This document shows positions 1-64,000 of a stretch of 64,000 nt of DNA, piece after piece. A program made the translations under genes and the position numbers. The notes beneath the pieces were generated by a model, which was not told where the DNA came from, did no database searches, and worked only from the letters and a program-made list of their open reading frames with translations. This stretch comes from Liolophura sinensis (lineage: Eukaryota; Mollusca; Polyplacophora; Chitonida; Chitonidae), in the NCBI RefSeq assembly GCF_032854445.1, contig NC_088299.1, positions 3,571,001 to 3,635,000 of the forward strand, read 5' to 3'. Positions within the stretch are counted from its first letter, which is position 1. Each line of letters starts with the position of its first letter.

Positions 1-233
1 GTTACAGCGAACGCTTGGCAACCTGTACCTATACATACTACAAATTCTGATCATCCCAGCGTCAGTCTGTTGTGATTTGATGAAGCGCGATACAGTGATT
101 CAGCATTATTAATAGATCGCTAGCTGAAAGAGAACACCTATTGTGTGGGTCTGTGCAGAACTGAAAGGCACCATGCCGCACCAAGTCGCATGACATCCAG
201 CTAACCCATGCTGGAACAGACACACCGAGCGTG

Positions 234-335
234 TATTTATTTATTTATTTATTTAATTGGTGTTTTATGCCGTGGTCAGGAATACTTCACTTATACCACG
301 GCGGCCAGCCTTATGGTGGAAGTTAACCAGAGAGA
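234..335 (-). mobile_element. SINE family 1, 3' end fragment
   Basis: A (TTTA)n run on the + strand is followed by the complement of the SINE-1 3' body, with the recurring blocks for 'ggtgttttatgccgt' and 'cacttataccacggcggcc'. The element therefore lies on the minus strand, and its tRNA-like head is missing. The same body recurs at least eight times in the window. Confidence 0.8.
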
Positions 336-1487
336 GACATGTAAGCGCCTGTAACTGACAAGTTTGAAAGCTCACGTGCGGATAATTAAGTGGTGTGCTT
401 GATATTCGAACTCTGGTACTAAGTTATGTAGGACAGTGCTAAAATGTTTCGGGCGGTACAAGACTAAATTAAGTTGCACAAGGGAGATGTTTCCTGTTCT
501 GATCAGAACTGAAAGGCACTATAGTGAAGGGATTTGCTGAATATATTTACGATGAACTTGAAGGCTTTAATATGCAAACCATGTCAGGATGGAACCAGCT
601 CTGAGAGATGCTGGGTGGTACACGATGGTACCGGGCTGGTTTTTGTCACACCCTCGTGAAGTTATTAAACAAATGTAGAAGAAGTCATTAAACAAATGTA
701 GAAGAATGTAAGCACTTCAAGGAAAGAAAGACGCTAAATTCTATAATTTGGCTCCTAAATCATTAAAGAGTATAGTTCTAGAAGCGACACCTATTGCTAT
801 CATATTTTAAATCTAATGAGAATAGAGATTTCCTCACCCAGAGCTGGCTTTCTGCTTTAATGCACGGCACTGGAGGTGTTCTTATCACACAGTTTGCAAT
901 CTCCCCTTACTAATCACTTGCCATTAAGGCATTACCTCTATACATTGACATACATTTTCAAAAAAAGAGTGGTTTATGTCTATTTCTGTGTATGTGAATT
1001 CCACCAGGCAATAATTCTCCATATTTTTGTTTAAACTCAGTTGTCTCGTGTATATGTAAACACTGTTTTGCTGATTCATAGACATGGATATCAAATCCAT
1101 GAGATGTGAATATATCTGAGTAACTTTGCGTTTAACACACAAAACATTAAATGTTTGTCTGACCATTATTTGATGTTTAGTTACGAATTGATAAACCTAA
1201 AAAATCACTTTGTTTACGTCAGTTCCTAACGGGAACTATAAGTGCTGAGCAAGCGGCAGCTTTCAAAGCATTTGACAGCGGTAGATGTGTTCAAATAACG
1301 CAGAAACAGGACCGTCTGGGTATACCCGTGGAACATAACATCAGGAAAGCAAGCCTGTAGCCTCGATGCCAATTGGTAAAGTTTCACCGTGTGAACGATT
1401 GCCATTAGTTGCCTCAAACTTCTTGACCACTTCTAAAAGCCAGCCAGTTTTGTAAAGGCTTCATTTGTATTCAGCAGGCGGCGGCTT
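336..1487. other. Upstream region of the GRL gene, no gene seen
   Basis: About 1.1 kb of AT-rich DNA with only short, unsupported reading frames. A small duplication is visible near 665-705 (the 'attaaacaaatgtagaag' block twice). The GRL promoter is probably here, but no clear TATA box or initiator could be assigned. Confidence 0.5.
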
Positions 1488-4400
1488 ATGTCTATGATGT
1501 TGACGTCCAACATTACCCGAGACAGAAAAACATCCCCGGAAGGGTTGCATGGAATCAAGATATCTTCGAACGAAACAGTGTCCAAGATGGTTAAACCCCT
1601 GGTGGTTTCCATGAGCCTCTTTGGGCTCTTGTTTCTCAAACGTAAGACGAACAAATTCTCCCGAATCACAAAAGGCTACACAATATTTATCTTAGTACTC
1701 ATGTGGATGAGATTTCTTCAACTTTTCTTCGTGTACAGAGATGAGCATTTCGGAGAAGAATCCGCCTTCAAGGTGACCGTACATCTGTGGTATCTGCACA
1801 GCTGTGTGAATGCCACGATCACGTACAGAGCCTGCAACAACGAGAATCGCTTTGTTGAGTTTCTTCTCAAATGGTCCAGCCTCCTCCGAACAAATCGCGG
1901 GATTTCTCCTAATGACACGGGCTTCAGCACTTCAAACTACGAAAGCGGATTGAAAAAAAGGCTTAACTTGTTGTTAGCTATAGCCTGGATTGTTTTCATT
2001 TTGGGTGTTGTAACCCATACCTTTTTTCTCTTCAGTTTTACCATGCTGGATTTTACTATCGCCCCGACTCAGCCCAGTCAATCGTTTGCCCTTCCACTGA
2101 AAGTGATGGTGACATTTGTACACATATATGTGACTGCATCTTGGGTGTTGACATTGTCGATGTTTATCATGATCTCGGTTGTCATTTACAAGGAGTTTGA
2201 AATATTCCATGACGATTTACGGAAGGCAATCTCCGCGGACGGAGACGTGTCAGAATTAGAACTGTTTCGACGACGTCATGATGATATTTGTAATATGGTC
2301 GAGACTGCTGATGATATTCTAAGCCCCTTCAACGCTGCTGGTATCTGCATCTGCACCACTGAGGCAATGTTGACGTTGTACTCCACTGTAAAAAGCCCAC
2401 ACATATTGGCTGACCCAATTCTTTTAGCATCTCACTGCTTCTGGGTGATGCAAATGTTGTTGTATTTTGTGATCATTGCCTACGGAGGAGGCTATCTGAA
2501 TCATATGGTAAGACCCTTTAGCTTTTTATGTACTTATGAAACTTTCTGTCTCATAAATATGAGTAACTGTCACATGTCGTTGCACTGGTTTTACCGTCCA
2601 TGCTGTAGTCTTTATAGATTGGGTTTTGTGATATTTTGGTAGTTTGCCACGCAGTCCGTTATCTCTTATTATTTACAATAACATTTAGGGCTTTTTGGCC
2701 AGGTATGGGATAAAAAGAATATACACTGTTAACCAAAGTTAACTGCTGTGTAGACCTTTGGCCTCATGGTGTTTTCAGGGTGTTGCCAGCTGGAATCCAC
2801 ACTTCTTCCAGCACAAGTGCCTCTCTCTACGCTCCTTTCACATCACTGACACCACTGGCAAATTTTTGTACAACGACAAGGTCAGTGGAGTCAAAGTCAG
2901 AACAAGAATAATTTGTTTGAGCAATTGGCCCTACAAATTTCTGTTCAAGAATTTTGAATTATGAATGTCGATTACAGTCCGGCGCCAACATATTACTTGT
3001 GTGTCGCACAATGTATAAAGGTCACAAATATGTAGTTGTGGCAGTGAATTAAGCGTAGATAGTGGCGTATGTGCTGTTAGTCGCGTCCGGAAATCTAAAC
3101 AGGCGGTGAAAGCCGAAGATCACAGCGCTCATTCACCTTTTTAGCCATTTTGTAACGGAGGTTAACTTGGCATATTCGATTTGGAATAGGTCGACAACCC
3201 GACATTTCGAAAAAAAAAAAAGAAAGTGAGAAATTGATACAGTATTTCCGGATTTTTGCTTTGTACTTTCGAGTTTTCAACATTCCCATTTTTGTTTATT
3301 CGCAGAACGCTCAGATTTGAAATTGAGAAAACGGAATTGGCTGCATCCGGCTTCCATAAGAATTGGATTGTAAAGCATAGTGCGCATTGACTTGAAGGCA
3401 CTATGAACCCAAATGGACCTTAATCAAATGATAGGTTAATTCAATACAAGTAACATTGTATTGTAAGCTTTGTTACAAAACAGATATAACCTTTGTTTGT
3501 TTTTGCGCCCTAGGCACATGCGCCGCTGAAGACAATTCATCGAGTCAGAGCCCAGGGAGCCACAGTCGATTTTTCCCTTCAGGTATAAACGCCTTCGGCA
3601 TTATACTGAAAATCAAGTAACTAATTGATTGATTACTTCCCCTATAACGTCGTCGAATTTTTAACGTATGTGGCAGGTGTCAGGATAATACGTGTTGAGA
3701 ATACCGGCGTCTCCGGAGTAAACCTACGATTTTCTCCAGTCACAAGAAAAACCTGATTTAAAGCCTCAGAAAAGAGCTAGGATCGAACACGCCAACTCTT
3801 CGGTTAAGCTAACTAGCCATCAGAGCCACTGAATCTCATGAAGTGAAATGAAGATAATAGCTAAGGTCAACCGTCGGTTGTCCGTTAAAACTTTGTTTTC
3901 CAGTTCTAAACAGATTCTCCATATCAGTGAGAGAGGCAGTCTTCAAAATGACAATAGCATGTAGTGATGTTTTATATTTTAAGTACTCGCTTGAGGGTTC
4001 CCTTTGCCGGACGAAAAGAATTGTGTTTCTAATTTCAGATAACTATGTTTCTAAACAAACTATCAGGAGAAACTATTGGGCTGACAGCTTTGGGCTTGTT
4101 CGTGATTGACAAACCAACGATTCTAACGGTAAATGAACTAAGAAACCCCTCATCTTAGTCGTCTTATAATCAACGTAGTTCTGTTCTAGTGTTCTATCAT
4201 ATATTTCTTTTATATTGTTAGACTATGAAGTGAAAAATTCTTGAGAGCCACATTAATCACCAACCAGAAACTGCAACTGTCAGTTTTCAGTTTTGCCCAA
4301 ATTTGATTTCTCTGGGTCTTAAATTTATGTGTTTTTCCAACATTCCTAAAGTTTCATAAGCATTTATTATGGCATCGCAATTTAAGAGAGCATTCTGCAA

Positions 4401-4820
4401 CCATTATAAATTCGTTGTGATGCTGAAATGACAGATATGCTCACAATAAACGGCGTTAATGGCCTATTATAAATTTATTAATACCCTCCAATATTTCCGG
4501 TTGTATTCCTCAGGGTTTTGATGCCTTGGTCAGATATTTTATTCTCCCACTGGAGTCACAGTAATTTATGTCGATTGTACTTATAGATCCATAGACTTTC
4601 AACGCTTTTATCATAGAATCTATCATCCAGATAGTGTTCTAGATGTTAATTGTTGATTTTTTGGTTTCTGTTTCCACAGATTGCCGGGGCATTCATCACA
4701 TACTTCATCGTCCTCCTGCAATTCCACCAGACTAACAACTCTGACGGGACGCCACAGTTCAACTGCGCCGAGTTGTTGACAAACACTACGCTCGAATGCT
4801 TTGCAACGTCTACAATTTAA
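1488..4820 (+). CDS. Gustatory receptor-like (GRL) seven-transmembrane protein, 5 exons
   Basis: Predicted exons are 1488-2507, 2779-2880, 3514-3582, 4039-4128 and 4680-4820, giving 473 aa. All have GT–AG borders and all four introns are phase 0. Hydrophobic segments lie near residues 35-50, 64-83, 95-113, 160-186, 204-234 and 316-336, with the last in exon 5. Exon 5 carries TYFIVLLQF (residues 434-442), an exact fit to the TYhhhhhQF signature of TM7 in insect gustatory receptors. Known of the family: Gr/GRL proteins have inverted 7TM topology, form ligand-gated cation channels in insects, and share phase-0 introns near the C-terminus. Known members of other phyla (molluscs, cnidarians, echinoderms) have roles that are little known; chemosensory or developmental roles are possible. 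The ATG at 1488 is the first in frame, but an upstream exon is not excluded because 'ttcag' precedes it. A decayed paralogue lies at 11.2 kb. Confidence 0.85.
3690..3830 (-). mobile_element. Degenerate tRNA-headed SINE in GRL intron 3
   Basis: Read on the minus strand, a tRNA-like head ('ggctctgatggctagttagc', then a B-box-like 'gtgttcgatcctagc') is followed by a body resembling other tRNA-SINEs in the window ('actggagaaaatcg'). It lies wholly within the intron between exons 3 and 4. It is too diverged to assign to a family. Confidence 0.4.
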
Positions 4821-5071
4821 TGGACAAGAATAGCATGTTTTCAATTTGCTTAAAAGCTATAGGTTTAGAGAAGCTCAAGTTTATACGAAGAGTCTCCACT
4901 AATTAAGAGAGTTTTAGACCTAGCTTAGAATACTTGTTACCACCTCCTTTGTAGACCACAGATTAGACACTTTCTACGTATAGTTCTGTTGAAGATTTGG
5001 CATTTTCTGCTAACAAAGAACATTTATATTACAGCGTAACATACACATGTATTAACAAAAGCACAATTCAA

Positions 5072-5077
5072 AATAAA
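5072..5077 (+). terminator. Candidate poly(A) signal of the GRL gene
   Basis: An AATAAA hexamer lies about 250 bp after the GRL stop codon and just before the 43-bp minisatellite begins. It is plausible by position only. Confidence 0.35.
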
Positions 5078-5197
5078 CAGTATAAACATAATATCGTACC
5101 GGAAATAGGCCATAATTCGTTCCAAATATCGGGATCCAACAGTTGTCTGCTGCAATAACATCATGTTGTGGAAAATGAAAGAGTATAATGATCGATA

Positions 5198-7660
5198 TTC
5201 TTAGTGGCAAATATGCATTCTTGATGACTGATGTGGCATGGTCCAAGTGGTAAATATGGATTCTTGGTGACTGATGAGATATTGTTGAAGTGGTAAATAT
5301 GGATTCTTGATGACAGTTGTGATATTGTCCCAGTGGTAAATACAAATATGATTGGTGTGATATTGGACCAGTGGTAAATATGAATTCTTGATGTTTAGTG
5401 TGATATTGTCTTAGGGGTAAATATGGATTTTTGGTGATGGGCGTTACATTGTTCGAGTGATTAATGTGGGTTCTTGGTGACTGGTGAGATATTGTTCAAG
5501 TGATCAGTATGGATTCTTGGTGACTGTTGTGAAATTGTCCTAGTGTTAAATATAGATGCTTGATGACTGGTGTTATATTGTTGAAGAGAGGAATATGGAT
5601 TCATGATGGTTGGTGTGATATCATCCTAGTGGTAAATATGGATTCTTGGTGACTGTTGTGAAATTGTCCAAGTGGTAAATACAAATATGATTGGTGTGAT
5701 ATTGGACCAGTGGTAAATATGAATTCTTGATGTTTAGTGTGATATTGTCTTGATATTGATATTTTTGGTGATGGGCGTGATATTGTTCTAGTGGTATATA
5801 TGGGGTTTTGGTGACTGGTGAGATATTGTCCTAGTGGTAAATATGGGTTCTTGTTGATTGGTGTAATATTGTCCTACTGGTAAATATGGACTCTTGGTGA
5901 CTGGTGTGATATTGCCCCATTGGTAAATATGGATTCTTGATGATTAGTGTGATATTGTCCTGGTGGTAAATATGGATCCTTCGTGACTGGTGTAATATTG
6001 TCCTAATGATAAATATGGATTCTTGATGTTTAGTGTGATATTGTCCTAGAGGTAAGTATAGATCTTGATGATTAGTGTGATATTGTCCTAGTGATAAATA
6101 TGGATTCTTGATGACTAGTGGGATATTGTCCTGGTGGTAAATATGGATTCTTGGTGACTGGTTTAATATTGTCCAAGTAATAATTATGGATTCTTGATGT
6201 TTAGTGTAATATTGTTCTAGAGATAAGTATGGATCTTGATGATTAGTGTGATATTGTCCAAGTAGTAAATATGAATTTTTGATGATTAGTGAGATATTAT
6301 TCTAGTGGAAAATATGGATTCTTGATGATTAGTGTGATATTGTCCTAGTGGTAAACATGGATTTTTGATGTTTAGTGTGATATTGTCCTCGAGGTAAGTA
6401 TGGATCTTGATGATAAGTGTGAAATTGTCCTAGTGATAAATATGGATTCTTGATGATTAGTGTGATATTGTACTAGTGGTAAATATGGATTCTTGATGAT
6501 TAGTGTGATATTGTCCTAGTGGTAAATATGGATTCTTGATGTTTAGTGTGATATTGTCCTAGTAATAAATATGGATTCTTAATGATTTGTGTGATATTGT
6601 TCCAAAGGTAATTATGGATGTTGATGATTCGTGTGATATTGTCCTAGTGATAAATATGAATTCTTGATGATAAGTGTGATATTGTCCTAGTGGTAAATAT
6701 AAATTTTTGATGATTAGTGAGATATTATTCTAGTGGTAAATATGGATTCATGATGATTAGTGTGATATTGTCCTAGTGGTAAACATGGATTTTTAATGTT
6801 TAGTGTGATATTGTCCTAGAGGTAGGTATGGATCTTGATGATAAGTGTGATATTGTCCTAGTGATAAATATGAATTCTTGATGATTAGTGTGATATTGTC
6901 CTAGAGATAAATATGGATTTTCGATGATTTGTGTGATGTTGTCCTAGTGGTAAATATGGATTTTTAATGTTTAGTGTGATATTATCCCAACGGTAAGTAT
7001 GGATGTTGATGATTCGTGTGATATTGTCCTAGTGATAAATATGAATTCTTGATGATTAGTGTGATATTGTCCTAGAGGTAAATATGGATTCTTGATGATA
7101 AGTGCGATATTGTCCAAGTAGTAAATATGAATTTTGATGATTAGTGAGATAGTTTTCTAGTGGTAAATATGGATTCTTGATGACTAGTGTGGTATTGTCC
7201 TAGAGGTAAATATGGATCTTGATTATAAGTGTGATATTGTACTAGTGGTAATTATCGATTTTTGAAGATAAGTGTGATATTGTCCTAGTGGTAAATATGA
7301 ATTTTTGATGATTAGTGAGATATTATTCTAGTGGTAAATATGGATTCTTGATGATTAGTGTGATATTGTCCTACAGGGAAATATGGATTCTTGATGATTC
7401 GTGTGATATTGTCCTAGTGGTAAATATGGATTCTTGATGTTTGGTGTGAAATTGTCTTAGCGGTAAGTATGGATCTTGATGATAACTGTGGCATTGTCCT
7501 AGAAATAAATATGGATTCTTGATGATTAGTGTGATATTATCCTAGGGGTAAATATGGATCTTGATGATTAGTGTGATATTGTACTAGTGGTAAACATGGA
7601 TTCTTGATGATTAGTGTCATATTGTCCAGGAGATAAATATAGATTCTTGATGGCTGGTGT
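5198..7660. repeat. 43-bp minisatellite, about 57 copies
   Basis: A tandem array of a 43-bp unit built around 'gatattgtcctagtggtaaa' and 'tatggattcttgatgattag'. The unit is not a multiple of three and no reading frame stays open. Units vary at fixed sites: gattag, gtttag or gactgg; -ggtaaatat or -gataaatat; a 42-bp short form with 'ggtaagtatggatcttgatg'. Longer segments recur: a block at about 5330-5411 is repeated at about 5671-5750, and the variant 'gatgattagtgagatattat' occurs at 6281, 6709 and 7307. This suggests higher-order duplication of multi-unit blocks. Confidence 0.95.
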
Positions 7661-8420
7661 GTTATTGGTTCAAGTTAACTTTGAACATTTCAGTATTTAT
7701 TGCCTTTAGAACTGTAAAAATAAATTTTACTATATGGATAAGGTACATATAAGTTACACATGCGCAGTTCAAGACAATTGCCGCAGGTTTTATCTCAAAG
7801 TAGTGTTGGAGCACTGATTGGACAATATTGTTACATGGACATCTTGGGCGTTGTGATAAACTAAAACCTTTCCAAATTTTGTCTGCTTTTGGAACTTGGT
7901 AGGCATATGGCACCGTTCCACGGGTATTTTTTTAATACATATCTTTGGGCTCTATTTGATAAATTTGCGCTATAAAGAATAAGCTCAACTAACATGTAGC
8001 CCAGGTCCTTAAAACGATTTTAAAACTTAATGGACAGAGAATATTATTAAAAAATATCATTAATAAATGGCTTTGAAGACAAACACAAAAGCACACGGCT
8101 TTGTATACAACAAACTTTTACGTAAAGGTTGACCTCGCAGTTATGGTAGGAGGAAGTTCAACAGAAACATGATTCACAAACACGTTGCAGTTAGCTATTT
8201 AGTAGGATTGTCGTATGACACCAATAGCATGCATGCTCTACGCACAGTATTATATGCACTGCCATTGAACTGGCTAAAACAGGTAGTTTAGGACGTATCC
8301 AATAACATACACAATTTTAATGTTCCACCTCACCTTGTACGTCTGTGTCAAGACATATCGTATTTTCGATTGTATCGCCCTGTAACTACAATTGTTACAA
8401 TTTTTGTTTTCTTTTACAAA
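7661..8420. other. Spacer between minisatellite and retroelement, no gene seen
   Basis: No supported coding region. Part may be the decayed 5' end of the Penelope-like element that follows, but nothing in it was recognised. Confidence 0.4.
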
Positions 8421-9963
8421 CAAAAATAAAACATCATCTCGGCACTTGAGGAGTATGTTAAAAAATGGTCAAAACGGGAGAAAGTGGATTCTTCGGTACT
8501 TAACGATTGGCTTGAGATTGTCAAAAAGAAGGTTAGTTTAACTATAGGCCTACACCGTCTAGATATTGATGCTCTACCTAAAATTAAACAGGTTCTGAAG
8601 CATCCCACTGTGCAAGAAACACTCGCTGACCTTCATAGTAAATTTGTCATCACTGTAGCAGACAAGGCTCCTAATAATGTCATCTTTAATTGCAAGAATT
8701 ATTATTATCAAATTCTTGTTCAAGAGCTATATGCATCTACAACGACATCCACGTATTTTCTGCTACTACATCTACTCTGGAGGAACTATTTAACAAACAC
8801 AAAACCATTTTTAAAGAAAGGCGCATAAATATACCCACCCGTCATACAGAAACACCACAACTTTACTGGATTCCTAAAATGCATAAATCCCCATACAAGG
8901 CTCGATTTATTGCCGGTTCAAGAAGCTGTACCACCAAACTCTTGTCAACCCTACTTACGAGAGCGTTACAAGAAGTAAAGTCATTTTGGAATAAGTATTG
9001 TTGTGTCATAACAAAAAATTCAGGTGCCAATTGCATGTGGATTCTTAACAACTCCAAACGTCTTACAGAAGAACTTGATGCTCATATGCACATACCCTAC
9101 AAAGACGTATCGACATGGGATTTCTCTACTCTGTATACTACGATTCCTCACAAAGATCTTACTGAAAGAATATCGTCGTTAATTGTCTCGGTATTTACTA
9201 AAACAGGTCACCGTTAAATTAACGTCAGAAGCAATAAGGCTTTCTTTAGTTCTACTCTTTATAAAGGTTACCACTCATGGGATGTTACATTATTTATTGA
9301 ATTACTTGAATTTCTCATTAATAACATCTATGTGAAATTCGGAGATACCATTTACCAACAGTGCATAGGTATTCCAATGGGCACCAATTGTGCGCCTCTT
9401 TTGGCACACCTATACCTGTTTTCATATGAATAAGACCATATGTACAAATTACTTAAAAGTAATATCTTTAAATCTCGATCCTTTTCATTTACCAAGCGGT
9501 ATATTGATGAATCTACTGGCGTTAAATAATTCCTATATTGCTGAAGCGGTGAAGGAAATCTATTCGCCTTCATTGGATTTAAAGGAAACAACAGAGAGTC
9601 CTGATGGTACATCTTATTTGGATCTCTATTTGTACAAAGGCGAACAAGGTCTCTTTTCACGCCGCCTTTACGACAAAAGGGATAATTTCAATTTTGATAT
9701 TGTAAATTATCCTTACTTAGATAGCAATATACCAAAGGGTCCTGCATATGGCGTATACATATCTCGCCTTGTAGCATTTGTCAGATCTGGCGTTAATTGT
9801 GATGACTATTCTGCGTCACAAGTTGCTAGTTCAAAAACTAGTTTGTCAAGGATACTCCATCAAACGCCTTCATTCTAAGTTTCTCAAATTTTACAATGAG
9901 TATAACACTCTCGTTGGCAGGTATGGACAGAGCGTTCAGAATCTCTGGAGATCTGCATTGTGA
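8421..9963 (+). mobile_element. Degenerate Penelope-like element, reverse transcriptase region
   Basis: Reading-frame pieces at 8484-8730, 8735-9217, about 9230-9430 and 9475-9960 together resemble a Penelope-like reverse transcriptase. In order they show 'YWIPKMHKSPYKARFIAGS', 'WDFSTLYTTIPH' (catalytic Asp motif), 'GIPMGTNCAPLLA', 'RYIDE' where the family has YxDD, 'SYLDLYL', 'LYDKRDNFNFDIVNYPY' and 'PAYGVYISRLV'. Several frameshifts and internal stops (near 8735, 9215, 9432, 9529) show it is dead, and the second YxDD Asp is Glu. I see no GIY-YIG endonuclease after the thumb region. The element is probably 5'-truncated. Confidence 0.85.
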
Positions 9964-10110
9964 TGAACCACATAGACGGCGCTGTTATCCCAATGTACAT
10001 ATCTATCACGTACATGGTATTTAACAACATAGATGGCGCTGGTTGCCCAGTGTAACCGTCTATCTTGTATGTCATGTGTGACATAGATGGCGCCTCTTGT
10101 AGCATGAGAT
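9961..10110. repeat. Short tandem repeat after the Penelope-like element, about 60-bp unit
   Basis: Three spaced copies of 'acatagayggcgc' start near 9966, 10027 and 10083, with related intervening sequence (cccaatgta / cccagtgta). It begins within a few bases of the end of the retroelement coding remnant and may be part of that element's 3' end. Confidence 0.6.
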
Positions 10111-11199
10111 CTTTACATATTAACGGGAAAGACGTAATCGTCCGTTACTTTGGAATCACAATCTGATCGGTTAGGGTCTGTAACGCTCGTCATTTTCAAA
10201 CTGTATCTAATACCGCTTAACCTGGGGCTAGGGGCCGTAAAGGTAGCCGTGCTCATTACATCAGCATGATGCCTTTATGAACAGTAGCAATTAAAGCGCG
10301 ACTGAGATACTTGTTCAATTGTTATTTGACCTGGAACTCATTCACGGACAACGAATTTGAACTTTGATATGGAATTCATGCCTGGAATATTCATTGTCTG
10401 CCCGGCATCATTGAAAACTGATGACCGCTTCTCTTTTTTGTGTTACCGGCTTTATTTCTTATTTGTATAATTTCTTACATACCTTTGTCTTTGGGAGTTA
10501 GTGTTAAACGTTGTTTTGGAAATGGATCTTGCGATCATCGACTTGGAACGCCTTTTACGGACTACGAGTGGTATATGAATGTCGGGCTTGACGCTTATAT
10601 TTTAACTGCATAGAAGTAATGTTTACACGAACACATTGCCGTGAAAACCGTTAATATAAAAATTTCATCAAAATCGATATTCAGGTATGCATTAAAAGTT
10701 TTCCCTCATCTATCCAGCATATCACAATTGACACGTGATGTTAAGAATTTTAACTACAACGCCAGGCCGTCAAAAACTGCTGATTTAATGATATCTAAAT
10801 GAAAATCTGAATCGTGTCACTTAGCAGGGGGAGTTTAGAAACGAGACTGCAGCAAATAAATATGTGCCGAATTCTGTGCAAAGTGGTATTGCAAGACATG
10901 AATGATTGCATTCAGCACCCAGCAGACAAGCATTGAATCGAGTCTTACCCGTCCGAAATTTAACAGCGGGCTCATAGACAAGACTTCGAGGTTTGGTGTT
11001 AGTTTTGCTGCCGTGAGGCCAGTTTTACAGTGCTTTATACGATCCAGAAATCGAGTTGTCCACAAGAATCGATGGCTAGCAAAAGTTCCTCAAACCTACG
11101 TATATAACAGTCAGCTTACCCACGGATTATACCTGTGATGCAGTCGTTTGGAATAACAAAAGCTTACCCAGGTGAAGACAATAAGAAAAAGTCGACACC
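10111..11199. other. Spacer upstream of the GRL pseudogene, no gene seen
   Basis: About 1.1 kb of unique-looking DNA. Its short open frames on both strands show no recognisable protein. Confidence 0.4.
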
Positions 11200-12248
11200 T
11201 GTATGAAGGACAAACCTTTCCAGCTGCTCAAACCTCTTGTGATCTCCATGAGTCTTTTAGGTCTTCAAATCCAAGACGAGCAAGTTCTCCTCACTCACAA
11301 GTTCAGTTTCTTTATTCGTCATGCTCCTCTTCTCATCGAGTTTTATTCAACTTTTCCTCGCGTACAGAGATGGGCAATGGGGACCAAAATCATTCCTAAA
11401 AGTGGTTCTTCATCTGTGCTATGTGCTCAACTGTGTGAATACCATTGTCACGTACAAAGCCTGCACCAATGAAAATTTTTGAACAAACTGACAGGAGGGG
11501 CCATCGGGCTGACAGTTTTGGACGTTTGTGATTAACAAACTAACCATTCTGACGGTAGGCTGACTAAAATCTTTAGTACTATGTTTTCCCTTTCCAAATG
11601 TTACTTCATTTAAACCAGATGAATATTTTAATCAGGGTACTTTTTACTTGGTGGTTGATTACTCTAAAAGAGCTTAGGTTATAAGTCGTTTGGCTGGACA
11701 CTTCGCCTATATTTACTTACCAGAGAACTGCTCGCTTGGCCCTTAACACTAAGAGATTAGACCAATGAAGCAGAACAACTGGTTGGCCCTTTGTCAGTAT
11801 AATGTGACAGGGTGAGGTGTCATGTGTGGTGTTCTAGGCGTGATATTTCAGTGGTGAGAGCTTTTTAGCGGCATGGACTCGCCCTGCTCCGTGAAGACGC
11901 AATATATGTACATAAACCTAATTACTCCTCGCATCAAATGGCTGAAAAAGTGTTAATTACGACGTAAAACCCCAACACATATACATATATACAGCAGAAC
12001 TGTAGGAGATGAGAATTTTAAGAAATTTGGACTGAAAGCGTTCGCTGAAATATCAAACAACAAGAGTGGCAATTTATACAAAATTCAGTCAGTCCACACT
12101 GATTGATTTTCATGTTTCTATTCCACAGATTGCCAATGCCTTCATCACGTACTTCATCGTCCTCCTAGAGTTCCAACAGCTGGATAGCACTTCTGGTTCT
12201 ACTGTATGTAACTGTACAGAGGTTGCGTTAACTCAACCTTCGAGTTAA
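11200..12248 (+). pseudogene. Broken second GRL copy: exon 1 fused to exon 4, then exon 5
   Basis: 11200-11478 aligns with the first third of exon 1 of the GRL gene at 1488. The shared peptides are KPLVISMSLLGL (first gene KPLVVSMSLFGL) and later CVNTIVTYKACTNEN (first gene CVNATITYRACNNEN), but in different frames, so there is at least one frameshift. From about 11479 the sequence continues directly as exon 4 (NKLTGGAIGLTVLD…) to its preserved donor at 11555. The rest of exon 1 and exons 2-3 are gone. Exon 5 follows at 12129-12248 after a normal acceptor and is open, with TYFIVLLEF in place of TYFIVLLQF. Intron 4 has been kept and carries a SINE. This cannot encode a full receptor. Confidence 0.85.
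11690..11980 (+). mobile_element. SINE family 2 copy in the GRL pseudogene intron
   Basis: It contains the family-2 body: 'tcagtataatgtgacagggt', 'gaggtgtcatgtgtggtgtt', 'gcggcatggactcgccctgc' and the end 'acgacgtaaaaccccaa'. It sits between the retained exons 4 and 5 of the pseudogene. Confidence 0.85.
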
Positions 12249-13326
12249 CTCAAACCTGCATAACTAAAGGGTGTTTGTAATAGAACTGGTGTTTCGCCTT
12301 TAGGGCATACTTGTGGATTTGTATTATTTTGATAAGAAGAACCTCAATACAGCTCTTAGTTCCAATTCGAGGACAAGCGTTTATCTCACTGAATACCCAA
12401 CACTGTTGTATGAGTGTCTTACCTCGTATGGAATTAGGAAAAACCAAATTATTTCAAGTCGGTGGTGCTTTCAGGAAAGAATTTCCATCGTTCTTTCTGT
12501 ACGTGGATGTACCGCATTCAGATGGCTCACAGAAATACAGGTTTTGTGGCTCATAAACAGTTTTCCTCTCGCTTCTACCGTATAAACACTCAATCGAAAA
12601 CGTAAATTTTAATTTTTGCTCTGGTATCACATTGATACATATTCATCTGGGTGTATTGGACACTTCTGGTTGTGATACAAAAGTACTCAATGAATGCTTA
12701 TAGGTAGTGGTTAAGCGCTGCAGCTATTTGTTGTCTTTGTTTAACTTCCTTTCCAATAAACGCACGACCAAACAGATGTAAACGCTCTTTCTCTTTGTGC
12801 ATTGGCTATTGTCTTTTACCAGTCATCGACGCTTGTATAGCATACCATAGAGTCGTATAACTTGATTTGGTCTAAAACTTTACATCCTCAACCATTCGGA
12901 GAAAGGCTTCTGAACTCTTAATCATCAACACACACATCATTGTCGGTTCCAATTGCCAATTGACTCAAATTATTTTCAAACTCAGAGGACACTTTTTCTA
13001 CCATTGTGATGGCTAAAACGATATGATTCATCATTCCCCAGCTTTTCAAAAAAAAAAATGATAAATTTGTCTCTTTTTGTAAACCATTTCCATTATTAAA
13101 ACGCTGATAAGGTTACCGGTGAATGTGCATGGCTTCAATTATACGTTGGCGCAATTTATTATTATCCTGATTGGAGGGGAACAATTTAATACAATGTTAT
13201 CTTTTGGATCTTTTTCTAAAAGATTGTTGGAAATTATATGAGATAAACTTCTTGCTGCATATCAAATGAGATTTTTTTCCTTTTTTTAATACGTCAGAAG
13301 AAAACTCTTTAACGTGCATTAAAACG
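12249..13326. other. Spacer, no gene seen
   Basis: Low-complexity T-rich and A-rich patches and short frames only. I found no further GRL exons here. Confidence 0.4.
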
Positions 13327-13502
13327 TTTCTGTATTTTCATATGCCGCGAATAAAACTTGATGAATGACCAAGCGAACATTATGTGTTTTCAGTTTCAAG
13401 GAAGAAGACCTGGTGGTTGATGAAGTGGACGTTATGTGTTTTCATACGCCAAGAAGAAAGCCTGATTGTTGACTAAGTGGACACTGGGTGTTTTTATATG
13501 CC
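13327..13502. repeat. 52-bp tandem repeat, about 3.3 copies
   Basis: Units begin near 13327, 13379, 13431 and 13483. Each has the core '-tatgtgttttca-…-aagaagacctgrtkgttga-…-aagtggac'. Copies are about 75-85% similar by eye. Confidence 0.75.
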
Positions 13503-13652
13503 AGATCCTAGGCGTAGGCGGAGAGATTTCGTATTCTCACATCCTAAGGAGAAATCCGCAACGTACTGGAACTGTACCATCATCTTCAACCTGACAACTG
13601 CCATGCAACGGTTATCCGCGACACTCCCATTCGTTCATTGTTTATTCATTTC

Positions 13653-13696
13653 TAGTGTTAAATATGGATTCTCGGTTACTAATGTGATAGTGACAC
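13653..13696. repeat. Isolated monomer of the 43-bp minisatellite
   Basis: The segment 'ctagtgttaaatatggattc' followed by 'tcggttactaatgtgatagtg' matches the 43-bp unit of the 5.2-7.66 kb array over its whole length, with about seven differences. It is a single unit about 6 kb beyond the end of the array. Confidence 0.65.
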
Positions 13697-14394
13697 AACG
13701 AATATTTGCTGTTATCACAGGCTCGTTGTCTAAAATAACACGTTTGGCACTTTATTATGCATGGTGCCGGTATTCTGCTTGACAGCACGGACGGTGCATT
13801 TCACATTTTCGTCTGTATAAACAATGTGGATTATAGCTTTTCTTGTGCTAAAATACTCAGGTTTCTATCTTCTACTTTGTCCAGGCTTATGTCATGTTTT
13901 TTAAAACCACAACAAGAACGTTTTATGCATGTATACTTCGAGGTCACTAGTATAGATCAGTTTCAGCGAGACGCCGCTAAGAAAACTTACACCATTAAAG
14001 ACCATATTTTGAACAGTATCTCTACGCTCGCTTTACATCACTGCCATCACTAGATAAGCTTGACATTTAGAGCCTGCGAGACGTACATACATGTTGGCCT
14101 TATTAGGTTTGGCCTCACCACTGAGTTCCTCATGCGAAAGTATTTTATCGGCATTCAGGAATAAAATAGTTTCATGAGCTGGATAGAGTCCTTTTGTCCA
14201 TACTTTAGATAAAGAGAGTGCCTGTGTATGAAGTATTAGCGGTATTAGGAAATAAAGGTTGATGAAGTCTTTGGTGTTGTCTGACATCACTTCCTGCTTT
14301 ATCACCGTGACCCCAGCGACATCGGCGCTGTTCATGATTTCTGAACAAATTTTGCTAGTGGTAGCAATGATATGGACGCAGACCCCCATTACAA

Positions 14395-14640
14395 CTGTAA
14401 TGTACGAATGTAATTCTCTGTGTTTTAGGGTATAAAGTCTTTTTTTTTTCGCTCCCAGGCGGCCATTTTTGGTGTACAGGTGCAAGCTTGGTATTGAAAT
14501 GGACACAGACCCCCATTACAACTTCCGTTTTTCGGTAGGGACGATTGTAGTTCTGTGAATTTTAGGGTATAAAGTCTTTTTTTGCTCCCAGGCGTCCATT
14601 TTTGGTGCACAGGTGCATGCTTGGTATTAAAATGCTGGAA
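14395..14640. repeat. Tandem duplication, about 126-bp unit, two copies
   Basis: Two copies share 'ttttagggtataaagtcttt', then a T-run, 'gctcccaggcg', 'ccatttttggtg' and 'caggtgca-gcttggtatt'. The second copy runs straight into the 14.63-kb duplication. A short minus-strand frame (ATG near 14337) lies to the left; it opens plausibly (MNSADVAGVTVIKQE) but is not recognised. Confidence 0.8.
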
Positions 14641-15220
14641 ACTGTCTAAACTTTGAGGAGGTATGAGCTTTACTGATGAAAGTTTGAAATTCTGGGTGAG
14701 AGGACACAATGTGTGAGATAGTGATGAGGCTGCGAGTGACGTCCCCTCGGCGTTGCTAGGCACGCCTCCCAGCTGCCGGCATGGAAAGGTCCAGATTTTG
14801 ACGGTCAACCTATGTCAAGATTTTTATGGCTTCTTTCTCAAAGGCTGGGCCAGGTAGGCACCAAAGCTTATTGGCCACGGAATGTTTGGGACTGAGCTAC
14901 AGTGCTAGACGTTAGCATTGTCGCTTATGGAAAATTAATGGGGGTCCGAGGCCAAATGCTGGAAATTGTCTAAACTTTGTTTGGATTCTGGGCGAGAGGA
15001 CACGAGGTGTGAGGTAGTGATGAGGCTGCGAGTGACGTACCCTTAGCGTTGTTAGGCACGCCTCCCAGGTGCCGGCATCGAAAGGTCCAGATTTTGACGG
15101 TCAACCTGTCAAGATTTTTATGGCTTCATTCTCACAGGCTGCACAGCTTATTGGCCATGGAAAGTTTGGGACTAAGCTACAGCGCCAGACGTTAACATTA
15201 TCGCTTATGGAAAATTAATT
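14631..15220. repeat. Direct duplication, about 300-bp unit, promoter-like content
   Basis: Copy 1 (14631-14940) and copy 2 (14954-15220) share 'gtgatgaggctgcgagtgac', the CRE-like half-site tgacgt, 'gttaggcacgcctccca', 'aaaggtccagattttgacgg' and the end 'tcgcttatggaaaattaat'. Copy 2 carries small deletions. A TATA-like 'catataaaacg' lies 12 bp after copy 2. Confidence 0.85.
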
Positions 15221-16187
15221 CGAGCCTGTGGCCATATAAAACGAACGCAGAGAGCAGTGCATGCGCTGCAAGGAAGGCGTGAAGCGCAGGGTACCATAAA
15301 CCGTCAAGGGAGATAAATCTTGAAGACAAATGTATCGACTGCGCTATCCACACCAGCATTACTCAGGAGACTGGAAACAGTTAACGATCAATTCCCGAGA
15401 TGGTGCATATTTGAATACTGAGTCCTGTCTTTCATCTTTCGCCTAAATCTTTTTCCACTCGAATGGATATTAAACTAAAAAGACACTTCAAACTTGGACA
15501 TAAAATAAAAAAATGGAGTGTTTTATGGAGAGCTGATTCAAGGGTGTTTTACGAGTAAGATAGGGGTGGATCCTAATCGGTCCACAGCAGTACACGACAT
15601 TCGCTCATACAACTCACTTTCAAGTTGTTAGTGCCTCTCGTTAAAACAGAAATGTCTTTTTTCAAAATGTATACAAAACAACAAAAATAGCTGTTTTTTT
15701 TAGTAAATGAAATTCAGCGGAAAATAACAGTATTTTGGTAGTCCCTGAAGTCGTTTTTGATACAAATCCGCCGTAGATGTCTTACAAGGTACAGTGCATA
15801 GGTAATACACGACATTGTCCTGTCGTTAGCACCGGTACAAGTCCAAGCTGTTTGCGGAGATAAAGGGCATCAGCTAAATGACCGAGTATTTCACTTTTCG
15901 TTGTTCGACTATTAAAAGATAAAACCCTTTCACATTTAATTTCCCTTTGAATACTTGCAATACCAAGATATTACTCGATTTCTTCAGAAAAGGTAACCAT
16001 CATATTAGGCCGTTAGCCCAGTTACGTGTCTGATCTGTTAGGAGAGATAAAGGACATGGGCTAAATGGCGGACTTGGTATTCCACTTTTCCCTGTTAGAC
16101 CATTATTAAACGGGTAAACTCTCTCATGCTTAATTTAATTTCGAATACTAACTTGCAACATTTGAGAAGAAATACTAGGAAAAGTTA

Positions 16188-16190
<3 letters not shown>
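15221..16190. other. Spacer with a candidate TATA box at its left end, no gene seen
   Basis: A 'catataaaacg' box at about 15232 follows the duplicated CRE-containing module. No open frame of note follows. Two related blocks, 'gcttaatttaatttcgaatac' near 16128 and 'atttaatttccctttgaatac' near 15936, belong to a diffuse duplication spanning about 15.84-16.17 kb. Confidence 0.4.

Positions 16191-16250
<60 letters not shown>
16191..16250. repeat. (TA)30 microsatellite
   Basis: An uninterrupted run of the TA dinucleotide, 60 bp long. Confidence 0.98.
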
Positions 16251-16251
<1 letters not shown>

Positions 16252-16419
16252 GACATTAGTGACAAAATTAAAAAAAAAACCAAAAAGAAAAACCAAAAAC
16301 AAAACATCTGGTATAGGTTTGTTTCACCGAGACTCTTGGTTAAGTCAATAGCCCTTACTAAAAATACATCACTTATTTGACTGCCGTTTAATGCTTATTC
16401 TTAAGCTTAAAGCACATCT

Positions 16420-16650
16420 TCCTATTCACTGGACTAAGCGGCCAGCAACTGAGCGGTTAGAGTAAAGGAAACGGGAGTGGTTGGCCCGGTGTTAGTATGA
16501 TGTGACTGAGTGGCGTGTCACGTGTTTTGTCATGGCGGCAGCACTTTGGCGGCATGGGACTCGCATTGCCACAGGAAGACACAGCACATATGGCTAATAA
16601 TGGTAAGTATTACGTAAGACCCCAAATTACATACATACATATACATATAT
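16420..16650 (+). mobile_element. SINE family 2 copy
   Basis: Family-2 body with 'ggttggcccggtgttagtat', 'gatgtgactgagtggcgtgt', 'cggcagcactttggcggcat' and the terminal 'gaccccaaatta'. It ends immediately before a family-1 SINE in the same orientation. Confidence 0.85.
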
Positions 16651-16654
16651 TGAT

Positions 16655-16930
16655 CGGGTTAGGGGCCTGCGTGACCGAGGGGTTTTGCACACCAGCACGG
16701 CGTAATAAGCAACGAGTTTCTCGCCAATGTGGCTGCAGTGAGTTCAAGTCCAGCTCATGCTGGTTTCCTCTCCGACCGTAAGTGGGAGAGTCAGCAAGCA
16801 ATCCGGATAGTCATGAGTTTCCCTGGGGCTCTGCCCGATTTTCTCCAACTGTAATGTTGGGCGCCGTCGTATAAGTGAAATATTCTTGAGTACGGCGTGA
16901 AGCACCAATCCATAAAATAAACAAACTGAC
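16655..16930 (+). mobile_element. SINE family 1, near full length
   Basis: The diverged tRNA-like head ('ggcctgcgtgaccgaggggt') has a B-box-like 'gagttcaagtccagc'. The body ('gctggtttcctctccgaccg', 'tttccctggggctctgcccg', 'cgtcgtataagtgaaatatt') ends with 'acggcgtgaagcaccaat' and an A-rich tail. Confidence 0.9.
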
Positions 16931-18427
16931 CGTTGATCGCTTTTTTTCCCTAAACATTTCGTCAGACATTACCAGATATGACGTGTTAAAATTGAACTCT
17001 TTCTGACTAAGTTACGGCGTTACAACAGCTGAAAATAGTCAGGTATATGTCCTGTATCTAGGGAATGGCGGTTTCTCCAGGCTATGTTGTCATTTAAGTA
17101 AACAAGCGCAAATTCGCAATATACGCGATATTCCACAATTGTTAAATAAAATTGATGTCATCTTATATGATCGAAGGATTAAGACGTTTGCCTTTCAGTT
17201 GCGAGGACACATTATTTGGGTTCTTTCCGGCCTTGGCTGGGGATTCGTGCATTTCCCGGTTTTCAGTATTCATGGAGCCTTCACACAAGCGGTCGGCGAC
17301 GCTCCTGTGGTCATTTGAGCAGCCTTAGCTTCCGATAATGACGACTTGCATGTCTTCCTTCAGTATGTTGTGCATGTTTGTACGTCATACGTGGGTAAAT
17401 TGGAAATAATTTCTCCAAGCATAAAACAGACTGACCACCATCGTATGTGTGAAATATAGTGTGTATGATTTTGAATAAGTCAGATAATAAAAAAAGCATG
17501 TCAGATAAATATAAAAAAAAATTATCTGGCGCGAGAGCTGGGTTCGAACGCACGACCAAGCTGATAATGATCGTGGATAATTTTGACCTAAGGGCTGTAG
17601 GTTAGCGATCCACTAGAATCTTCGTATTCGTGTATAATATCAGTGAATTATCACCATCCATCCATCCGTTACTGTATGGATCCTAGAAATTCCGGTTAAT
17701 GGGCATATTTTACGATGTGACCACGCTGATAATATCATGCACTCGAAATATTCCTGCTGCAATTCAGTCAAACCCACGGTCATAGTGGCGAGTTAATTAT
17801 CGTTAGAATAAATGAAGCGACAGGAATATGTTATCGGCTGATATGCCATTATCTCATCATCTTGTCTTCAGGCGGTATATTATATGCTTACCGAAGTACG
17901 GAAGCCCAGTACGGACACATCAAATTGACATGGAGCGCCACTGATTCACTTAACTGATGACAATTTCACACGAATCAAAAAGGGAGCGGAAGTTGACTGC
18001 ATGTAATCGAGACGGATATAATAATAGAGGCCAGCGGTGTAGAATTGCTTAAAACGGGAGGTCATTTTCCTTCAGAGATCTCGGATCGTCTTCATGTATT
18101 ATGATGAATCGTGAGTCACTCTCGCGTAAAAAGCCAGACCGAATAAGATATTTTGTTAGTTCTCTGGGTGTGTGATATTCCGGCTGGTGGTGTGTATTTG
18201 TTTTCTGCACGGCAGTAAAACAGGCTTTTGGTGATCCTTTATTGTCTACCGGAACAGACCGTCTGCGCCGGCTATAATACTGCACGTGGCTGACATATGT
18301 AAACGCAGCGTTGTTATAGCTTGGCGGGTCAGCGCTTCCTCGAATACACCGACGTCCCTCGCTTCCCTCTCTACACTGACAGTCAGTTTGCGGGTACAGG
18401 ACTATATAAGGCTGGCAGTATTCAAAC
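16931..18427. other. Spacer and putative promoter region of the SDR gene
   Basis: No supported gene. A tRNA/SINE-like patch is visible near 17525-17600 on the minus strand ('gtgcgttcgaacccagctct'). A TATA-like 'actatataagg' occurs at about 18402, 26 bp before the SDR start codon; this is close for a TATA box unless the 5' UTR is very short. Confidence 0.4.
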
Positions 18428-21400
18428 ATGGCGGTAGCGTTTTACAAAGTGAACCGTGGTCCTGGGGCAGACTCCCACGGTGAGCGACACGCCCCGAGCC
18501 TTGCCGGACGGTGTGCAGTGTTCATCACAGGAGCCGATAAAGGAATTGGGAAATCCTTCGCCTGGCAAATTGGCAAATTCTTAGGGAATGCTCCCGAAAC
18601 GAAAAACTCCGCTCTGATTTTGACAGCCCCACCGGGCTCCAAAGGCCTGCATAAATGCCAAGAGGAAATCAGGGCATTTTCGCCGGCTTTACAAGGTAAG
18701 TATATATAGCGAGCGCAATAACATGTGTACACGTACATGTACATGTATATATATACCGAGCGCAATAATATGCGTACAAGTACATGTACACACCTATATA
18801 TACGTGTACACACGTGTGCTGTATCTACACGTATACACATCCGACATGTCTGAACACAGAGCAAGGCTTAACAGCAGCCAAGTTTGGAGACAGGTCGCTC
18901 ACGCTGGCGCTCCAGTGGACAAGTTGTCCGTTTCTTTATTTGCTCGGTGCAAATCTATTAATAAATGTATAAGAAATTGGCTATAATAAATATACGTTTG
19001 TCCTACAAATCTTGTAATTTTATATCAATATTTGTAAAATAATGTGACAGACAGTTGGAATTAAGTTGTGCCTGGCATTAGTTTTCTGTGCTACTGAAAT
19101 ATACGAGCCCACAAAGATACTTTAGTGAAAACGGTTGAATTGAGGTAATATATAATGTTTGTTCTCTAGGTAGTTGTACTGCAATGTTCAAGCCTGAATA
19201 TACTCTTTCCCTCGGAATTGTACTATGCAGACAGATGGTAACAAAATGAAGTTAACTCTTGTGTGTACGTACAGACTACATGTCATACAGCTATATACAC
19301 CTATATAGGCCAGGAAATATCTATAGCAGTACACATTAAACGCCGCCATTCAAAACCTCTCAACCGCATCCGCTTTGTCAGCTTTAATTGCCTCGGGACT
19401 AATGTACGCTTATACCTGGTACGTAATTTTAACACGACCCACCCGTTTTTTTTTGAAAATTTCGCATAATGTATTTATGCTAATATGTCTTAAGCGCTCG
19501 ATGATGGATATATATTTACATGTATATATATATAGTTTGGAACCATCACTCGATGGCCTGTTGGCCTGGCGATGACCTGAAAAAATAAAGCACACAGGTT
19601 CCATTTATATATCGTGTTTCCACGCATGGTTTCCTGGTCAAGGCGACCTTGCATATAGCGTAACCTTGTTGGTCATATTGTCGCCTTGTCGAGGAGGAAA
19701 CCATTTCACATAATTAAAATGGTGATTTTTTTAACGAAAGGCTGGAGTCACTGAACCTGTAATTTTTTCTCATTCTGTTATTAATAACTTTTCACTTATT
19801 AAAGTTTGAAGAAAGATACACATGGCGAAATTTTTAGCAAGTAGGGCTACCCTGGGTAGGGGAATCAAACCACTCCCCATTAAAAGTTTTTCATACCTGA
19901 CAGACTCAACTTTATCCACTGAGGGGTCGTAATTATTCACAGAGGGACGCTTTCATTGCAGAACAGAATAGAAAGTTTTTGAAAACACTGACTTGTTGCG
20001 CCGGTGTATTCAATTTGTTGCTGTACATTTATTATCACTAAAGGCTCTTCCTGGTTTGTTACACGACAGCTGATTTGCCTTTTATCACTTTATGCACATT
20101 ATACAACTATATACGCCCCGCGTTTCCTGCTCGATAACTGCTTCCGCATTCGAATTCGGCTGTCAGTATATACCTGCTTTTGAAACGCCCGAGGTTTAAC
20201 CGTTTAAGCTATATACACGTATCTACCGTTTAAAGATATCCAACATTTCTTCGGGATCCATTGTTTCAAAATTATCCAGAAATCCTTTGAAGGAGGTAGC
20301 TTTTGAAAAATATCCAGGTAGCATTTGTAAGATATCTAGGTACGTGTAGCATTTGGAAGATATCTAGACAGCTATCGAAGGATTCTTTAAAGGTTTGATG
20401 TAGAATAGATCAGACTATTTTCCTGTTTAAATGAACTTATTCTGTTTTAGTGCATTAATACTATAGACCCGCGTCATCGTCCAATGTTTGTGCAGTTTCC
20501 CGTCTGATGTACATGTAGCCTATATATACCTAAAACCCTGTGCGTATCAGTGCAGAAAGTGAGTAACTAAACAAATAGTTCCTCCGCCTAGGTATGTTTT
20601 CCTCAGTGATGGTGACCTACTTAACAGCGAACACTCATACCTAGACGCGCATGTGACAATGGAGTGACCTATACGCAACCTAGCCACATGACCCCAGCCG
20701 AAAAATTACCTCTGTTGTATGCTCGTCCGCATTTTCCGCATACAAGCCCCGCGCGAATAGAGATTATGTTTCCATGGTTCCAAATTATTGTTTCATCTTC
20801 TTATTGTGCACTTACAATATCGGAATGAATGATTTTCTGGCATTAGCAAAAATTCAGCACTGGTGAGGGAAAATATGTGTACCATCCAGAATTCTGATGG
20901 AATATCTGAAGCCGTTGACTGGAACGCTGAACCGTATTGGTCGAAGTGGAGACGGGGTTTAACACAGAGTATCGAACCAGTCTCACACAACCACACCTGT
21001 CTCACGTTACCTGGCGTCCAGTGGAATGTTTTTTTGACAGTGTCAGCTTACAAACCCAATCAGCCAATAAAGATGCACGGTGCGTCGTGTTAGTATTAAA
21101 CTTCATAGTAACACTTTTCAGGGCTGTTTTTCTTCCAGGACTGTTAAGTTAAGTAGCCTTCATGAAAAACTTAATGTCATGTGAAAACATCGTCCTCAAC
21201 GTGAATTTTCTTCAAATTGATAGGACTGACACGTGGGCGCGAGTCTATATGTTAACCCTGTAGTGTGATTTCGCCTTACATGAATTTTACATACGTCGCT
21301 CAATCTCTGATCGCTAAAGTAACTTCCACCTACTATTTCCTCCAGTAAATATATGCATTTCCTTATTCCGGTTCATATACCCAAAACCTAAGTATGGAAC

Positions 21401-24400
21401 GTTGCTTCAACCATATAACTCTTAATTAAACATGCGAAAATATTAATTAGTAGATAATCTCTCTTCCCTAAGTGGCCCTTCAGTAGCCTTCTTATACATC
21501 CTTCATTCAATCACAGCATTTATCGCTACACTGTTGTATCAGACTTTGTATTGTTAACGTAGCTATATATGAGAAATATGTGCCTTGATAAAATTAAGAC
21601 TCTTCCGTACATTTTTGAATCTGATTTCATGACAACTCGATTTAAAGATTATTGAAAACAAAAATTCCACCGTTGTTACTGCTTGTGGGGCATTGGTGAC
21701 TACAAGAGTTTGCGGACGCTCGTGTGGCCTTTGGCGTTGTCAATCATTCGCTGAAAGCGACTTGTCATCCACCAGTATCTCTACGTCACCCGCACCAAAT
21801 TCGTCATTTGTCAAAGATCAGTGGTTTTCTGGTTTCCTCTGCACAGAACGCCAGCGAATATGAAAATAATTCTTGAGTATACCGTTAGCAAACAAACAAA
21901 TAAAATAAATAAATAAATATGTATTAGGCGTTTCTCGCACTTTATTCTAAAGCATTGACCAAGGAACATATCGGAGGTTTGCATCCGACTCGTGTGCAGT
22001 TTTCGTCAGGGGTGTCAGGTACTTGACTTCGTTACAGTAGTTTCTTTCCGAGGGTATATGTCCTTACAAGTTGCAATTGTCATTTTACTGAGTTATCGTA
22101 ACCATTGATTTATGGTTACCACTGAGTTATGATAATCACTGAATTATGGTAACCACTGATTTATGGTAACCACAGTTATGATAAGCGCGACGTTATGAAT
22201 CAGGATTTTTCGAGTCCTTCTTTATCCAGATAAACCCCGGGACATATTCAAAATTATACAAAGTTTGAAACTGGATAAAATTAGATCAATGTACTTATTT
22301 GTTTTCTCCTCAAAATACACGTAACAGTAATCAAATATTTGAAGTCATGGTAACTACGATCTAAATTAAAGACCAATCCTGTGATTTGTAGCTCTTTGCT
22401 ATTCATGCAGGCAGAACTGTAAACACATTCAGAATTGAACAGAATATGACACTGTGGATAAAAATAGACGCACGCACTCAATTGGTGGTCACGTGATTGA
22501 TTTAGTGTTGTGTGTTTGTTTGTGACATTCCTCCACCCCTGCCTTTCCGGTCAGGCTATACACGTGTTCTGGTTGAACAGGTTTAGTTCTGGTTTTCTTC
22601 TTCTTGTGTTCACTGGATAGACGATAAATTATATGGACATCAGAAACACAGAAATACATTCACTTCAGAATGAAAACTCCAGTCTGTGTTGTGTTTCATT
22701 CAGAACTTTCAAAACAACTCATTCTACTCATTTTATTTGTAAATCGATTTGCAACGTTTGTACAAGTCTATAAGTGACCGACCCCTACCCCATAAAGGTC
22801 ATGCCCCTATGTATATACTTTATACCTGCGTACAAATGGTGGTTTGTAGAGCAGGGTTGTTATTATGCCCAATTACTTAGCGCGTAATTCATTTCAGCAC
22901 CTCTCTGATGGGAGGGAATTTTCGTGTATATGCGTGACACATTATGTTTTCAGTGGAGTGCACGCGTGACTTTATCTATGCGTTTTGTAAGGTGTGCCAT
23001 TTTTACATAGTGTGAGTGACACTTTAGCTAACTGGATGGTGTATATGTGTGATACCTTAGTAGATGTGCCAGTTTGAAAGGAGTGTAGAGCTTGTCTGGT
23101 GCCTTAATGTACATGTGTATGTGTGAGGTCTTCGATACCGTTAGATGTAGTAATTTGAAAAGGGGGGAGGGGGAGGGGGGAGGGTCCCTAGGAAGATTGT
23201 GATAGCGCATACATGTATATACTTTATTTGCTGTATATGTTTGATACCTTAGGTGGCTGACTGGAGGTTGTGTATGTGGGATACCTTAGGTAGGTGACTG
23301 GAGGTTGTGTATGTGGGATACCTTAGGTAGGTGATTGGAGGTTGTGTATGAGTGATAAATTAGGTAGCTCACTGGAGGATGTATATGTGTAATTTCTTAT
23401 GTAGCTCATTGGAGGATGCGTATGTGTGATACCATAGGTAGCAGATTGGATTTGTTTGTTTTGTTTTTGTTTTGATTGGTGTTTTACGCCGTACTCAAGA
23501 ATATTTCACTTATACCACGGCGGCCAGCATTATGGTGGGTGGAAACCGGGCAGAGAGCCCGGGGGAAACCCACGACCATCCGCAGGTTGCTGACAGACCT
23601 TCTCACGTACGGCCGGAGAGGAAGCCAGCATGAGCTGGACTTGAACTCACAGCGACCGCATTGGTGAGAGACTCCTGGGTCATTACGCTGCGCTGGCGCT
23701 TTAACCGACTGAGCCACGGAGGCCCCCAGGTAGCAGATTGGAGGATGTGTATGTGTGATACCATAGGTAGCAGATTGGAGGATGTGTATGTGTGACACCT
23801 AAGGTTTCAGATTGGAGGAAGTGTATGTGTGATACCTTATGTAGCGGATAGGAGGTTGTGTATGTGTCATACCTTATGTAGTTGATTGGTGGCTGTGTAT
23901 GTGTGATACCATAGGTGGCTGATTGGTGGCTGTGTATGTGTGATACCATAGGTGGCTGATTGGAGGTTGTGTATGTGTGATACCTTAGGCATCTGATCGG
24001 TGGTTTTGTATGTGTGATACCTTAAGTAGCAGATTGGAAGCTGTGTATGGGTTATACCTTAAGTAGATGATTTGAGACTGTGTACGTGTGATAGCTGATT
24101 AAAGACCGTGAATGTGTGATGCAGGTTACTGCGTATGTCTGATACCTTAGGCAGCTGATAGCTGATTGGAGGTTGTGTGTGTATGGTACTTTAGTTGGCT
24201 GATTAAAGACCGTGTATGTGTGATACCTTTGTTGGCTGATCAGAGGATGTGTATGTGTGATGCTTTAGGCATCTGATTGGATGTTGTGTACGTGTGATAC
24301 TTTAGGCGGCTGATCGGATACTGTGAATGTGTGATATAGTATAGCTATAGTTGACTGAAGTCTGTGTACGTGTGATACCTTAGGCAGCTGATTGGTAGAT

Positions 24401-27400
24401 GTGTATGTGTGATACCTTTTATAGCTGATTGAAGGTTTTGTATGTGTGATACTTAAGGTAGCTGATTGCAGATTTGAATGTGTGATAGAGTATAGGTATG
24501 GCTGACTGAAGGCTGTGTATATGTGATACCTTAGGCAGATAATTGCAGGCTGTGGAGGTAGTATATGCGTGATATCTTATACAGCTAATTGGAAACAGTG
24601 TATGTGTGATACCTTAGTTGGCTAATTGGATGATGTGGATATGTGATATCTTAGGCATCTGATTGGCGATTGTGTATGTGTGATACCTTAGGTTGCTGAT
24701 TGGAGACAGTGTATGTGTGATACCTTAGTTGGCTGATTGAAGACCGTGTATGTGTGATACCTTCGTTGGCTGATCGGAGGTTGTGTACGTGTGATACTTT
24801 AGTTAGCTGATTGGAGACTGTGAGTGTGTAATACAGTATAGGTATAGCTGACTGAAGGCTGTGTGTGTGTGTGATACCCGCATATTGTGATACCTTGGGT
24901 AGTTGATTGGAGGATGTGTACGTGTGATACTTTAGTTGGCTGATTGAAGGTTGTGTACGTGTGATACCTTAGTTGACTGATTGAAGAAGGTGTATGTGTG
25001 ATACCTTCGTTGGCTGATCGGAGGATGTGTAAGTGTGATGCTTTAGGCATCTGATTGGATGTTGTGTATGTGTGATACTTTAGGTAGCTGATTGGAGACT
25101 GTGAATGTTTGATACAGTATAGGTATGGCTGACTGAAGGCTGTGTATGTGTGATACCTTAGATAGCTGATGGGAAGTTGTGTATGTGTGATGCCTTAGGC
25201 AGGCTGTGTATACGTTATTCCTTAGGTATATGATTTTGGACTGTGTATGTGTGATACTTAAGGTAGCTGATTTCGGATTTGAATGTGTGATACAGTATAG
25301 GTATGGCTGACTGAAGGCTGTGTATATGTGATACCTTAGGCAGATAATTGCAGGCTGTGGAGGTTGTATATGTGTGATACCTTAGGTATCTGATTGGTGG
25401 TTGTGTATGTGAGATACCTTAGGTAGCTGATTGGAGGCTGTGTATGTTTGATACCTTAGTTGGCTGATTGGAGGATGGGTATGTGTGATACCTTAGTTAG
25501 CTGATTGGAGGCTGTGGATGTGTGATACCATAGGTAGATGATTTGGGGCTGTGTATATGTGATACCTTAGGCAGCTGACTGGAGACTGTGTGTGTGATAC
25601 ATTTAATAGCTGATTGAAGGTTGTGTATGCATGATACCTAATGTAGCAGATTGGAGGCTGTGTATGTGTTATACCTTAGTTAAAGCTGATTGGAGACTGT
25701 GAATGTGTGATACAGTATACGTATAGCTGAGTGAAGGCTGTGTATTTGTGATACGTTAGACAGCTGATTGGAAGTTGTGTATGTGGGATACCTTAGGCAG
25801 CTGATTAGAGGTTGTGTATGTGTGATAATTCACCTTAGGCAGCTGATTGGAGTTTATGTGTGTTAGACCTTAGGTATAGGCATTAGGATTATTTATTTAT
25901 TTATTTGATTGGTGTTTTACGCCGCACTCAAGAATATTTCACTTATACGACGACGGCCAGCATTATGGGGAGTGGAAACATGGTAGAGCCCGGGGGAAAC
26001 TCACGACCATCCGCAGGTTGCTGACACACCTTACCACGTACGTCCCGATTGAAAGTCAGCATGAGCTGGACTTGAACTCACAGCGACCGCATTGGTGAGA
26101 GACTGAGGGTCATAACACTGCGCTAGCGCGCTAACCAACTGAGCCACGGAGGCTCCCGGCATTAGGATTAGAGGCTGAATGTGTGATATAGTATAGGTAT
26201 AGAAGGCTGTAAGGCAGCTGATTGGAGGTTGTGTGTGTGTGTGATACCTTAGGCAGCTGATTGGAGATTGTGTATGTGTGACACCTTAGATAGCCATTTG
26301 GAGGTTATGTATGTGTGATACCTTAGTTAGCTGATTGGAGGATGTGTACGTGTGATACTTTAGTTAGCTGATTGGAGAATGTGTATGTGTGATACCTTAG
26401 TTAGCTGATTGGAGAATGTGTACGTGTGATACCTTAGTTAGCTGATTGGAGAATGTGTATGTGTGATACCTTAGTTAGCTGATTGGAGAATGTGTACGTG
26501 TGATACCTTAGTTAGCTGATTGGAGAATGTGTATGTGTGATACCTTAGTTAGCTGATTGGAGAATGTGTACGTGTGATACCTTAGTTAGCTGATTGGAGA
26601 ATGTGTATGTGTGATACCTTAGTTAGCTGATTGGAGAATGTGTACGTGTGATACCTTAGTTAGCTGATTGGAGAATGTGTATGTGTACGCTGGTTATTCA
26701 GGATAATGAAGCAGCAGCTGACTGAATTATCGGAATTACCTTATAGGCCTACCTTTACAAAAAATAGGGCCATAAATCAGTGCATCTAGCGCACATAACA
26801 TATAGCTTGACTCTGGTGTAACGCGATGCAGCTGCTGTACCCTAAGCATTAGGTGCCGTGAACTAGTGCCTAATTAAGTCATTAATGGAGCTAATGATTA
26901 CCAGATTATTGTTTACAAATGGTTAATTACCGTATATAGTTTATTATATGACACGCGTGCTGTGATTATCGCTCAAAAGTGTACTAGAATAATCAGCTCC
27001 ATGCCGGCCCAAGCCGGAAGTGTTTTTTTTTTTTTTTTTTTTTCCTGACGTGAAACTGGTAATGTTTAAAGGGGGTGAGTACATGGGCACATACATTCAG
27101 CTCAGTTTCATAGCCCATGTTTACAGTATACGATGTGCATCACTCCTGCCAACTTTTGTTCTGCTTGACAAACAACTTCCTCCCTTAAAAAAGCCCTAGC
27201 AGCCTGCCTTACAGTCTGTTAGTCCGAAAATAGCATATTCTGTACCGGCATAAACCCTGCGCGCGCATCTCTCATGTAACTCCCAGATGTGTTGTAGTCA
27301 TGGCAACACGTTTCTGTGGCATGACTATCGTATGCTTAAATCTGTTCTACATTTGTTCGCTATTATCAAACTCTTTTTTTGTATTTCTATAAATGTCCTT

Positions 27401-30274
27401 CTCAACGCCAAACTACAATTCATTTGTCACGATATTTATGTCAGATATTGGTGTATATGGCATACTTCTGAACAGCGTAAATAGTTTGAGACTTGCCTCT
27501 TATGAATAATGTTGAATGAGTTCATATAATGTTACCTTGAAGCTATAAATAATATGTACCAGTAATTGCGTGTTCGGAAAATCGATCTCGCAAGATCTGT
27601 TAAAGGGGTTAAAAGCAGACGGGAAATCCTGGAAAAGAAAAATATGACCTCACAAGTTATATGCAGTTTAAACGTACAGTTTTTTCGACTATGACGAAGA
27701 AACGCATTATACATAGAACATGTATATTTTGTGTACGTCGGACGTCGTGTCGGGCGTTGTATTGGGTGTCTTCAGCATTACGTTTAAGTGAGGCAGCACC
27801 GACGACATGTTACACTGTCGTGATAGACCAAAATACTATCGGAAATTACTTTTTCTTCCAGTCATCACAGTTGAGGCAGATTTTGCAGATACTGAGAATC
27901 TGGGACAAGTATGGGAGAAAATGACAGAAGACCTCAAGCCAGAAGATTTTTTCCAAGCAATTTTCATCCACAATGCTGGGACAATGAATGACGTCACGAA
28001 GCCAGCGTGGGCGTACGATGACCCAAACTATCTTCGGGTATGACGTCATCAGATATGTAATAGTTATAGCATGATCTAATGGTCATTGTAGATTATGTTC
28101 ATCGATGGGTGAAGTATTGTCACCATTGTCGATTTCTTAATCACAAAAAAACCAAACTTTTTATACCATTTTGTAAATAAAATAAAATCACTCAAATGCC
28201 ACTTTTATTAAGTGTAAGCGTAAGTTTAGGCCCCTGTTTGGTGCAGTTATGACTCATATAATATAATAATATATTCAGTGAACAAATTTTCCAACTCTTA
28301 TCTTATAGGCCTCCTCCTATGGGAATGATGTATGGAAATGTTTCGTGTTTCAGAAATACTTCGATATCAACGTATTTTCCATGATTATGCTGACGTCAAA
28401 ATTTGTGACAATGTTCAAGGACAAAAGTAAAGTCACCATTGTAGCAGTAACGCATGAGGATTTGAGACTGTTTCCTAGCATGTCTATATATGCCTCCGCG
28501 AAAGAAGCTAGGGATGCGTACTTGCGGGATCTACTTTCGGAGGATGTGAGTATACAAGTTTAACATTTTCCAACACAATTGTGTACACAAAGTACACAAG
28601 ATGTGTTGCACTGGAACGTTAATGTGTACCTTGCCTACATCATCTTTATGTGCACTGTTAATGTGTACCAAATTGTGTATTTGCGCTACACTTCTTGTTT
28701 ACACCGCGAGCTACACAAACAAATGTTTACAAAACCCGACACATTTGCTTTTTCAGGGCATCTGACGTGTTGGTGGGTTTCCTCCCTTTTAAACTCAAGA
28801 GTGAAGATTCATTCTCCCCTTATGTATTTCAGGTCTTAACTCTGCCAGTTAATGTTTTTTTCTGTTATATATTCAAAGTCGGAAATACCGTATTGCAAGA
28901 GAACAATATATGTTGACTCCAGCATGGTGAATCTTCATTAACATTAGTGTATTTTTAAAACTCCATTTTATAATTCCGCTTAAGCCAAGCATTTGGGTCT
29001 ACTGAGTTGCTATTATATATAAGCATTTACATGAACAGTCAGAATAAAACCCCACCTGAGATAAATGGTCGAAATTTGCGAGATAAGTCGTGTTCACGCG
29101 ATGCTGTTGTCAAGCTGACCCGTGTTTATTCAACTTGTCGAATTCGACAAATCGCATAGTGTGAACGCGGCTGTACAAATGGCCATTTGCCAGCTGCCAT
29201 GTATCGTCGCTGCTTTGATTTTACACCAAGTTTGTATTACAGTTAAAAACAAACGCTTAACATTTGAAAAAAGTCATTGAGATGTTCATTTCAAACTTGA
29301 CATTATACACTTGACATTATACACTTGACATCAAAATTACCGACCGGCCCGGATAGCACAGTTGGTAGAGCGTCCGCTTCGGGACCGGTAGATCCAGGAT
29401 CAATCCTTGATCGAGTCACACCTAAGACTTTAAAAGAGGAAGTTGTAACTTCCTCGCTTGGCGTTCAGCATGAAGGGGATAGTGCAACGACTGGTTGACC
29501 CGTATCAGTATAATGGCTCGGGCGGGGCGGCTTGCTTGCCTTCGGTAAGTCGTCTCAGTGAGGCAGCACTAAATAAAAGAGCGGTGGAAATCCGTCCTGC
29601 AACAAGGAGGCACATTACACGTACATGCATCCTAATGATTCCTTCGTCGTCATATGACTGAAAAATTGTTGAGAACGACGTTAAACCCCAAGCACTCACT
29701 CACTCACTCAAAATTACCTTTTCATTTTACGCATATTTTCCATCAATATATTCGGAAGTTGACGTGAATGGTAAACTTTGCAAGAAGCCCTAGGACCCCA
29801 CCGTTTCCCGGTCACCACTCCTCCCCAATTTGTACATAATCCTGCTCGAGGTCTTCGTGACAGCCTTCACCGTCGACGTCACGACATCAGGCTACTTATT
29901 TCCAGACTGTGTTTAATTTTCCAAGGCTATGATATTTTTGTACTTTTATATGTAACGACAGATCTCCAAAGGCTTATTAAGAAATAATGTTTCAAGTATC
30001 CTTTAAGCCATAATAATTCATTCTATATACCCTTGTCTTTTTGCAGCCTAAACTTCTGGGATTTTCTTATAACCCTGGCTTGGTGAAAACGGACATGAGT
30101 GACTATGTTTTGGAGAATACCTACTTTACTCCACTGCGAAACGAACTGAAGAAAATGAGAGCAGAGAAAAAGGAAACCTTACTGAAATACACGGCACTCA
30201 AACTGATGAAAGTGCTTACGTCTGGGGTTTACCAAAACGGCGGTAGAGTCAATGCTGAAGACGTGGCACTGTGA
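18428..30274 (+). CDS. SPR-like: Sepiapterin reductase-like short-chain dehydrogenase, 4 exons
   Basis: Predicted exons are 18428-18695, 27862-28037, 28354-28545 and 30047-30274, giving 287 aa, with intron phases 1, 0, 0. The Rossmann glycine motif TGADKGIG is at residues 34-41, HNAG at 126-129, the catalytic YxxxK as Y194…K198, and NPGLVKTDM at 221-229. Order and spacing follow sepiapterin reductase (about 261 aa in mammals), which makes the last NADPH-dependent step of tetrahydrobiopterin synthesis in the cytosol. Two changes stand out. The catalytic Ser, 13 residues before the Tyr, is Thr181. The C-terminal substrate-anchoring Asp (mammalian HVD) reads RVN. It may be a divergent paralogue with another carbonyl substrate. 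The start is supported by a good context (aacATGG). Intron 1 (9.2 kb) holds a minisatellite and two SINEs; intron 3 holds one SINE. Confidence 0.85.
19626..19702. repeat. Imperfect inverted repeat in SDR intron 1
   Basis: The left arm 'tggtttcctggtcaaggcgac' and right arm 'gtcgccttgtcgaggaggaa' (plus acca) can pair with a small bulge. The spacer is about 32 bp. Confidence 0.6.
20285..20385. repeat. Short tandem repeat, about 30-bp unit
   Basis: Three to four units with the core 'ggtagcatttgtaagatatc' and variants (tagcatttggaagatatct). Confidence 0.6.
21700..21925 (+). mobile_element. Old SINE family 1 copy in SDR intron 1
   Basis: The 3' body is decayed ('gaaaataattcttgagtata') and is followed by an (AAAT/AAAC)n tail at about 21890-21918. 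The upstream part is barely recognisable. Confidence 0.55.
22098..22182. repeat. 17-bp tandem repeat, 5 copies
   Basis: Five units of 'gtaaccactgatttatg' with one or two changes each, within SDR intron 1. Confidence 0.8.
23455..23727 (-). mobile_element. SINE family 1, full length, inserted in the 37-bp array
   Basis: On the minus strand the tRNA-like head (A box 'tggctcagtcggttaaagcg', B box 'gagttcaagtccagc') lies at the right end. The body and an A/C-rich tail lie at the left. It is flanked on both sides by 'aggtagcagattgga', which may be a target-site duplication, though the site is itself repetitive. Confidence 0.92.
25886..26157 (-). mobile_element. SINE family 1, full length, with target-site duplication
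   Basis: Same structure and orientation as the copy at 23.5 kb, with a (TTTA)n tail at the left end and the tRNA-like head at the right. Both sides carry 'ggcattaggatta' (13 bp), a target-site duplication expected for LINE-driven insertion. Confidence 0.93.
26700..27861. other. 3' part of SDR intron 1, no further gene
   Basis: It holds a T21 run near 27026-27046 and short frames without recognisable products. It ends with the pyrimidine-rich acceptor 'tttttcttccag' of SDR exon 2. Confidence 0.5.
29342..29707 (+). mobile_element. SINE family 2, full length, in SDR intron 3
   Basis: A tRNA-like head ('cggatagcacagttggtaga', then 'gcgtccgcttcgggacc') with a weak B box is followed by the body ('cagtataatggctcgggcgg') and the conserved end 'aacgacgttaaaccccaagc' with an (actc)n tail. 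The 11-bp 'tcaaaattacc' is present on both sides (29331-29341 and 29708-29718), which confirms a target-site duplication and fixes the ends. Confidence 0.95.
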
Positions 30275-30454
30275 GACGGGGGGACACTGCGAGGAGGTTG
30301 TAGATCTAGGACCAAAGTACTAATGCAAATCTGCTTGAAGTAAACAGAATATGACGTCTTGCCATGTTTCGGTAGACTCTGATGTCCACTAAATTTTATC
30401 TTAAACATAATCTGGTCTGTATGTTTGACGAAAAGGAATCTGTTGTAAAACCTT

Positions 30455-31315
30455 GAATGTGTCGGAGGCACTATTAGATGATGACTAGGATCTGTCGTGT
30501 AAGAAAGCCTGTGTTGGAGGTACTATTTGAGAACTAGAATCAGTTGAGTAAGCCTGTCCTGCAGGCATTGTATTTCATTAAACCTGCGGATCGTCGTGGG
30601 TTTCCCCCGGGCTCTGCCCGGTTTCCTCCCACCTTAATGCTGACCGCCGTCATACAAGTGAAATTTTCTTGAGTACGACGTAAAACACTCATCAAATGAT
30701 TAAATAAATAATTTCATTAGGGAAAGAATCTGCCAGTTAACAACCCTGTGTTGGAGACGCTATTTGATAAGAACTAGAATATGTGACATAAGCCTACGTT
30801 GGAGGCACTGTTTGATGAGAACTACAATCTGTGACATAAGCCTACGTTGGAGGCACTGTTTGATGAGAACTACAATCTGTGACAAGCTACGTTGGAGGCA
30901 CTGTTTGATGAGAACTAGAATCTGTGACTTAAGCCTATGTTAGAGGCACTGTTTGATCAGAACTAGAACCCTATATAATCCTATGTTAGAGTTATTATTT
31001 CGTAAAGAACAAAATTTGTTGTATAAGTCTATGTTACAGGAATTATTTCACAAGGACTAGAATATTTTATGTAAGCAAGCCTCTCTTGCAGGCACTATTT
31101 GATGTGGACTAGAATCCTTTATGAAAACAAACCTGCATGTTTTGAAGGCACTATTTGATGAGGACTAGCAAGACTGTCTTGCAAGCACTAATTGATGAGG
31201 ACGAGAATCTTAAGCAAGCCGGTTTCAGGCATTATTTCATGAGAACCAGAATCTTTTATGTAAGTTAGCCTATGTTTGAGCCACTGTCTCGTGAGGACTG
31301 GCATCTGTTATAAAC
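30455..31315. repeat. About 48-bp minisatellite just after the SDR stop codon
   Basis: Unit cores are 'gttggaggcactgtttgatg' and 'agaactagaatctgtgacat'. Three units near 30780-30930 are nearly identical; flanking units are diverged. The array begins about 180 bp after the stop codon, so it probably lies in or just past the 3' UTR. A family-1 SINE interrupts it. Confidence 0.85.
30581..30710 (+). mobile_element. SINE family 1, 5'-truncated, with target-site duplication
   Basis: Starts inside the body ('cctgcggatcgtcgtgggtt') and ends with 'gacgtaaaacactcatc' and an (AAAT)n tail. It is flanked by 'atttcatta' on both sides (30572-30580 and 30711-30719). The truncated 5' end with an intact target duplication is typical of incomplete target-primed reverse transcription. 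Confidence 0.9.
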
Positions 31316-32246
31316 TTCTGTACACTAAAGGGGAACTTGTTTTACATATTTGTCTTCCTAAGTATAGAATATTCATGCAGCAGTGAGCTTATAGATCTAT
31401 CAGTGAGAATATTTAGCCGTTGTCTTAAGCGTTAAGCTCGTGTCCTTTTGGGTACGAATCCTGTAACATTCCAGTGAAAGTGTCATGCTATGAAAAAAAT
31501 CGTCTTTCCCATGCATGCGTTATTTCGCGATATGTAGACCTACTTCTGTAGAGGCCCGACTTCTGTGGATGACCAACTCGATCTGACTAGAAATTGTGCG
31601 AAATGCTACTGAAATGAGTTTGTGAGAAACCATTAACCATTCATCAATCCAAACAAGTGCCTATATGAAAATTTTCTCACAAGGATTTCTGATCCTAACC
31701 TATTCTCAGTTTACTATTACATAGTAGAGAAACGCCGAGCAAATGACGATTACTTTTCAAGAATCGTCATTTGCAAGGCGTTTCTGTTACGTAAACGAGT
31801 CCAGTGTTATGCAGCTGTCGATCATTTTTCAAGAATCAACAGTTATTGTTCTTTTGTCCTCTGGAACTATTTACCGGTCAAAAATGCATTCACTTTGTAA
31901 CCCTGGCAATACCAGGGCTCACCTCCATGTTACAAGGGAAAACTTAGTTCGTGTCGCTTTACATAAAGAACATCTGCAAATATACCGACTTCCATTCGCT
32001 TGAAGTGCTGGGATAATGCATGGCTATGCGAAGAAGGTAACGCTGTATATAAGCCGAGCGAGTTTAGACACTTTATTCGAAACATGGCGAGCTCTTAGAA
32101 TGCGATATTTTTCGAACACAACACCGATTTTCACGTCACCAGAGTGACATGGAGGACTCGACGATCGTAAATAACGTTTTATGTCAAAGGATTGACGTCA
32201 CAACAAATGTTTAAAGTTGTGTAAAGGGAGAAGGTTGTATCGTCTT
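31316..32246. other. Spacer with inverted repeats, no gene seen
   Basis: It contains the near-perfect hairpin at 31729-31784 and one half of a wider inverted repeat (see separate entries). No coding region was recognised. Confidence 0.4.
31729..31784. repeat. Strong hairpin, 23-bp arms
   Basis: The left arm 31729-31751 ('gaaacgcc-ga-gcaaatgacgatt') and right arm 31762-31784 pair with only a two-base mismatch around a 10-base loop (acttttcaag). Confidence 0.85.
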
Positions 32247-32425
32247 CCCGGATAGCACAGTGGGATAATGGAATGTTTTAAAGCCTTGTTTTCGTGAGTT
32301 CGAGCCCCATTCTTCTGTATTCTTAGGTTATACAAATCGTCGCCCTTCATCACTCAACCTACTAACTCACAAGTGTCGATTCTTGAAAAATAATCGACCG
32401 CGCTATACAACAGCGTGACGCTACA
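31795..32425. mobile_element. Possible small inverted-repeat (MITE-like) element
   Basis: About 45 bp at 31797-31842 ('gtcgatcatttttcaagaat' core) is matched in inverse orientation at about 32370-32418 ('cgattcttgaaaaataatcg' core). The roughly 630-bp interval contains a tRNA-like SINE head at 32247. No flanking target duplication was found, so the identity as a transposon is tentative. Confidence 0.35.
32247..32345 (+). mobile_element. tRNA-like SINE head
   Basis: The A-box-like 'cggatagcacagtgggataa' and B-box-like 'gagttcgagcccc' are spaced as in a tRNA. They are followed by 'ttcttaggttatacaaatcg', which resembles no other body in the window. The pairing is too poor for a functional tRNA gene. 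Confidence 0.5.
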
Positions 32426-32809
32426 GCGAGCGTTTAAACGCACGATATCTAGGCCCTTTCCTTGTTGTATGCTTGTACATGAATGTCTTTTCGAATCAAT
32501 TAAGGACCAAAATGTATGGAAAACTTAACTGAATGACTGATCATTATATGCATTTTATAATTATTTATCGAGAAATTAGTTCAATGCAAATCATAGGCTG
32601 GATACTGTCAAAATGCTGAGAGGATGTATTCTTAACATTCAACTGTAGATGTGCATTTCAATGACCAAACCCTTAAAATAAAATCTTAATTTAAATGATG
32701 CTTATGAAATGCATGCATGCTAATACATATTCACTGAATATTGTTATGGTATATCCGAATGAACATTAAACCATTCCTTGAATGAAACCTTTTGTCGTAC
32801 AAAATGTGT

Positions 32810-33275
32810 TTATATATTTAATTATTTGATTGCTGTTTGACGTCATTTTCAAGGGTTTTTTTTTTACTTTTACAATAGCGACCAGGTTTATATGGGCGGG
32901 GAAACCATGGTGCCCCGAGAAAAGCCATTGGCCTTTGGCAAGTTACTGACAAACTTTCTATATTGGTGGAAAAAGACTTAAAAAATGGTACTTGTTGCAG
33001 CCTCGCTTGGCGCTCAGCACGGAGAGGTTAGAGCCAGGTGTCAGTATAATGTGACTGGGTGAGGTGTCATGTCTGGTGTCTTCGGCATAATACTTCAGTT
33101 TCGGCAGCACTTTGGCGGCATGGACCCGCACTGCCACAAGGAGACACAGTATATATGTACACACACCTAATGACTTGTCGTCGTCATATGACTGAAAAAT
33201 TGATAAGTACGACGTTAAACCCCAATCATTCATTCATTTCATTTTGGTGGAAGACAAGTGGTCTTGAACTACATG
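32810..33275 (-). mobile_element. SINE family 1 copy split by a nested SINE 2
   Basis: The family-1 body on the minus strand runs from 32810 (TTTA-type tail, 'gattgctgtttgacgtc') to about 32966, then resumes at about 33241 ('ggtggaagacaagtggtctt', 'gaactacatgtacgc'). Between them lies the family-2 element. Confidence 0.75.
32967..33240 (+). mobile_element. SINE family 2 nested in SINE 1
   Basis: Family-2 body with 'cgcttggcgctcagcacgga', 'gtcagtataatgtgactggg' and 'cggcagcactttggcggcat', ending in 'acgacgttaaaccccaatc' and (attc)n. 'ttggtggaa' occurs on both sides and is likely the target duplication within the host SINE. It lacks the tRNA-like head. Confidence 0.85.
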
Positions 33276-33545
33276 TACGCAAATAGCCTGCAAACGAGCG
33301 TCAAAGAGTGTTTTTTTGTCACCAGGGCCCCCAAGCGGCAAGATGTGTTTATGTGGTCGGTCCTATCTGGGGATGCTTCAAGGTTACCAGTGTTACCATG
33401 TATGCTTATACATTGGCCGATCAGAAGCTAGTTCTCATTTCAATCCCACTTAAGTGTTGTAGTGCCGATGAACTGATTTTTCTTCCTTTAAAATAGGCCT
33501 ACACTTACGCCATTGTACAATATACTTAAACCGCAAATACGACAT

Positions 33546-33700
33546 GGGGGCCTTCATGGCTCAGTTGATTAGCGCGCTAGTGCAGCGTAATGACCAAGGA
33601 GCCTCTCACATATGCTGTCGCTGTGAGTTCAAGTCCAGCTCGTGCTGGCTTCCTCTCCGGCCTTACGTGGGAATAAATAAATAAATAAATATATAAATCA
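33546..33700 (+). mobile_element. SINE family 1, head plus tail only
   Basis: A well-kept tRNA-like head ('ccttcatggctcagttgatt', 'gagttcaagtccagctcgtg') and 'gctggcttcctctccggcc' are followed at once by (aata)n. The 3' half of the body is missing, so this is either an internally deleted or a short-form copy. Confidence 0.88.
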
Positions 33701-34129
33701 AATAGGACAGGGAATGTTTCATCCATATATATGCCAAGACACGTTACTTTTGACAACCTTGTTTTTTATGAATCCAGTGATTATCTATCTGGACAGCTAT
33801 TTTATAGCGTCAACATATTTCGGGCGTACATGTATAGAAGTAATAAAACATGAGAAGCTTATATTATATCCTGCCTAGTTCACATACAGGGCTCATTTCA
33901 GTCTCCACCAGCTTACGGTGGCTTTTTATTGCTATCATTTTATGTCAATTATAGTGTCTTGTATAACCTCAGCAAGGGAGGGATAGCAAATACATCTACA
34001 AGCACTACGAATGTATGAAAGATATATACACGTACCTGGACAGCATTCACATGTGTTTTATGTTCAGAATGGCTAAGCAGTCTGGCACAGGTAAGGATAG
34101 CATATGATTGTATGTTTGCATGTATGCTT

Positions 34130-34415
34130 GGACTTTTACGTTGTACTTGACGATTTTTCAGTCATAAAACGACAAGAAGTCATCACATGTGTGTACATAT
34201 ACTATGTCTTCTTATGGCAGGGCGAGTTCATGCCGCCAATGTGCTGCTGGCACCACACCCAGCCACATTATACTGACACCGGGCCAACCGTACTTTTTGG
34301 CTCGAACCTCTCTGTGTTGCGCGTGAAGCCTTTGGTATGACTCGACCTGGGTTTGATCCGAGGTCTATCGACTTCGATGCAGACGCTTTAACTATTACAG
34401 GCCGCCGAAGCGGTC
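34130..34415 (-). mobile_element. SINE family 2 copy
   Basis: Inverted family-2 body ('agttcatgccgccaatgtgc', 'cagccacattatactgacac') with a recognisable tRNA-like head at the right end (minus-strand 'cggcctgtaatagttaaagc'). Confidence 0.82.
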
Positions 34416-35369
34416 GATTCTACTGCGATTGTTATGCTAGCATGCAGGTGATTAAAGGCAACTCATCACACGATAACTAGTATCGTATTCAAGACGGTTG
34501 ATCTTGGGCACACAACTGTTTCTTTTATTAGGCCTTCCTTAAAACCATGCAGACACTGTAAATTGATCCTTAGTATAGCCTTGTAAAGCCATAGTATAGT
34601 ACATCGCCACTGGGCTGTCGACCAAGATCCATGGGCCAACTTGCAAGAAATCTTGAAAATAGATTTTCTGCATTTTTAAAAATCAGATTACGTGTACCTT
34701 ATGGCATTATTCCATAAGGCAATTATCGAAGAATAATGAGTGAGTGAGTGCTTGGGGTTTAACGTAAAAATAATGATACTCACGCAGATCCATCCCAGAA
34801 GCTGTGCTGAACAGACATGCTGATGCCGTAAAATACCGGAAAGTTGCGGCATGGCTATATGGCTCAATAACAGCAATATACCCTAATTTCTGAAGGGTCC
34901 ACAAATCCTCAAAGTTTCCTTCTTCCTATAAATTCCTATCGTGAATTACATCACTGCGCCAACTTAAGCACTTGATTCCGTTCACGCAAAGCTACGACAA
35001 CAATTGAAGCTTCGCTGCCCGGCTGATGAATTATCCTGGACACGGCGTAACGACCAGGAAATCCAAAATGACCAGTAAGTAGGGCCTTCCCTGTGCTGGA
35101 TTTACAGGGTGACGAAAATTAATCCCCACCCTCCTCTCACTGACGGTAACCTCAAGTCGTTGAGTAAACATTTAAAAAATTGGGTGAAAGTGAAAAAGAT
35201 TCACGTACCTTGTTAATATAACCATTTAAGGCCTAAGGAAGGGTACCATTACCTTCTCCAAGGGAGGGGTCAATGAACTAATGCCTTGTGCCTTGCCCAT
35301 ACATTGTCCATTACACGGTTTCAACATTTAAAAAACGTGTTAAAACCAAACAAAATTCAGCTTTTAATC
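34416..35369. other. Spacer with a SINE 2 tail scrap
   Basis: A (gagt)n run at about 34736-34748 followed by 'gcttggggtttaacg' is the inverted 3' end of a family-2 SINE. Otherwise nothing was recognised. It probably ends at the NAA38 poly(A) region. Confidence 0.5.
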
Positions 35370-35375
35370 TTTATT
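35370..35375 (-). terminator. Candidate poly(A) signal for NAA38
   Basis: TTTATT on the + strand is AATAAA on the minus strand, about 505 bp downstream of the NAA38 stop codon. It is plausible by position only. Confidence 0.35.
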
Positions 35376-35879
35376 AAAGACATAATAAAGAACAAAGTAT
35401 CAAAAGACCTGTACATGTACACGTATAAACGAAATACGACGTTTTGTCCGAAAAGGGGCATAACTCCCGTCGCACCGCTCAGATTTAGGACAGGAGTTAT
35501 CCCTTACTTGCTGCCCTCGAGAAGACTGAGAACTTACTTCCCACTGAGCAAATATTAACCTTCGACATGACGTCACAGTCGCAGTACTCCAGCACTAAAT
35601 GTGCAGCATCCATACAGAAGGTTGTACAACATTTTTGGCACCAATACGGGAGGTACTCCAGATTTTCTCTCGACAGTAAATTTGTACATGGCACCTTTTT
35701 TCTAGAAAGTGAAATCTTTGTGTGTCAAAGCACATTAATCATTACCAATGAACTGTCACCTGCTGCTCCAAAATACATGAGATATTGCACATTCCATCCA
35801 CTGGGTGGGTTACAACTCTAGCCAAGCCCGGACTTGTCATCCACCAACAGGAATGTCAGGAATCTAACACATGACCTGA

Positions 35880-38800
35880 TCACATGACCTGAGGTTCTCT
35901 CATCTGATCTTCATCCACCATGATGGAGACAATATGGTGGCCTGGAATCATTGCCAAACCTAAGATCCTAGGCTCTTCCTTTTCTCCACTATCTGCAGTA
36001 ACAAACAAAGAAACTTGGAACCAAAGCTTATCTCCCCTTACTATGAGGATTTCAGTCTCAGCATTTGGCGTATGATGAAACGCAGGAATGGAATAAGTAA
36101 TAACACTAATATGAATACAGTAGCGGCTGATTAACACCAGAAATGCTTCTGATATTATTAACCTTCAAATCAAATTTCATTAGATTCAGATCAGGAGTTT
36201 TGGGATATAGCACGGACAAGATTATCACTACATCAAACAGACAAATGGATGAACTTGAAGACAAGACCCAAAAGTTCATCGGCTCTTTCATGCCTTTGCT
36301 ATTAAGAATTAAACTGCTGAAGAAGGTATGAAATACAATTAGACCATGAATAAACATGTACCCTATTCTGACAGTACATTTCATGAAGTTGCCAGACAAA
36401 TTTTTGTAATGGGACATAAAATGCTCCATTAGTTCTGGAGATATGCAGACAAGGTCATACACTTTATAGTGGGCGACAGATGACAAACAGCCAAAACACA
36501 GGATATCTCAATCTATCCAACTAAATAGTTATATATATATATATATAGAACAATATAACAGAACAGTTTGAGTCATTTTTCTGTTTAAAGAAAATTAATA
36601 TAAAAAAGCAATTCATACAAATCATCTAATGTTAAAAGGACATCTCAGCCAGTCACACAAATTGCACGATTCATTAGAGCTCAACAAAAAACATTTGTGT
36701 ATAATATATCTGATCTAAATATTAAACTACTTTGGATTTAAACTGGTGCATTTGAATGATGACATGTAGTAACAGTTTGATTTGATTACTAATATATTCG
36801 CTGGTGTTCTATGTTTTACTCTCTTGGGAGAGGAAAGTGGACGAACTTTCACGAAATCTTCTTGGACAAGGGACATAACTCTTACAGACGAGGCAGAGGG
36901 TATGTAGTTGTCTATTAAAGCAGTCACACTTTAAAGGAGAAGAAAATTTAAATATCAATCAAATACCATTAAAAAGAGTATGCATTTCCTCGCAGGTGCA
37001 TGCCATAAAAAAATTCTAATATGTACCTCAAGCTGATAAATTATAAATAAAGTCAGCGCCCAAATCCGCTGTGGGCGACTCCATTTTGCCTAAGAACTAG
37101 TCCTGAAGTCTTTTGTGTTAGGTAAAGAATTGCCCCCTGAAACCGCCGAAGTGCAGTTCGCACATTTGCGGTTGAACCCTTCTTCCTAGAAAGTAGCAAA
37201 CAGTGCAGTTCGTTTTCCGATTGACGATCAGGAAACCGGAATGACAGACGTAGTTTCTGAGTTTACATGAATGAGCGGGCAGTTTTAACAACAACACACC
37301 CCCAGCATAAATTACAGGGTGTTAAAGATGGGGGACGCGACGGACTCAGGGAGTCAGCTTATGCCAGCTTTGTTCTATTCAGGTTTTATGTGTATGGTGA
37401 GGAAAAATCGCAAAATTATGCAACAGGCACCCACAAATAGAAAGTCTATAGTGTCATCTTTTTATGTTTTCTTCTCCTTTAAGACAACTCATTCACCAAT
37501 GCCAAATGACTGCCTCAAATGGAATTAGACTTACCTAGGGGTTTAAGGTATTCTTCACACGATCCTAGTATGACATTTTTATCTTTATCCGTACACACAA
37601 ACACACCTACAGAAAGAGAAACAGAAAAATAAAATAAAATAAAATGAGGATATTTTTATAAGCAGATTTGGGAAAAACAGATCATGATGAGACGTGTTCC
37701 CGCCATTTTTTGCATAAAGCTACTAAAACTTGCCCCAGTGATATTTGTTCAACAATACATATATGGTCCATTGAAATAGAATAAAATAAAATGAACCATA
37801 AAATTTAAATTTTTACATTCTAAATCAAATTTATAAACACTTTCAAAAATATGTGAAAATATTTTCAAGCATAGTCCTCAGCCGTGTGTCTCATGATCAT
37901 AGATACTATTTTATTTGTATCTTTCTTTGATCTTAATAATGAGTAGCCTTTGAAAAGAAATCTTATGTTCCATACTAGCTGAAGGATTTCACTACATCGG
38001 TCACATCTGGATTCGAACTTAGATCTCAGCAGCCAAAGTCCAGGGCTCTATCAACTGAGCTAAAGGGAAATTCCCACTAGCTACCTCTGGCAATCATATA
38101 AGCACTGAAAGTGCTGCACTTGTTACAGTTCTGCCCACTTAAACCCTTCCCCTTTCCCAGGAAAAAGCACATAGTCTTGAATGCTGAACATTCACCAACA
38201 TAACCAGGAATGTTCAAAAGAGCACAATTATGTGACGTGTCTTAAATAGCTAGTCCACCATAACCATTTCAAGCTATGAAATTCTGTACCAGAGATGTAT
38301 ACCTATCAAAGTCCTCCCATCTGTCATTTCAATCTTCATACTTTTATTCAGCCATTTCTCTAGAGCTTTCCTTCCCGATGGCTTCACTTCATCTGGCTTG
38401 GCATCCTGACAAACAAAAAAAGATTTCTGAACACAGAGAGCATTTTGTTCCTTTACTTGATCATTGTTTAATGCTATACTCAAGGGCTTTTTCACAAATA
38501 TGATAACCATGATAGTGGTCACTTTCATGGCTGGTTGAAATATAGTGCGAGGCATGAACTGAACCATCCACACTGGCAATTTAACAATGAACTTTCCCAC
38601 ACAGTAATGTATGGATTTGCACACCATGGCCTGTGTGGAGTTTGCTGTAACTGCTCACTGGGTAACTACCTGTTATGTTTCCGCATTATTATTAAATGTT
38701 TGTATTATGTTGTTTACAATAATATGTTTTGTGAATGAATGCTCCACTGTTTTGTAATTCGTTTGTATGGGTTATCTCCCCTGTAAATGAACCACTAGAT

Positions 38801-40373
38801 GTCATTACCTGTGTTACTATACCACGAGATTTGCCCTATATAAGGCCGTGTCAAGCTGTACATCAGCAGTTCTTGCAGAGCTCGCTCGGGGAACTCGTCT
38901 CTCTTCCTGAATAAGGATACTGAGGCAAAGTCCTGAATAAGGCCTGGCGGGTATCAAACGAAGCTTACAGCCTGCAGAAGGCTATCGGAGCTTTTCACGC
39001 CAGCTTCTGTCCTGGTTACGAGGGCCGGACCGAGTGCTCACGCCGGTGCGTGTGCATTACTTCTCTGTATATATATCTTCAATAAACTGCCGCAAACTTA
39101 TTCAGTGTGTTCTGGTTCGTCTATCAATCTCGGGAGCCCCTGCTTGAAACAAGTCTGTCCCTGGGATTAAGCTTTATGGACAATCCTTATAATATTGTGT
39201 TACCTGGCTCCGTAACATACCTACATGTATTTGTATCAGTTCGCCGTTTGCTAAGTGCCTTCATTTTTATTTTACAGATAGTAAACTACTGACCGTTTCA
39301 AGTGGTCTATCGGAGTTTCTTCTACAATTGCACGCAGTGAGACTAGTCACATCTGGATTAGACCTGCCTTTAAAACACATATTTGACAAGCTGCCACTGC
39401 AAATGCATGCAGTTTTTAACTGGATGGCACTCTGATACTGGTTTGGGGCCATCCTTGCGAAACCTAACGTCATCTCGGACAACATGGTCAATGGCATCAA
39501 TAACAAATAAACAATGAGGAACTTTTGACATGCATAAGCAAAGGCGCTCAAAACAAGCCCATATATGTAGGAAGTAAGGGTATGAAACAAATTTCGGCCA
39601 GCAGTATCCAATGTTTCCAAAATTCAAGAAATAAAGCCTTTAACTGCCAACTTTTCCACTCATTTCCCTACCTGGAGACATCTGTTTGAATCCACAGTTA
39701 CTATTCAGTGGCACTTATACAACATATGCCAGGTGAGCCCATAAGATATCAGTGGTGTCCACGTGCCACCTTGCTCAGACTATAAATTTGTTTCTATTGG
39801 ATTTGACTGCTTTTGTGAGTGAAGACTGTATAATTCATAAATGATCACCCTCACATTTCGTTCAAACAGTACCATTCATCACAGTGAAAGGTCAAATTCT
39901 GAACAGAAACACAAATTGCCCATGCTCTAAATATTCCATTTCATTTCAATATTTTTGGTCTTCGACATGTTAAGATTTTTATTAGGCCTATGTAGGCAAA
40001 TCTTGCAAGTTACCAAATCCCACATTGTGAAATCACAGGTGCTTGCCATTGCAATCTGACATTTTCTGAATTCAATGTACCGTTGCCACTGTGCGGCAAG
40101 CGCTGGGTTATTATGCTCGCATGATCTCACACTGGCGCTTGCATTTGCACTGTACTGTTAGGGGCGTACAACAACAACGCATATGTAGGCCTAATGTGCG
40201 ATATGCTAAGACAACAAGGCAAAAATAGGGTCAGTTCTCGCATGGTATAACTATAATATATAGCCATGCTGACAAAAGGTAGAGATTAAATGTTCAAGGG
40301 ATTACGAAACACGCATAAACATGTACCACATTGTAGAAAAACACGCACTTACAATGCCACCTTCTCCAGCCAT
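35880..40373 (-). CDS. NAA38: N-alpha-acetyltransferase 38, NatC auxiliary subunit (LSMD1), 4 exons
   Basis: Minus-strand exons in coding order are 40353-40373 (MAGEGGI), 38303-38405, 37535-37606 and 35880-35992, totalling 102 aa. Intron phases are 0, 1, 1, and every junction has a clean GT–AG pair. The protein carries the Sm-like fold: MTDGRTLIG (Sm1-type strand), CTDKDKNVILGSCEEYL, then PRILGLAMIPGHHIVSI (Sm2-type), the same order as human NAA38 (about 125 aa). In the NatC complex with NAA30 and NAA35 it helps acetylate N-termini beginning with Met plus a hydrophobic residue, on cytosolic ribosomes. The N-terminus is shorter than in human. The gene is divergent from CYB5D1, with about 0.3 kb between them. 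Intron 1 holds a solo LTR. Confidence 0.95.
37985..38065 (-). mobile_element. tRNA-like SINE head in NAA38 intron 2
   Basis: On the minus strand 'tttagctcagttgatagagc' (A box) and 'aagttcgaatccagatgtg' (B box) have tRNA-like spacing. The anticodon arm does not pair well, so this is more likely a SINE head or tRNA pseudogene than a tRNA gene. Confidence 0.5.
38671..39217 (+). mobile_element. Solo LTR, 547 bp, with 4-bp target-site duplication
   Basis: Begins TGTTATG and ends CGTAACA, a near-perfect terminal inverted pair. It is flanked on both sides by 'tacc' (38667-38670 and 39218-39221). Inside are a TATA box (TATATAAG at 38837-38844), a GC-richer stretch compatible with R/U5, and a poly(A) signal (AATAAA at 39081-39086) in the order expected of a + strand LTR. 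No internal coding region or second LTR is present, so it is a solo LTR left by recombination. A 4-bp duplication fits Ty3/Gypsy-type integrases but is not decisive. Confidence 0.85.
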
Positions 40374-40690
40374 ATTTCCGTTCTGCGGCTGTCTGCTAAG
40401 TGCGAATAAATTCAGAAAAACATCCGAAATACACTGTTAACACAGGATTAGCAAAGGAACACAAAAAGTGATGCCATTCTTTGCTTTACTAATATATCTG
40501 AATGATTTTTATAAGGCTACATAACAAGAAATAAATACTTAGGTAGCTTTGTTTCAATATTTATTTAAAGTCCGTTTCCGAATTAATTTTTAAGATTTGA
40601 CATTTTAGTGAATATGCGCGTACAGGCCAGCCATTTTGGTTGACATTGGCAACGGGGATGCGAATGGAAGAAATAAGTCTGCAAATTTAG
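40374..40690. promoter_or_regulatory. Bidirectional promoter region of NAA38 and CYB5D1
   Basis: About 317 bp separate the NAA38 start codon from the first CYB5D1 coding sequence, and the two genes are transcribed away from each other. No TATA box is evident on either side. A shared control region is inferred from geometry. Confidence 0.6.
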
Positions 40691-42980
40691 TTGGGGGCTC
40701 GCGTTGTTTCTCGCCATGGGTCGATCAAGTACTTCTCCCCAAACGAAGTTGCAACTCACAACACAATTGATGATCTGTGGGTTTCATTTTTAGGGAAGGT
40801 TTACAACCTTACGCCTCTATGTGAACGATACAAAGGTTGGTATAGAGCAACTGTTTGTTGTTGTTGTCATGCAGTTGTGATTTTTTTTTCAGTGACAGTT
40901 AATGTAATGGCTACAACTCAAGGCTAACAACAATGCTATTCTTTTTATGGTTGGTTAAGAAAAGATATTGTATCATGTTATGACAGTTTGCTTTTTCTCC
41001 AGATGTCTGTTTTCTGTATGGTTTCCTAGATCTCCGTGTTTGTTGTTTTCCTGTACTCAACAGTGTGACAGTTTGTTTCTTTAACGCGATATTGGGTGTT
41101 TACATGTTGCAGCATTTTCTGCACACTGTTTTCTAACTTCAGTACTCGAAAGTCTGCAGCTGGATCTGTCAGAAGTTTTAACACGATTATAAGTTAGTAA
41201 CATAACTGCTAATTAACTATTATGTTCTTCATAATAGAAGAAAAATAAGCAAAACCCCAGCCATACCTTAATGTATGCATGTGTTTTGTATGGGAGATGT
41301 TGGTTGTGTCATTGTAAATTAACATTACCGCTGATCCTACATGTTTTCTGTTGATGGATCAGATCGATAGGTCATATACATGTATATAATGTATATGATG
41401 TAAAATTTTACATACTTGATCATTTATTTTGTCAGCTCTGCTTTTTCTGAAATTGCTGTGACGTTAGGTTTAGCAAGATTTTATTTGCCCAAGGAAGACA
41501 GTACAGAGCACATTCCATTCAAAAACCTGATGAAAATTCTTAGAAGGATTTAATTCATGTGATCCAAATCAGTTAGTCAACTTTAATGGGCAGTTGTTGT
41601 TTTACATATATGTTCAGATCAGTTTTTTTACCTTTTTTTAACGCAGTTAATCTTATTTGTGATTTCAGGAGATGTGCTCTTAAAACCAATCATACTAGCT
41701 GCAGGGACAGACATATCACATTGGTTCAACCCAAAAACGAAAGATGTGAGTTTCATTTTCTTGACCACTGATTTCATTTCTATTATATTTTTGAATTCAT
41801 GGAAACTGTGGAAAGTTTTGTGACAGTTTGTATTAATATGCGAGTATATGCCAATAAATATAAATGAAGTGTTAATAGAGCAGGCAGTATTGATTCTTTT
41901 TAACTTGGGCTAGTGCGTTTTGCATGTAAAATTTTTTTGACATAAAATTGTATTGATCATGGAGGTTAAATTACTCCTCTGCTTTTCAGTATTATTACCA
42001 ATAGTTGATTTTTTATATAATATTTGATTTTTGGTGGCAGATACGAACCTATGTTGACCCTGAAACTGGCTGTACCATTCCCTATTGTCCAAACGGGAGG
42101 TTTGTCCATATTCCTCCTCCCTTCCCCTCCACGGAGTGGGCACCAGATTTCGGCCGTCCATGGTGGCGAGATGACTCCTACCTTGTTGGCACACTCTCCA
42201 AGAAAACACGCAGTATTAAAATCATAAACACGTTAACCTCCCAGGAACAGGTCATAGAGGTATGCCATGACACATTTTTCTATTTTTAACTGAAATTGGC
42301 CTATGCTCTTCAAAATAATCAGGCCGTAAGTGGGAAGGTCTTCCAGCAACGTGCGAATGGTCGTGGGTCTTGCTGGTCGCCGTCGTCCAACTGAAAATAT
42401 CTTGAAACATCAATCAAATAAATCAAAATAATCCTGTGTCTAAGGGGAGATAATTACATGATACATGTATACCCTATGACAAATTTGGTGGTTATCAACA
42501 GAAAATGAGTGATTTAACAGTTTCATCAAAAATTTTGATGAAAGTTACTCTCATTGCTTGAATGGGTGTGTAATATCCCTTGAAAATGTCATCTTCAAAA
42601 TGATGTTGCGAATATATTCCTGTGTGTACATGTATTTATTATCATATATATGTATGAAGAATTTTCCAAAATCAAAAAAGTGATGAAGTGAAAAAATGAA
42701 GTGATGATTGCAGTATGCTGAATGTGAGTTACAATTGTTTTGCTGTCAGGTATGCTCAGAGGAAAACATGGAAGAGATTTTAGACAGGTATCTCAAATAC
42801 AATGCTCATGCTGGGAGCTACACATGGAAGTATGACAGAGTGAATCTTAGCATGAATAAGACGTTAGAAGACAATGGAATTCCAGACGAGGATGAAGATT
42901 TTTACACGCTCCGTATGAACGATGACACCTTTCTTCAAACAATACATCTGTACTTCAATGATGATTTAACAGAAGCCTGA
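40691..42980 (+). CDS. CYB5D1: Cytochrome b5 domain-containing protein 1, 4 exons
   Basis: Exons are about 40691-40835, 41669-41745, 42041-42259 and 42750-42980, with phases 1, 0, 0 and clean splice sites, coding about 223 aa (human 228). It shows [24 protein letters not shown] and [10 protein letters not shown] (b5 haem-binding region), then [40 protein letters not shown] and the C-terminal [10 protein letters not shown], all in family order. Known role: CYB5D1 is an axonemal radial-spoke-associated, redox-linked protein needed for normal ciliary beating. Oddity: no ATG lies in frame in exon 1, whose frame is closed by a TAG at 40688. A well-placed ATG (gccATGG at 40716) is one base out of frame with the conserved sequence. 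An upstream first exon, or a one-base deletion in the assembly, could explain this. Confidence 0.93.
42323..42432 (+). mobile_element. SINE family 1, 3' fragment in CYB5D1 intron 3
   Basis: A decayed family-1 body ('gtcttccagcaacgtgcg', 'aatggtcgtgggtcttgctg') with an (AAAT)n tail lies between CYB5D1 exons 3 and 4. Confidence 0.7.
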
Positions 42981-45292
42981 TTATAACAAGGGCTATTAAA
43001 ACACCAAAAGGCGTTATGTGTACATAGGGACAAAACTGTAAAGGATGATGGTTGCTAAGGATATATTCATTTTGCCATCTTGTCGTTTTGCATATTGCAG
43101 GCTGTAAAATTTGTGCTACACCATTAAAATCAACATGAGGATAAATGGAAAGAATTGCTTACATTAGACTTATTGTGCGATGGAACACTTTCCATATCTT
43201 AATTACGTAAACTGATGTGTCTCTTCCTCAAACTTTTATGCATTCCAAAACATGTATAGTGTACATTACATTTTATAAGTTTTAAAAGGATTTTTTTTTA
43301 TCACGACTAAATGGCTCTGCAAGATAAAGCTATCAAAGTGAAGAGTTCTTGACCTTCTTTCATGTGTTTTGTTGTAAAACATTTTATAAACAATGTCTTT
43401 CACAATTAAAAGATATCTGGGGAAAATGTCTGATTTGTGGATGAAGTCTGCTCATACATTACAATTGATTGATTTAATATACTGTACAGTCAAAAGGGTT
43501 ATTACTTTTGGCAATTTCTTGCAGGTATTGGATACAGTTAAAAAGCACCACTGCTGATGTGTGGGAACAGCAAAGTTTGTTCGCTCTTTGTACGGTTGCT
43601 TTGCTTTTACCATTTCATTTTACCGTGTATTATATGTTTATGTTTTTAATGCCTTATGAGTAACGAAACGTGTGATAAGTACTCTATGAATGTTCTGTGT
43701 CTAAATACATAAACTGACTTATATCAGTTACTCTATATAACCATGGATTTAAGTCTTATTAGTTTTATATGTACATCTGGATCACAGGTACAGATTTATG
43801 TATTTGTTTCAAACAGTGCAGGATTTTAAACTAGAGCTGGGCAAGATTTGTTATAGCCTCAAGTAAAGGAGCTCTATAAGTTGAGTGCAAGACGACACAC
43901 GGTTGTTGCAGCTATTGCGAATTTCCATATTCAAGAATATTTCTCTTTATGTTGGCAGCCAGGTTTAGGATGGAGGAGAAACCACTGACATTAGGTGCCA
44001 GGTACCAGGGGTCAATTCCACAGAACCATTTCTGACTTGTCAAAATTTGAAATACAATCTTAAAGCTTATTTTTGAGCTTTACAAATTGAAATTTTGTCC
44101 ACCCTCATTATTGTTATCGTAAGACAAACATAAAGATTTCAACTTTAAGTACCAAAAAGTAAGCATCATAAAGAGTTTTTAAATTTTGACTCAAGTCAGA
44201 AAAGGATTTGTGGTATAGGCTCCCTGGGTAAGCCTTGTGAGAAAACCATGCACTAATGAACCAGCCGCAACTAAATTTGAGTGTACAAAACCATTTAGCC
44301 TGTTGTTACCTCAGTCAGAGATATAAACAGTTATATGCACGTAGCTGATCAGTACACTGAATTAGTAGTCACTGTTGCAAAAACTCAAGATTATTTCACC
44401 ATGTATTCTCCCTTCCATGTCATTTTGTACATGTGGAGAGGGATGAAGCAAATTGGCCAGATCTCTTGCTACATGTGCAAACTTATGTATGACGCTCTCT
44501 GTTTCAAGGACTTAATCAGAGGGGCCACATTTCAAGCAGTTATTGCATGGAAACCAGTGAGCATTTAGAATCAACAAAATCATTAAATATTTAAAGACTG
44601 TGTACAGATTTAGCTGGTTTTCAAAACAGATGTGAGTCAGATTCAGGATTACAAAAAAGGAATCCTGGTCACAAAATGTGTTCAAAACCTGACATTATTG
44701 CAGCAGTTATTGCAGGAAGACCAAAATGTGAAAGATGGACAGAGGGATGCACAGACAGAAAGATGGACTGACCCAAATTAATATCTCACACTAATAAACC
44801 AACTAAAACTCAGTGGAGGTGGCCACACAATTTTTTTACACAGCAAACCAACGGCTCATAATCTAATCTTGCATTTCTCATGAGGACACCAACTAAAGCC
44901 AAGACAAAATCCATTTTGTTACCATTATGCTGGCTTAGTTCAAACACATTCAAACAGTGGTTATTTTTCAGAATAAACAACAACTTAACCATGATGTACA
45001 ACATCAACAAATATTATTCTCGTAAAATAATTAGAGAATTTTTTCCAAATCTAACAGTGTCTTCAATCATATGTATTTATGCAGATTGAGTGTGCTTAAA
45101 TGCACATCAATTTAAATGTTCAACATTGTTATGATTGTAAAAAGTAAAGTCAGAAAATAAGTTATGTATTTAGTACCGTACCACAGTTTACAGTAATAAA
45201 AATGCATTTGGTATACATTGTGTGGAAAAAGGTCAGTATACCTGTAGAAGTTAAAGGTAAATTAAACAATGACCAGTCAGTACAAAATTTCT
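42981..45292. other. 3' flanks of CYB5D1 and the SPO11 relic, no gene seen
   Basis: ATTAAA at 43123-43128 is a possible CYB5D1 poly(A) signal. A weak SINE-1-like patch lies at about 43935-44010. The open frame at 44335-44568 has no recognisable product. A T7 run at 44830 could be the remains of the SPO11 copy's poly(A) tail, but this is not convincing. Confidence 0.4.
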
Positions 45293-46590
45293 TCATATCC
45301 AGCCACCTTGTTGGAGTTTACCAGGGATGTATATATCACTGAGAAATCTTGGTGATACACCTGTTAAACACTGAATTTCAGCCTTTACTCCAGACTGCAG
45401 AATTACTTGTATTTCGTGGTACCAAATTTGATTGGAGATGACATACGGTCTGACCAGCAGTTCTCTGGCTTTGTTTTTGTCAGCCACTGTGACTGGAATA
45501 AGCATATTTTTTGGGGATTTTGAACCTGGTAATGTCAGAAGGAAACACACCAAGCCAGCGTACTGCAGGTACAGTTAAATGGTGTGACTCATACGCTAAA
45601 GCAAGTGAGCCATATCTGTAGACAGCCATAATTTCCATCCCATGAGGATCAGCATCGACTAAAGCAAATATTGGGATAGCAAATTCCTCCCACAATTTCC
45701 TTAGTAACAGTCGAGGTGTTTATATCTGGGAAGCCCTTTCCTGTAATCAAAATACATGGATGCAATCTGTGGCAGAAATCATCATCAATAAGCTTTTGAA
45801 ACGTGGCGTCCTTTTCCACAATGAGAATAAACTTGGCTTGAGAGTCCAAAATTTCTGATACCATTGACGTGAGATGGTATTAAAAGGCCCGCTGTCGCCG
45901 CGCAGTCAAAGTAATTCCCGTCAGTAATCTTGGAATCTCAAATCTCCCGCCACACAGCCTTTTGATGTCGCGAGGACGTGCAGTTCCCATCTGGGAATAG
46001 CCAGCATACAAGAAATGTTGGCGACAATGTTATCCACAACTGACTGACTGTTAAACAACACAGTGTCTTGGTAATAAATATCCCGCTTAGTACAGAAACT
46101 GTTCATCTGGATAAGTCGATACATGATTGACAAGACTTTCTTTCAAAATCAAGCTGAATTTCCTCGTAGAACTTGGCGAGTCGAACCGAACGTGAGTCTT
46201 GCGAGCGTCTTGCATCATATGCATTCCACTGGAGTCTTCAAACTGAATATTTTCCCACGATCGAGTATTGTTGTGAGACAACACAGGCGACTTTCCATTA
46301 CCCACGCTTTCCAAAATGTGTCGGACACATAACTCAATTTTTCCAGTGCATTCTTTTTTTTCACGATGTCTAGATCGTGGGGCCAGTACATGCGACAGAA
46401 ACCGACCTTGCTGCAATTTCGGTTTGGAACATGTTGCGAACAGTCGATATTTTCATGTCATGGAGTAATACCCGACGGTGATCGTCTACTGCAGTCCAAA
46501 ATGGATCATTTTCTCTCAACCGTGTATTGTTCGCTCGCAGCATTTTGGCGTTGTTGATTTCGTCTGCTTCATGCGATAGCGCCCCCACTT
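45293..46590 (-). pseudogene. SPO11: Intronless, frameshifted SPO11 copy (probable retropseudogene)
   Basis: Reading on the minus strand, pieces in different frames line up with SPO11 nearly end to end without introns: DPFWTAVDDHRRVLL; SWENIQFED; SIMYRLIQMNS; TKRDIYYQD (catalytic Tyr motif of the topoisomerase VI A-type fold); FILIVEKDATFQKL and ALVDADPHGMEIM (Toprim acidic residues); HHLTVPAVRWLG; AEIQCLTG; and the C-terminal GGWI then stop. At least six frame changes are needed, near 46400, 46130 (a four-base GAAA excess), 45930, 45850, 45695 and 45515, so no single protein is possible. Animal SPO11 genes normally have many introns, so a processed copy is the likeliest origin. I could not define a poly(A) tail or target duplication. 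SPO11 makes the meiotic double-strand breaks; this copy should not. Confidence 0.88.
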
Positions 46591-46959
46591 ACAAGGGCGC
46601 AAACTCTTGAGGTTTTTTGCTAGATCGTTGTTCTCCATGCGCTACCCAACGCCATTTTACCAGCATCCACTATACAGTGTTGATCCACTAACAAAACAAA
46701 GAAAAAGAAAGTTGTGAAAATACACGTACACACGTCGTGTAGGTTGTGCGTATGAATCATATTCCTGCTTCAGTCATTCAGTCATTATACCAGAAGATAT
46801 GAAATATCTGTATGGTATTTATTCAGCGAACCTAAAAAATGTTCATAACATTTTTCATATACATAGGCCTACCCTAGTATAATGTAAATAGTGGACAATC
46901 TGTAGGAAGTATTATACCAGCATCAGTTTACCATTACTCAATAATTCTAAATTATTTTC

Positions 46960-46970
46960 TGTCTATAAAT

Positions 46971-47009
<39 letters not shown>

Positions 47010-47145
47010 TCTGATTGGTGTTTTACGCCGTACCGGTACTCAAGAATATTTCATTTATAATACGACGGCGGCCAGCATTATGGTGGGAGGAAACCGGGCA
47101 GAGCCCGGGGGAAACCCACGACCATCCACAGGTTGTTAATAAATT
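46960..47145 (-). mobile_element. SINE family 1, 5'-truncated
   Basis: A long (TTTA)n tail (46968-47010) is followed by the family-1 body on the minus strand ('ttttacgccgtaccggtact', 'gggcagagcccgggggaaac'), stopping at 'ccatccacaggttgtta'. Confidence 0.9.
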
Positions 47146-48049
47146 TAAGTGAGTTGCAGACCAATCAGTGTAAAATATACTTTTGATCAGGTCTGAGCAT
47201 GAGAGGATTTGAGAGGATTCAGTTTGACCAAAGGTAGAGAGGAACGTATACAAAATGTAAAGATCGCGATATACAATGGGACAGCTCCCAAAATAGGCCG
47301 GTAATATATGAACTTAATGTTGTATATGTCATAAAAATTCAATGAATATCCTGATTTAAGACAAAAAATATAGACATACACACGTGGCATAATTTGAGGA
47401 TGTGTACAAAACCATTTTCTGCATATGTGCTTGCTTTTCTGTAACCTGAAAATAATATAATGGGATTGATATGTTCATAGCGTTCATCCAATGCTACTAA
47501 ATATTTTATTATACACCAGTTATTCAAACGACAAAGCCCATGGTCGAACAGTTTAGATAACCTTTCGGTTGTCTCCTTGGTGATCGTACCTATTTATCAC
47601 AAAGTTATTGATTAATATATTCAATGGGAAGAAAAGTCCCGCTGTTTATGCTTATGAATTCAAGTATATGTAATTTATCAAGGCGCTTTTCTGAGCACCC
47701 GATGAAGTACATGTAGGCCTACGTAATAAGGTACCAGTTCGGCTCATGGTTCGCTGCTGATGAATTAAGGTAACCTATATGGAATTAGCAAGGTAGTGAC
47801 GGACTTTAATGGTAAGCACTTGTTATAGGTTTCATAGTAACCGCTCCGTCATCATCATGTTTATCACTGTTGAACGATCTGACTGGAATGCTCTGTCAAA
47901 TGGGCTGAAAATTTAATTGAATGACGATAGTCATACATTTAATGGTTCCTGAGTGGTTCCCCACACTTCGACACATGACAAGCTCCTTGTGTACAGCTTC
48001 GGCTTGTCTTATATTACCTGGTTTTTAAATATATGTGTGTAAAGTGATT
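47146..48049. other. Spacer, no gene seen
   Basis: AT-rich DNA with short frames only; nothing recognised. Confidence 0.4.
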
Positions 48050-48345
48050 TGAGGAATATGACGACGAGGAGGCATTAGGTGTGTGTACATATATTGTGTC
48101 CTCTTGTGGTACTGGACGAGTTCATGCCGCGCCAAAGTGCTGCCGCGAAGGAAGTATCACGCGAAGACACCAGACATGACACACCAGTCACATTATAGGC
48201 ATATACAACCACCAGACCAACCAGTTTTGTTTCCTTTCTTAACCAGATTTTAGTAGCACCCAAACAGGGTCTGATCTTAGGTCTCCCGATTTTGAGGCGG
48301 ACACACTAACCATAAAGTTCTTCAGACTGATCCTTGGTTTCCCGA
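48050..48345 (-). mobile_element. SINE family 2 copy
   Basis: Inverted family-2 sequence: 'attaggtgtgtgtacatata', 'ttcatgccgcgccaaagtgc', 'cagtcacattataggcatat' and a decayed tRNA-like head at the right end. The tRNA-like end is followed by a partial second copy of 'taaccataaagttc'-type sequence. Confidence 0.82.
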
Positions 48346-48400
48346 CTGTGGGACGGATGCTCGAATCATTAGGTATTCAGAAAGGCCCCAGAAACAGCGC

Positions 48401-48401
<1 letters not shown>

Positions 48402-48459
<58 letters not shown>

Positions 48460-48477
48460 GGGGGGGGGAGGGGGGGT
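48402..48477. repeat. (GT)n microsatellite with adjoining poly-G tract
   Basis: About 27 GT units are followed by a G-rich stretch (gaggggggggggg, then agggggg) that could form a G-quadruplex on the + strand. Confidence 0.95.
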
Positions 48478-50246
48478 GTCTATAAGTTCCCTTTGGAAGG
48501 CCGGTTTTAATACACACCAAGAGGGCTACACTGCAACTGTTTGTCGGAACATATACAGACACTTTATAAGGATTACACATGCAGGCCTGCCTTTAATGCA
48601 AGTAACAAAGCAGGAGCAAGAAAAGAGAGGTATTTTGTCTGATATGGAATAAATGGTCTACTCACGGTGACGTCGCGATGTTGACGCCGTTCAGGGGGAA
48701 AAGGGGATGATTAGGTGACGAGTACCGTCAGAAGATACCGTCAGATGTGTGGTGTTCATGTGTGGAAAAAACTGACGTCTAGCTTCACTAAAATGCGAAA
48801 TATGTCCCTCTTCGGCATCCCACTGTTACAAAATAGTCATGAGGACATTACTTTTTCATCTGAAGGTGTCTAGTATCCAAATATCTGCATGGGCCCAGAT
48901 TAGCTGTTAGGATTATAGCTCCATGTCATTTTCAGAGGAATTTGCAAGCTTATTTGTATCTTATTAACCATTTCTTGTTTGCAAGGCTGGAGACGTATGG
49001 AATGCATATGATGCGTATCTTTCATTTTGTTCGTTAGCTTTCAGATTACATATGTTGAAATTACCGACTGTTATTCAAGTTATGTTGTAGTTTTATTTTA
49101 AATATGCTAGTTTTAAGGATAATATGCCTCGTTTAAGTTGCGCGGATACCATATGGTTAAGTTGAAAACAGACGGACAAGATCTAGGTATGTTCCGTAAA
49201 CGCTTTAAGGTACTGTAAGCTCCGTCTGCAAAATCGTAATATTGAGCATATTGATTGTATTTTTAAATGAGAGAAGTGGACTGTAAACCAATTGCGCTTG
49301 TTACGTAAGCCTTTGTTTTCCATCTAATAGGGCCCTCCTGGTATAGAATTTAATTCATGCCTTTGCCAAGGGTAACGTCTGTTGTCGTTGCCGTAATATT
49401 GGCAGAATGCCAACATGCATTAACATGGTAAATATATTCATTGTTCACAACAACGTTTCAACGTGTTGTAACATACCGGGTAGATTAAGTACAATCTACA
49501 AAGTAATGAAATCAATGACTTGGATAATGGTATCATTGCTTGATATCGTTATCATGATACAGGACATTGTAAAATTTACGCTAAAATTTCCCTGAAAAGC
49601 TAAGCCCAAATGCTAGTTCATTTCTTATCCTTACATCTACGTAATCTCAACGGAGATTGGATGCCACGGGCTATGGTCAGTTTGCGTTAACATTTACTTA
49701 TCATGGCTTGAGTCTCGAAAAGGCTTAAAAATGGTACGTGTTCGAGCATGTACCGTTTCGTGGACTATTATTCTTTGTTTGACCAGATTCCAAAGGGAAA
49801 TCTCCCTAGAGAACCACATTTGCCTCTGATAAGCCATTTACTGAGCTGACATTGGAATGGCTGAACATTTGCTACAGACAACACCGGACAAGAGAGCAAA
49901 CAGAATAGAATGGAATCAATGCGTGCGCATGAAAGCGTTTCTATAGAGAGTTGTTTCACTCAGTGAAACAGCTCTGTGATCGATTAGATGGCGAATTGAT
50001 AAGTAGCAGTAACAGGCTTTACGTTGGCGGCAACCGGAAGTTTAACCTGTATTGTAATAGAAAGATCGATATCGGAACACACCTGAGAATATTAATCAGT
50101 GCGGGGTTTGTGAATGTCTAGTACAGAAGTACATACAGGTGTCTATGCAGCCCAATAATCAGGTACGAACCGTCAACAACTTGCTTTACATGACAACGTT
50201 TTCATCACGGGTTTGGAATCACTTGACATCTGAATCTTGCATCAAA
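48478..50246. other. Upstream region of the TRIM gene, no gene seen
   Basis: About 1.8 kb without a supported gene. The 5' UTR and promoter of the TRIM gene are presumably at its right end. Confidence 0.4.
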
Positions 50247-52166
50247 ATGGCGGGTCTCGATGCCAGTTATATCGCTTGTCTGAACGAAGCACATTTGATT
50301 TGTACCATTTGTGACGGGCCGCTACGAAAACCCATCATCTCACCTTGCTTCCACGCCTTTTGCTCCACCTGTCTTAACGATAGGTTTGCGCAGCAGAAAG
50401 GCAAAGTCAAACAATGTCCTGTTTGTGACACCGAGCTCTCGCCTGACGAAAGGAAATCGCCGCCTCAGGTTCAGTTTCTACAAACCCTTCAAGAGGTCAT
50501 CAAATCTAAACGATTCGAGCAAAAACATTGCGGTTTTTGCGACAGGGAAAAATACGCTGTGTGGTACTGCAAAAAATGCGACGACAATCTTTGTGGGCAA
50601 TGCAAGGAAAATCACAGCAAGTTGAAAGGAAAAGAAAAACACCGGGAATTTGATTTTCTGGACGAAACCGTAAAGGAAATTTGTCAACGCCGTAATGATT
50701 TTCACTGTGAGGACCATGCCGAGGAAATTTTAGCGTACTATTGTAATACATGTTCTAAGACGGTGTGCGTGGTTTGTGAATCAGCCCGTCATGACGCCCA
50801 CACAACCACTCGTCTGTCAAAAAAGGCGGACACGCTGAGAAAAGAGCTCTCGTCTGCAGCGGATGACTTCATCACGAATTTACAAGAACTCCAAGAAAAG
50901 AGCAATATACGTAACAGGAAAGCAACTGAAAGCAGATCTCAGATCGAAGAGGACGTTAAGAAATGGGCTAAAACGTTAAAGAATGCAATCGACGCTAAAG
51001 CTAAAGAGATCTTGGGAAAGTTGTCTAATCAGGACGAAAGTGACCAGAGTGACCGAAGTGTGGATTATTCACTGTGGAATGATGTGTGCTTTTTCCCGAA
51101 GCAGTTGAGTGATTACGGAAGTGATGTGGAAGTCATCAACTTGGCGGACACAGTAATGGTGAAACTGCAGAATTTAAAGGCTAAAAGGGGCCCTTCTTAC
51201 GATGACAACCTCAAGGTCATGAAGTTTATCCCTGAACTGAAATGTTCCTCATCGGACGTGTTAAGTATTGGGTGGATTGACGAGAGATCTGGATCGAACG
51301 ACAATTCTAAAATTTCCAAGCGTGAAAACGAAAGAACAGAAATGTCTACATTTGCTGTGCAAAATTCACTGCTGACTACAACTAAAATGCTGACGTCATT
51401 TCAAGCAGAGTGGGACGTTACAGGGATAAGTGTGACATCACACAATGAGTATCTTATTAACAGTAGACTCCAGAAGGCCTGCCTGGTCTACCAAGCATCG
51501 GGGAATCTCGTTCGGGAAGTGAAATCTCGCGGATTAAACCCTTTTGATGTCACTGTGCTGAAAAACGGAAATTACGTCATAACAGACCGAGACGCAAAGA
51601 AAGTAAACGTTTACAGTCCCGAGGGAAACTTTCTGGAAACGCTAAAGATAGAGATTGGCGAGCCAGCTGGGATCGCTGTGTTATCAAATGGCGACTTGGT
51701 TATTACCGATCTCCAGCAGAAAGACGTCTGTGTGTTTTCGCCACACCGTAAAATGTTTCCTTTAAAGTCACTGAAAACGGAAAACGGAAACCGGACGTTC
51801 AAATGGCCTTTATATGTGACTGTAAACAGCATGGATGAGATAATTGTATCTGACAATGAACTTCATTGCGTGAAGATTTTCGACAAGAAAGGCAAACTGC
51901 GTACACAGCACGGTCGCTATGGCGAAGACGGGGAAAACCTACGCGGACCACGAGGTGTATGTACCGATTCGTCGGACTATATTTTCGTGACGGATTACAC
52001 CAATGATCGGATACACCTACTCTCACCCGAAGGGAAATTTGTACGAATTCTTACCGCACGAGAAAACGGGTTATCCGGACCACGAGTTGTAACCATTGAT
52101 GCAGAGGGTAGACTTGTCGTCTGCCAGGAGAATGCAACTGTTAAAATTATTGATTACAAGAAATAG
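50247..52166 (+). CDS. TRIM–NHL protein (RING E3 ubiquitin ligase type), single exon
   Basis: An uninterrupted 639-aa frame from the ATG at 50247. I chose this start for its context (caaaATGGC) and because the RING follows directly; another in-frame ATG at 50145 would add 34 residues. The RING (residues about 19-63) is C3HC4: C19, C22, C34, H36, C39, C42, then CPVC. Two B-boxes follow (about 95-140, CxxC…YCKKCDDNLC; and about 145-190, CEDH…YCNTCSKTVC), then a helical coiled-coil region (about 190-260). The C-terminal 250 residues hold NHL-like β-propeller repeats (YVITDRDAKKVNVYSPEG, YIFVTDYTNDRIHLLSPEG). No filamin domain was seen. The family comprises E3 ligases and RNA-binding regulators; molluscs have large intron-poor TRIM expansions, some linked to immunity. 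The substrate is unknown. Confidence 0.93.
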   Translation: MAGLDASYIACLNEAHLICTICDGPLRKPIISPCFHAFCSTCLNDRFAQQKGKVKQCPVCDTELSPDERKSPPQVQFLQTLQEVIKSKRFEQKHCGFCDREKYAVWYCKKCDDNLCGQCKENHSKLKGKEKHREFDFLDETVKEICQRRNDFHCEDHAEEILAYYCNTCSKTVCVVCESARHDAHTTTRLSKKADTLRKELSSAADDFITNLQELQEKSNIRNRKATESRSQIEEDVKKWAKTLKNAIDAKAKEILGKLSNQDESDQSDRSVDYSLWNDVCFFPKQLSDYGSDVEVINLADTVMVKLQNLKAKRGPSYDDNLKVMKFIPELKCSSSDVLSIGWIDERSGSNDNSKISKRENERTEMSTFAVQNSLLTTTKMLTSFQAEWDVTGISVTSHNEYLINSRLQKACLVYQASGNLVREVKSRGLNPFDVTVLKNGNYVITDRDAKKVNVYSPEGNFLETLKIEIGEPAGIAVLSNGDLVITDLQQKDVCVFSPHRKMFPLKSLKTENGNRTFKWPLYVTVNSMDEIIVSDNELHCVKIFDKKGKLRTQHGRYGEDGENLRGPRGVCTDSSDYIFVTDYTNDRIHLLSPEGKFVRILTARENGLSGPRVVTIDAEGRLVVCQENATVKIIDYKK

Positions 52167-52225
52167 GCCGTCTAATCGAATAAGAAGATGAAACACATGT
52201 TTATATATGTGCTTGGGAACTTCAA

Positions 52226-52231
52226 AATAAA
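52226..52231 (+). terminator. Candidate poly(A) signal of the TRIM gene
   Basis: AATAAA lies 60 bp after the TRIM stop codon, which implies a very short 3' UTR. Confidence 0.5.
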
Positions 52232-52755
52232 ACTAGGCCAACTCGGGAGCTCAACCCAATCCAACTGGTTATACGCAGTTTGTCCACGTCGCTGAAGGTC
52301 ACACGACTTATAACAAACTAACATATTACTACAGTTGAGCAGTGTCGTTAGTTTGCACACACGAGCGCTTAGGACCAGGCGAAACAGTTGAGTTCGGTCG
52401 GGTTTTACGCTCCTGTGAATGACGAGTCTAATATATACTTTCACCAACTAGCCAGCTCTTTGGAACGATCAGTGATGTTATTTTTGTGAACAAAATTCCA
52501 GTAAGCATCACTTAGGACTGTAGTGATGCAGCAAAAGTCAAACGGCAGTATCGAGTGCCCATCTGTACGCATGAGCAAAAAGGGTTTACACAATGGGCAA
52601 ACAAAAAAAGCGCATGCTCGCGCTCTAGCTTTGTAAACTGGTGACACTCCAGGATTCAGCTCACTTCTGATTTTCTGATTTTCAAAAGATTCACTTGTGA
52701 CAGAGATTCCCTAGTCTAATGAATTCGATGTTGTATGCCAACGACACAATATCTG

Positions 52756-53150
52756 ATATTTTCCTGACAGCACATAGAACTTCCGTACCGTTTCCTATCT
52801 GACATTTTCTCAACCAGAAATCCCTTGCCGGGGGGATCGCACTGTTGTTGGCCCTAAATGAGCTTCTGTTCTTAACATTTGAAAATAATCCGCCGTCGAT
52901 TACAAACGAAAAATCCATATCGTGGAGAATATTCCACTCGGCATCACAGTAATGCGCCAAAGAATAGAGATCGCAGACATAACTGCCTGTTCGAAGGTTT
53001 TGCTTGGTTGTGGACTAAAAATGCTCAATTTGATCGGAGCCGATTATGGTCCACTGAAAGTGCAATCCCCTTGGCTAAGGATTCTTTGTTGAGGAAATAT
53101 CAGATAGAAAATGCTACGGGGGTACTATGTGCGGGTAGGAAAATCCCCAG
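52756..53150. repeat. Inverted repeat, about 97-bp arms, 198-bp spacer
   Basis: 52756-52852 resembles the reverse complement of 53051-53150 at roughly 70-75% by eye. Matching blocks include 'gcacatag', 'tttctatctga', 'ttctcaac' and 'ggggatygcact'. Translated outward from the centre both arms give related peptides (SAIPxAKD…LRKxQI…VLCAxRKI), so this may be a decayed, inverted pair of coding fragments or a foldback element. Confidence 0.6.
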
Positions 53151-54824
53151 CGTTTTGGGAAGGGACCTTTTTTACACCTTGTATCGTTGACATACAGCCT
53201 ATAATTCATTACAGTGAAATTCACGGGATGTGTGTACTAAATCTGCTAAATTGTGTGAGACTGCCAAATGTTAACGTGCTACAACATATAAGAAGATTTG
53301 CCTTATCACGTGCATCGCACACCGCTATCTCATTTAATGGAAAGGCCCTTACAGGCCACAGTTAAGACTTACTAAAAGTAGTTCCAAATATTTTTAGCAC
53401 TACTTTTTTGGACATTTTTGGTCTTAACTTTTGCGCATTAGTCTCTGCCTGTTTTCAATTTGAAGTTTACTGCCAGGTGTATTTTAATGCCTGTTAACTG
53501 CCGAATGCACCCGTTTGGAAACATGGTAAATGTGTACTTCACTGTGGTACATGTAACTGGCATCTCCAGACTTCTCTTATGTTTAGCCGTCCATATCTCT
53601 CATAGCCGTCCCTCGATGTTTTATCAGTAACGTGTCATATGTTGGTTAATATAACAGGCTAACAGGGTTGCAGACACAGGAGCTGCCCAGCGACATTTGA
53701 AGTCTAGCCTGTAAGCAAATGAAATATTAATTGCAGTATAAGTCCCATTGTGTTCGCGCTCTTCCTGACGGACATCCTATAGACGTCCTCAGTTCTGAGG
53801 ATCTGCTTTTAATGACAATTTTCAATGATGCCACAAATTCAATTCTCACTTCTGCTGGTTAAGCAACATGTAATAGTTGTCTTAGAAGTACCTCAGGAGG
53901 TTTGTTCGTGTCGGTCCCACAAACCCATTTCTGATTCAAGCAAAACTTTTAAATATGATATCAGAAATATTTTTAGATCCTAGAAATCAAAATTTTTCCA
54001 ATTGATGCATGTTATGTCAAGACAAATTTGTGACAAGGTTTTCAATTTTAAAAGTCAGAAATTGTTTTGTAGGATCGGATCCTGGCGTTGTGTCCGCCAG
54101 GTCATCTGACTGCTCAGACTGAAACAGTTTAATCTGTTTATCACACCATATGTAATGATTGTGCGTGTGATATACAAATATTCTAATATTACAATTTCTT
54201 TTAAATTAAGTCCATCATAAAGGAAAATCAAATTAGTTTCTGAGAGCTTTATAGCTGTGAAATCTAGCGTTATGTGAAGATTCGCGTTTGATGATCTCTA
54301 TGACTTCTGTGATGACTTCTGTGATAATGAATTATGTGATAATGTCATGAATATGAGCGTTTAATGATGTCTATGATAATGGCAAAAATCGTGTGATAAA
54401 GTTGAGAAAATCCGCATCTGATGGTTTTCGCGATGATAAATAATGTGATAATGTCATAGAGATCAGCGTTTGATGATATGATAATAAATGTTGTTCCACT
54501 AATGCTTTTTTCTCTTGTCTCAAGCATGGTTTGTGATTGGCGCGAAAAGGGAATTTGTGTTCGGCTACAGATATATTCCCCACCTGTTGCTGGCTAGTTG
54601 GTGCACTTTTAAAACGCAAATGTTAAAATGGCAACATTTGCGCAGCAGAAAGTGCAAAAGTGATGACCGTTTGCAAGTTACCTTCATAATGTTAGATTTA
54701 TAAGATGCAACACAACTAAAATGTTAATTTGATGTTCAGATTGCGTTAGATTGCAACATTTTGTCCGCAGTTTCTAAAGTGTGTAAATCCAACAAATTAA
54801 AATCGAAGGTGTTAAAAAATTAAA

Positions 54825-54888
<64 letters not shown>

Positions 54889-55072
54889 ATCATTTCAGTT
54901 TTATGCATGCAATTAAATAGCTATAACAAATACATGCATCTGAAACAATATAAAGCAAAGAATAGAAATAACAAACAAACAAACGACCCAGGAAAATCAC
55001 AGTGGTGTATTTCAGGTTAGTGGAGAATGTGGCATCCTCAGTCTTCAAAGAGGTCACCAAATCCAGATATTA
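53151..55072. other. Spacer between the TRIM and vanin-family genes
   Basis: No gene recognised. A diffuse tandem region at 54270-54490 repeats 'tgtgataatg' and 'gcgtttgatgat' with irregular spacing. Confidence 0.4.
54829..54885. repeat. (AT)n microsatellite
   Basis: An uninterrupted AT dinucleotide run of about 57 bp, roughly 190 bp past the vanin-family stop codon. Confidence 0.98.
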
Positions 55073-58000
55073 TTAGAAAGGGTCTTTTGAAAAGCATCGT
55101 CCATACAGAGTGGCTGTCAACAGTGCATCATGAAATCCGGCAACACTTGTGATTTTGCCGTATTCATATCGCCATTCCGTTAGAGACAGTTTTATTTGAT
55201 TTCTATTGACTGTCAAAACGTAAGGATATACCATCCCCGCATCAAAAGTTCCTTGTAATTCAAAACGGTTAAACGTAGACTTGGCTCTTTTGCTGCTTTG
55301 GCCACAACTTAGTTTGTCGGAGTTGCGACATTTCACCACTGAACAGATTTGATTGTATATTTTTAGCTTGTCCGTATGTAAACCTTGAAAAACTCCCAGA
55401 GCGTACACTTCATTGGGGTGCTTCTCTCGAAATTCATACTGTAACGAGCAGCACATTGAATCGCTGCAAACTTGAACGTCATCTTCGGTGTCCTCCAGGA
55501 TAACAAACGTAAACTCGTCACCTAGCATAGATGTGTTGAAGTAAGGGTTCCGCGATGAGTTTTCATTCTTGTAGTTGCTAGCAGGGTGCCCGACAGATGG
55601 AGCAGAAGCCTTGTTCTCAATTCCGGAACCAGGCAATCGAACTTTCGGATAGATCGGTACATCTGCTACTAGAAGTTTTCCGGTGTCTGTCTGAGTATTA
55701 TAAACATACTTCAAGGTTTCCGATCCGGAGTATATCCCACTGCCGCCAAGGTCAAACGTCAAGTACTGGGTATCTGCCGCCAACAGGTTGACGCCACTCG
55801 CAACCGCATAACCCTGTTGAACTGTCACTGGTGTCATGTACGGCAACGTGGTCTCCCAAGCTGTAGTCAAAGCGACGTGACGAATCCCAAATTTTTGGAA
55901 TAAATCTACCGCAGGCGTCCGATGAAGAATATCAGCGCACACGAAGGTACCCACTCTCCCGAAGGGTGTGTCGAAGTAACTTATCTCTCGAAACGGCGGT
56001 ACGTCAAAGCCCGGCTCTCCGAAGAGATAATACTTATGATATCTCGCCACAAGATTCCCCAGGGGGTCATAGACGACGTTGGTGTTATACTGGTACCTCC
56101 CATCTAATGGGCAGTTGGTATCGAATAAAGACCAGCATTCTTCCATGTGTCCGACATTCGCCACCAGATACAGGCCGTATGTCTTTGCCATGCAACTCAA
56201 TGCGTGTTGTACTTCGGTTCCGCGCAAGGCTTTAGGATGATCACAAGGGTTCCATGTCCACCAGTTAGGATCCGGTATATGTTCCAAATACGGCCTTATT
56301 GACTTTCGTGTATGGTCAAAACCATAAATTCCGTCTTCTGGAAAGACTATGATAACAGCCCCCTGTGAACATGGGAAATTATGCAAAGAACAAAGCAATC
56401 TTTCCGCCCGGACAATCAAAACGGTAAAACGTTCATTACAGCCCATAAAGATATTATGAAAAAATTAATTTATATCATCATGATCCTGGCATCATGTTAA
56501 TAATAAAGTCGAAGCACCACCATATATATAAAAACAATTTCAGTCTTTCGATCCACTTGTCGCTTTCTTTGCCAAGTTACTAACCACTTTATATCAAATA
56601 ATATACAGTTAAACCCCACGCACTCACTCACCAAATAATATAAATGGTATATAGTGAAAAATTATTATTTTATATGACACGGTTCGTCCCTTGAGAAAGG
56701 TACTGACATCTGGATCGAAAGCTTGTGACACTTTTTCCATGTACGTGATGATGCATGGAATGTCTTTATTTTTATTACCGAACCCACGCACGACTGGTAA
56801 TCTAAAGTTGTATATAATCGTTCTTGTCTGTTTGATATATGATGCCAGCACCCTGTATTATTTATTTCACTAATGTGTAATACCCTCTTCAAAAATTGTT
56901 AACTTATACGATACCAGTCACTTTTACCAGTGGAGGAAACCGGAGTGCGCGGGCTAAACCTCCGAGCTTTGCAAAGCCAGTGGGGAATTTGTCGACGTAT
57001 AATGTACAGATATGCACGCCACATTTATAAAAGACATGGTGGTAAAATCAACCAATGTTACACTGCGCAAACGGCCACACAAGCGGCGTCGACCGCTTCA
57101 TGGGACCAAAGCCAAATGAGGGCACGAGAATTCATAAATTTTCTGTCCAAGGCTCAGTTCGAACGCGCACCCCGTATATTACAAGTCAATGGCCTTAGCT
57201 ACCCGGCCACACCAGCGTGCTTTATAGGTCTCGATATTATAAGTATGTATGTATGCTTTGGATTTTATGTTGTACTGAACAGGAGTCATTAGGCGTGTGT
57301 TCATATATTGTGTCTTCTTGTGGTAAGGCCAATCCTTGCCGTGGATTGGCCCTAGTGATGGAAGCAAAGTGATGAAAGTTAAGTGCTTCCATCACTGAAG
57401 CATCATGTCGACGATACCAGCCATGACACCCCGCCCAGTCGCATTATACTGACACCGGACAAACCAGTCCTGTTTCCCTGATCTAACCTCTCACTGCAGC
57501 AGCAAGTACCATTTTTAAAGTCTTTCGGATTGGATCCAGGGGTTTCCCGACCTCAAAGCCGACGCTTTAACCATAAGGTTAGAGCGTCGATAAAATAAAG
57601 TATGGTAACGCAAGTGAACGCCATACTCTAAATAAAAATACGCTTGGACTTTTTTTTTATAAAGGTTGAAATTTTTAAAGCCAATGTTAATGAACTGGCT
57701 TCCCCCATGCATCGCTAGACTTCTTCAACCGATGAAATCGACGTTAGCTAGTACACTTCATTCTTCCTGGTCACGACATTCAAAACCTCAGTCAGATTCT
57801 GCCGGTCTTGGTGATCCCTAGGGGGTTAAATTAAAGCCGTCGATCGCGCCCTGAGCTGTTTAGGTGGCCTTACAACAATTTCTTTTGTGATCACGTGACT
57901 TCTACCAATATGCCATACACTTTGTGTTCTCTCTGCGGGTAAATACCTGTGGACACATGTGGGAAAGTTTGTCAGTGACATGCCTAAGGTCGGAAGTCTA

Positions 58001-58492
58001 ATCACGTGACTTCTACCAATATGGCAAACACTTTGTGTTCTCTCTGCTGGTAAATATCTGTGGACATAGGTGGGAAAGTTTGTTAGTGACATGCCTAAGG
58101 TCTTAAGTCTAATCCGGAAACTCACCGCCGTCGTAGAGCACGAAGCATTATTGATGCAAGTGTAGCGTTACTCCTCAAGTAAATAACTGACTTAATCATG
58201 CAGTCAAATGAATCGTCGACATTTACTCACCACGATAGATGTAACTTACCTGCTCAGAAGCTAGCCGGCTCTGTTTATCGTACACAACCAGGTTTTTTCT
58301 CATGATTCCAAGAGCCTGCTCTCTGCTGATCACCTCTTTAGGGTCATGCTGATACACCGGCACGTGTTCGTACACCGCTGCCCGGTACGTTGTTGTTGTT
58401 GACGTTTTGGGGTAGGACGCATTGAAGAACAGCGTGGCCGTCAACACATAGTTAAAGTTAAGCAACAGACAGGTCACGGTCCAAACGTTCAT
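55073..58492 (-). CDS. Biotinidase/vanin-family amidohydrolase, 2 coding exons
   Basis: Minus-strand exons 58250-58492 and 55073-56362 join in phase 0 to give 510 aa (human vanin-1 513, biotinidase 543). Residues 1-20 form a signal peptide (VTCLLLNFNYVLTATLF). The nitrilase fold follows with AAVYEHVPVY, FPEDGIYG, DGRYQYNTNVVYD, RYHKYYLFGE and GTFVCADILH. The inferred catalytic triad is E90–K191–C223, spaced almost as in vanins. The C-terminal domain keeps VCSDSMCCSLQYEF and NEVYALGVFQGLH. The protein ends at LYGRCFSKDPF without a hydrophobic GPI-anchor tail, so it is probably secreted. Family members release biotin from biocytin or split pantetheine to cysteamine and pantothenate; the sequence does not decide between them. 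A strong acceptor (cttgtag) at 58506 just before the ATG suggests an upstream non-coding exon. Confidence 0.92.
56606..56632 (+). mobile_element. SINE family 2 tail scrap
   Basis: 'gttaaaccccacgcactcac' plus 'tcac' is the family-2 3' end alone, within the vanin-family intron. Confidence 0.6.
56925..57225 (-). mobile_element. tRNA-Thr-like SINE (third family)
   Basis: On the minus strand the right end reads like a tRNA: 'gctggtgtggccgggtagct' (A box), an anticodon loop reading TGT, and 'gtgcgcgttcgaactgagcc' (B box). The body ends at the left with 'ccactggtaaaagtgac' and a 'ccgcgcactccggtttcctc' block. The head differs from those of families 1 and 2. Only one copy was found in the window. Confidence 0.6.
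57275..57600 (-). mobile_element. SINE family 2 copy with extra hairpins
   Basis: Inverted family-2 body ('attaggcgtgtgttcatata', 'cgcattatactgacaccgga') with the tRNA-like head at about 57530-57595. Where other copies read 'gcagggcgagttcatgccgcc', this one has two perfect stem-loops: 57327-57335 with 57343-57351 (ggccaatcc/ggattggcc), and 57354-57366 with 57384-57396 (13-bp arms). Confidence 0.82.
57880..58112. repeat. Tandem duplication, 112-bp unit, two copies
   Basis: Both copies run from 'atcacgtgacttctaccaat' through 'cactttgtgttctctctgc' to 'agtgacatgcctaaggtc', with about 10 differences. It lies in the vanin-family intron, 140 bp before exon 1. Confidence 0.9.
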
Positions 58493-58886
58493 CCTTGTGG
58501 CGATTCTACAAGAAAAAGATAGTGCCATGCCAGATAGGTCTGACCTATATATACCTTGCATGTTAAGGTCATATTAAAGATGAATCTCAACCTACATATA
58601 TGGTGGTTGATAGCGACCACTTTGATCGCGACCGTATCTACCCAGCGGAATCCAGAGGGCGCAGCTCCGTGTTTTATCTAAATCAGTGACCCCGCGGAGG
58701 ACGTGGTGTTGGTAGTTTGCATGAGTTCAGATCTGACCTCTATACTCCTATGTATAGTATAGCTTTGCGTGGAAGGCAAAATACCTTCAGTCCTAATACA
58801 CTTTTGATCAACTGGACCCTGGATCCGGTTGTTCAACACTCGTTTAAGACGTAATACCAATTTAACTTTAAGCCAAACCTTCAATT

Positions 58887-59190
58887 TAATACTTGGTCGT
58901 CAATCTACAAGGACCAATCACATAACATTAACGCCGAATAACGTCACACGACTGGTTAAAAAAGGCTGGAGCCCAAAAGTAAGATTTCTATGGTGGGCTT
59001 TTTGGACCATTTTGTGGCTTTTGTAACGTCACAAACGTATTTTTCATTCCAAATAGGCCTTTAGTAAACTTATTTGTATGAGTCAAAAGCATTTCATCCA
59101 AATGACAGAATACAGGTACATATCACTGGTATACAGCATTTTCAATATGGTTCATAAAACTCGACCCAAAAACTAACAGAATGAATTCGC
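58887..59190. repeat. Dispersed repeat, copy A (long form)
   Basis: 58887-58978 ('aatctacaaggaccaatcac', 'cgccgaataacgtcacacga') and 59095-59190 ('aggtacatatcactggtata', 'cagcattttcaatatggttc') both recur as one continuous block at 61.19 kb. Between them copy A has about 116 bp absent from copy B. It lies about 400 bp upstream of the vanin-family start. Confidence 0.88.
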
Positions 59191-61186
59191 AATAAAATTG
59201 TGTAAAATTATATTACGTATGAACCTAAACTGCGGCTGTTATCCTTTGACTTTGGAGAACTGCATTGGTTGCTGAATTTGCCTAAACATTTAAATAGAAA
59301 AAAAAATGACTTAATACCAGTATTAGCTAATACATTTTCGAACAACTGGACATAGAAGACCAAGTTATGAAACAACGTTCCGGTAATTCGAGTTCCCATA
59401 ATCTCAGGCTTAAAAATAACATGGATGGAAGACATGAACATGAAGAAAGAATAAATCCTTTTTTATATAATTAATATTATGAACAAATATCATGTGAAAA
59501 CTAAAGCGTTTTCTTGAACAAAGTTTTCTGTTAGGATAGCAAAACACGTCGGTCATAAATAAGTTTATAGCAATACCATTTATGCTGCCATCACTCAGAA
59601 GGCATACTACTATCAATTCGATGTATTACTTGTTAGAGTATGACAGTGTTAATACAGAATGTTCCTTTTCTCTGGGAAATTGCCTGCTAATATTCATCTC
59701 GAAGTCAGCAATACACATGGTTATGCGTTTCCTCAGTTGATAAGCATTGCCTCGTACGCACAATGACAGAGCTATATTTCAATGCCGGGGACTGTAAATG
59801 TCAGCTGTATTTTTTCTGGCCTACTTGTTCTATACGCCTTTGTGAAAGTCAGCTTTAACTAGGTCAACTTCGCTCACGTACTGCCTGTTGGTCTACTGCG
59901 TGTATGTTAGCCTACAATAATTTATGTAGCTCTGTAGAGCAGTCTAAAGTGTTCAACAGGTTGAACTCCACGGCTGAGATAATACACTGACAGTGTAAAT
60001 CTCACCTCATTGTAGCTACGCCATTAATATCAAGCCCGCAGTTACGAGATTCCGGTATATTTTTACGGTCTTCGGGCTACTATCACACTCGTATGTATAT
60101 GATAACTCCTTACTTACACTTTTCAAGGGCTGGACAGTCTTACCTCGGGTGCTTAAAAGGTCAGGCAATGTAACTGGTGGTTTTAGCGATCTGAAAGCGC
60201 CCGACCTTGACATACCGTCGTTGTTGTTCATTCGTGTAAGTGATGCATACAAGTCTATATGATACCACACTGGCTATGTAAACAGAATCCAGATATTGTT
60301 GTGTTGACAATACATTAGCAAACAGATCTGATGGAAGTCTTCCTGATAAAACTGGTTTTGTGTGTTTTTGACTGTACTTTAGAACATTCTGCTGGCAAGT
60401 ATACACGTCGTCATTTCGTCATTATGCGTGGTGAAAACATCGACAATGTGATTTTTAATTAAAAACGTGAGACTTACATGTACGTCATAAACGTGAGAGT
60501 TGACAGGTATGTGAGCCGTTAAGTTCATCGTTGACGTTTTTGCACAAAATAATCTTTGTTTTTGCACTTCTTTTCATGTATCCTGAAAGCGCTCGGTGAA
60601 CCCGCTTCAGCTCTAATGTAAACAAGAGCATGTTTGCCAGATACGTGGCAAAGTACAGTTTCTCTGGGTTTCCTCTGGGTTTCCCCTGGGTTTCTTTATC
60701 CGTACGCCTGTCCGTAGTCACGCAAGTGAAAAACATGTAGGTCTATTGCTGAGTGCGGAGTTGAACACCCGTCAGATTCATTTGCACACAAATAAATAAC
60801 GGCTTTGTAGAACCACACAATCAAGACAATTTAACTTTCAGTGTTGCAATAATATCACATTTATTTACTTTGGCATTGTTTAAATAATATTATTTTAACA
60901 CATTAGTGGTTGTGTTAAATACACACGTATTTGTTCTGTCAAGTCTTTTCCAGTTATATGAATAAAGTTGGGCACCATTTTATCAAAGTGAAAGAGTATC
61001 CTTCAAAATAGGTAAGCCTAACGGTAAAGACCATTGAAAAGCTATGTTTACCTATGTTTAGTTTTCAGAGGTTTTTGACTGAATAAAATGAAGTGTGCGG
61101 GCGCTTACGACTATGTGAAACCACCGGTGTTGCCAGCTTAGCCTAGCATGTCTTGTGACTTTACTGGCCCTTAGTGTCACGTGATT
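59191..61186. other. Spacer between the two dispersed repeat copies, no gene seen
   Basis: Short frames on both strands without recognisable products. 60660-60695 has three imperfect 'ctgggtttcc' repeats. Confidence 0.4.
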
Positions 61187-61372
61187 GGTCGTCAGTCTAC
61201 AAGGACCAATCACATAATAATAACGCCGAATAACGTCACACGATTGGTTAAATAAGCTGGCGCCCTAGAGTCCAAATGACAGAATAAAGGTACATATCAC
61301 TGGTATACAGCATTTTCAATATGGTTCATAAAACTCGACCCAAAAATTAACAGCATGAATTCAGCTCAAAAG
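61187..61372. repeat. Dispersed repeat, copy B (short form)
   Basis: Matches copy A at over 90% by eye but lacks its central 116 bp. It contains a head-to-head pair of CCAAT boxes ('gaccaatcacat … cgattggtta') around 'aacgtcac'. Confidence 0.88.
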
Positions 61373-61885
61373 TTATGTAACAAAAATAAATTAAGGTAGT
61401 GTTTGGTAAAGGTTTAACCAATGGTCTTTTCTACCAGAACCTTACTTATTTGGGGGTTTTCTTTCACGTTAGAAAAAGTGTTTAATAAATGTTATAGATA
61501 TCAATTCGTGCAGTATTCTTTGGATCCCAATTTCCTGTATACTTGTTCAAATTATTTTATACCAACGTAGTTAAAACGTAGTTATGTCAATCTTAGACTT
61601 CGCTGAACAGGATTACTTCGAACATTATTATAGGGTAAACAGATCGTAAAACAAATTTTCATATATCACTTAGTAGACGCTAGCATGTATAGTCAAAGAT
61701 GCATGTATTCCAGAAATTTTGTAAGAAATCATCACTTCCTTTCCTCCACCATCTCTTTTAGTAGAGTATTTTAGAGAACGAAGTACGCAAATGAAATGCT
61801 TTCACACACTTTGTCACACTTAAATATGGCACTATAAATACACGTAGGTTTGTCAAGGCACTATAAACTAATGTGGCCCCTGAAC
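61373..61885. other. 3' flank of the Cys-rich gene, no gene seen
   Basis: AT-rich sequence that probably includes the 3' UTR of the minus-strand gene to its right. No poly(A) signal was assigned. Confidence 0.4.
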
Positions 61886-63469
61886 TCAGCTGGAGGCACT
61901 GCCACGATGATTGAACTCTTTTAACACAAGCTTCCATCTGTCGGCGTAATGAGATCCGTGAAATGAATAATTTCGGCCAAATTTCCTGGTTATGTATTTG
62001 AGAAGTCCCACGGTATGTCCACCATAACGGTCGTCTCCGTAACCCACGAGGTATGACGTCTTTTGCACGAGAGTCTCTGCTAGTGTACCCGAGTTCTCTA
62101 CCTGCACAGAACTCCGCGCCACGTGGTCATTTGATATCTAAACAAATGAAGGGTACTGTCATCAATTCAAACGGAATCCTATTATAATGATATACAAGCA
62201 TATTCTCGTTTTCAGATATTCGGAAATGTTCAACAGACAGATATTACCGATAGAGATAGACACTAGTTTTTATATATTTTGAAATGTTCATCAGATACCT
62301 CTATATTTGATAATGAGCTGTATAATGAAGTATTAAATGGGTAAATCTATATGTATATATTTTTTCCCATTATACATTTCCCACAATTACTTTTGTTCTT
62401 GTACTGACAGACGCAATAAGATAACCGATAACTTATCTTAACCCATAAGATTGACAATACAAATCAAAAATCCACTTACGAGAACTATTCTCCCAATTCG
62501 CACACCTTCGTGCAGTTTCAACCTCCATTTTGTGGGAAAGTAGTTTGCAAGAATCAGCGTGATTGACTGGTTATTCCATGATGACGCGGCCATGACGTCA
62601 GCCGTAGTCTCTGCAGTGTTGTGATGCCCGTATGTACTCAGCACAATAGTCCTTTTCTGAGATGTTGACTGGGCGTCACAAGAGTAAACCGTCTGGGCCC
62701 GATCCATCATGTAAGCTACAGAGTCGGACTTGTTCCTCTGTATTCTACATCCATATACTTTGGCTGTAACAGAAAATGGAAATTTTTTTAAATAGGAATA
62801 CAGATGAATACACATGAAATGCATGCAAATCTCCCGAGATTTCGCGGGAAATTTCGACTTTTTCAAGAAGTTGAAGTTTGAAGAAAAATTCAGATATGGA
62901 GAACAATCGGGCGGAGCCCGGGGGAAACTACTATCGTTTAAGTCCTGTGTTCATTTTTTGTCCTATCCAACGCTCTCTCCATAGGATTACTTTTGTATAA
63001 GGATGAGTGTTGCATGAAGATTTACAAGTATCATGGCTTATAATACACCATGGACCAAAAGGCCTCAAGAAAACCATGTAATACTAGATTCACTTGAATG
63101 GACGGAAAAGTTTTACTGTTACCAACAGTTGTGTCCCTTTAGTTACTCAAAGCTATGTAGAACCTCTCCAATTTGCTGATTGTGGGGGGTGGGGTCTTTC
63201 AAACGGTACAAACGGTACCCTGATCAGTATTAATGCTTGCACCGTTCATTTACGATGGGTTCATTTTGACTACTAAAATTCTTTCTCCAGCAAAAATTTT
63301 AATATTTCCGCGCGTTTGAGTAAGTGATTGGTATAATTAAACTTACGCAAACATGTAGATTCGTCATAAAATTCTCCACGGCAAACGCAGTGACCCGAAA
63401 TACACTGTGACCGGAAGCGGAAGGCCGAGTAGCTCCAACATTCACCGATACATGGCTCTCGCTCAGCTC
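61886..63469 (-). CDS. Uncharacterised secreted-type Cys-rich protein, last three exons (partial)
   Basis: Minus-strand exons in coding order are 63347-63469, 62480-62763 and 61886-62137, joined at clean GT–AG sites in phases 1 and 0. The upstream exons lie beyond the window. The first exon seen encodes a six-cysteine module (C-x3-C-x12-C-x4-C-x-C-x9-C) that resembles an EB or EGF-like domain (CISGHCVCRGEFYDESTC). The next two encode about 175 residues with YSCDAQSTSQKRTIVLSTYG, WRLKLHEGVRIGRIVLIS, LVGYGDDRYGGHTVGLLKY and FHGSHYADRWKLVL. I do not recognise this C-terminal domain. Its alternating hydrophobic strands suggest a β-rich extracellular fold. The stop at 61886 ends the protein without a membrane segment. 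Confidence 0.7.
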
Positions 63470-63634
63470 CTGAAATGACACTACTTAGTTAAGACCAAAT
63501 ATAGCGTAATTGTAAAACTTAATACTAACTTAATGAAGTTAAATCTGCGAGGAACAATCAATTTTGACAGGATGCATATCAAATGCAACAAGAAATTCAA
63601 AGGTGAGCTCAAACTGCAACCTGAGCGCATGTCT

Positions 63635-63780
63635 CCATGACCTGCGGATGCTCGTGGATTTCCACTGGTCTGTGGCCGTTTTCTCCCGCCATTATGCTAG
63701 CAATCGACGCACAATATTCTTGAATACGGTGTGAAACACCAATCAAATAATAAATAGATAAACACATAAATAAATAAACA
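63635..63780 (+). mobile_element. SINE family 1, 5'-truncated
   Basis: The family-1 body ('cctgcggatgctcgtggatt', 'ttctcccgccattatgctag') ends in 'acggtgtgaaacaccaatca' and an (AAAT)n tail, upstream of the Cys-rich exons. Confidence 0.88.
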
Positions 63781-64000
63781 TGCGTCCATTTTATATCTGA
63801 ACCATATTTCCACTATAGCACTGTGCTTGTAGTTAGATCCCCTTACTCTCAGTGCTGGTGGAATCTTAATTGGTGACAATAAGAGCTCGTCGAGGATCGT
63901 GTGGCACAGCTAAACATTTGCTGAAGGCCGCTTGTACAGTTCGCCAGTAATTTGCCTGTGGTTTATTTTTGGTGGTCCGTCGCGGACTTTCCGTTTTTCA

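Follow-up and report, generated by a model that had tools for sequence, protein, structure and literature searches.

The locus raises the question of why two unrelated genes, one encoding an acetyltransferase subunit and the other a radial-spoke protein, lie head to head, and for how long they have done so. NAA38 belongs to the N-terminal acetyltransferase NatC as an auxiliary subunit, and CYB5D1 is a radial-spoke protein of motile cilia. In the window, the 64-kb stretch of the chiton Liolophura sinensis that was analysed, NAA38 (minus strand, 35880-40373) and CYB5D1 (plus strand, 40691-42980) are placed head to head on opposite strands, and positions 35880-42980 run exactly from the stop codon of NAA38 to that of CYB5D1. 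In the available text of PMC10774353, Cyb5d1 is fitted in the mouse radial spokes RS1 and RS2.

The NAA38 model comprises four coding exons on the minus strand, encodes 102 amino acids and has GT/AG at every internal boundary. Exon 1 (40353..40373) has only seven codons, with the start codon at 40373 and the donor GTAAGTGC, and joins exon 2 in frame; it is too short for matching in the PDB or own-genome searches. Exon 2 (38303..38405), exon 3 (37535..37606) and exon 4, with the stop codon (35880..35992), are each supported by splice sites, frame, PDB match and own-genome match. The LSM domain (PF01423) is present in the product. The top PDB match was the NAA38 chain 7mx2_C (E 6.2e-31), presumably the human protein, followed by a spliceosomal chain of Sm B type (8ro0_b, 1.1e-13), below which rank two more distant NAA38 chains (7l1k_C, 3.2e-10; 6yga_C, 4e-4). 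As judged from these matches, the predicted protein is closest to NAA38 and not to other Sm/LSm proteins.

CYB5D1 was also modelled with four coding exons, all on the plus strand: exon 1 (40691..40835), whose 5' limit is provisional, exon 2 (41669..41745), exon 3 (42041..42259) and exon 4, with the stop codon (42750..42980). They are supported by splice sites and frame, PDB match and own-genome match. The product contains the cytochrome b5 domain (PF00173) and matched the CYB5D1 chains 9fqr_G0 (E 5.7e-87) and 8j07_Z (2.2e-85), with further matches to 7jtk_k (2.7e-63) and 9e5c_4o (1.4e-62); residues 13-222 of 223 were aligned with 9fqr_G0, 8j07_Z and 7jtk_k. With this domain and a full-length match, the predicted protein is assigned to the CYB5D1 family. 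Each gene has a single locus in the 609-Mb assembly, where the sole additional match to NAA38, 46% identical and located on chromosome C9, is taken for Sm B. Neither a tRNA (ARAGORN) nor an Rfam family reaching the gathering score was detected in the 64-kb window. Relatives of CYB5D1 were also sought in two contig collections: the prokaryotic one yielded nine loci, all short matches (query residues within 4-80) in records named as bacteria, and among the viral contigs none of 52 pattern-matching stretches encoded a relative. These scans gave no eukaryotic CYB5D1.

The NAA38 ATG (40373) is separated by 317 bp from the CYB5D1 reading frame (40691) and by 353 bp from the first aligned CYB5D1 residue (40727). 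The coding starts are thus about 0.32-0.35 kb apart, a spacing between coding limits and not between mapped transcription start sites, with the CYB5D1 ATG missing. The identities of the two genes, their divergent orientation and a spacing of about 0.3 kb, all proposed in the initial annotation, are borne out by the gene models and the PDB matches.

The start codon of CYB5D1 could not be placed, because exon 1 offers no in-frame ATG between a TAG in the same frame (40688-40690) and the aligned KYFSP, and the model lacks a complete reading frame from an ATG. An ATG at 40716 is in frame +1 relative to CYB5D1, the reading frame being otherwise open. The absent ATG is most simply put down to an error in the assembly, to an allele or to an exon that was missed; the assembly is based on 14x HiFi data with 1.24% heterozygosity. 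It affects the gene model and not the family assignment. With no start codon in exon 1, the true promoter of CYB5D1 might lie elsewhere, and an additional upstream exon could be located inside NAA38 intron 1, in which case the genes would overlap and have separate promoters. A scan of 39219-40720, restricted to donors with 7 or more of 9 consensus matches, gave six in-frame spliced combinations (starts at 39967, 40194 or 40203), as this arrangement would need; however, none of the six has a donor better than 7 of 9, their acceptors are poor in pyrimidines (6-7 of 13 positions), and it is simpler to suppose a one-base assembly error, or an allele, close to the well-placed ATG at 40716. We consider overlapping genes improbable.

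The pair was compared between the chiton and mammals (mouse and cattle, from gene lists). Both mammalian lists give the order TMEM88, NAA38, CYB5D1, CHD3, so that in the Trp53/TP53-CHD3 region the same two orthologues are side by side as in the chiton, and in human one differentially methylated site carries the joint assignment 'CYB5D1;LSMD1'. The adjacency in mammals proposed in the initial annotation is supported by these data; the divergent orientation in mammals, including human, is assumed here. Among 28,010 protein-coding genes, any one named gene would occupy the head-to-head position by chance with a probability of about 1/28,009 x 1/2 = 1.8e-5. Since chance adjacency of the named pair is that rare, shared ancestry is the likeliest explanation, and the match between a chiton and mammals points to the protostome-deuterostome ancestor. 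The pairing is thus probably older than the divergence of molluscs from vertebrates. An independent origin of the pairing in molluscs and in mammals would agree with the different immediate flanking genes, but in view of the same probability it is very hard to credit. On the other side, the available text of PMC3403606 repeats a claim by which conservation of bidirectional pairs is confined to vertebrates, and describes bidirectional linkages as disorganised between invertebrates and vertebrates, which counts against an ancestral pair. Deep conservation since the bilaterian ancestor, as first proposed, is therefore likely from the chiton-mammal adjacency, and the constrained shared promoter proposed with it is something that we infer.

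The surroundings of the pair are not shared. In the chiton it is flanked by a sepiapterin-reductase-like gene (weak matches) and a TOP6A/SPO11-family gene, both converging on the pair, whereas the flanks in mouse and cattle are TMEM88 and CHD3. Linkage to the mammalian neighbourhood was sought with four families and was not found, none of the four being on C5, the chromosome of the pair: a gene of CHD3/4/5 type and an intron-split p53 family gene are on C9, and POLR2A and TRAPPC1 are on C12. A second Sybindin match, on C9 at 0.3 Mb from p53, looked at first like TRAPPC1, whereas from its sequence it is read as TRAPPC4; both names are those that we assume for the Sybindin matches. The pair is isolated, its outer genes having changed and the families of the mammalian neighbourhood being on other chromosomes, which indicates that rearrangement has happened beside it. 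As a separate observation, the chiton genome has 18 p53-family genes in which a single open frame contains the DNA-binding domain, and two tandem arrays account for 16 of the 18. This p53 set is more striking than the gene pair.

The intergenic block (40374..40690, 317 bp), delimited by the gene models, is presumed to be the shared promoter region. Over 40374-40839 the CpG observed/expected ratio is 1.02 and the GC content 38%, and this interval is therefore not a CpG island. Two YY1-like motifs were located on the minus strand, AATATGGCTGG at 40366..40376, overlapping the NAA38 start codon, and AAAATGGCTGG at 40627..40637, together with an X-box-like (RFX) site with a 3-base spacer, GTTGACATTGGCAAC, at 40639..40653 on the plus strand; each has one mismatch to the consensus used. 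All were picked after the sequence had been seen. YY1-like motifs number two in 272 bp, compared with 14 over the whole 64 kb (about 0.06 expected), and there is a chance rate of about 0.02 per 340 bp for the X-box-like site (about once in 50 such blocks), with five such sites (at most one mismatch) in the 64-kb window. The 14-base palindrome was not found in the intergenic block, up to three mismatches being allowed. A control for the X-box on four ciliary genes (CFAP20, IFT20, BBS5 and IFT57) gave no support and was uninformative, start codon and promoter being placed in none of the four: no site with at most one mismatch was present in the four loci with N-terminal exons (L007, L012, L018 and L024; promoters not placed), and one such site (L023) occurred across the 25 partly overlapping chiton loci scanned.

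On these data, an ancestral divergent pair with a shared intergenic block is the reading that we favour as likely. In the last ancestor that molluscs and mammals share, NAA38 and CYB5D1 would already have lain next to each other, most likely head to head, and they would have stayed together as the genes on both sides changed. One open block of about 0.3 kb, most likely common to both, would launch transcription both ways, with a general promoter toward NAA38 and an added ciliary input toward CYB5D1. A break inside the block would deprive one of two needed genes of its promoter, and this would explain the retention without a functional link between the proteins. The shared start region, the ciliary input and the selection against breaks are what we infer, and the reason for the retention is the least certain part of the explanation.

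Two other accounts concern only why the pair was kept and are compatible with an ancestral pair. Nothing may hold the genes together, their adjacency being a chance survival of neighbours in which short spacing makes breaks rare; this is a real possibility, though we lean against it. The 317 bp are a small rearrangement target, and in the available text of PMC3403606 co-regulation is an unlikely driver of bidirectional pairs, more a consequence than a reason for their persistence. Against such inertia stand the outer genes, which differ from those of mammals on both sides, and the location of the pair on a different chromosome from the four families of the mammalian neighbourhood. Alternatively, both products may be needed together, with ciliated cells or sperm as examples of where, and the shared promoter may be kept for co-expression, as the head-to-head arrangement and the X-box-like site could suggest. 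The same analysis (PMC3403606) argues against this. Active co-regulation is rather unlikely. To our knowledge, NatC and radial spokes have no functional link, and this too was counted against it.

Divergently paired genes, about 10% of those in human, lie head to head and in most cases no more than about 1 kb apart (PMC3815023, as far as available); the chiton pair resembles them in arrangement and in the short distance between its coding limits, and neither CYB5D1 nor LSMD1 is named in the available main text of that study, its supplements being outside the scope. Similarly, the accessible part of PMC6292497 follows 372 ancestral bidirectional promoters in amphioxus and vertebrates, which have in common with the chiton pair two protein-coding genes placed 5' to 5' at a short distance and a presumed ancestral origin. 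Some ubiquitous amphioxus promoters are linked in that study to a YY1 motif, and YY1-like motifs are present in the chiton block. In contrast, those pairs were defined by CAGE or microsynteny in chordates, and the chiton pair from sequence and over the protostome-deuterostome span. Our literature search, with supplements outside its scope, found no paper on CYB5D1 and NAA38/LSMD1 as a pair and none on CYB5D1 with a bidirectional promoter. One study reportedly surveyed metazoan microsynteny, and the pair may already be listed in that survey or in supplements. The pair is a newly documented member of the conserved divergent gene pairs, a kind already known, and makes a good example of them without being an exceptional one.

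A more speculative version of the favoured reading, which we hold to be doubtful, is that the block acts as a two-mode promoter, with an RFX ciliary input added to a housekeeping YY1-type promoter and the whole fixed before the protostome-deuterostome split, and that the pair has since moved between chromosomes as an inseparable cassette. If so, the position of a cilium gene would be governed by an unrelated acetyltransferase gene. Pairs that have survived half a billion years amid changing neighbours reveal which short stretches between genes do not tolerate a break. NAA38-CYB5D1, two single-copy genes 0.3 kb apart, is simple to test and, as a general gene joined to a cilium gene with no known shared task, can separate retention by a shared promoter from retention by a shared function.

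In the genome searched (609,464,459 bases in 632 contigs; window at C5 3571001-3635000), NAA38, a NatC auxiliary subunit (35880-40373, minus strand), and CYB5D1, a radial-spoke protein (40691-42980, plus strand), were each modelled with four coding exons, GT/AG at all internal boundaries and an unbroken frame. The distance from the NAA38 ATG to the CYB5D1 reading frame was 317 bp (40374-40690), and these opposite-strand models confirm the head-to-head pair about 0.3 kb apart that the initial annotation had described. The 102-aa NAA38 product contained an LSM domain (Pfam), and its best PDB match was the NAA38 chain 7mx2_C (E 6.2e-31), presumably the human one; the nearest Sm protein followed far behind at 1.1e-13, and two more distant NAA38 chains ranked below that Sm protein. 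Residues 13-222 of the 223-aa CYB5D1 product aligned with CYB5D1 chains (best E 5.7e-87) and with 7jtk_k, which we take to be a Chlamydomonas chain; identity over the aligned parts was 61% to 9fqr_G0 and 52% to 7jtk_k. A search of the chiton's own genome returned a single locus for each gene. Scans for CYB5D1 relatives recovered only cytochrome b5-like stretches from the prokaryote collection (9 loci, in records named as bacteria) and nothing from the viral collection.

Exon 1 of CYB5D1 has no in-frame ATG between the in-frame TAG at 40688-40690 and the aligned residues, and the sole well-placed ATG near the start, at 40716 (GCCATGGG), is off by one frame. We regard an assembly error or an allele as the simplest explanation, followed by a missed 5' exon: six combinations of upstream exons would splice in frame to CYB5D1, but the splice sites are weak in all of them. 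Non-ATG initiation is ranked last.

The chiton is a protostome, and in human the two genes are, we assume, also divergent. LSMD1 is an earlier name of NAA38. In excerpted gene lists from cattle (PMC7764440) and mouse (PMC4978889), NAA38 adjoins CYB5D1 between TMEM88 and CHD3, which bears out the proposed adjacency in mammals; one methylation site is assigned jointly to CYB5D1 and LSMD1 in an extract of PMC5081712. With 28,010 protein-coding genes, the number reported in part of the Liolophura japonica genome paper (PMC11068029), simple arithmetic gives a chance of about 1.8e-5 for a named gene as head-to-head neighbour, and for this reason common descent of the pair in chiton and mammals is by far a better account than chance adjacency.

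According to extracts of the literature, 25% of neighbouring genes are divergent in amphioxus, with 372 putatively ancestral bidirectional promoters (PMC6292497), and divergent pairs comprise about 10% of genes in human (PMC3815023) and 32.2% in Drosophila, as quoted in PMC4773876. Co-regulation as the force holding such pairs is disputed in a passage of PMC3403606, which also repeats that, from invertebrates to vertebrates, linkages of this bidirectional kind became disorganised; NAA38-CYB5D1 would therefore be an exception. In the portions of the literature on these names that were covered, supplementary lists aside, NAA38 (LSMD1)-CYB5D1 was not found treated as a pair.

The region 40374-40839 was AT-rich (GC 38%) and did not qualify as a CpG island: its CpG observed/expected ratio was 1.02 versus a window mean of 0.77, and values at least this high occurred in 20% of the scanned segments. 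Two YY1-like motifs were present (40366-40376 and 40627-40637, both minus strand), the former across the NAA38 start codon. Fourteen such motifs in 64 kb, on both strands, correspond to about 0.06 expected per 272 bp and to a Poisson chance of at least two of about 0.002, a figure that ignores the choice of the motif afterwards. An X-box-like site, GTTGACATTGGCAAC (40639-40653, plus strand), which has a single mismatch to the consensus and a spacer of three bases, was located 37 bp upstream of the CYB5D1 frame; 0.021 sites were expected per 340 bp by simulation, and five were present in the window. A 14-base palindrome with up to 3 mismatches was absent from the block. The X-box control on four ciliary genes (CFAP20, IFT20, BBS5 and IFT57) lent no support, promoters being placed in none of the four. 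RFX sites have been used for predicting ciliary genes and may often be gained or lost, according to part of the CiliaCarta study (PMC6522010). A single open block is probably common to both genes, with a general promoter acting in the NAA38 direction and a ciliary input in the CYB5D1 direction.

On the left flank, a putative sepiapterin-reductase-like gene (plus strand) was recognized by weak matches: one frame gave adh_short slightly below the Pfam cut-off and another a sepiapterin reductase match (E 0.001), while two more frames gave no Pfam match, one of them also no PDB match. The right flank carries a minus-strand TOP6A/SPO11-family gene (PF21180, E 1.1e-27; PDB matches to topoisomerase VI subunit A), for which we chose the name SPO11. 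Both flanking genes face the pair, so NAA38 and CYB5D1 are each tail to tail with their outer neighbour; at the pair, no stretch other than the intergenic block is head to head. Beyond the right flank, Pfam identified a single-exon RING/B-box/NHL protein and a vanin-type hydrolase.

None of the four gene families sought from the mammalian neighbourhood was found on C5: the CHD3/4/5 type and the intron-split p53 family gene were on C9, and POLR2A and a gene that we take to be TRAPPC1 on C12. The CHD and p53 families expanded in vertebrates and are thus not one-to-one tests of linkage; POLR2A and TRAPPC1 served as such. As far as tested, the pair is an island and not part of a larger conserved block. 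Either it moved as one unit, or chromosome fusions and mixing put new neighbours beside it, and under both accounts the breaks fell outside the pair.

Other features of the window were read mostly by eye. A 401-aa single-exon open frame with hydrophobic stretches (1437-2642) resembles a gustatory-receptor-like protein but gave no Pfam match; long repeats (5052-6301 and about 23000-26300) read as degenerate minus-strand peptide repeats and are probably tandem repeat DNA; and open frames at 8430-9878 resemble a Penelope-type reverse transcriptase fragment. Intron 1 of NAA38 contains a probable solo LTR (about 38671-39218), which starts with TGTTATG, ends with CCGTAACA, is flanked by TACC repeats and has TATATAAGG and AATAAA internally. 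It had at least 50 genome matches, with at least 11 further near-full-length copies (86-95% identity) among the matches listed.

The genome search for p53 returned 18 p53-type DNA-binding domains, each within one open frame: a tandem array of nine copies (C7:9947472-9979088, spacing 3.4-4.0 kb), another of seven (C1:22524557-22542500, spacing about 2.85 kb) and two singles (C6:26920599-26921606 and C6:27813258-27814214). The intron-split gene is at C9:25208960-25211637. Frames of at least 450 aa were found in seven of the nine C7 copies (mutual identity 96-99%) and of at least 358 aa in six of the seven C1 copies (95.9-100%), including one of 377 aa at 22541424; these identities cover the 13 long frames (C7 n=7, C1 n=6), and identity between groups was 49-60%. 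An exon probably lies upstream of the C6 copy at 27813258, as read by eye, and this copy is therefore not wholly intron-free. The set looks like a retrocopy-derived amplification, for which the TP53 retrogenes of elephants (PMC5061548) are the known parallel; the chiton single-frame copies are comparable, with 16 of the 18 in tandem arrays. The term p53 was absent from the main text of the chiton genome paper (PMC11068029), and literature searches found no case of chiton p53 amplification. This single-frame p53 set is rarer than the NAA38-CYB5D1 pair and merits separate study.
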